From the IMG/VR virus record IMGVR_UViG_3300031569_000029, positions 1-28,698 of that record: a stretch of DNA of 28,698 bases. One strand, written 5' to 3'. Positions 1 to 28,698 of the stretch are shown in pieces. A program made the translations under genes and the position numbers. Origin of the DNA: a virus. A model generated the notes under the pieces. The model did not search any database. It was given only the letters and a program-made list of their open reading frames with translations, and was not told the DNA's origin. Positions within the stretch are counted from its first letter, which is position 1. Every line of letters begins with the position of its first letter.

Positions 1-189
1 TAGTTGATACATTAAAGGTTGAGATACATTATACTTCCTAGCAAGTGATGAGATAGTTATCTTCTGTGTAGCTGTGCTGTACTCTAGTCTTATTGCATCA
101 GCTTCAGCAACAGTAAACTTTCTTCTTGAGAACCCACCTCCTCTTGAGTCTTTTCTATCTTCTATTTTTATCTTTCTAATCTTTGGCAT
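1..189 (-). CDS. Helix-turn-helix protein, C-terminus cut by window edge
   Basis: The reading frame is open from an ATG at 189 down to base 1, giving 63 residues, and continues beyond the window. The N-terminus is basic (MPKIRKIKIEDRKDSRGGG). It is followed by a helix-turn-helix-like stretch, FTVAEADAIRLEY then SLARKYNVSQPLMYQL, of the type seen in resolvase-like HTH segments, small terminase subunits and HTH-linked HNH nucleases. The start lies 3 nt after the stop of the upstream gene at 193, so it belongs to the same operon. With the C-terminus missing, regulator, small terminase and HNH protein cannot be told apart. Confidence 0.6.
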   Translation of the reverse strand, partial: MPKIRKIKIEDRKDSRGGGFSRRKFTVAEADAIRLEYSTATQKITISSLARKYNVSQPLMYQL

Positions 190-192
190 AAT

Positions 193-453
193 TTAATATT
201 CATCATCAAATCTATCAGTAGTCTCACCATATTGATTTTCAACATCTATACTTATTATAGTGATGTCTACCTTGTTTAGATTCTTTTTATTTAAGTAACA
301 TATTCTATCTATCAACTCTTGGTCTTTCTTTATCTCCTCTATATTAGATGTAAGTACAAATGTATCTAATGTACCAGTGGTAACTTTCCTTGTAACTGCT
401 TTCTTACTTTTAATCTCGTAAGAAACGAATACTCTATATATTGGCTTCTTCAT
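193..453 (-). CDS. Small hypothetical phage protein
   Basis: This 86-residue soluble protein has mixed charge and an acidic C-terminus (ETTDRFDDEY). I recognise no domain. The N-terminal half looks like alternating beta strands (IYRVFVSYEI, then TRKVTTGTLDTFVLTS) followed by a helix (NIEEIKKDQELIDRICYL) and a strand (VDITIISIDVE), suggesting a small alpha/beta fold. The start overlaps the end of the DUF3310 gene by about 20 nt, and the stop lies just before the next gene, so it is translated as part of the early operon. Function unknown. Confidence 0.6.
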   Translation of the reverse strand: MKKPIYRVFVSYEIKSKKAVTRKVTTGTLDTFVLTSNIEEIKKDQELIDRICYLNKKNLNKVDITIISIDVENQYGETTDRFDDEY

Positions 454-775
454 TTTTTATTTTATCTAACTCAAACTCAAGATGATTGATTGCTTTCTGT
501 ATGCACTCAACACTTGTAGTGTGCTTTCTTTTTGCTCTGAGCAAATATGTGGTGGCAGTCCCAACATTATACGATAAATCAAAATCTTCAATTACTTTCC
601 TTGCTTCATAGCCATACACTTTGCCAATATAATAGTTAGGAATCTTATCTTTACTATAGTCTACTTCTAATCCTAACTCTTCTTTAGTTAGTTTCATCTT
701 TGGATTTACTGTATCACTCATAGTATATCCATTCCTACCCTGTTCATAATAAATATTATTGTGTTTTTCAGACAT
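434..775 (-). CDS. DUF3310 (SaV-like) family protein
   Basis: A 113-residue protein from the internal ATG at 775 (MSEKHNNIYYEQ). An ATG at 820 would add 15 residues but overlap the previous gene deeply, while 775 follows an A-rich leader. The C-terminal half carries the DUF3310 pattern: a tyrosine-rich segment, then ARKVIEDFDLSYNVGTATTYLLRA, then a charged helix IQKAINHLEFELDKI. This matches the family form HY...EVIDDFxLNFxLGNAxKYIxRAxxK...DLxKAxWYLxxEL. DUF3310 proteins are common in phage early regions and are often annotated as nucleotide kinase-like, but no biochemical role is established here. The canonical Lys/Gly-rich segment after RA is shortened (KRKHTTSV). Confidence 0.7.
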   Translation of the reverse strand: MSEKHNNIYYEQGRNGYTMSDTVNPKMKLTKEELGLEVDYSKDKIPNYYIGKVYGYEARKVIEDFDLSYNVGTATTYLLRAKRKHTTSVECIQKAINHLEFELDKIKNEEANI

Positions 776-968
776 TTTTATTTTGTATTTCGCTATAAGT
801 TCTATTTCTATCTTGAGCAAGTTTTCCTGTTCTTGTTTCTACCTTATCCATTTTCCATAAAGTCTTTTCATTTGTTTTGTTTCTTGCTTTGCCTTCTATA
901 ACACTCATAACAATAACTGTAAAAAAGAAGATTGCTGTAAAGATACCTAGTATTGTAAATATTATCAT
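768..968 (-). CDS. Small single-pass membrane protein
   Basis: This 66-residue protein has one long hydrophobic segment at residues about 2-24 (IIFTILGIFTAIFFFTVIVM). A charged, basic cytoplasmic-type tail follows (EGKARNKTNEKTLWKMDKVETRTGK). The start forms an ATGA overlap with the stop of the upstream gene, indicating translational coupling. It could be a host-membrane accessory such as an exclusion or inhibition protein, but nothing identifies the function. Its position in the early operon argues against a holin role. Confidence 0.55.
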   Translation of the reverse strand: MIIFTILGIFTAIFFFTVIVMSVIEGKARNKTNEKTLWKMDKVETRTGKLAQDRNRTYSEIQNKNV

Positions 969-1135
969 TTTGTTAGTATTTTTAATAGTTGGCTTGAAGT
1001 GTATATTCTATCCTCGCCTGAATAATTCTCATATATCATTGTAAAGTTATCATCTTTCCAAGTCCATAAAGACCTTACATTCTTTTTAATATTATCTTTT
1101 AATATCCATTTAATTGTTTTGTATGTTCTTTCCAT
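965..1135 (-). CDS. Small hypothetical protein
   Basis: A 56-residue protein from the ATG at 1135 (MERTYKTIKWILKDN). An upstream ATG at 1180 would add 15 residues, but that stretch encodes a G-run hairpin (1157-1178) and has an unlikely composition. The 1135 start has the leader ACAATAGATATG, identical to that of the gene starting at 3923, which supports it. The protein is Lys/Trp-rich and predicted soluble, with no recognised domain. It ends in an ATGA overlap with the next gene. Confidence 0.5.
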   Translation of the reverse strand: MERTYKTIKWILKDNIKKNVRSLWTWKDDNFTMIYENYSGEDRIYTSSQLLKILTK

Positions 1136-1156
1136 ATCTATTGTTTTAGTTGTATT

Positions 1157-1178
1157 GGGGAGGTAACCACACCCCCCC
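1157..1178 (-). other. GC-rich RNA hairpin in the leader of the 965-1135 gene
   Basis: On the minus strand GGGGGGGT, a 6-nt loop and ACCTCCCC form an 8-bp stem with one G-U pair. It lies 22 nt upstream of the ATG at 1135, with no U-tract after it. A seven-G run is striking in this AT-rich sequence. It could be a translational control or mRNA-stability element, or a single-strand structure of the replication region. Confidence 0.4.
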
Positions 1179-1184
1179 ATTACT

Positions 1185-1269
1185 ACTCAGGTCTGAAAAA
1201 TTAAAAGCTTTTAGGTCTTACCCTATATTTATTATTAATTATTACCTGAGTTTATTAATCACAAATATA
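1185..1269 (-). promoter_or_regulatory. Gene-free control region: inverted repeat and -7-like box
   Basis: The stretch between the helicase loader stop (1295) and the next gene holds several elements. An 8-bp inverted repeat ACTCAGGT (1185-1192) pairs with ACCTGAGT (1244-1251). A 12-bp palindrome TAAAAGCTTTTA lies between its arms. A minus-strand TATATTTG (1269-1262) matches the Bacteroidota -7 consensus TAnnTTTG. No TTG is found 17-23 nt upstream of that box, so as a promoter it is incomplete. The box is also one arm of a second inverted repeat, CAAATAT...ATATTTG. An operator-controlled internal promoter is plausible but not shown. Confidence 0.35.
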
Positions 1270-1294
1270 TAAAAATATTTGAATTTTATACTAT

Positions 1295-1870
1295 TTACTT
1301 TCTAAAACTTTTACCCTTGATTATCACTACTTTACATTTCCTTAGTCTATCTAAAGTCCTATCATCATATCTTTCTTTAAGTTCTTTTGGTTTTAAATTA
1401 GTTGTCATAAGCAATGTCTTTGAACTATCCTCAGCATAAGAGATAGCATCTGCAACTGCATCAATCTTAGTTCCATAATCATTCTTAATACTCTCAGTTC
1501 CTAAGTCATCAATGATAATAAAAGGTGATTTACTTCTCTCTATTGCTCCTAATTCTTTTGCAGGTATACTCCTTAAAACTTTATTTGTTTTTGTTCTAAA
1601 TATTGCAGGAATAACATAGTTTAAGATAGTTGATTTACCTAAACCACACTCCCCCATTAGTATTAAACCTCTCCCTTTTGTGTCTACCATCCAGTCAATA
1701 ACATCATCATAATCAGATAGATGGTTGTATGATTCAATAGTCTTGTCGTAATGCTCAAATGCTTTTATAAACATTTCTTTTATTTCTTCTCTAGTACCTA
1801 GCTTAAATCTATTATACTTCTTAGGCTGTAAGAAGTCTGCATTTTTAAATGTATCTTCTATTGTTCTCAT
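1295..1870 (-). CDS. DnaC/IstB-like replicative helicase loader (AAA+ ATPase)
   Basis: This 191-residue P-loop ATPase has Walker A GECGLGKST at residues 73-81 and Walker B FIIIDDLGTE at 117-126 with acidic D121/D122. A sensor-like TTN sits at 156-158, and arginines follow in DDRTLDRL (169-176), as expected for an arginine finger. Length and motif spacing fit phage DnaC/IstB-type loaders, which deliver the host DnaB helicase to the origin. The short N-terminal region would contact the helicase or initiator. The start overlaps the previous stop as TAATG. The gene follows the O-like initiator with one small gene between, giving a lambda O/P-like pair. IstB transposase helpers are excluded by context, since no transposase is present. 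Confidence 0.85.
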   Translation of the reverse strand: MRTIEDTFKNADFLQPKKYNRFKLGTREEIKEMFIKAFEHYDKTIESYNHLSDYDDVIDWMVDTKGRGLILMGECGLGKSTILNYVIPAIFRTKTNKVLRSIPAKELGAIERSKSPFIIIDDLGTESIKNDYGTKIDAVADAISYAEDSSKTLLMTTNLKPKELKERYDDRTLDRLRKCKVVIIKGKSFRK

Positions 1871-2055
1871 TAGTGTATATCATTCATTATACATTCGTGT
1901 TGAAAATCACCATCTTCATTGATTTCATCTAACTGCTTATCAGTCATTGGCTTCCCATTATAGTCTGCACTTACTATGTAAGCATCACAAAAGTCAGGAT
2001 AGTCTTTGAAATCTATACCATCTATTTCAATATTGTCAATTTTTTTATAATCCAT
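1870..2055 (-). CDS. Small acidic hypothetical protein
   Basis: A 61-residue protein from the ATG at 2055, which follows a run of ten A's (AAAAAAAAAACTATG), the A-rich leader typical of this genome. An ATG at 2127 in the same frame would overlap the initiator gene by 62 nt and is less likely. The protein is Asp-rich (IDGIDFKDYPDFCDAYIVSADYNG, then a C-terminus with EDGDF). I see no known domain. Its place between initiator and helicase loader suggests a role in replication or simple cotranslation; the stop overlaps the loader start as TAATG. Confidence 0.5.
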   Translation of the reverse strand: MDYKKIDNIEIDGIDFKDYPDFCDAYIVSADYNGKPMTDKQLDEINEDGDFQHECIMNDIH

Positions 2056-2065
2056 AGTTTTTTTT

Positions 2066-2686
2066 TTAAAATGTTCCATCACCATAATCACCTCCTGCTG
2101 TATGTCTATGTGATGTTGTGTTATCATTATTAGTTCTTCTACTGCTTTTCTCCCAAGTTCTTACACAAGCCTTCCAACTCTTCATTTTGTTTTTACCTAT
2201 TAACCAATCTTTACTTTCATAAAAATCACAAAATGTTTCTGCATCTACATTATTTTTTCTTTCAGTACAATATTCTTTAACTTGAATTATTGTTGGTATT
2301 TTAAAATTACCCTTATTATTAATACTCTTATTATTAATACTAGTATTATTACTCTTTAGCATTTTTGTTAATACCCCTTTGTCATTTTTGCTAAGGGGGG
2401 TGAAACAAATTTGTATATACCTATTAGCAATTTCGTTACTACCTTCCTTGTATGTATAACTAACTGATATATAGCCTCTTTCCTTTAATTCTTTAATCCA
2501 TCTTGAAATAGTTACTTTATTCTTACCATACAACTCTGAGAAGTATTTATTAGAAGCATAACACTCCCCACCCATTGACAGTAGAGATGTTATTTCAGCG
2601 TAAAGAAGTTTAGCATTTGGAGTCAAATCTTTATCATACCTTACACCAGAAGGTATTACAGCATAGAAGTTTGGTTGTTCTTTCAT
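2066..2686 (-). CDS. O-like phage replication initiator with N-terminal winged helix
   Basis: A 206-residue protein from the ATG at 2686 (MKEQPNFYAVIPSGVRYDKD). An upstream ATG at 2734 would encode a terminator-like hairpin and is rejected. Residues about 10-95 form a HTH_36-type winged helix: LTPNAKLLYAEITSL, CYASNKYFSELYGKNK, VTISRWIKELKERGYI, then a beta wing. A low-complexity linker at 108-127 contains SINNK twice, encoded by perfect 15-bp tandem repeats. The C-terminus (130-175) has the phage replication-protein motif VKEYC...FYESKDWLIGKNKMKSWKACVRTWEK. Such proteins bind origin repeats and recruit the helicase loader, here encoded just downstream. This is an inference from motifs and context. 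Confidence 0.8.
   Translation of the reverse strand: MKEQPNFYAVIPSGVRYDKDLTPNAKLLYAEITSLLSMGGECYASNKYFSELYGKNKVTISRWIKELKERGYISVSYTYKEGSNEIANRYIQICFTPLSKNDKGVLTKMLKSNNTSINNKSINNKGNFKIPTIIQVKEYCTERKNNVDAETFCDFYESKDWLIGKNKMKSWKACVRTWEKSSRRTNNDNTTSHRHTAGGDYGDGTF
2312..2348. repeat. Iteron-like tandem repeats inside initiator gene (candidate origin)
   Basis: CTTATTATTAATACT occurs twice in perfect tandem at 2312-2326 and 2327-2341. The second copy runs into AGTATTA, so 2335-2348 is a perfect 14-bp palindrome TAATACTAGTATTA. The 15-bp unit keeps frame and encodes SINNK twice. AT-rich iterons inside the initiator's own gene are the arrangement of the lambda origin. A 6-bp GC stem (CCCCTT at 2374-2379 with AAGGGG at 2393-2398) lies close by. 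Confidence 0.45.
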
Positions 2687-2707
2687 TGTGTTATAGTTTT
2701 TAAAATA

Positions 2708-2731
2708 AGAGGAGGATATTTCACCTCCCCT
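2708..2731 (-). terminator. Terminator- or attenuator-like hairpin before the initiator gene
   Basis: On the minus strand AGGGGAGG, loop TGAAATAT and CCTCCTCT form an 8-bp stem with one G-U pair, followed by TATTTT. It lies between the SSB-like gene (stop at 2744) and the initiator start at 2686. This suggests partial termination or attenuation of initiator expression, or a protective 3' end for the upstream message. Confidence 0.5.
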
Positions 2732-2743
2732 CATATTGTTTAT

Positions 2744-3019
2744 TTAGAATGGTAAGTCATCACCATCATCATTACTAGTTGATTGCTTAGGAGCAGTCTT
2801 ATTAGCTTCTTTAGGTTCAAAATCATTTACATAAGCATAATGTGTCGCACCTTTTTCTGATGGCTCTCTACGCTCTGAAATCACCATTGATACCCAACCA
2901 TTCTTTGAGTTCTTTTGTAATTCATCTAACTTAAAGTTAGCAACCATCATTTCTCCATACTTAGTTGGAATGTTTTTAATACTACTTGGTAAGTAAACTT
3001 TCTCTTTCTTGTCTGTCAT
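2744..3019 (-). CDS. SSB-like single-stranded DNA-binding protein with acidic tip
   Basis: A 91-residue protein with a compact N-terminal region rich in predicted beta strands (KVYLPSSIKNIPTKYGEMMVANF, then GWVSMVISERREPSEKGATHYAYVNDFEPK). A short disordered linker follows, and then the acidic tip DDGDDLPF. An acidic tail ending in L/I-P-F is the hallmark of bacterial and phage SSBs and recruits replication and repair partners. The body is shorter than a standard OB-fold SSB (about 110 residues before the tail), but similar small proteins occur in Bacteroidota phages. It sits between the DnaA-like and initiator genes, consistent with coating origin ssDNA. The start overlaps the DnaA-like gene by 38 nt. 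Confidence 0.65.
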   Translation of the reverse strand: MTDKKEKVYLPSSIKNIPTKYGEMMVANFKLDELQKNSKNGWVSMVISERREPSEKGATHYAYVNDFEPKEANKTAPKQSTSNDDGDDLPF

Positions 3020-3422
3020 TTTTTTCTTTTTTAATTTTATATAATTTAGTTAATGAATCCTTTATTTTAATTTGTCTTTCTTCTAATCCTAATATCTCCT
3101 CTTCTAACTCAACCTCAATAACTCTGTTCTCTACTCTATTGAACGCTTCAGAATCATGTGAATAATTACTATAGAAAAACTCAAACTTTCTACTATGATG
3201 TATTATAGATGAGTGATGTAAGTTGGTAATTTTTGCAATCTGCATTATAGTTAATCCAAACATATTCCTAAGGATATATATATACATTCTTTTAGCAAAT
3301 ATAATATCTTTCTTTCTGCTACCTAAAAACATTTTATCTTTATCTATATCATAAATATCTGCTAATTCATTAAGAATTATATTATGATAATAGTCGCTAA
3401 ATTTTAATCTTCTTCTTCTCAT
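2982..3422 (-). CDS. Stand-alone DnaA domain IV-like DNA-binding protein
   Basis: A 146-residue protein. Residues about 13-85 match the DnaA C-terminal domain: a first helix IILNELADIYDID, the basic GSRKKDIIFAKRMYIYILRNMFGLTIMQIAKI, and the signature-like NLHHSSIIHHSRKFE, compared with DHTTVxHAxRKI in DnaA. In DnaA this domain reads the DnaA box. The AAA+ domain is absent, so it cannot act as a full initiator. The C-terminal half is a charged helix with coiled-coil character (VENRVIEVELEEEILGLEERQIKIKDSLTKLYKIKKEK). It may bind DnaA-box-like sites in host or phage DNA, compete with host DnaA, or aid the neighbouring initiator. The N-terminus is very basic (MRRRRLKF). Confidence 0.75.
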   Translation of the reverse strand: MRRRRLKFSDYYHNIILNELADIYDIDKDKMFLGSRKKDIIFAKRMYIYILRNMFGLTIMQIAKITNLHHSSIIHHSRKFEFFYSNYSHDSEAFNRVENRVIEVELEEEILGLEERQIKIKDSLTKLYKIKKEKNDRQERESLLTK

Positions 3423-3433
3423 TTGTTTATTGT

Positions 3434-3676
3434 TTATTTTAAGTCGTACACTATTGTATCAACTACATCTTGAACTGTTAAGCCTATAAAGTCTGCTAAC
3501 CTGTGTGCGTGTATAAATCTAAGATTAGTAGGTACTTTAATAAAGTTTCTGCTAGTGGCGTAATTAACTCCTATTACCTTACAAAAAGTAGAATTAGATA
3601 TACCATAAATTCTTAGTAGTGCTTCAAACTCATTCCTAGATTTTCTTATCTTTTCTAATGAATATTTCTTAGTCAT
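3434..3676 (-). CDS. Small XRE-like helix-turn-helix protein
   Basis: An 80-residue protein dominated by a helix-turn-helix. LEKIRKSRNEFEALLRIYGIS leads into NSTFCKVIGVNYATSRNFIKV and then HAHRLADFIGLTVQDVVDTIV. The pattern of a helix, a short turn, a recognition helix and a closing helix beginning ADFIGLT resembles a Cro/CI-type domain without an extra effector domain. It is probably a DNA-binding regulator of early genes. No partner repressor is seen in the window, so lysogeny control cannot be inferred. Confidence 0.55.
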   Translation of the reverse strand: MTKKYSLEKIRKSRNEFEALLRIYGISNSTFCKVIGVNYATSRNFIKVPTNLRFIHAHRLADFIGLTVQDVVDTIVYDLK

Positions 3677-3923
3677 TTTTACTTAAATATTTCTCTATCT
3701 TATCAACTCTAACTCTAAATAATGTCTTATCAAAATGATAAAAGTCTAAGATTTGTTTTTCATCCAGCAGTTTCATTATATCATCCTCTAAAATAAAGCC
3801 TAACATACTTTTTTTATTCCATACTATGTAAGTATAAACTTTTAAGAAGTGTTTAAAAATCTCTATGTTTAAATACTCCATCTCTGAACATTTTGAGCCA
3901 TTGCTTTTGTGGGTCTTTTTCAT
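3669..3923 (-). CDS. Small hypothetical protein
   Basis: An 84-residue protein whose ATG at 3923 has the leader ACAATAGATATG, identical to that of the gene starting at 1135. A second in-frame ATG at 3881 would avoid most of the overlap with the upstream gene. Residues 15-45 are hydrophobic and aromatic (IEIFKHFLKVYTYIVW), but the segment is interrupted and probably not transmembrane. The rest looks like a small winged-helix fold (EDDIMKLLDEKQILDFYHFDKTLFRVRVDKIEKYL), a weak call. The stop overlaps the HTH gene start by 8 nt. Confidence 0.5.
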   Translation of the reverse strand: MKKTHKSNGSKCSEMEYLNIEIFKHFLKVYTYIVWNKKSMLGFILEDDIMKLLDEKQILDFYHFDKTLFRVRVDKIEKYLSKND

Positions 3924-4125
3924 ATCTATTGTTGTATAGTATAGTTATTATTTCTTCTGCCTCTTCTTCTGATAAGTCATTTAGTCTATTTAAAATATCA
4001 GACTTAATTGTTGTGGTGAGTGATGTAAAGTCAATGTTACCTTCAATGGTCAGCCATTGTGAGTTTGTAATCTCACTAGGCTTTCCATCAAATAGTTCAT
4101 CTATATCATCATTACTTAGGCTCAT
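3853..4125 (-). CDS. Small hypothetical phage protein
   Basis: A 90-residue acidic, helical protein. Its centre DLSEEEAEEIITILYNNRYEKDPQKQWLKMF resembles a short conserved segment of unknown function seen in Bacteroidota phage early regions, where a Ser-Glu-Ala-Glu-Glu helix is followed by LYxN. It overlaps the upstream gene by 14 nt and the downstream gene by 71 nt, so translation is tightly coupled. No catalytic motif is visible. Confidence 0.55.
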   Translation of the reverse strand: MSLSNDDIDELFDGKPSEITNSQWLTIEGNIDFTSLTTTIKSDILNRLNDLSEEEAEEIITILYNNRYEKDPQKQWLKMFRDGVFKHRDF

Positions 4126-4639
4126 CTACAATTTCATCTTGACCAAATACTCCTTGCTCATAGAACCCTGTTAGTTTTAAAACCACTCTACTCATTGCTC
4201 TCTTCTCAGCCATTGATACTGGGAATTTCTTACCACCACCATTTAAGTTAGATGGAGATGCTTCACCAAAACTCATTACATTTCTAACATCATTACCCAC
4301 CTTCATAGTTCCAGCTGCCTTTAAAACACAAGTGCTTTTTTCAATATCCATAGTTATCACTTCATATCCAATAGTAATACCATTCTTAGCAGAAATCTTA
4401 TCAATACCTGTTCTAGTGATGATAACAAAACCTCTAGGGTCTTTAAATACATCTTCAGCAGTTAAGCCATTCTCTTTGTAAAGTCTTCTTAAAGCCTCTG
4501 TTCTTGTTTCAACAACTACCTCTGGTTGTTTTGTTAGTTTTTCCTGCATTGTTTTTTTTGCCATTTGATTATTTAATTGATTAGTATTCTGATTTTGTTC
4601 TTCTCTTTCTTGCATAAATTGTTCTTTCATTTTTCCCAT
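4112..4639 (-). CDS. Possible ssDNA-annealing (ERF/Rad52-like) recombination protein
   Basis: A 175-residue protein from the ATG at 4639, 5 nt after the upstream stop; ATGs at 4630 and 4564 are alternatives. A disordered Gln/Asn-rich head is followed by a folded core: TRTEALRRLYKENGL, PRGFVIITRTGIDKI, then strands ending in GTMKV. The core ends in SFGEASPSNL...KKFPVSMAEKRAMSRVVLKLTGF and a C-terminal EQGVFGQDEIVDE. The GEAS...MAEKRAxxRVxLKLxG pattern recurs in phage proteins that I associate with ERF/Rad52-type annealing proteins. That assignment is from memory of the pattern, not proven. Location beside the replication genes fits recombination. Confidence 0.4.
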   Translation of the reverse strand: MGKMKEQFMQEREEQNQNTNQLNNQMAKKTMQEKLTKQPEVVVETRTEALRRLYKENGLTAEDVFKDPRGFVIITRTGIDKISAKNGITIGYEVITMDIEKSTCVLKAAGTMKVGNDVRNVMSFGEASPSNLNGGGKKFPVSMAEKRAMSRVVLKLTGFYEQGVFGQDEIVDEPK

Positions 4640-4643
4640 AACA

Positions 4644-4871
4644 TTACAATGTATATTCTGATATACTAGACATCCTAGTAGAACCATTACGATTAGTGTA
4701 CCTAGTAGGAACATCTACTCTCTTAGATTGTATATTATGACCTTGATTCCTTAATGAATGTATGACTGCTGCTAATCTGTAAGCACCATATTCATTAATA
4801 GCTTCTTTTTGTGTTAATCTTCTACCATCTTTTAAGTGTTGTAGAATATCACTTGATTGTGTTTTTGACAT
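4644..4871 (-). CDS. HTH_39-type helix-turn-helix protein
   Basis: A 75-residue protein with the phage helix-turn-helix pattern: SSDILQHLKDGRRLTQKEAINEYGAYRLAAVIHSLRNQGHNI, then a beta tail TRYTNRNGSTRMSSISEYTL. This is the layout of PF14090 (ILxxLxxGxxITxxEAxxxYGxxRLAAxIxxLRxxGxxI). It is the first gene after the best candidate promoter (4900-4929), so it is probably an early regulator and may act on that promoter. Confidence 0.75.
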   Translation of the reverse strand: MSKTQSSDILQHLKDGRRLTQKEAINEYGAYRLAAVIHSLRNQGHNIQSKRVDVPTRYTNRNGSTRMSSISEYTL

Positions 4872-4899
4872 TTTTAAATGTTTTAGTTATTAATTGAGG

Positions 4900-4938
4900 C
4901 AAAGATATAAAATTGGAATTACCTACCAAAACTTTTTT
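4900..4938 (-). promoter_or_regulatory. Candidate promoter of the early/replication operon
   Basis: The minus strand reads TTTTGG (TTG at 4929-4927), a 19-nt spacer, then TATCTTTG (4907-4900). This is an exact match to the Bacteroidota TTG-N17-23-TAnnTTTG promoter. It lies 28 nt upstream of the HTH_39 gene start at 4871. The -33 part sits in AAAGTTTTGGTAGGTAATT, a motif repeated almost exactly near 17.85 kb. Confidence 0.65.
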
Positions 4939-4999
4939 AACAATTTTTAGAAAAATGTTTATCTACTAGAGATAAAAAGTATGTATATTGTGTGTTATT

Positions 5000-6091
5000 T
5001 TAGAAGTAATGCACTAAACGAGCCACTTGACCACTTGATTTTTCGTGTAAAAAACCTTCAACTGCTTTTGGAACTCCTGTAAATCCTTTTCTTGAGTGCC
5101 AACTATCAGTTCCAGATGGACTTCTCATATACTCAACAGTTACTCCAATGAAATCTTTAGCATCTAACCACTTATGCTTAACCTTGTGATGTAAATGATG
5201 TAGATACCAATACCTATGAGTTGTTTCTGACCATAACAATGGCTGCTCTTGTGCCATTAATAGAGGTAGCTTATCCATCTTAGCACCATCTCCATGCTCT
5301 AACCCTATTAAGTTCTTACCATACTTATAATACTTTCTATGTGCTACTGATATATCAAAAGTAACCTCACCATCTAACCTAAACCAACTCTTTAATGCGT
5401 GTGCTAAATGAAACCCACTTTGATAATCGTGATTACTCATTGAATGAATTACATCTACAGGTGCAATCTCTCTAAGTATCTCAACACACTTAACATATAA
5501 AGCTAGAGCAATTTCAAAATGCTCCCACCATTTACCATCTACATCTTGATTAGTACCTGCAGTAGTTGTATTGTAAACATTGTCTATATGCAGAATATCG
5601 TTTCCTATGCAAAATAATACTCTATCAACCTCAAAGCCTTTAGACTTCTCAATAAGCCCTTGTAGCCCCTCTAAGACCCTCTCACACGCAATCTCTACAT
5701 TGTAACCATCACCAGTTTCTAGATGATTAGCGTATTTACCTATATGTATGTCTGCTGGATTAATTACTAATAAGTGATTGTGATATTTAACATCTCTTTT
5801 AACTGATGGGTAGTGTGGTGAATGTTTTTCTATGAAATTACTGACTGTCTTTAGTATATCATTTTCATTAGCAGTTAAGTCCTCTTTAGTTACTATACTA
5901 AATCTAAACTCTCCACTAGCAGATTGCCAATGCTTTACAGAAACTACATCTTTTTTCTTAATGCCTCTCTCTGCCAAGTTAATGTCTAATGCTGTGTTGC
6001 CATTAGTGTTAGTAGTTGATTCTGCTCTATTCTCATAAATCATTTCAACCTCTTCTTCTGATAGTCTTAGTCTTTTACCATATTCTTTCAT
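5000..6091 (-). CDS. Calcineurin-like metallophosphoesterase
   Basis: A 363-residue protein with the metallophosphoesterase metal-binding series: D114-x-H116 (NPADIHIGK), GND at 163-165, NHD at 220-222, HGD at 266-268 and a His cluster HHLHH at 298-302. These bind two metals and hydrolyse phosphodiester or phosphomonoester bonds. The first 100 residues are a separate region with a helical start (LRLSEEEVEMIYE) and strands SVKHWQSASGEFRFSIV. It could be a nuclease (SbcD/Mre11-like), a phosphatase or a DNA-end processing enzyme; the substrate cannot be read from the sequence. It stands alone between the lysis terminator and the early operon, under its own candidate promoter. Confidence 0.75.
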   Translation of the reverse strand: MKEYGKRLRLSEEEVEMIYENRAESTTNTNGNTALDINLAERGIKKKDVVSVKHWQSASGEFRFSIVTKEDLTANENDILKTVSNFIEKHSPHYPSVKRDVKYHNHLLVINPADIHIGKYANHLETGDGYNVEIACERVLEGLQGLIEKSKGFEVDRVLFCIGNDILHIDNVYNTTTAGTNQDVDGKWWEHFEIALALYVKCVEILREIAPVDVIHSMSNHDYQSGFHLAHALKSWFRLDGEVTFDISVAHRKYYKYGKNLIGLEHGDGAKMDKLPLLMAQEQPLLWSETTHRYWYLHHLHHKVKHKWLDAKDFIGVTVEYMRSPSGTDSWHSRKGFTGVPKAVEGFLHEKSSGQVARLVHYF

Positions 6092-6114
6092 TTCGTAAAG
6101 TATTAGTTATGAGG

Positions 6115-6148
6115 CAATATTACAAAAAAAAACACCTATATAATACAA
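6115..6148 (-). promoter_or_regulatory. Candidate weak promoter of the metallophosphoesterase gene
   Basis: TTG (6148-6146), a 23-nt spacer and TAATATTG (6122-6115) give a Bacteroidota-type promoter with one mismatch in the -7 box. It lies 23 nt upstream of the ATG at 6091. The following leader TTGCCTCATAACTAA closely matches the leader after the 4900 promoter. The -33 TTG falls in the T-tract of the adjacent terminator. Confidence 0.4.
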
Positions 6149-6175
6149 AAGTGAGATGTTTTTAAACATCCCACT
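6145..6175 (-). terminator. Intrinsic terminator after the lysis genes
   Basis: The minus strand GTGGGATGTTT and AAACATCTCAC pair into an 11-bp stem (one G-U) with a very short A/T loop. The outermost A-T adds a twelfth pair. The stem is followed by TTTTGTATT. It sits about 70 nt past the stop of the holin-like gene and before the metallophosphoesterase gene, so it should end late transcription. Confidence 0.7.
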
Positions 6176-6176
6176 C

Positions 6177-6205
6177 TTGAAAACTATAAACAATTTTGAA
6201 AACTA
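6177..6205. repeat. Pair of 10-bp direct repeats
   Basis: TTGAAAACTA occurs at 6177-6186 and again at 6196-6205, 19 bp apart start to start, close to two helical turns. The pair lies between a candidate promoter (6236-6269) and the terminator stem. It may be an operator or part of a short transcript. Confidence 0.4.
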
Positions 6206-6235
6206 AGATAGGCACAACCCTAATCTAAGTGTTAG

Positions 6236-6269
6236 CAAAGATAATTATTTATTACAACTACCGTTACAA
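6236..6269 (-). promoter_or_regulatory. Candidate promoter upstream of the terminator
   Basis: TATCTTTG (6243-6236) is an exact TAnnTTTG box, with TTG at 6269-6267 and a 23-nt spacer. Its transcript would meet the terminator after about 80 nt without a start codon for a known gene. That makes a small RNA or an attenuated leader possible. Confidence 0.4.
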
Positions 6270-6523
6270 TTTGCATTGTTTTTTTCAAATACTGAAAAAC
6301 ATAATGGCAAGATACCTAACCCTGTCATTATTAATGTATTAGTATCAATACCATTCTTCTCAGCATATAAACTTGCAGATAAAACTATCACACCACTAAT
6401 AGTTCTCTTGCTACTCCACTTGCCTTTAGTGTCAGTAAACAATTCTTTTACTGCTTTTAATAAATCAGTTATTGGCTTAACTCCACCTTTAACTAACATT
6501 GACCCTATCCATTGAGGCAGCAC
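6245..6523 (-). CDS. Putative holin-like membrane protein (GTG start)
   Basis: A 92-residue protein beginning with GTG at 6523, sharing a base with the stop of the upstream small gene (TAGTG). An ATG at 6499 (MLVKGG) is an alternative. An amphipathic, charged N-terminal part (MLVKGGVKPITDLLKAVKELFTD) precedes two hydrophobic segments at about 41-57 and 63-81 (TISGVIVLSASLYA; TNTLIMTGLGILPLCFSVF). The tail is short and Cys/Asn-rich (NCNGSCNK). Two membrane passes, small size and a position beside the endolysin suggest a holin or a lysis accessory. No family signature is recognised. Confidence 0.55.
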   Translation of the reverse strand: MLPQWIGSMLVKGGVKPITDLLKAVKELFTDTKGKWSSKRTISGVIVLSASLYAEKNGIDTNTLIMTGLGILPLCFSVFEKNNANCNGSCNK

Positions 6524-6684
6524 TATTTTTTCTTTGGGTAATTTGGCACGAAAGTGTCAATCATTGTATCTAACCAACCAAAGATTCTATTGTCTTTGTT
6601 TGATGGTGTTAGATTTGTAACGACTTTAATAAAAGCCATTAGTCCAACTAATAATTCTAGCCAATTTTCTGTAATAAAATTCAT
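6523..6684 (-). CDS. Small single-pass membrane protein of the lysis cassette
   Basis: A 53-residue reading frame from ATG at 6684 to TAG at 6523. The N-terminus MNFITENWLELLVGLMAFIK carries one hydrophobic helix, followed by a conserved-looking TPSNKDNRIFGWLDT and a basic end PNYPKKK. Proteins of this form, with an N-terminal ENW, one helix and TPT/SxKDN, recur in Bacteroidota phages next to the endolysin. Coupling to the downstream GTG start (TAGTG) supports translation. Likely an accessory lysis protein or a small holin. Confidence 0.55.
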   Translation of the reverse strand: MNFITENWLELLVGLMAFIKVVTNLTPSNKDNRIFGWLDTMIDTFVPNYPKKK

Positions 6685-6712
6685 AATATATATATTTAAG
6701 TTAATGTTTTAA

Positions 6713-7072
6713 TTAGTAACCCCAAATGCAAGGAGATGTTTTCTCACTATCGCAATCAGCGTGTATAAACTTGTTTTTAAAGTCTATTCCAAATCTTTCA
6801 AATCCTGCTCCTCCTAATCCTCCAATAATTTTAGCTAAGTTATTGCCATCAGTAAATCTAATATCAGCAGCAATGCCCTTAATATGTGAACTTGTTGGAT
6901 TGCTTATTGATAACGGATGCTTATCACATCTATATCCACTATTTACTTTAAATGGCACTCCTGCAATTCTTCTTGCCTTATCTATCATCTTTAAGAAATC
7001 ATCATCAATGTAGTTGGTATTACACCCACACTTACAATTAAACTCACTTCTTTTAAAATAATTTAATGACAT
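6713..7072 (-). CDS. Endolysin: peptidase M15 (D,D-carboxypeptidase-like)
   Basis: A 119-residue zinc peptidase that covers only the catalytic domain (Peptidase_M15_3 type). It shows NSGYRCDKHP at 44-53, the SxHxxGxAxD motif SSHIKGIAAD at 61-70 (ligands H63 and D70), and FIHADCD at 102-108 with the third ligand H104. These enzymes cleave peptide cross-links of peptidoglycan. No signal peptide is present, so it would need a holin, and candidate membrane proteins follow immediately. A Cys-rich patch, CKCGC at 13-17, is common in this family. Confidence 0.85.
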   Translation of the reverse strand: MSLNYFKRSEFNCKCGCNTNYIDDDFLKMIDKARRIAGVPFKVNSGYRCDKHPLSISNPTSSHIKGIAADIRFTDGNNLAKIIGGLGGAGFERFGIDFKNKFIHADCDSEKTSPCIWGY

Positions 7073-7073
7073 A

Positions 7074-7544
7074 TTAAGCAGTAACCATTAAAAATTCAAT
7101 ATCAACACCAGCAGTAGCATCACTAGACTGTCCTGCTATTGCTGTAATATCTGCAAATGCTATAGCAGCTGTACCAGAAGCAGGTGAATCAATACTAGCA
7201 TCCATCAGTAAGAATGTACTTGCAGGAGTAACTTCCATAGCCACATAGTCAGAACCATTGTAAACTCTAAGATTTAATGTATTAGCATTATCTAAATTTG
7301 TAATTCTAAAATATTTATAATCTGCTTTTACTACTTGACCTTGACCATCTACTGTTGATAATGCTAATATATTAGTGAAAGTTATTCCAGACCCACCCTG
7401 ACCAGCAATATTCATAACTCTTTGAGAAACCTGACCATTACTTGCATAGGTTTTGTTCATTGTATTCCCATAACTAACTCCATTAACAGTATAAGATTCA
7501 GATATTGTTACAGTTAAGTCAGAGGGTATTATTGTTGTTGCCAT
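7074..7544 (-). CDS. Probable virion structural protein
   Basis: A 156-residue beta-rich protein, poor in charged residues and rich in Thr, Ser, Ala and Gly (TIIPSDLTVTISESYTVNG; NIAGQGGSGITFTNILALS). It has no Cys and no signal peptide. The regular strand pattern DYKYFRITNLDNANTLNLRVYN...YVAMEVTPASTFLLMD suggests a jelly-roll or fibre-head fold. It follows a long A-rich leader like other structural genes and ends 1 nt before the endolysin start. It could be a tail-appendage or decoration protein; the family is not recognised. Confidence 0.5.
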   Translation of the reverse strand: MATTIIPSDLTVTISESYTVNGVSYGNTMNKTYASNGQVSQRVMNIAGQGGSGITFTNILALSTVDGQGQVVKADYKYFRITNLDNANTLNLRVYNGSDYVAMEVTPASTFLLMDASIDSPASGTAAIAFADITAIAGQSSDATAGVDIEFLMVTA

Positions 7545-7557
7545 AATTTTTTATTTT

Positions 7558-7917
7558 TTATTCTATTATTAATTCGTCAGGGTCTACATCTGTACCTTCT
7601 GCGTTCTTTGCGTAACCCAAGAACGAATGTACGCAATCTACAGGAAATAACTCGTTAATTCCGAAATCAAATTCTTCAGTAGTCATTAGGTCGTAAAATA
7701 CTCCACTATAATATACAGGTGGTGTTAATTCTTTTCCATCTTTATCATAAGTTGCAGGTATCTCTACTATCTTACCAAGATACACGATTGCCTGTGTACC
7801 ATTAGTGTAAACATCTTGAGTAACTCCTTCTTCAGTTATTACTTCATAAGTACCTTTAGCAAGTAAGTCAGCATCTCCTTCTGCTTTGTCTGTGTATTGT
7901 AATTTATATATGTTCAT
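7558..7917 (-). CDS. Conserved small phage protein near tail fibres
   Basis: A 119-residue acidic protein. It starts MNIYKLQYTDKAEGDADLLAKG, with strands TYEVIT, AIVYLGKIVEIPATYD and PPVYYSGVFYDLM, and ends ELFPVDCVHSFLGYAKNAEG. Similar proteins occur beside tail-fibre genes of Bacteroidota phages, without known function. It lies 4 nt after the fibre-like gene at 7922. A structural or assembly role in the appendages is inferred from context. Confidence 0.5.
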   Translation of the reverse strand: MNIYKLQYTDKAEGDADLLAKGTYEVITEEGVTQDVYTNGTQAIVYLGKIVEIPATYDKDGKELTPPVYYSGVFYDLMTTEEFDFGINELFPVDCVHSFLGYAKNAEGTDVDPDELIIE

Positions 7918-7921
7918 TTTA

Positions 7922-9520
7922 TTATGTTGTTAATGCTATTAATTCTGAGTCTGTTAATGCTGTTTTAAATACTTGTAGTTGTTTTACTTTTGAAGGGAAA
8001 GTTCCACTCCCAACAGGAAAATCAAATCTTATCTGATTCAAAACATCTGCACCGAAAATAGTGCTATTCGTATCAGTTCCAACTTCTATACCATTAATCC
8101 AAAAAGCATAATCTCCACTTTTCCATTTAATAGCATACTTATTATAATCAGTTGTATCTGTTATAGCTTTCTCTATAGTATTTATAGTAGACCCTCCAAC
8201 TCTTGTTCTGCATAAAACTCTATTTGAGGTACTCATAAATCTAAAATAAATATAATCATCAAGAGGTGTAGTGCTACTGCTTATTGAAAGGTATCTATTT
8301 GTCCCATCATTAGCAAGTGCAGCCATCTCAACAAACAAAACCCCTTCCTCACTATTTATCAAATTACTAATACCTGTCTTTGAGTATTGGTCTTGTACTC
8401 TTGTAACTGTAGAACCATCTGTAGGTATGTAGGATGTTGCGTAAGAGCCTTCTTCTATTTGTGTTCCCCAATATTCTGTGTATTGAGATATGTCCCCCAC
8501 ATAACTGCTTAAATCTTTTATAGGTAAGTATATCGACACAGCCCCTGTACTATTTGCAGTAGCAGAAAAACCAACTCTATACCAACCATTACCTGCATCT
8601 TCCATAAAATTACTGCCTGAAATAAAATCTGAACCACTTGGACTTGTACTTTCTGTTGAGAATGTAATATTTATTGATGCTGATATCCTACTTGACTGAG
8701 TGTAAACTTTTACTAAATCATAAGTTCCTTTTTTGATGTAAAATGAAACGGCATATATAGTACCACTTACTACTGATGACTCATAAGAAGTTCCATAGTG
8801 TTGAGAGTTACTTGTTGTTTCATTTATTTTTAATCCATTTAAAGTTCCATCAGGGCTAATAGTATTTGATAATGTAACATTTGTAGTTGCTTGAATTTCC
8901 TCACTATAAGTAATCAAATTTGTTCTCTCAGGCTCTACTAATAATGAAGAAGCAGTACCATCATAATCTACTCTTGCAAGATTGTTTGCTGTGTATTCTT
9001 TTACTGACACGTTAGATATTGAACCAATAAAAGCAGTTCCGTAAAGTTCTATGACATTTTGATTTACCTTTGTTATTATCTGAGTGTAAGTGCCTACTCC
9101 TGAAACTGCTGTGCCTCCCGTTCCATTATAACCAAATCTTGGAGTTAAAAGTCCTGAAGTATAATCTACAATTTCAAAAGTTATTTTATAAGTAACTGAT
9201 GGTGTTATAACTGAAGAAGATTGTACTATACTTAAAGTTGCCGTAGCATCTCTTGAAAGTTTATCTCCTGCAATAGAAATTCCTGTTGCAGATGTGTTCC
9301 AATCAGAATCTGTAGCAAAATCTCCATTAACTACTTCCTCACTACCCAACAACTCAACAGTTTCAACAAGTCCACTAGAATTAACTCTAGTACCTGCTGA
9401 TGCTCTTGTCATTGTTATTGGTTGAGGTACGAATCTTGTACCTGCTGTACTATAGCCTAAAAGATTATCTTCTTTTATTGCCCAATTACTATTTCCTATT
9501 TGTAAACTTGGATTTGCCAT
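7922..9520 (-). CDS. Tail appendage with carbohydrate-binding and LamG-like domains
   Basis: A 532-residue modular protein. After a short N-terminus come a jelly-roll-like module opening EEVVNGDFATDSDWN and ending SNVSVKEY (about 80-178), a second module NLITYSEEIQ...ISPDGTLNGLKI (about 200-365), and a concanavalin/LamG-like domain (about 370-532). The last has the pattern LINSEEGVLFVEMA...DYNKYAIKW...FWINGIEVG...KVKQLQVFKTALTDSE. It is a paralogue of the next gene upstream and overlaps it by one base. Such domains bind glycans, so host-surface recognition is the likely role. Start at 9520 follows an A/T leader. Confidence 0.7.
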   Translation of the reverse strand: MANPSLQIGNSNWAIKEDNLLGYSTAGTRFVPQPITMTRASAGTRVNSSGLVETVELLGSEEVVNGDFATDSDWNTSATGISIAGDKLSRDATATLSIVQSSSVITPSVTYKITFEIVDYTSGLLTPRFGYNGTGGTAVSGVGTYTQIITKVNQNVIELYGTAFIGSISNVSVKEYTANNLARVDYDGTASSLLVEPERTNLITYSEEIQATTNVTLSNTISPDGTLNGLKINETTSNSQHYGTSYESSVVSGTIYAVSFYIKKGTYDLVKVYTQSSRISASINITFSTESTSPSGSDFISGSNFMEDAGNGWYRVGFSATANSTGAVSIYLPIKDLSSYVGDISQYTEYWGTQIEEGSYATSYIPTDGSTVTRVQDQYSKTGISNLINSEEGVLFVEMAALANDGTNRYLSISSSTTPLDDYIYFRFMSTSNRVLCRTRVGGSTINTIEKAITDTTDYNKYAIKWKSGDYAFWINGIEVGTDTNSTIFGADVLNQIRFDFPVGSGTFPSKVKQLQVFKTALTDSELIALTT

Positions 9521-11478
9521 TATTGTATTGTATATGTTAATGCACTAGCCATCTCTGCATAAGATTCATAAAAGTCAGTACCTGATTCTCCTGTTAGTTG
9601 TAAGAGTTGCTCATCTGTTAGTGCTGTATCGTAGACTTGTAGTTGTTTTACTTTGCCGTAGAAAGGATTAAGCTCATCTGCTATATCAAGACCAAGTCTA
9701 TTAAGTGTTCCTGAAGGTATTACGTTCGTATCTGCATTAGTCAATATCTCCACCCCATTTGCCCAAACATCTACAGTAGTAGAATTGTATCTTATTGCTA
9801 ATTTGTTAAAATCAGTAATAGTTATGCTTGAAGTTGCTAGATTAGTTGTTCTAGTACCATTTACATATTTTTGAAAATAAACACTTCCGTTAGTATGATA
9901 TAATATTCTTAGCCCATAACTACTGCTCGCACCATTAGTTATAGATATATATTGCGTTGCACTTCCTGTACCAAAACTAGCCATCTCTAAAAACAAAACC
10001 CCCTCTGTACTATTAATCAAACTACCTATACCATCTCTTGTGAAGATGTCTTGGTTTCTTGTTACTGTACTTCCTGATGTTGGAATCAGACTCGTTGGAT
10101 ATGAGCCAACTTCGTGTTGCATACCATAAAAAAGTATATCATTTGTTTCTGATACTGATGCACCTCTTAGTCCCCAAGTTACAGTAGAGAAAGTTTCGGT
10201 ATATTCAAATCTTTGCCATTCTTGAGTTGCTGTTTTGTCTGTGGATTGAGTTGTGTTTCCGTTTCCAAAAAATCTAAATTTTTGGTCTGAACCTGTATTT
10301 GATTTTGCATAAATACTTATTGTATTTTCTCCTGCTGAACCTAACCCACTTATATAAAGAAGACTTGCATTTGAAGTAGAAACACCTCTAAACGCATTTT
10401 GTGTTCCATCAGGAGATATTGCATAGTCATCAGTTGTAGTCCAAAGCGAATTTGACCAAGTTGATGCATTCTCACTATAAGGAAATAAATTTGTTCTCTG
10501 TGGCTCTGCTAATATATGTGGACAACCTCCTCCTGTGTAGTCTATACGAGGTACGTTATCTCTTGTAACTTCTTTTACTGTAACATCATCTATCGTGCCT
10601 TCGTAACTATAAGCATAAAACCCTATCGCACTATTTGAAGGAGAAGTTACAGTAAATGTTTGTACCTCTAAACCTGTACCTGTGTTAAGCGTATATATAG
10701 TACTTGATGTATAGGAAGTGCCATTTTTAACGAATAAAGTACCACCAACTCTATTACTACTGAAAGAAATTGTATAGGTTTTAGTAGCAACTAAACCTAA
10801 ATCTTGAGTTAATAAATTTGAGGTAGATGTTGAACCATCTGCTTCGGCTACACCAACTCCAAGACTCCAACCCCCTCCAAAACTCCAAGCAGTAGTGCCT
10901 GAAGGAAAATCTCCATCAGTTACTTCTTCCCCACCTATAACCTCAGCATAATTTACTAAACCATTCTCATCTACTCTTGTTGCAGCAGTTGCTCTAGTAA
11001 CATCCATATCTGCTGATGTGTATTCTTTTACTGATATGTTGTCAATATTAAAATTACCATTAGTAGTTGCTGATGACAAAAGGAAATAGCCATTTGATGC
11101 ACCTGTACTTATAATCCAAGTTTTTGTTCCATTTGATGTAAAACTCTCATTACTTGTACTGTTTTGACTACTTCCTGACCAAGCTGTTACATTCCCTGAA
11201 GAATAATTACTAACCTCTGCTGTTATTTTATATTGCGTATTTGCTTGAAAAACTGCTGCTTGATATATACCATTATTATTTGCTGTTGAATTATTAAATA
11301 TAGCATTACCACCACTAATTGTTACTCCTGTGGCTTTACTCCAATCGCTATCAGTAGCAAAATCTCCATTAGTTACAAGTTCAGCACCCTCAGTAGGTAC
11401 AGGAATAACTGCATACAATTCTCCTGCCTTATATCCGTTAGGAGTTACTACTATACTAACATCATCTAATAAACTCAT
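9520..11478 (-). CDS. Tail appendage with two jelly-roll modules and a LamG-like domain
   Basis: A 652-residue paralogue of the 7922-9520 product, with one extra module. Two GDF-type jelly-roll modules open with ELVTNGDFATDSDWS and EEVTDGDFPSGTTAW and end DNISVKEYT and DDVTVKEVT. A NLFPYSEN...ISPDGTQNAFRG module follows, and then a LamG-like domain (about 475-630) with LINSTEGVLFLEMA and KVKQLQVYDTALTDEQ. A short tail, DFYESYAEMASALTYTIQ, is absent from the paralogue. The ATG overlaps the previous stop as ATGA. Probably a receptor-binding or side-fibre protein that arose by duplication and module gain. Confidence 0.7.
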   Translation of the reverse strand: MSLLDDVSIVVTPNGYKAGELYAVIPVPTEGAELVTNGDFATDSDWSKATGVTISGGNAIFNNSTANNNGIYQAAVFQANTQYKITAEVSNYSSGNVTAWSGSSQNSTSNESFTSNGTKTWIISTGASNGYFLLSSATTNGNFNIDNISVKEYTSADMDVTRATAATRVDENGLVNYAEVIGGEEVTDGDFPSGTTAWSFGGGWSLGVGVAEADGSTSTSNLLTQDLGLVATKTYTISFSSNRVGGTLFVKNGTSYTSSTIYTLNTGTGLEVQTFTVTSPSNSAIGFYAYSYEGTIDDVTVKEVTRDNVPRIDYTGGGCPHILAEPQRTNLFPYSENASTWSNSLWTTTDDYAISPDGTQNAFRGVSTSNASLLYISGLGSAGENTISIYAKSNTGSDQKFRFFGNGNTTQSTDKTATQEWQRFEYTETFSTVTWGLRGASVSETNDILFYGMQHEVGSYPTSLIPTSGSTVTRNQDIFTRDGIGSLINSTEGVLFLEMASFGTGSATQYISITNGASSSYGLRILYHTNGSVYFQKYVNGTRTTNLATSSITITDFNKLAIRYNSTTVDVWANGVEILTNADTNVIPSGTLNRLGLDIADELNPFYGKVKQLQVYDTALTDEQLLQLTGESGTDFYESYAEMASALTYTIQ

Positions 11479-11642
11479 CCTATATTATTTAAAATTACTA
11501 ATTGAGCATCTAAACAAGCCTTAGCTTCAAACACACCACCATCTGCAATAACCCTAGCCTTAAAAGCATTAACTAAAGCCTGTGTAGGTGTTACACCTCC
11601 TTTATTACTAGAAGGTAATGATATTCCTAGTGATAAATTCAT
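11475..11642 (-). CDS. Small conserved phage protein (55 residues)
   Basis: An open frame from ATG at 11642 (TAATG overlap with the upstream stop) to TGA at 11475 (ATGA overlap with the fibre gene). Both junctions are translation-coupling overlaps, which strongly supports a real gene. The protein, MNLSLGISLPSSNKGGVTPT then ALVNAFKARVIADGGVFEAKACLDAQLVIL, carries an ADGGxxEAxxCL segment that I have seen repeatedly in Bacteroidota phage structural regions. Function unknown; it may be a fibre attachment or chaperone peptide. Confidence 0.6.
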   Translation of the reverse strand: MNLSLGISLPSSNKGGVTPTQALVNAFKARVIADGGVFEAKACLDAQLVILNNIG

Positions 11643-11932
11643 TATTTAGTAGCATCACCATCAGACTCTCTGTAGCCAAATCCTATACCTGAAGTAAGAG
11701 TTATAGCTGTTACTCTCATAAACAATGTTGTTCCTGCAGCCATAGTCTGTCCTGCTAATGCAGTTTCACCTGTAAAGTTTGCAGCAACAATAGATGTTAT
11801 AACTGATTCTACTGGAAAGAATACACAGTAAAAGTCTCTTCCTGTCTGTGCAGCAGTTGTGAAAACTTCATGCCCTCCACCTTTTCCAAGCATCTCAAGT
11901 AGTAATGTATTATCTGTATCAAATGTACTCAT
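11642..11932 (-). CDS. Small, probably abundant virion protein
   Basis: A 96-residue protein of low charge with beta-strand character (YCVFFPVESVITSIVAANF; GTTLFMRVTAITLTSGIGFGYR). Its leader, AACAATTAAAAAATA followed by an A-run and ATG, is nearly identical to the leader of the major capsid gene, which hints at high expression. Candidates are a head decoration or fibre-base protein. No family recognised; the stop overlaps the next start (TAATG). Confidence 0.5.
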   Translation of the reverse strand: MSTFDTDNTLLLEMLGKGGGHEVFTTAAQTGRDFYCVFFPVESVITSIVAANFTGETALAGQTMAAGTTLFMRVTAITLTSGIGFGYRESDGDATK

Positions 11933-11951
11933 TTTTTTTATTTTTTAATTG

Positions 11952-12185
11952 TTATATTTTAAATATTTTTATAATTGCTGCTACTGCTACACCATATATT
12001 ACCCACATAGCCTTAACCAAAACCTTCCTCATTGCTGTGTTTCTATTAACTCTAGCTGTAACCCCTGTATCTGGATTTAACAGTTTATCAGTTAGCATAT
12101 CTAGTTTTGAATCTATACTAGTCATCTTACTGTTAATAGAATTTATATCTTTCTTCATTGACATTATCTCTTCTTTAGTAGTCAT
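11952..12185 (-). CDS. Coiled-coil plus C-terminal membrane helix (XhlA/holin-like)
   Basis: A 77-residue protein. Residues 1-37 form a heptad-like helix (EEIMSMKKDINSINSKMTSIDSKLDMLTDKLL), followed by TGVTARVNRNTAMRK and a C-terminal transmembrane helix (AMWVIYGVAVAAIIKIF). This coiled coil, TGxxARVxRNT and single helix layout is that of phage XhlA-like proteins and small holin accessories. It lies in the appendage block about 5 kb from the endolysin, so a lysis role is less certain. The start overlaps the previous stop as TAATG. Confidence 0.6.
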   Translation of the reverse strand: MTTKEEIMSMKKDINSINSKMTSIDSKLDMLTDKLLNPDTGVTARVNRNTAMRKVLVKAMWVIYGVAVAAIIKIFKI

Positions 12186-12823
12186 TAAAAAGCAGTTGTT
12201 TGAACAGTCAGATTTATATAAATTGAAGAACCTGCAGTAGCTTCTTTTACCATTGGAAATATAATATCTCCAGCAGATACAGTAGCAGTAGTTATTGTAG
12301 ATTCATTTATTCTAACTAACATAGAATTGTTATTAAGACCTGTTAATTGTATTTCATCAATAACAATAGGAGTAACTGATGTTGCAATTCCCTCTACTGG
12401 TGTTATTTTACATACAGCTATAGTAACTACATTAGTTCCATTACTAGTGAGCCATCCACTAATAGAACTTACATTGACATTTTGAGGTATTACACAACCC
12501 TGTCCTATTCTAAAAAAAGCAGTTGGAGATAAACTTCCAGAAGAAACAACACTACTACCATAATCAACAGCCATTTCAAATGGAGATTTAGTATCTGCTA
12601 TATCCTCTCCGTATTGATAGTTTGTTGCTCCAGTTACATATCCCTGCATTTTATAATCAGTAACACCCATAAGAGATTTATTTTGCCATACTAAATTACC
12701 ATCAGTATTAGTTGGAGCAGTACCTATACTCTTACTTAATACAGTTTCATTAGTAGCATTTTCAAACCCTTTAGGATTATGCCTGTTTATATCACTTAAA
12801 TTCTTATGTTCGTTTGCAGCCAT
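12185..12823 (-). CDS. Conserved phage appendage/structural protein
   Basis: A 212-residue protein with the N-terminus MAANEHKNLSDINRHNPKGF, then ENATNETVLSKSIGT...TDGNLVWQNKS. I recognise this opening from many Bacteroidota phages and prophages, where it begins tail-fibre or appendage proteins. The C-terminal 110 residues are a beta-rich domain (FFRIGQGCVIPQNVNVSSISGWLTSNGTNVVTIAVCKI), likely a trimeric or jelly-roll head. No enzymatic motif is present. It probably forms a short fibre or attaches one. Confidence 0.6.
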   Translation of the reverse strand: MAANEHKNLSDINRHNPKGFENATNETVLSKSIGTAPTNTDGNLVWQNKSLMGVTDYKMQGYVTGATNYQYGEDIADTKSPFEMAVDYGSSVVSSGSLSPTAFFRIGQGCVIPQNVNVSSISGWLTSNGTNVVTIAVCKITPVEGIATSVTPIVIDEIQLTGLNNNSMLVRINESTITTATVSAGDIIFPMVKEATAGSSIYINLTVQTTAF

Positions 12824-12838
12824 TAATTTATATATTTT

Positions 12839-13435
12839 TTAACATTCAGGACAATAATTTTTCCAGCTGTCATAATTTCTAACAGGTCTTGAGTATATAC
12901 TATCATACATTATAATTCCATGATTCTTATATGTAGTAGTATTACAAGGTGCATTAGCAGTATATGTAGGGTAGTCAGCACTATTATCAGGGTCATTCAA
13001 AAACTCAATCATATCTTGTAAGTATATCTCAGATTTTCTATATGTATCTTGCTTATAAGCATTTAATTCAGCAGGGTCAATAATAGTAGAGAACTCATCA
13101 ATATTATGAACAATACCCATACTACTACTGTTGCTCTGAACTTCATTTATAACCTCAAATCTAGCAAACCAACATAGAGTTCTAATTAAGAAATCATCCA
13201 TTAAAGTTTGATTAGCTTGAGTAAGACCACCTACAGCTGGAAAATCACCAACATTGTTTTGTGTCTTTAACTCCTCATAAAACTTCTTACCAATAGCAGT
13301 CTTTAAATGTGCTAACTCAGAAAGCAATATAGTGTTAGTTGATATTAAAGCAGGGTCAGTATTAGCATTAGTAAAACTATTACTTATAACTTCTTGTGCA
13401 GTTGCTAGTGTTTTATATTGGTTTACATTTGCCAT
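12839..13435 (-). CDS. Head-tail connector-like protein (DUF6712-like)
   Basis: A 198-residue protein directly after the portal gene. The N-terminus NQYKTLATAQEVISNSFTNAN..LISTNTILLSELAHLKTAIGKKFYEEL is followed by helices NQTLMDDFLIRTLCWFARFEVINEV and AYKQDTYRKSEIYLQDMIEFL. The C-terminus is Cys/Tyr-rich (NYDSWKNYCPEC). The all-alpha core and position after the portal fit an adaptor or connector (gp6-like) protein. The DUF6712 assignment is from recall of the pattern. It would sit under the portal at the neck. Confidence 0.5.
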   Translation of the reverse strand: MANVNQYKTLATAQEVISNSFTNANTDPALISTNTILLSELAHLKTAIGKKFYEELKTQNNVGDFPAVGGLTQANQTLMDDFLIRTLCWFARFEVINEVQSNSSSMGIVHNIDEFSTIIDPAELNAYKQDTYRKSEIYLQDMIEFLNDPDNSADYPTYTANAPCNTTTYKNHGIIMYDSIYSRPVRNYDSWKNYCPEC

Positions 13436-13437
13436 AG

Positions 13438-14784
13438 TTAGTCTTCGTTTTCAATTTCAGTTTCTTTTTCATTTACCTGTAAATCTCCTGCATCATCATC
13501 TCCAACCCCATCTGCATCATCATCTCTAGTTACAATGATTTGCTCTCTATCAGTTAAGAACATATCACCCTCCTCAAGCATTGGTAAATCCTCATCTAAC
13601 ATTCTTCTTTGCTCATTAATTGTAAGCACTTTAGAAGGGTCAATCTGAGTAGCAAAACTAATTGGTGGCTCATAGTGTATTACTAAATCTTCAGGTAAAA
13701 AACCTAACTCTTTAAATAATATAGTTTTAATACCATCTAAAAGTAAGTCTGAAGTATCTTTAATTACAGTAGTCATTGCTAAATCATAAGCAATTCTAAT
13801 CTCACTTCCTGTATTATTCATCTTACCACTTGAAACTAATCCACTTAATGATGGTTGCCATCTATGAGCAGTTACAATGTTTTGGTCAGTTATTCTCTGT
13901 AAATCTATCCAACTACCTTCTTGGTCATCTTTTATAATAGAAACATTAGCAGGAGAAGTGTCTCCATTTTTAACTAAAAACAATATCTTTCCATTATTCC
14001 CAGCCCCAACAAACTTCTTCTGTGCTTCATTTACTAATTTCTTAGCTTCTTCTTCACCCATATCTCCACTAATCTCAACGATAGCAGATGGTTGGAAACC
14101 ATTTTTAAATTTTGTGTGATTCCATTTACCAATCTCATAATCAACAGCAATATGCTCTAATGCAGCAACATAATCTGGTAAACCATAGAATTGGAATGTA
14201 GGCTCGTAATCGTTAAACTCAAATACAAACCTGTTACTTCTTACTTCAGGATAAAGTGGTAAAATACTTAACTTATCCTTCATAGTATTGTACTTAGCCC
14301 AATCAGGGTGTACATATACTTCTTTCTTGTTTTTAGACATTCTAACAGTAGTTGCATCTATATGATATAGATTCAGTCCACCATCATATATAACTCCCTC
14401 TAAGTAAGCATTTCCAAATGTATAGTAATCATCTGCTAACTTCTTAAAAATCATTCTTAATGATTCACCATTAGCATTAACATCTTTAATGTAATCTAAT
14501 ACATCATCATTATTACTTACAAACTTAGCCCCACTCGTGAATATTGTCTTTTGTGCTAATACACTCCTATGAGTAGATGATTGCCTCTTTAATCTAGCTA
14601 AATATTGAGGAAACAAGTTGTCATTACCGAATGGAACGAACTTAGTTCTTATCTTAGATAAGTCTTGTATTTCTTCTATACTTTCTGGTACTGATAAATT
14701 AAAAACACCAAATTCAAAAGTATTACTCTTTTGAGTCTGAAGATTTGTTTTTGCTGCTCCCCTTACTTTCTTTTTTTGGCTCAT
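13438..14784 (-). CDS. Phage portal protein
   Basis: A 448-residue protein with the layout of HK97/SPP1-type portals in Bacteroidota phages. It opens with a charged N-terminus and KIRTKFVPFGNDNLFPQYLARL. A wing domain follows with DDYYTFGNAYLEGVIYDGG..LYHIDATTVRMSKNKK. Next are the stem helices and DDQEGSWIDLQRITDQNIVTAHRWQPSLSGL, then IAYDLAMTTVIKDTSDLLLDGIKTIL. The acidic C-terminus (DDDADGVGDDDAGD) is typical. Portals form the dodecameric DNA gate at one capsid vertex. The start overlaps the upstream gene by 62 nt. It comes after the capsid gene here, unlike the usual order. Confidence 0.8.
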   Translation of the reverse strand: MSQKKKVRGAAKTNLQTQKSNTFEFGVFNLSVPESIEEIQDLSKIRTKFVPFGNDNLFPQYLARLKRQSSTHRSVLAQKTIFTSGAKFVSNNDDVLDYIKDVNANGESLRMIFKKLADDYYTFGNAYLEGVIYDGGLNLYHIDATTVRMSKNKKEVYVHPDWAKYNTMKDKLSILPLYPEVRSNRFVFEFNDYEPTFQFYGLPDYVAALEHIAVDYEIGKWNHTKFKNGFQPSAIVEISGDMGEEEAKKLVNEAQKKFVGAGNNGKILFLVKNGDTSPANVSIIKDDQEGSWIDLQRITDQNIVTAHRWQPSLSGLVSSGKMNNTGSEIRIAYDLAMTTVIKDTSDLLLDGIKTILFKELGFLPEDLVIHYEPPISFATQIDPSKVLTINEQRRMLDEDLPMLEEGDMFLTDREQIIVTRDDDADGVGDDDAGDLQVNEKETEIENED

Positions 14785-14941
14785 CTTTAGTTTTTGTAGT
14801 TGATAATTTTTCTACTAATTTTTTCAATCCTAAATCTTCATAAGCGTATGCTAACTCCTCTTGCGTTGCTGTAGCCCACTTAATAACAAAACCATCTTTA
14901 TAAGTCCTACCAGAGGTTTTTTTTGCTTTATATTCTGCCAT
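14723..14941 (-). CDS. Small conserved protein upstream of the portal
   Basis: A 72-residue protein from the ATG at 14941 (MAEYKAKKTSGRTYKDGFVIKWATATQEEL). An in-frame ATG at 14998 would add a Cys-rich 19 residues but lies only 8 nt from a -7-like box, so it is less likely. The N-terminal 45 residues look folded (YKDGFVIKWATATQEELAYAYEDLGLKKLVEKL). The C-terminus is Lys/Ser-rich and disordered. It may be a small head or portal-assembly protein. Function unknown. Confidence 0.5.
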   Translation of the reverse strand: MAEYKAKKTSGRTYKDGFVIKWATATQEELAYAYEDLGLKKLVEKLSTTKTKDEPKKESKGSSKNKSSDSKE

Positions 14942-15005
14942 AATTGTATATATCTTTAAGTGTGATAAATCTACAACATTTTTGCCACAATCACACATAT
15001 TGTTA

Positions 15006-15040
15006 GAAAGATATTAATAGGGAAATGTTATAAACTTTTT
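15006..15040 (-). promoter_or_regulatory. Promoter-like sequence before the portal block
   Basis: Minus-strand TATCTTTC (15013-15006) differs from TAnnTTTG at one base. AAAAAGTTTA lies about 18 nt upstream, and the spacer aligns with the 4900 promoter spacer (TTCC and ATATCTTT shared). It would serve the small gene, portal and connector. Confidence 0.35.
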
Positions 15041-15077
15041 ACGAAACAAGTTCAACCTAAAAATATATCTTTAATTA

Positions 15078-15656
15078 TTATGCTCCTGTTGTTGCAGTTA
15101 ATGCTGAAGTATCAACAGTAATTGTACCAACATACTTTCTAGGTAACTCAAACTGTCTAGCCATTAAGCTAACTGTAATTCCACTTTCATCAGAGTAAGC
15201 AGCACCTGTACCACCCTCTATAGTAGCCATATTTAAGAAAGTCTGACTTTTTGCAGCCACATCCTCATTTGCATACTTAGCACTAACACCAAGAACCCAA
15301 GCGTTATCATTAGTATCAATTGCTATACCCATCATACATTGGTCAAGAGTTTCTTGCATTGCGTGAAAAGTAGCACTTTCTAATTGAGGAATCATAAATG
15401 ATAAACCACATTCAAATGCAGTAGAACCATTTTCTTTCGTTCCATTTATTGTTAATGCAGGAGTTTCGTTTTTGAACTCATAAACAAACCAAGCAGCATC
15501 ACCACCTGACTGAATATTGTCAATATCCCACTCTCCAGCATCATCTCCATAAGTAATAACATCAGCAGTCGCCCAACTTCTTAAAAGGATTTGCTTTATA
15601 CCACCTGTTGATTGTAAGTTTGAACAAACAACCCCTATACCTGTATCTATTGCCAT
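15078..15656 (-). CDS. Probable tail tube-like structural protein
   Basis: A 192-residue, beta-rich protein of low charge: MAIDTGIGVVCSNLQSTGGI, KQILLRSWATADVITYG, then FVYEFKNETPALTINGTKENGSTAFECGLSFMIPQLE and NAWVLGVSAKYANEDV, ending ELPRKYVGTITVDTS. The arrangement (N-terminal C..L..TGGI motif, paired strands, a central FxxPxL) is that of Bacteroidota phage proteins next to the capsid gene, which I take as tail tube or tail-completion proteins. A head protein remains possible. It has its own A-rich leader and is separated from the capsid gene by a hairpin. Confidence 0.5.
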   Translation of the reverse strand: MAIDTGIGVVCSNLQSTGGIKQILLRSWATADVITYGDDAGEWDIDNIQSGGDAAWFVYEFKNETPALTINGTKENGSTAFECGLSFMIPQLESATFHAMQETLDQCMMGIAIDTNDNAWVLGVSAKYANEDVAAKSQTFLNMATIEGGTGAAYSDESGITVSLMARQFELPRKYVGTITVDTSALTATTGA

Positions 15657-15692
15657 TTTATTTTTATTTTATAATTAATTAAAAAGTAATTA

Positions 15693-15722
15693 AGAGGAGA
15701 AGATTTTTACACCCTCTCCTCT
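15693..15722 (-). terminator. Terminator-like hairpin after the major capsid gene
   Basis: On the minus strand AGAGGAGA and TCTCCTCT form a perfect 8-bp stem with a 14-nt loop. It is followed by a mixed T/A tract (TAATTACTTTTTAATT). It lies between the capsid gene (stop at 15738) and the tail-tube-like gene (start at 15656). It is either a partial terminator that lowers downstream expression or a 3' stabilising structure for the capsid message. Confidence 0.5.
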
Positions 15723-15737
15723 ATTATTACATTATTG

Positions 15738-16748
15738 TTATATTAAGATTCCCCACTTAACAAGAGAAGAGTACAAGTACTGTACACCTAACTTGAAGTA
15801 ACCTCTGAAGAACATTTTCTCTTCTAAATCATCATAAAATACTTTGAAAGAACCTTCTGGGTCAGTTACATCAGAACCAATAATTAAGTTCTCTACTGCA
15901 CAGTAACAAGCACCTTGAGTATAGTTAGTTGCTGCATTTACAAATAAGTCTGGATTAGTATCAGCTAAGATAGTGTCCCACTCATACATTGCTACAACCT
16001 CAACACCTCTAAACATTACTCTACGCATACCATCTACTAAATTTACTACTGCTAAATCTGCAGAAGAGCCTTCTAAGTTTGCAATATAAGCATTGAAAAT
16101 TGAAGGAGTTACAAAGAATTTTTTATCTGCAGGTGCAACTTGCTGTAATGCTGCTGCTGCTCCATCATATAAATCTCTTAATAGTCCTATTGCTTCACCT
16201 GCTGTTGGTGCTGCTGGAGCGAGTACAGTTTTAGCTAATACAACTTCTGCTTTCATTAATTCCATCCAACCATCAAATACTGCATATCCTGCTACTGCTC
16301 CTGCCACATCACCACCCCAAGCTAATCTTACTACATCTGAAGCGATACCTGCTACTGCTCTGTTTACGATTGCATCTGCTAAATCAGTTCCTAAAAGATT
16401 ATTTACATCTAATCCATTTCTGTAAGACTCCTCAATGAAAGTTCCGTAAAACTCTTCACTACATTGCTCTAAAGCAACTCTACATCTACCTGCAGTAATT
16501 ACTTTTTGGTCTATTGGAAAGTTTACTGCTGGGTCTTGACTCAAAGGAGAACAAGCTACTTGTGCTTTTACTATTTTTGTTAATTTTGCTGAAGTGTAAA
16601 CATTCATAACGTGCTTTACGTTAGGAATAACTCTATAATTACGCATTATGTCATCACTTCTAAATACTGGTTCGTAAAATATTTCGTTTAAGTTTGCTCC
16701 ACTATATCCTGCATTTGTATCATTAAATGCTACATTACCTGTTGCCAT
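15738..16748 (-). CDS. Major capsid protein
   Basis: A 336-residue protein directly downstream of the prohead protease and scaffold. The N-terminus YSGANLNEIFYEPVFRSDDIMRNYRVIPNVKH and the centre AGRCRVALEQCSEEFYGTFIEESYRNG match the HK97-fold capsid proteins of Bacteroidota phages. A helix-rich spine-like region (WMELMKAEVVLAK, AIGLLRDLYDGAAAALQQV) and KFFVTPSIFNAYIANLEG follow. The C-terminus is EKMFFRGYFKLGVQYLYSSLVKW. Ala content and codons are richer than the neighbours, as in highly expressed genes. The strong A-rich leader fits high expression. Confidence 0.8.
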   Translation of the reverse strand: MATGNVAFNDTNAGYSGANLNEIFYEPVFRSDDIMRNYRVIPNVKHVMNVYTSAKLTKIVKAQVACSPLSQDPAVNFPIDQKVITAGRCRVALEQCSEEFYGTFIEESYRNGLDVNNLLGTDLADAIVNRAVAGIASDVVRLAWGGDVAGAVAGYAVFDGWMELMKAEVVLAKTVLAPAAPTAGEAIGLLRDLYDGAAAALQQVAPADKKFFVTPSIFNAYIANLEGSSADLAVVNLVDGMRRVMFRGVEVVAMYEWDTILADTNPDLFVNAATNYTQGACYCAVENLIIGSDVTDPEGSFKVFYDDLEEKMFFRGYFKLGVQYLYSSLVKWGILI

Positions 16749-16761
16749 TTTTTTTTATTTT

Positions 16762-17172
16762 TTAATTGTTAAATTTATTTCTAATTCTTGCAGCCATTGC
16801 ATCATAAAATGCTGAATTGCCATCTACTACTTTATTTTCAACTATTGCAGGGTCGCCTGAAGTTTCTAATTCTGTACCTTTAGCATCTGCCTTGTTGATT
16901 TTTGCGTTCAAACCTTCAACCTCTACTGTTAAAGTTTCATTGTTTCCTTTTGCAGAAACCAAATCTTCTTCTAGTAAAGATATTTTGTTTGATAATTCAA
17001 TGTTCTTAGCTTCAAATTCAGAAATCTTATTTGTAATTTCTTCGTTGTCTCCTAAGTTCACAGTTATCGCAGTTTGTTCAGCAACATCTGCAGAAACTTT
17101 TACCTCACCTTTTACAGCAGTAACAATTTCCTCAACCTTGCTATTGAACCAATCTTTTAACTCGTTAGTCAT
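16762..17172 (-). CDS. Nested in-frame scaffold protein (proposed)
   Basis: A 136-residue product from the internal ATG at 17172 in the protease frame (MTNELKDWFNSKVEEIVTAV). The start is preceded by AATATAAATAACAAAAAAATG, an A-rich leader of the kind seen before true genes here, even though it lies in coding sequence. It begins exactly at the change from protease linker (SININNKK) to scaffold coiled coil. The arrangement copies lambda C/Nu3. It would assemble the procapsid and be removed by the protease. Confidence 0.55.
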   Translation of the reverse strand: MTNELKDWFNSKVEEIVTAVKGEVKVSADVAEQTAITVNLGDNEEITNKISEFEAKNIELSNKISLLEEDLVSAKGNNETLTVEVEGLNAKINKADAKGTELETSGDPAIVENKVVDGNSAFYDAMAARIRNKFNN

Positions 17173-17796
17173 TTTTTTGTTATTTATATTAATACTTAAT
17201 TTATTCTTAATTTCTTCCTGCGTGATGTTCTTAAACTTAGAAACATCATACTTAGCAGCCACCTTTATAGAGTCAGAGATAGTGTCAATGAATCCTAGTC
17301 TAAAAGCCTCTTCAGCATTTAACCAAGTTTCTTCATCCATCATCTCAGCAAGAGCATCATACGATAATCCTGTTTTCTTTACATAAATGTCTGTTAGTTC
17401 ACTTGTAATCTTGTCAAGAGTTTGAGCAGTCTTACGCATATCTTTAGCCTCTCCTGAAGTTCCTCCCCAAGCGTTATGAATCATAAATAAAGAGTTCTCA
17501 GCCATTATTACCTCATCTGCACCTAAAGCAATGATAGTAGCGATACTTGCTGCTATACCCTCTATATAGACTGTAGTTTTGTACTCTCTTCTTTTAATTA
17601 CATTATACATAGCCATTCCATCAAACACATCTCCTCCAAGCGAATTGATGCGTATATTGATTGGCATATCTTTTAAATCTTTAATTTCTGAGATAAAGTC
17701 TTGTGCAGTTACACCATAAGTCCCTATTTCATCAAAGATATATATGTCAGCAGTCTCACCTGCTTTATTTTGAATGTTATACCATTTTTCGTTCAT
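16762..17796 (-). CDS. ClpP-type prohead protease with C-terminal scaffold region
   Basis: A 344-residue protein. Residues 1-190 are a ClpP-like (S14) phage head maturation protease: INSLGGDVFDGMAMYN at 50-65, catalytic Ser84 in IAASIATIIALGA, His107 in FMIHNAWGG, and Asp171 in AFRLGFIDTI. Residues 209-344 form a helical coiled-coil region with heptads (NKISEFEAKNIELSNKISLLEEDL) of scaffold type and a short C-terminal FYDAMAARIRNKF. It processes the capsid protein or scaffold during maturation. Residue 209 is a Met with its own A-rich leader, so the scaffold part may also be made alone. Confidence 0.85.
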   Translation of the reverse strand: MNEKWYNIQNKAGETADIYIFDEIGTYGVTAQDFISEIKDLKDMPINIRINSLGGDVFDGMAMYNVIKRREYKTTVYIEGIAASIATIIALGADEVIMAENSLFMIHNAWGGTSGEAKDMRKTAQTLDKITSELTDIYVKKTGLSYDALAEMMDEETWLNAEEAFRLGFIDTISDSIKVAAKYDVSKFKNITQEEIKNKLSININNKKMTNELKDWFNSKVEEIVTAVKGEVKVSADVAEQTAITVNLGDNEEITNKISEFEAKNIELSNKISLLEEDLVSAKGNNETLTVEVEGLNAKINKADAKGTELETSGDPAIVENKVVDGNSAFYDAMAARIRNKFNN

Positions 17797-17801
17797 AGCA
17801 G

Positions 17802-17856
17802 CAAAAATACTAGTAAGTCATTTTAAACTTACCCAATTTACCTACAAAACTTTTAG
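17802..17856 (-). promoter_or_regulatory. Candidate control region of the capsid operon
   Basis: The minus strand holds AAAGTTTTGTAGGTAAATT (also found, with one extra G and one fewer A, at the 4900 promoter), then a 6-bp inverted repeat GTAAGT...ACTTAC. A TATTTTTG box (17809-17802), matching TAnnTTTG, lies 5 nt before the protease ATG. The nearest TTG is 24 nt upstream of the box. If used, it gives a leaderless or nearly leaderless message. Confidence 0.4.
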
Positions 17857-18185
17857 TATGTGATATTGCTAGATGGTGTAGCCTTTTTTCTTTCCTTATA
17901 TACTATATTCTGAGCCATACTCTCACTTATATTATACTTAATAGATAAATCCATCCAAGTGTTAGTTCTGCTACCTTCATTACCTACTAACATTCTATCA
18001 AAGTCAGCAATAATCATATAGTTTCTAATTCTTTTAGGTTCAATAAGACCCTTCTCAGAAAGATGTTTAATAATATCCTTGCAAGTTGGATTATCACCAA
18101 ATTTCTTTTCTAACTCTGTACCAGCAATTTCAATGAAGTCAAAGACTACATCTACTTTATTTTGTCTTATTTTTTTTTCTGACAT
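17853..18185 (-). CDS. Helix-turn-helix protein between tail and head genes
   Basis: A 110-residue protein. The N-terminal helices DVVFDFIEIAGTELEKKFG and CKDIIKHLSEKGLIEPKRIRNYMIIADFDRML are followed by a C-terminal helix-turn-helix: TWMDLSIKYNISESMAQNIVYKER. The layout could fit a small terminase subunit, a regulator of the head operon, or a conserved Bacteroidota phage HTH protein. No large terminase is adjacent, which weakens the terminase idea. The start overlaps the upstream gene by 29 nt, and the stop lies in the candidate control region. Confidence 0.55.
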   Translation of the reverse strand: MSEKKIRQNKVDVVFDFIEIAGTELEKKFGDNPTCKDIIKHLSEKGLIEPKRIRNYMIIADFDRMLVGNEGSRTNTWMDLSIKYNISESMAQNIVYKERKKATPSSNITY

Positions 18186-18450
18186 TAGTTTTTTTAGGAG
18201 TTTGCTCTATCTCAATCCATTCATCTACCATCATTTCCCAGAACTTACAAACTGCTCCCCTACAAGATGTGCAATTAATACTTTGTTTATTTGCTGGAAA
18301 TAGTAAATGCCACTCAGAAAACATTAAGTTTAGTGAGGTAGCTTGATAGGTAGGAAAGTTTCTTTGATGATTCTTGTTTGTAATAACTGCATCAGTCATC
18401 ATCTTTCTTTTACTCTTACTGTAATTATTAGCGATTTCTTTAAAATTCAT
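18157..18450 (-). CDS. Conserved phage protein of unknown function
   Basis: A 97-residue protein from the ATG at 18450 (MNFKEIANNYSKSKRK); an ATG at 18489 would overlap the upstream gene by 29 nt. The centre, TSLNLMFSEWHLLFPANKQSINCTSCRGAVCKFWEMMVDEWIE, is a conserved block I recognise from Bacteroidota phages, with LMFxEWHxLFP followed by CxxC and KFWExxxDEWI. The two nearby Cys plus a third (CTSCRGAVC) may bind a metal. Its role is not known; it travels with the Cys-rich gene just upstream. Confidence 0.6.
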   Translation of the reverse strand: MNFKEIANNYSKSKRKMMTDAVITNKNHQRNFPTYQATSLNLMFSEWHLLFPANKQSINCTSCRGAVCKFWEMMVDEWIEIEQTPKKTNVRKKNKTK

Positions 18451-18460
18451 TTGTAAAGTT

Positions 18461-18655
18461 TTACCATTTATTTTCTGGACATTTTCCAAAAAACTCTTTT
18501 GTTAATGATGCTTTTGCATCTAGGAAACACTTGCATTTGGCACATCTTGAGCCTCTGCTTATTTTTGGTTTCTTTAACAATAAAAAGTTTCTGTAAAAAC
18601 TACAACTTTTACATATATCTAATCTTTCTAACTTGGTTTTCTTATCAACAAACAT
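18461..18655 (-). CDS. Small Cys-rich zinc-ribbon-like protein
   Basis: A 64-residue protein with Cys at 15, 18, 38, 41, 43 and 59 in the order CKSC...RCAKCKCF...CP. It ends in CPENKW, the closing form common to small phage zinc-ribbon-like proteins. Four of the Cys (15/18 and 38/41) can form one zinc site. The rest is basic. It is probably a structural or adaptor peptide, and it precedes the conserved EWH/CxxC protein. Start at 18655, just after the tape measure stop. Confidence 0.6.
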   Translation of the reverse strand: MFVDKKTKLERLDICKSCSFYRNFLLLKKPKISRGSRCAKCKCFLDAKASLTKEFFGKCPENKW

Positions 18656-18674
18656 TTGTTTATTTCTTTGGTTA

Positions 18675-21446
18675 TTAAATTGTTGCCTGAGATTGTATTA
18701 CACTTACAGTATTTTGACTGTCTGTAATATCTGCTTCTACTACTACTACTTTACTAGAACCCCCCATAGCACCCATCATTTGATTTTGTCCTAATGCATT
18801 AAACTGTTGCTGTGAGAATGAAGGTTGATTAAGAAGACCACCATCAGCAAACTTAACACCTCCTCCTGCAGCGTTCATTGCAGATAATTGGCTACCAAAC
18901 ATTGCTGTACTTCTTTTATTTATAACAGCCTCACCCCCCTCTAATTCAACTACTCTACCTCCAACTGCAAACTTCTCCCCTCCTTGTGCGTGTGATTTAC
19001 CTTGTACCATACCACCATTAGCAAAAGTTTCAACCATACCTCCATTAGCAAATTCTTTTATCACCCCTCCTTGTGCAAATTTCTGAGATGCTATTACAGC
19101 AATTTGAAGTGCTGTCATTGCTGCTATAAATGGAGAGAAGGCAAAAGACAAAATCCCTGTTTGACCCATTGCAGTTGTCATCGCTAAAGCACCATTAATA
19201 ATTGCTTGCGCTATATCTAATCTTTTCTTCCTTTCAAATGCTTTTTTCTGTATTACTAATATGCCCTCTTCATATTCTTCTTGAGATATTAAACCAGCAT
19301 CTTTTTTCTCTTCAAGAGCCTTAGAATCTTTACTTGCCTGTCTTTGTGCATTTTGACCTATTATAGTAAATAAAGCATCAGAAGCAGCTTGCATTATTGC
19401 TTTTCTTTGCTCTGATGTTATTTTTTGATTTTCTATTAATTTCTGATTTTCCTGTAGCTGTAATTGGGTTAGCTGTTTAGTTAATCTTGACCTTTCTTCA
19501 AAGGATAGGTTTTCATCTTCTAGCACACTTTTAATTAATCCTATTTGGAAGTCAGCTAAATCCTGTTCTGCCTGTTCCATTGTTTTAGTTCCATTTAAAA
19601 TACCATCTACTAAATCATCCCACACTCCTATTGATGCTGTAGATACAAATGAACTCATATCATTTTCTTTTTTTGCTTTTGTATTCTTTATTATTTCCTC
19701 TGTTCCTCCTGCAATAACTTTAGTTTCTTCTTCCTCTAATTCTATAACCTCCTCTAAAGAAATGCCTAACCTTTTAGCTAACTCATCTCTATCTTCTGTT
19801 GCTGAATTTAATTCAGCAGTAGCTTTTGTTAGATTTTGATTTGCCTGTACAGACCTCACAACAAAACCATTCAATCCCTCTAAACTTTTTCTAGCAGGGT
19901 CAAGAGCAGAGCCTAAACCGTTTAGTCTTGATGTTAAAATTTCTTTAACTTTACTGAAATTCTCAGATGTTGTTGCTCCTTCATCAAGAGTTATATTATG
20001 TTTTCCAGAAACCTTAACAAGTTCATTTAATAGTCTTATCTCTTCTTTTGCTTGTATTCTTCTTGCTTTTCCTGCTTTAGCAGCAGCCTTCCCAGTATTC
20101 TCCTCCTCTATTTGAAGTGCTATTTTATTTAGTAGTTGTGAATTGTATTCACTCAACCTCTTCCTTAATTCTGATGTAGATGTTTTTTCAGTATCTATAT
20201 TCTCTAAAAATTTTGGGTACTGTTTGTTAATCTTTGTGATTAATTTATTCCTATCATCTTCTTTTATATTTGCTTCAGTTAATTGAAGAACCATTGAGTT
20301 TAAAGCAATCCTCTCTTCTTCTAGTTTCTCAGACATTGGTATATCCATAAAATCACTAACTACATTTACCATATCTGCTACCCCATCAACAAATGCTTGT
20401 AATCCTTCACCTACCACAGACTCTGTAAAGTTAATCATCAATCCTTGCCAAGCAGATACCAACCTTTTAAATGCACCTTCTAAAGTATCTCCAACAATAT
20501 GTGCCATATCTTTTGCAGCACCAGAAGAAGATACCATAGCATCTCTTAACGCTAAAGTAGCACCTGTATTTGAAATCAACTGCTCAAATGATGCTGCTTG
20601 TCTTTTTTCTACCACTTGCATTACTTCAGCCATACTACCACCTTCTTTAACGAATTTATTCATTGCAGGAACTAACTCATCATAGGAATGTATTGTTTTA
20701 CCAAATGATTTTGTCAAATCAGAATTAGGGTCTTGCATTGCTAAAAGAATATTTCTCATAGATGTACCTGCAATAGAAGCCTCAATACCTGAATCAGTTA
20801 ATTTAGACATCATTGCTGCAGTATCTTCAATAGAGAATCCTGCCGATTTAGCGATAGGTGCTACTTTAGTCATAGATGTTTGCCACTTCTCTAAGTCCAT
20901 AGCAGAACTTGTAAATGAAACAGCCATAACATCAACTACTCTTTGAGTTTCACTAGCATCTAATCCAAACCCTCTAACTGCAGAACCTGCTACTATAGCT
21001 GCTCTACCTAAATCCTCTCCTGTTGCTGTTGCTAATGAAAGTGTAGCTTCTTGAGCATTTAAAATTTCCTTAGTTGTAAACCCTAATTTAGCGTAATTTG
21101 TCTGAAGTTCTGCTACTTGTGTTGCAGTAAAGAATGTTGTTCTACCTAAATCCTCTGCCGATTTAGAGAGTTTTAAAAAATCACCTGAAGAAGCACCAGA
21201 AATTGCTTTTACTTTAGCCATTTGGAACTCAAAATCCTTAAATGTTTTTATGGAACTACCTATAACACTACTTATTGTTCTAAATGCAGCAGCAGCAGCA
21301 AAAACACCTGCAGCCATCTTAGCCATACTCTTAGTTAATCCACCAGCACTTTTAGTAGCTTTAGTTGTTTTCTTTGTTAAAGCATCTAACTGCCCACCAC
21401 CCTTTACTATTACCTGAACTACTACTTTCTCTGTATTCGTTGCCAT
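18675..21446 (-). CDS. Tail tape measure protein (TP901 family)
   Basis: A 923-residue protein with the TP901 core at about 75-330: FEFQMAKVKAISGAS, LGRTTFFTATQVAELQTNYAKLGF, LATATGEDLGRAAIVAGSAVRGFGL, SIEDTAAMMSKLTDSGIEASIAGTSMRNILLAMQ. A long coiled-coil region follows (about 380-740). A hydrophobic stretch comes next (IINGALAMTTAMGQTGILSFAFSPFIAAMTALQIAVIAS). The Gly-rich C-terminus has repeated FANGGM units and GGEAVINKRST. Its length sets the tail length; the 2.8-kb gene predicts a moderately long siphovirus-type tail (about 138 nm at 0.15 nm per residue, a rule of thumb). Confidence 0.9.
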   Translation of the reverse strand: MATNTEKVVVQVIVKGGGQLDALTKKTTKATKSAGGLTKSMAKMAAGVFAAAAAFRTISSVIGSSIKTFKDFEFQMAKVKAISGASSGDFLKLSKSAEDLGRTTFFTATQVAELQTNYAKLGFTTKEILNAQEATLSLATATGEDLGRAAIVAGSAVRGFGLDASETQRVVDVMAVSFTSSAMDLEKWQTSMTKVAPIAKSAGFSIEDTAAMMSKLTDSGIEASIAGTSMRNILLAMQDPNSDLTKSFGKTIHSYDELVPAMNKFVKEGGSMAEVMQVVEKRQAASFEQLISNTGATLALRDAMVSSSGAAKDMAHIVGDTLEGAFKRLVSAWQGLMINFTESVVGEGLQAFVDGVADMVNVVSDFMDIPMSEKLEEERIALNSMVLQLTEANIKEDDRNKLITKINKQYPKFLENIDTEKTSTSELRKRLSEYNSQLLNKIALQIEEENTGKAAAKAGKARRIQAKEEIRLLNELVKVSGKHNITLDEGATTSENFSKVKEILTSRLNGLGSALDPARKSLEGLNGFVVRSVQANQNLTKATAELNSATEDRDELAKRLGISLEEVIELEEEETKVIAGGTEEIIKNTKAKKENDMSSFVSTASIGVWDDLVDGILNGTKTMEQAEQDLADFQIGLIKSVLEDENLSFEERSRLTKQLTQLQLQENQKLIENQKITSEQRKAIMQAASDALFTIIGQNAQRQASKDSKALEEKKDAGLISQEEYEEGILVIQKKAFERKKRLDIAQAIINGALAMTTAMGQTGILSFAFSPFIAAMTALQIAVIASQKFAQGGVIKEFANGGMVETFANGGMVQGKSHAQGGEKFAVGGRVVELEGGEAVINKRSTAMFGSQLSAMNAAGGGVKFADGGLLNQPSFSQQQFNALGQNQMMGAMGGSSKVVVVEADITDSQNTVSVIQSQATI

Positions 21447-21459
21447 TATATATAATTAA

Positions 21460-21951
21460 TTAAAATGCCTTTTGAACATTTATTGTTGGATTATTTTTTT
21501 TAATTTGTTCTGCTATCATATCTGCTACATCTTTACCTATTGATGGTGCTAACTTTTGCACTATCTTATCTTTTAGCTTATTTGCAGTATATCCTGCAAA
21601 GTCTGTTCTTCTTAATTTATTACCTTCTGTCCAAAAAGAATAAGGTTTTCCATAGTGAGATTTAAGTTTTCTTAATATAGAAGCAGCACTTCCTTTTAAT
21701 CCTTTAACATTCATCCATCTTTGGATTGCATTAAGATTAGGGATTTTAGCGAACAATGGATTGTTTACTGCCTTCCAATAGCTAACAGATGACATTATGC
21801 TTAAAACATTATTTTTAATGTGATATTTAATCCCTCTGCTTAATTTACCTGTAGCGTTATGCTTCTGTGCTTTAAGTTCATCTTGCAATCCCTTTCTAAG
21901 CATAAACCCAACTTCTATAAGAGTTTTATTTGTTCTTTTTAATTTAAACAT
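21460..21951 (-). CDS. Tail completion-like protein (HK97 gp10 type)
   Basis: A 163-residue basic protein. It opens with FKLKRTNKTLIEVGFMLRKGLQDELKAQKHNATGKLSRGIKYHI, where the helix plus ATGKLxxSxx-type loop is characteristic of HK97 gp10/tail completion proteins. WKAVNNPLFAKIPNLNAIQRWMNVKG and AGYTANKLKDKIVQKLAP follow. It lies just upstream of the tape measure in transcription order. The family call is by pattern, at moderate confidence. Confidence 0.5.
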   Translation of the reverse strand: MFKLKRTNKTLIEVGFMLRKGLQDELKAQKHNATGKLSRGIKYHIKNNVLSIMSSVSYWKAVNNPLFAKIPNLNAIQRWMNVKGLKGSAASILRKLKSHYGKPYSFWTEGNKLRRTDFAGYTANKLKDKIVQKLAPSIGKDVADMIAEQIKKNNPTINVQKAF

Positions 21952-22681
21952 CTGATAATTTTTGGTCTGCTGCTATTCTTAATACTTTATGTGAATTACC
22001 ATACATATCTTCTGCGTATATAGGAACTAAATACTCTTGCTTTTCTTTTACTGATATATTAGTTATAGTAACATTCTGAGCAGAGGAAGATTCAAGAGTT
22101 GTGAAATAAATAACAATAATATCTTTTGGACTAGCAGCTTTAAATAGTGATTTAAGATTACCTATTCTTGTCCTTATAATTGGATAACCTATCTCTTGTG
22201 TTGAGGTTAATTTGTAAGACTCTAAAAAAGGTGTATATGTATTTACATAAACAACACCTATACCTGTATTTATAGGAGTTTTAATATCTATCTCATACTC
22301 CACGCCTTCAATCAAAGACATCATTTGATATATACCACTAAAAGATTGATTAGGGCTATTAAAACGACCATTAAAGCTATAATAACCACTACCACTTGTA
22401 GGCGCTGATGCTGTTGCATAATGACTTCCTGCTGCAGTATGGTATCTCATCCATTGACCAACTACAGTCTGTGGTGCATTTACTAAAGCATCAACATGAG
22501 GGTCTGCTGCTGCATTATTTACAGTATAATCTGGGTCTGAACCTAGTTGAGTTGCATAAGAAAAAGCATCCCCCCAATTTACATATCTTCCATTGAAAGT
22601 TGTAACTGTATTAAAAATCTCTAATCCACTTCTCTGTGCAATACCACTTTCTGTTATTTGTTGTCCTCTCGTGTTATTCAT
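21944..22681 (-). CDS. Tail protein with jelly-roll-like carbohydrate-binding module
   Basis: A 245-residue protein. After MNNTRGQQITESGIAQRSGL come an aromatic-rich region (VGQWMRYHTAAGSHY...GYYSFNGRF) and a module ending TITNISVKEKQEYLVPIYAEDMYGN. The GVEYEID...NVTITNISVKE pattern is the closing part of the jelly-roll modules seen in the appendage proteins at 7.9-11.5 kb. The C-terminus HKVLRIAADQKLSDV is probably the attachment part. It likely sits at the tail tip and may contact sugars. It overlaps the next gene by 8 nt. Confidence 0.5.
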   Translation of the reverse strand: MNNTRGQQITESGIAQRSGLEIFNTVTTFNGRYVNWGDAFSYATQLGSDPDYTVNNAAADPHVDALVNAPQTVVGQWMRYHTAAGSHYATASAPTSGSGYYSFNGRFNSPNQSFSGIYQMMSLIEGVEYEIDIKTPINTGIGVVYVNTYTPFLESYKLTSTQEIGYPIIRTRIGNLKSLFKAASPKDIIVIYFTTLESSSAQNVTITNISVKEKQEYLVPIYAEDMYGNSHKVLRIAADQKLSDV

Positions 22682-22690
22682 GTTATTTAT

Positions 22691-25600
22691 TTAAAGTCCC
22701 ATATTATTGTTGCTGTCATCATTAGCACTACCATCTTGACTCCAGCTTGAATCACCACCTTGACCAAACATAGGTGCTGTTGCAGCAAAAACACCCACTT
22801 GAAACCACTCTATCAATTCTACTTTAGTAGGTTCATTTTTATTAGGTTTATAATCTATAATTTTACTTATTCTCCAATAAACTCCATCTATATAAACTAA
22901 TTTAGTAAAGTCTAAATTTACAATATCAGTTATGTTTAGAGATAAAGACACTGTTCTTAATGTTGGCTTTCTTTTTAATCCCTCTATCATATTTCTGTAG
23001 TAAGTATCGTATAAACCTTTTCCTGATTGATATGAAGTATATGCACCTGTATCGTCATCATAATCCCTTACCCAGACATTTCCGTAAGCTAAGTTAGGAC
23101 TTAAAATGCTATCTCTATTTACCATAGTTGCTTGTGGATATATATTTGAAAGTGCTAAAGCTTCAGAAGCGTTTGCTGTTATAGTTTCTGTTGTATTACT
23201 CCAAGTTTGTACTATTGCTTTTTTAGTACCTATACTAGTTGCAGGAGAGTATTTATTCCAATACAATAATCTAGGTAAAAAATCATATCCCTTATTAGGT
23301 CTTGCTTCATCATTAGGGGAAACATTCTCTGTCCATAAACAAGCAGAATAAGCAGTATCTAAAGGAGCAGTTTCAACTGTATCTTGGTCTTTAGCATTAT
23401 AACTACCAGCAAAAAAAGGATTTTCAAATTCACTTGTTCCTTTTTGAAATGTATCAGGAAGTTCCTCTCTATAAGGGTATTCATCTTTTATTTCATGAAA
23501 AAGTGTGCTTCTACTCTCCACTCTAATATCTTTATCATCAGTTTTATATTTAAAAACTAAAGTTCTTTTTAAATCAGATTGAAGCCACTTGTCTTTTGTT
23601 TCTTTACTTCTATTTAACTTGTAAGTCCAATCTAATGCATCGCCATAAGGCTTATAGAAAGTATCAAAAGGCTCAATATTTACTGTTCTTGTACTTTCAT
23701 CAGTAGTCATTTTAAGGTTAAATGCGTGAGCAATACCTTTAACAAAATCTATCTGCTTGTAGTCCGAACTAATAACTTCATTTAAATCGTAAGTCTGACC
23801 ATATTCTACATTAAATGGGTCTAATTCTACATTAAAGTTAGAACTACTATTAGATTTAAAGAAAACATAAGTTATAAATTCCTGAAAATTTCTTTGTTGG
23901 CAGAACAGCCTAATACCAAGTGATATTCTTATCTCATCTCCTTCGTTAAAATATCTTCTTAAAGTTATATTTGGTAAATCCCTGTAATTACTACTAGCTG
24001 GAGTATTGGAATCTACATCTTGATTTATAGTGTGCTGATTACTTGCAAAATCAACAATTTTAAAAGAATTTTGACCTTTAGTCTTAACTTCTAAATTAAT
24101 TCTTGTATCTATATCATTTACCTTAACATCATCTCCACCACCCTTATAAACTCTAGCAACTCTTGATTCTAAACCATTTATAGATATATTATAATAACCA
24201 TTTTCCCCAATTATTACAGTGTTATTGGCAAAATCCACATAAGAACCTTCATCTCTTGTAACTGTTAAATTTGCTGACTGAATATTAAGCACCTGTCTTC
24301 CACCACCAGTATAAAAATAATTAACATCATCTTCCTCTAATGCTCCTTCAAAAAACCTTTGTATACCATCTTCTGTTACATCTGAAGCACCAGCACCTGC
24401 TGCAGTCATACTAACCCCATTTACAAATTTACTAAGAACTGAATAATCAATTTCTCTTTGGTCAGGGTCGTTGTATTTGAAATTTGGCAACAACCATACT
24501 AATTTCTTAAACATATCAGTTTCCATGAAAGCTGAATTTATTTTATAGCCTAAAGTTCCATAACCACCACCTAATTGAGAGAATATTTTATCTAATGTAG
24601 GCTTAACAAATACTGATGGTCGCCAATCGGCAACTGGATTTGGAGTTTCGTAATTATTTCCATCATCATAAAACCCATAATAACCAGTATACGATGAACC
24701 TAAAGAAGTATTGTGTTCTCCTAAAGTATCTAAAAGCTGTATTGTCCTTGCAGTACCATCTGGATTATAATCTCCATAAGATGTTATTGGGTAAACTATA
24801 GGTGAATTAGATGAATTATTACAGTCTTCGTGTTGCCAAGTAGCTGTAATACTATCTTTATTATATGTAAGAGCCTCTCCATCAGCACCCCAATCTATAG
24901 TATTCATATAAGTATTTTGAATCTTATCTGCCCAACTTAAATTACTTCCAAAAAAAACACAATTATAATAAGATGGCGTTTCTCCATAGCCACCTACACT
25001 ATCTACTTGTATCAATCCAACTAAAGAATATAAATTATTAAAAAGCAACCTACAGGGTTTTTTTTCAGTTACTTGATTATCAACATTTATATTAGGTATG
25101 TATAAGTGTTTAAGTATATTGTTATTGTTTTTTGTAGCTGGTATTTTAAATGACTTACTATAATCTCCACTTGTTGAGGTCAAGTCTTTAAAATCTGATA
25201 TTTGAAATGTCAATGCTATAGGGAAATCTGTGTGGTCAGTAACATCTAACTCTCCAACTACACTATTAACCCAATCTATACCATTTGTATCAATTACAGA
25301 TATATTTTTCATATCTGCATTAGTTATAAGTCCTGTACCAAAAACTCTGATTTTACCTGAAGCAGCTGCTATAAATGTTTCGCTGACAATTCCATTTGAG
25401 TTTATTCTAGCATTACTACTTATACCTAAAGCAGTATTATTAGAATCACTTTGTGAAAATCCAATATTACCTACACCACTATAGTTTGTTATTTGAAGTC
25501 TTATCTTATATTCCTTTCCTGCTATTATACTAGTAGATATATTTTCATAGTATTTTACATTATTAGTTCCATCTCCTGTAAAATTTGCTCCTTTAAATGA

Positions 25601-25699
25601 TAATGATGTCCATCCTGTTTGTGGATTTCCTGCGTTTACATTAACAATACTAGGACTATCTCCATACTTATAATCCAGTATCTCAATTTTTACTGACAT
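22691..25699 (-). CDS. Large tail tip/baseplate-like protein
   Basis: A 1002-residue protein. Residues about 20-145 are a jelly-roll-like module (FTGDGTNNVKYYENISTSIIAGKEYKIRLQI...DMKNISV). Then comes a segment I recognise from Bacteroidota phage tail proteins: FPIALTFQISDFKDLTSTSGDYSKSFKIPAT. The rest is beta-rich, with a late section RTVNIEPFDTFYKPYGDALDWTYKL and LRTVSLSLNITDIVNLDFTKLVYIDGVYWRISKIIDYKP, plus a Gly/Ser/Asn tail. Strand-rich domains of this size after (in usual order) the tape measure form the tail-tip hub. The exact role is inferred. Confidence 0.6.
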   Translation of the reverse strand: MSVKIEILDYKYGDSPSIVNVNAGNPQTGWTSLSFKGANFTGDGTNNVKYYENISTSIIAGKEYKIRLQITNYSGVGNIGFSQSDSNNTALGISSNARINSNGIVSETFIAAASGKIRVFGTGLITNADMKNISVIDTNGIDWVNSVVGELDVTDHTDFPIALTFQISDFKDLTSTSGDYSKSFKIPATKNNNNILKHLYIPNINVDNQVTEKKPCRLLFNNLYSLVGLIQVDSVGGYGETPSYYNCVFFGSNLSWADKIQNTYMNTIDWGADGEALTYNKDSITATWQHEDCNNSSNSPIVYPITSYGDYNPDGTARTIQLLDTLGEHNTSLGSSYTGYYGFYDDGNNYETPNPVADWRPSVFVKPTLDKIFSQLGGGYGTLGYKINSAFMETDMFKKLVWLLPNFKYNDPDQREIDYSVLSKFVNGVSMTAAGAGASDVTEDGIQRFFEGALEEDDVNYFYTGGGRQVLNIQSANLTVTRDEGSYVDFANNTVIIGENGYYNISINGLESRVARVYKGGGDDVKVNDIDTRINLEVKTKGQNSFKIVDFASNQHTINQDVDSNTPASSNYRDLPNITLRRYFNEGDEIRISLGIRLFCQQRNFQEFITYVFFKSNSSSNFNVELDPFNVEYGQTYDLNEVISSDYKQIDFVKGIAHAFNLKMTTDESTRTVNIEPFDTFYKPYGDALDWTYKLNRSKETKDKWLQSDLKRTLVFKYKTDDKDIRVESRSTLFHEIKDEYPYREELPDTFQKGTSEFENPFFAGSYNAKDQDTVETAPLDTAYSACLWTENVSPNDEARPNKGYDFLPRLLYWNKYSPATSIGTKKAIVQTWSNTTETITANASEALALSNIYPQATMVNRDSILSPNLAYGNVWVRDYDDDTGAYTSYQSGKGLYDTYYRNMIEGLKRKPTLRTVSLSLNITDIVNLDFTKLVYIDGVYWRISKIIDYKPNKNEPTKVELIEWFQVGVFAATAPMFGQGGDSSWSQDGSANDDSNNNMGL

Positions 25700-25702
25700 A
25701 TA

Positions 25703-27490
25703 TTAGTTTCTTTGTGTTTTTACTTTGTGAGATAAAGTATATTCAATGTTAAACATAACTAAACCATTTTCTTGATTTACAGTTTCTATATCACTATTAG
25801 TAATAATAACTGGTATATATTCTTTTGTTGATGGTCTTAAATAAGGATTAACTGTATTACCTCTCTTTGTCGCATCTGTTTCCATTTCTATCCATACATT
25901 AGGAGATAACATAATTTCCTTTAACCAATTAGCAACAGACTTATTTAAAGGCTCTGTATAAACACTTTGAACTCTTTCAGCATTTAAACCCAGAACCTCT
26001 CTACCACCTTTGTATATATTTCCACCTCTCATTGTGTCTGATATATAATCAGAATCATCAACATTTACCTTTGAACTATTAACTGCTCCTGAATTAGCTT
26101 GATACCAAGTTCTATCACTACTCTTCCTTTCTATTATATCTCTACTTATTGTTAATCCTTCTACTACATCTCTTTTTGCAGTATAACTATCAGTTCCACC
26201 CATAGAGTTTAGCCAATGAAATCTAACAAATCCATAAGGTATGTTCTCGCTTTCTCTATCTATAGTATATTTGTAAGTATTAGATACAACTCTTACCGTG
26301 TAGGGACTCCAAAATCCTATTTTTACTAACTCTGCTGTATAATGAATGGTATCATTTGTTATTGTACCTCCAGTATAAGCGTTCCAATAAGGGTAATTAC
26401 TTACAGTTGGTGGAATAGCACTGCTATCTGTTGCTATTCTATTATTATCAGGAGACCAAACATTACCACTATTTACAATATAGTCTGGTGATATATTTTG
26501 AATAAACACTTGTCTTTGATAGTCTTCTGGAAGTACATATCCAGTAGTTGTTGTAAATGTAAGTAGATTATCTTCAAAATCTCTTAAATAAAATGTATTA
26601 TTTGAACCATCTGACTCAGTAGTAACTATTTTAATTGCATCAGCAGCAACACTATTTGATGCTGAAGCATTAATATCGTCGGAGTAATTTTGATAAATGA
26701 AAAATTGTAACCATTCTGCCTGTTCATCCATTCTTACAGGTTTCTTAAAGTCTTCAGTTTTTCCCCCTCCACTCCAATTAGGACATCTTGTAAGAAATTC
26801 ATATCCAGTATAATAATCTACAGAGTATGCTAAATAAAAAACACTATCTCTTTCAAATTGATTTACTGAGTTTATTAAAGTTATTTGTGGAGCGTAAGAA
26901 ATAGAATTAGCAGCTGTAATTATACTTTGATTTGCATCTAATATTTCAAAAGTTGCTGAAACTCTTAGCCTTCTAAATGTTCCGTTATCAGAAACATTAT
27001 AATCACTAATAGGTGTTCCTATAGCTAAATTCCCTCCAATAACATTATCTTGCATTGCCAGTCCACCATTCATTCCTCCGTAATAATTACTTTGCCAAGT
27101 TCCTTTATTGATAGGACATAAGCTATATGAAAGTTGGTCAGAAACTAATTGACTAACATCTATAGTGAATCTATGACCAGTAGGTGAGGTGTTACTATCA
27201 TATCTTTTATTGGTAATATCTCTTGACTTTTTAATATTTCCAATCGTATTCCAAATCACTCCATCAACAGATGTTTCTACTTTAAATATAACATTAACAA
27301 TACCACCTTCAATTCCCACTTCAGTTGCCTCATTAATACCAGCATGAAACCATTGAACTTGATACCTTAACTGGTCATTAGCACTTTTTAGTTCATTGCT
27401 TCTATAATTCCAACTCATTGTAGCTAGATTACTACTATCAAAATCTCTAGGTACTATCCCCCAACTTGCTGTTCCTACATAATTAGCCAT
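25703..27490 (-). CDS. Large tail protein, probable tail tip component
   Basis: A 595-residue, beta-rich, weakly charged protein. It opens MANYVGTASWGIVPRDFDSS and continues with YQVQWFHAGINEATEV, TIDVSQLVSDQLSYSLCPINKGTWQSNYYGGMNGG and a fibronectin-like FRRLRVSATFEILDANQS. A C-terminal IMLSPNVWIEMETDATKRGN...YIPVIITNSDIETVNQENGLVMFNIEYTLSHKV has the form of Bacteroidota phage tail proteins encoded with the large tip protein. It is separated by 3 nt from each neighbour. No enzyme motif was seen; structural role inferred. Confidence 0.55.
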   Translation of the reverse strand: MANYVGTASWGIVPRDFDSSNLATMSWNYRSNELKSANDQLRYQVQWFHAGINEATEVGIEGGIVNVIFKVETSVDGVIWNTIGNIKKSRDITNKRYDSNTSPTGHRFTIDVSQLVSDQLSYSLCPINKGTWQSNYYGGMNGGLAMQDNVIGGNLAIGTPISDYNVSDNGTFRRLRVSATFEILDANQSIITAANSISYAPQITLINSVNQFERDSVFYLAYSVDYYTGYEFLTRCPNWSGGGKTEDFKKPVRMDEQAEWLQFFIYQNYSDDINASASNSVAADAIKIVTTESDGSNNTFYLRDFEDNLLTFTTTTGYVLPEDYQRQVFIQNISPDYIVNSGNVWSPDNNRIATDSSAIPPTVSNYPYWNAYTGGTITNDTIHYTAELVKIGFWSPYTVRVVSNTYKYTIDRESENIPYGFVRFHWLNSMGGTDSYTAKRDVVEGLTISRDIIERKSSDRTWYQANSGAVNSSKVNVDDSDYISDTMRGGNIYKGGREVLGLNAERVQSVYTEPLNKSVANWLKEIMLSPNVWIEMETDATKRGNTVNPYLRPSTKEYIPVIITNSDIETVNQENGLVMFNIEYTLSHKVKTQRN

Positions 27491-27493
27491 ATC

Positions 27494-28630
27494 TTAATAT
27501 ATTTTATATTTTAAATTTAAGTAACCCCTAACATCATCAATTTCAGAATCAGATAATGCTCTGTTATAAACTATTACCTCACTTACATTACCATCTAAAA
27601 GCTGACCTCCACTATAAGAGCCTACGGTAAATGTCGTTTGATTAAAAGTTTGATTATGGTCAAACCCTGAATTGGTATTGTCTGTTAAAATTGAATTAGT
27701 AGAATCATAATAATTTAACACAATTCTTTTATTATGCTTCTTTAAGATACCAATATGATTTGTGAATCTATTATCTACTGATGTTTTTGTTGTTATTGAT
27801 TCTAAACCATCAGATACACTAACATAAAGCTGATTAAGATTTAGACCTAAATATATAGATGCCCCAGCACGTTCATATCCAAATATACAATTAGTAGCCC
27901 CATCTATTTTACTAACTTCAAATATAGTAAAATCTTCTCCAATAGGTGAATTTACATTAGAAACGAAACTATCATTAGTGCCATCAAATTCAATATATTC
28001 TTTATCGTTAATACCACCATATCCATATCTTAATGGTTGGTTTGCTGTAATATCTTGAGCCACACTATTACTTTGTCCTGACTTATCAGCCCAAGCACTA
28101 ACTTTTTTTGTTGGTATATCAAATGTTACTCCACTATCTGCTCTTAACCATACAGATAAGTCTGCAAAGTCTGATGGGTAGTTAGATACAGGTCTGAAAC
28201 ACTTAGTAAAAGCACTCATTGTAAAGGTTAGCTTTATTTGGACTAACTTATCATTCTTAGAGTCCTTAACTCTCTCAATCTCAACACTCTCATCATTAAG
28301 GTAAGCCTCAACAGTTACGTCTTGATAGTTTTTAAGTACCATATCCAACCATTCGTTAGATAAGTCTTGTAAGTTATCCCATCTCTTTTGTAGTGTTACT
28401 ACTGATTGTGCTGCTTGAGAATATAGATTATAGAAGTTTATTTCAAATGAATACTCTTCTCTACCATTATATATTGCTGGTATTATTGACTCTGGTGGTG
28501 TAACTAGCATTAATGGGTACTGAGTATCGTGGTCTTGATTAACCTCGCCATCATATCCAAACTTTACATCTCCATAAGTCCATTTGCTGTCAAATACAGT
28601 TATTATATCTGTTAGTCTTGTTATTGCCAT
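27494..28630 (-). CDS. Tail protein fused to LamG-like lectin domain
   Basis: A 378-residue two-domain protein. Residues 1-150 are a compact domain (MAITRLTDIITVFDSKWTYG, YSFEINFYNLYSQ, VTLQKRWDNLQDLSNEWLDMVLKNYQ, QIKLTFTMSAFTKCF), plausibly a tail terminator or completion-type structural domain. Residues about 155-378 are a concanavalin/LamG-like fold: DLSVWLRADSGVTFD, KVSAWADKSGQSN, IEFDGTNDSF, FTIFEVSKID, RFTNHIGILKKHNKRIVLNYYD and a C-terminal GNVSEVIVYNRALSDSEID. The C-terminal domain should be displayed on the tail for glycan binding. Confidence 0.65.
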   Translation of the reverse strand: MAITRLTDIITVFDSKWTYGDVKFGYDGEVNQDHDTQYPLMLVTPPESIIPAIYNGREEYSFEINFYNLYSQAAQSVVTLQKRWDNLQDLSNEWLDMVLKNYQDVTVEAYLNDESVEIERVKDSKNDKLVQIKLTFTMSAFTKCFRPVSNYPSDFADLSVWLRADSGVTFDIPTKKVSAWADKSGQSNSVAQDITANQPLRYGYGGINDKEYIEFDGTNDSFVSNVNSPIGEDFTIFEVSKIDGATNCIFGYERAGASIYLGLNLNQLYVSVSDGLESITTKTSVDNRFTNHIGILKKHNKRIVLNYYDSTNSILTDNTNSGFDHNQTFNQTTFTVGSYSGGQLLDGNVSEVIVYNRALSDSEIDDVRGYLNLKYKIY

Positions 28631-28632
28631 AG

Positions 28633-28698
28633 TTATGGTGTTATATTATTTTTATTATGTATCTTTTCCTGTACAGCAATTTCATAGTCGTTTTTAGC
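28633..28698 (-). CDS. C-terminal fragment of an upstream gene (window edge)
   Basis: From the window edge the frame reads AKNDYEIAVQEKIHNKNNITP, then TAA at 28635-28633, 2 nt before the next gene's ATG. This fits a gene cut by the window. A second frame is also open for 18 codons to a TAA, so the frame assignment is tentative. No function can be proposed. Confidence 0.3.
   Translation of the reverse strand, partial: AKNDYEIAVQEKIHNKNNITP

Follow-up and report, generated by a model that had tools for sequence, protein, structure and literature searches.

The window analysed here is a linear-class IMG/VR virus contig of 28,698 bp, possibly incomplete, on which all recognisable genes lie on the minus strand. 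At its centre of interest is a gene for a replication initiator, followed downstream by a small ORF, the start of which overlaps the 3′ end of the initiator gene (2066-2127, minus strand), and by a gene encoding a DnaC-like helicase loader (Table 1). The locus thus has the context of a replication module, and many relatives of the initiator likewise have DnaC or DnaB genes downstream. Translation of the initiator probably begins at Met17 (2686) rather than at the upstream ATG at 2734, because many aligned relatives have a methionine at this position. The N-terminal part gave a significant match to the HTH_36 profile (PF13730; E=1e-14, with a score of 54.5 bits where the cut-off is 25), and the protein matched phrog_270 (E=2e-24) and phrog_19658 ('replication initiation protein'), with the C-terminal part matching phrog_15768 (E=4e-21). 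An AlphaFold2 model of the initiator contained a winged helix (residues 29-109), a linker with pLDDT below 50 (residues 117-141) and a C-domain (residues 149-202), and placed residues 74 and 78 in the opening turns of the recognition helix.

Table 1. Features of the initiator locus, in window coordinates.
Feature	Position	Strand	Sequence	Remarks
DnaC-like helicase loader gene	1295..1870	-		downstream of initiator; phrog_3277, E=6e-20
Small 85-aa ORF	1870..2127	-		between initiator and loader; phrog_28889, E=9e-6
Initiator gene	2066..2734	-		HTH_36 winged-helix N-domain, disordered linker and C-terminal domain
Recognition helix H3 codons	2480..2518	-		residues 73-85; covarying Val74, Ser77 and Arg78; AlphaFold2 model and covariation
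Putative iteron 4 (outermost)	2424..2443	-	GGTAGTAACGAAATTGCTAA	PWM rank 2/57,360; 22 bp from iteron 1
Putative iteron 1	2402..2421	-	GGTATATACAAATTTGTTTC	PWM rank 3/57,360; 23-bp phase; overlaps RYI codons
Putative iteron 2	2379..2398	-	CCCCTTAGCAAAAATGACAA	PWM rank 18/57,360; helix-matched PWM rank 1; most of the GC stem
Putative iteron 3	2356..2375	-	GGTATTAACAAAAATGCTAA	PWM rank 1/57,360; helix-matched PWM rank 2; adjoins A+T-rich segment
A+T-rich segment, probable DNA unwinding element	2312..2353	-		36/42 A+T; contains both 15-mers and the palindrome
Two perfect 15-bp tandem repeats	2312-2326 and 2327-2341	+	CTTATTATTAATACT	p=0.004 against synonymous shuffles
Perfect 14-bp palindrome	2335..2348		TAATACTAGTATTA	longest in window; nearest clade only
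GC stem	2374..2398		CCCCTTTGTCATTTTTGCTAAGGGG	iteron 2 and first bases of iteron 3

A stand-alone protein resembling DnaA domain IV is encoded two genes upstream of the initiator, at 2982-3422 on the minus strand (PF08299, E=8e-10; motif HHSSIIHHS), and the only DnaA-box-like site of the searched pattern, TTATTCACA, lies inside this gene at 3165 (minus strand). Further away, two adjacent large proteins (7922-9520 and 9520-11478, minus strand) have repeated motifs in common, e.g. VEPERTNL / AEPQRTNL and STVTR.QD; the pair resembles a tandemly duplicated tail or receptor-binding protein. A search of the window against Rfam returned zero matches.

The host of the phage is probably a marine member of the Bacteroidota, because a Shine-Dalgarno-like motif was present at 0 of 34 gene starts in the window and a promoter-like site of the Bacteroidota-typical form TTTG-N19-TATCTTTG was found at 4907 (minus strand), ahead of the early gene at 4871. 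Despite these Bacteroidota-pointing gene starts and promoter, the nearest initiator N-domains among named phages were those of Lactobacillus phages. A scan of a genome collection for named hosts gave six matches, all in Bacillaceae and none in a Bacteroidota genome. Among the structural genes, the capsid had no match and the portal a remote one, and Cellulophaga phage phi39:1 had no portal match.

Phased repeats in the linker-coding stretch

The original prediction had located a replication origin of the lambda O/P kind inside the initiator gene, and had pointed to a pair of 15-mers, a palindrome and a GC stem as its likely parts. All three features are present as described, including the in-frame coding of SINNK twice by the 15-mers (residues 132-141). 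The CTTATTATTAATACT pair is the sole perfect tandem repeat of period 10-40 in the window, and a tandem repeat of such strength was rare among 500 synonymous-codon shuffles of the initiator gene (p=0.004).

Beside the 15-mers and the palindrome we identified four phased 20-bp iterons with a spacing of 22-23-23 bp, which are most likely the sites bound by the initiator (Table 1). Three of them were the top-ranked positions of the window when scored with a PWM trained without the window's own clade. The two arms of each iteron match at three to five of six positions about the dyad, and the iterons starting at 2421, 2398 and 2375 each fall in a different reading frame. The outer side of iteron 2 is degenerate, with CCCC and not GGTA, and iteron 1 is weak beyond its core. 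Within the window alone the 23-bp period was not significant against synonymous shuffles (p=0.10), and the case for the iterons therefore rests on the relatives.

Across 87 distinct related initiator genes, DNA repeats were nearly always found at the end of the N-domain and in the linker, in the same order: first units of about 20 bp with a period of 22-24, then A+T-rich repeats of 12, 15, 21 or 27 bp. The units of the first kind follow a pattern of (GG or CC)TA and then two 6-bp arms flanking an A-rich centre. In a larger set of 390 loci with a recognisable helix, which reduced to 217 distinct N-domains, a phased downstream iteron was present in 201 of 217 distinct initiators. The units of relatives are dyadic about one centre, with 57.5% complementary positions vs 39.7% (sd 1.4) between units, and no other dyad centre exceeds its control by nearly as much. 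In the relatives L029 and L033 a 23-bp tandem repeat, GGTATTAGCAAAAATGATAAAGA / GGTATTAACAAAAATGCTAAAGA, has copies that encode different peptides, as a period of 23 bp does not keep the frame.

The original prediction had proposed that homologous initiators be aligned, and this alignment revealed conservation of the DNA beyond codon needs. When each gene was compared with 500 synonymous shuffles of itself, 22 or 23 emerged as the best out-of-frame period in many genes across clades, and at least ten genes reached p=0.002-0.006 at this period (L029, L033, L045, L041, L058, R29.1, B1578, EW, SP120 and SAP71). The positive control Tuc2009, the record of which states that the rep gene contains the origin, gave p=0.002 for its 22-bp and its 15-bp series each; the repeats of a second control, TP901-1, were missed (p=0.19), so the shuffle test overlooks some real origins. 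At conserved residues in four clades, the iteron stretch had 2.4-7.6% synonymous differences, the N-domain 13-40% and the C-domain 15-29%, which places synonymous change in the iteron stretch 4-12 times below that of the N-domain. The A+T-rich segment showed 2.4-14.5% in the same comparison.

The segment that adjoins iteron 3 is a probable DNA unwinding element, judged by its composition and predicted stability: of all distinct 40-mers in the window, the third least stable lies within it. Among 197 relatives, the 42 nt past the last iteron averaged 83% A+T vs 69% for the gene as a whole, were richer in A+T than the gene mean in 192, and formed the least stable 42-mer of the gene in 121. A+T richness is constant among relatives while the repeat unit varies, and the 15-mers, which the original prediction took for likely binding sites, belong to this segment.

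The metagenomic loci L204 and L213 have seven phased (GG/CC)TA units vs the usual three or four, which suggests array expansion. Lactococcus phage 63301 has a GGIKENF peptide and a GGTATTAAAGAAAACTTTAA iteron as in marine clade B phages, and its initiator is only about 34% identical to that of the window. One further locus (L043) has a stop inside the stretch chosen for alignment.

Recognition helix and iteron bases

Initiator and putative target lie within one gene, and hundreds of natural protein-DNA pairs can therefore be read directly. Covariation between the N-domain and the iteron half-site (mutual information, APC) was highest for residue 78 with position 9 and second highest for residue 74 with position 7, in both half-sites. 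Among pairs of initiators with less than 62% N-domain identity outside the helix, iteron identity was 0.91 where residues 74, 77 and 78 agreed, 0.64 where one of them differed and 0.43 where two or three differed, and the trend was repeated in every bin of N-domain identity. With one representative per cluster the association of helix and iteron held when 32 or 27 clusters were kept (p=0.0002 to 0.009), but was weaker at 18 single-linkage clusters (65%; p=0.008 to 0.07, with p=0.07 for residue 78), so the strength of the covariation depends on how strictly relatedness is removed. Columns 38, 62, 80 and 88 also correlate with iteron bases, and part of the signal is therefore shared ancestry.

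The pairs read as a simple set of rules, which we offer as a putative code. Arg78 would specify C at half-site base 9, and Lys78 or Asn78 would specify A; Val74 would specify A and Glu74 G at base 7, with Arg74 probably also specifying G; Ser77 would usually go with T at base 5, and Gln77 with G or C. Two results bear on these rules. A helix-matched PWM was trained on five genes with V74/S77/R78 that do not belong to the window's clade (four from Lactobacillus/Staphylococcus phages and one from a metagenomic phage), and among about 57,000 window positions it scored iterons 2 and 3 highest; when 15 other helix classes were tried, E/S/R, which has Arg78 in common, was the only one to come close (ranks 2 and 12). 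The rules of the covariation table were also applied to ten newly fetched phages, with units read by eye, and three of these were left unscored (two split genes without iterons there and one helix that was not identified automatically). In this hold-out 11 of 12 predictions were right: Arg78 to C at position 9 in 4/4, Ser77 to T at position 5 in 4/5 (the exception being phi39:1), Gln77 to G or C in 1/1, and Val74 to A and Glu74 to G at position 7 in 1/1 each.

We consider it likely that the HTH_36 code is compact and portable, with residue 78 setting base 9, residue 74 setting base 7 and residue 77 influencing base 5, that N-domain and origin move and diverge together as one cassette, among phages of Bacteroidota, Bacillota and Fusobacteriota as well as into plasmids, and that an origin of this kind can be predicted from three initiator residues. 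The arrangement of an origin inside an initiator gene is already known; the helix-to-iteron code is the new element, and a targeted literature search, to which subscription papers were mostly out of reach, found no earlier description of it. To our knowledge, mapped origins exist for few phages and for none of the marine Bacteroidota phages. If the code holds at the bench, sequence would be enough to predict origins in some plasmids and in a large group of phages.

A candidate origin and competing readings

Very probably, the phage starts its replication at 2312-2443, an origin that lies within its HTH_36-type initiator gene. The sites with their phasing and dyad symmetry, the DNA-level conservation, the covariation with the helix and the low duplex stability nearby can all be read from the sequence; for binding, melting, helicase loading and initiation we draw on relatives and the literature. 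In the proposed model, dimers of the winged-helix N-domain would bind the four phased dyad iterons, about two helical turns apart, and their occupancy would open the adjacent A+T-rich segment with its 15-mers and palindrome. The initiator C-domain and the DnaC-like loader might then place the replicative helicase. The same DNA would double as the code for a flexible interdomain linker; a DNA signal can occupy this stretch because the linker tolerates almost any sequence. Against the model stand the Lactobacillus phages Ld3, Lc-Nu and phiLdb (L161, L421 and L422), in which the N-domain forms a separate ORF of about 96-106 aa, the end of which is without iterons. The layout first proposed, an origin inside the initiator gene and beside the loader gene, is strongly supported, although its parts had been misassigned. 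GC skew, which had been put forward as a further check, gave no decision either way: the cumulative curve declines monotonically along the whole window, and this is uninformative on an origin because nearly all window genes point one way.

Four other readings were weighed. It is unlikely that the 15-mer repeat (SINNK twice) reflects only the neutral growth of a low-complexity linker by slippage and has no separate function as DNA. The varying unit length among relatives, the imperfect repeat in relative L002 and the disordered linker of the AlphaFold2 model would all fit such an origin of the repeat, but synonymous sites are suppressed there too (2.4% vs 12.6-15.4% in the window's clade), and the A+T excess past the last iteron is near universal. 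The 15-mers could have arisen by slippage and then been kept for their A+T content.

Quite unlikely, in our judgement, is that the iterons serve the initiator for autoregulation only, acting as a roadblock within its coding region, while the true origin lies in another part of the phage. Evidence for binding sites shows recognition, not replication, and a contig classed as linear may be incomplete; however, relatives keep the A+T richness of the adjoining segment, the rest of the window yielded no iteron cluster of greater strength, and the layout is that of the tested origins of lambda (PMC7466680), SPP1 oriL (PMC6316719), Tuc2009/TP901-1 (PMC8965321) and pSK41 (PMC5703833).

There is very little chance that, as the original prediction had it, the initiator binds the 15-mers as its iterons and the GC stem works as a hairpin. 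Perfect repeats are unusual for the window, but ten relatives with a near-identical recognition helix lack the 15-mer pair, the palindrome and the stem yet keep the iterons, and the helix-matched PWM picks iterons 2 and 3 instead; the 15-mers were rejected as binding sites on these grounds. The stem is the junction of iterons 2 and 3 (CCCC..GGGG), found like the palindrome in the nearest clade only, and with its unremarkable folding (DNA fold z about -1.6 on either strand) and its absence from near relatives it was rejected as a conserved hairpin. Least probable of all, and extremely unlikely, is selection on the protein for peptide motifs such as GGIKEN or SINNK: several clades do have an in-frame 24-bp period encoding GGIKEN twice, but the window and its clade read the same DNA word in different frames to give different peptides, synonymous sites are suppressed, and a conserved peptide with freely varying codons was not seen. 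In the nested origin that we favour, a single piece of DNA would clearly be under selection in two roles, as a site for protein binding and as the code for a linker, and its iterons run regardless of frame.

Counterparts in phages and plasmids

The closest counterpart in layout is the lambda origin within gene O, which has four annotated dyad iterons of about 18 bp at a spacing of 20-24 in mid-gene, an A+T-rich tract downstream and then a helicase-loading gene (PMC7466680). The window shares with it the phased mid-gene repeats, the inverted-repeat form of the iterons and an adjacent, easily melted A+T-rich segment. In lambda the O protein, a dimer, binds iterons that are each an inverted repeat, and two iterons beside the A+T-rich tract make up the minimal unwinding unit (PMC7466680). 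In contrast, the lambda iterons are of the TCCCTC-AAAA-GAGGGA type, unrelated in sequence, and the lambda loader is P whereas that of the window is DnaC-like. The initiator had been called O-like, a label that did not hold: lambda O-like families matched it weakly (phrog_678, E=2e-9; phrog_391 and phrog_345, E>1e-4) and were outscored by phrog_270 and phrog_19658.

SPP1 oriL in gene 38 also combines direct repeats and an A+T-rich unwinding element within an initiator gene (PMC6316719), a likeness drawn from its description; unlike the window, SPP1 has a second origin, oriR. In Tuc2009 and TP901-1 a direct-repeat origin lies inside the replisome organizer gene and is bound by the gene's own product (PMC8965321), whereas the proteins are barely similar to the window initiator (E 0.008 and 1.1, respectively) and the repeats are unrelated in sequence. 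Direct homologues of the window initiator over the N-domain (53-58%), to which the detected similarity is confined, were found in Lactobacillus phages PMBT4 and c5 and in Cellulophaga phage phi39:1. The iteron core TATTAACAAAAATG of PMBT4 and c5 is identical to that of iteron 3, and their helix residues are V/S/R as in the window. In contrast, phi39:1 has helix residues R/S/R, the iteron ACGACA-AAAT-TGTC and a DnaB helicase gene downstream.

Plasmid initiators of the RepA_N group (pSK41 type) gave the best fold matches to the window initiator, namely 5kbj, a plasmid Rep-DNA complex, 4pql and 4pt7. The likeness is only a weak one (E=4.5e-3; target TM 0.49), and by sequence the window initiator falls outside RepA_N (PF06970): it had zero matches to that Pfam family, and a profile search of PDB by sequence found nothing. 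Plasmid copy control differs. The RepA_N group has its origin within the rep gene; in pSK41, four Rep boxes lie there and the linker encoded by the origin is dispensable in trans (PMC5703833). In plasmid pPR9, an HTH_36 (PF13730) N-domain together with its origin region replaces the RepA_N counterpart and supports replication (PMC5703833), and this hybrid Rep comes closest to an experimental test of the HTH_36 initiator/origin family.
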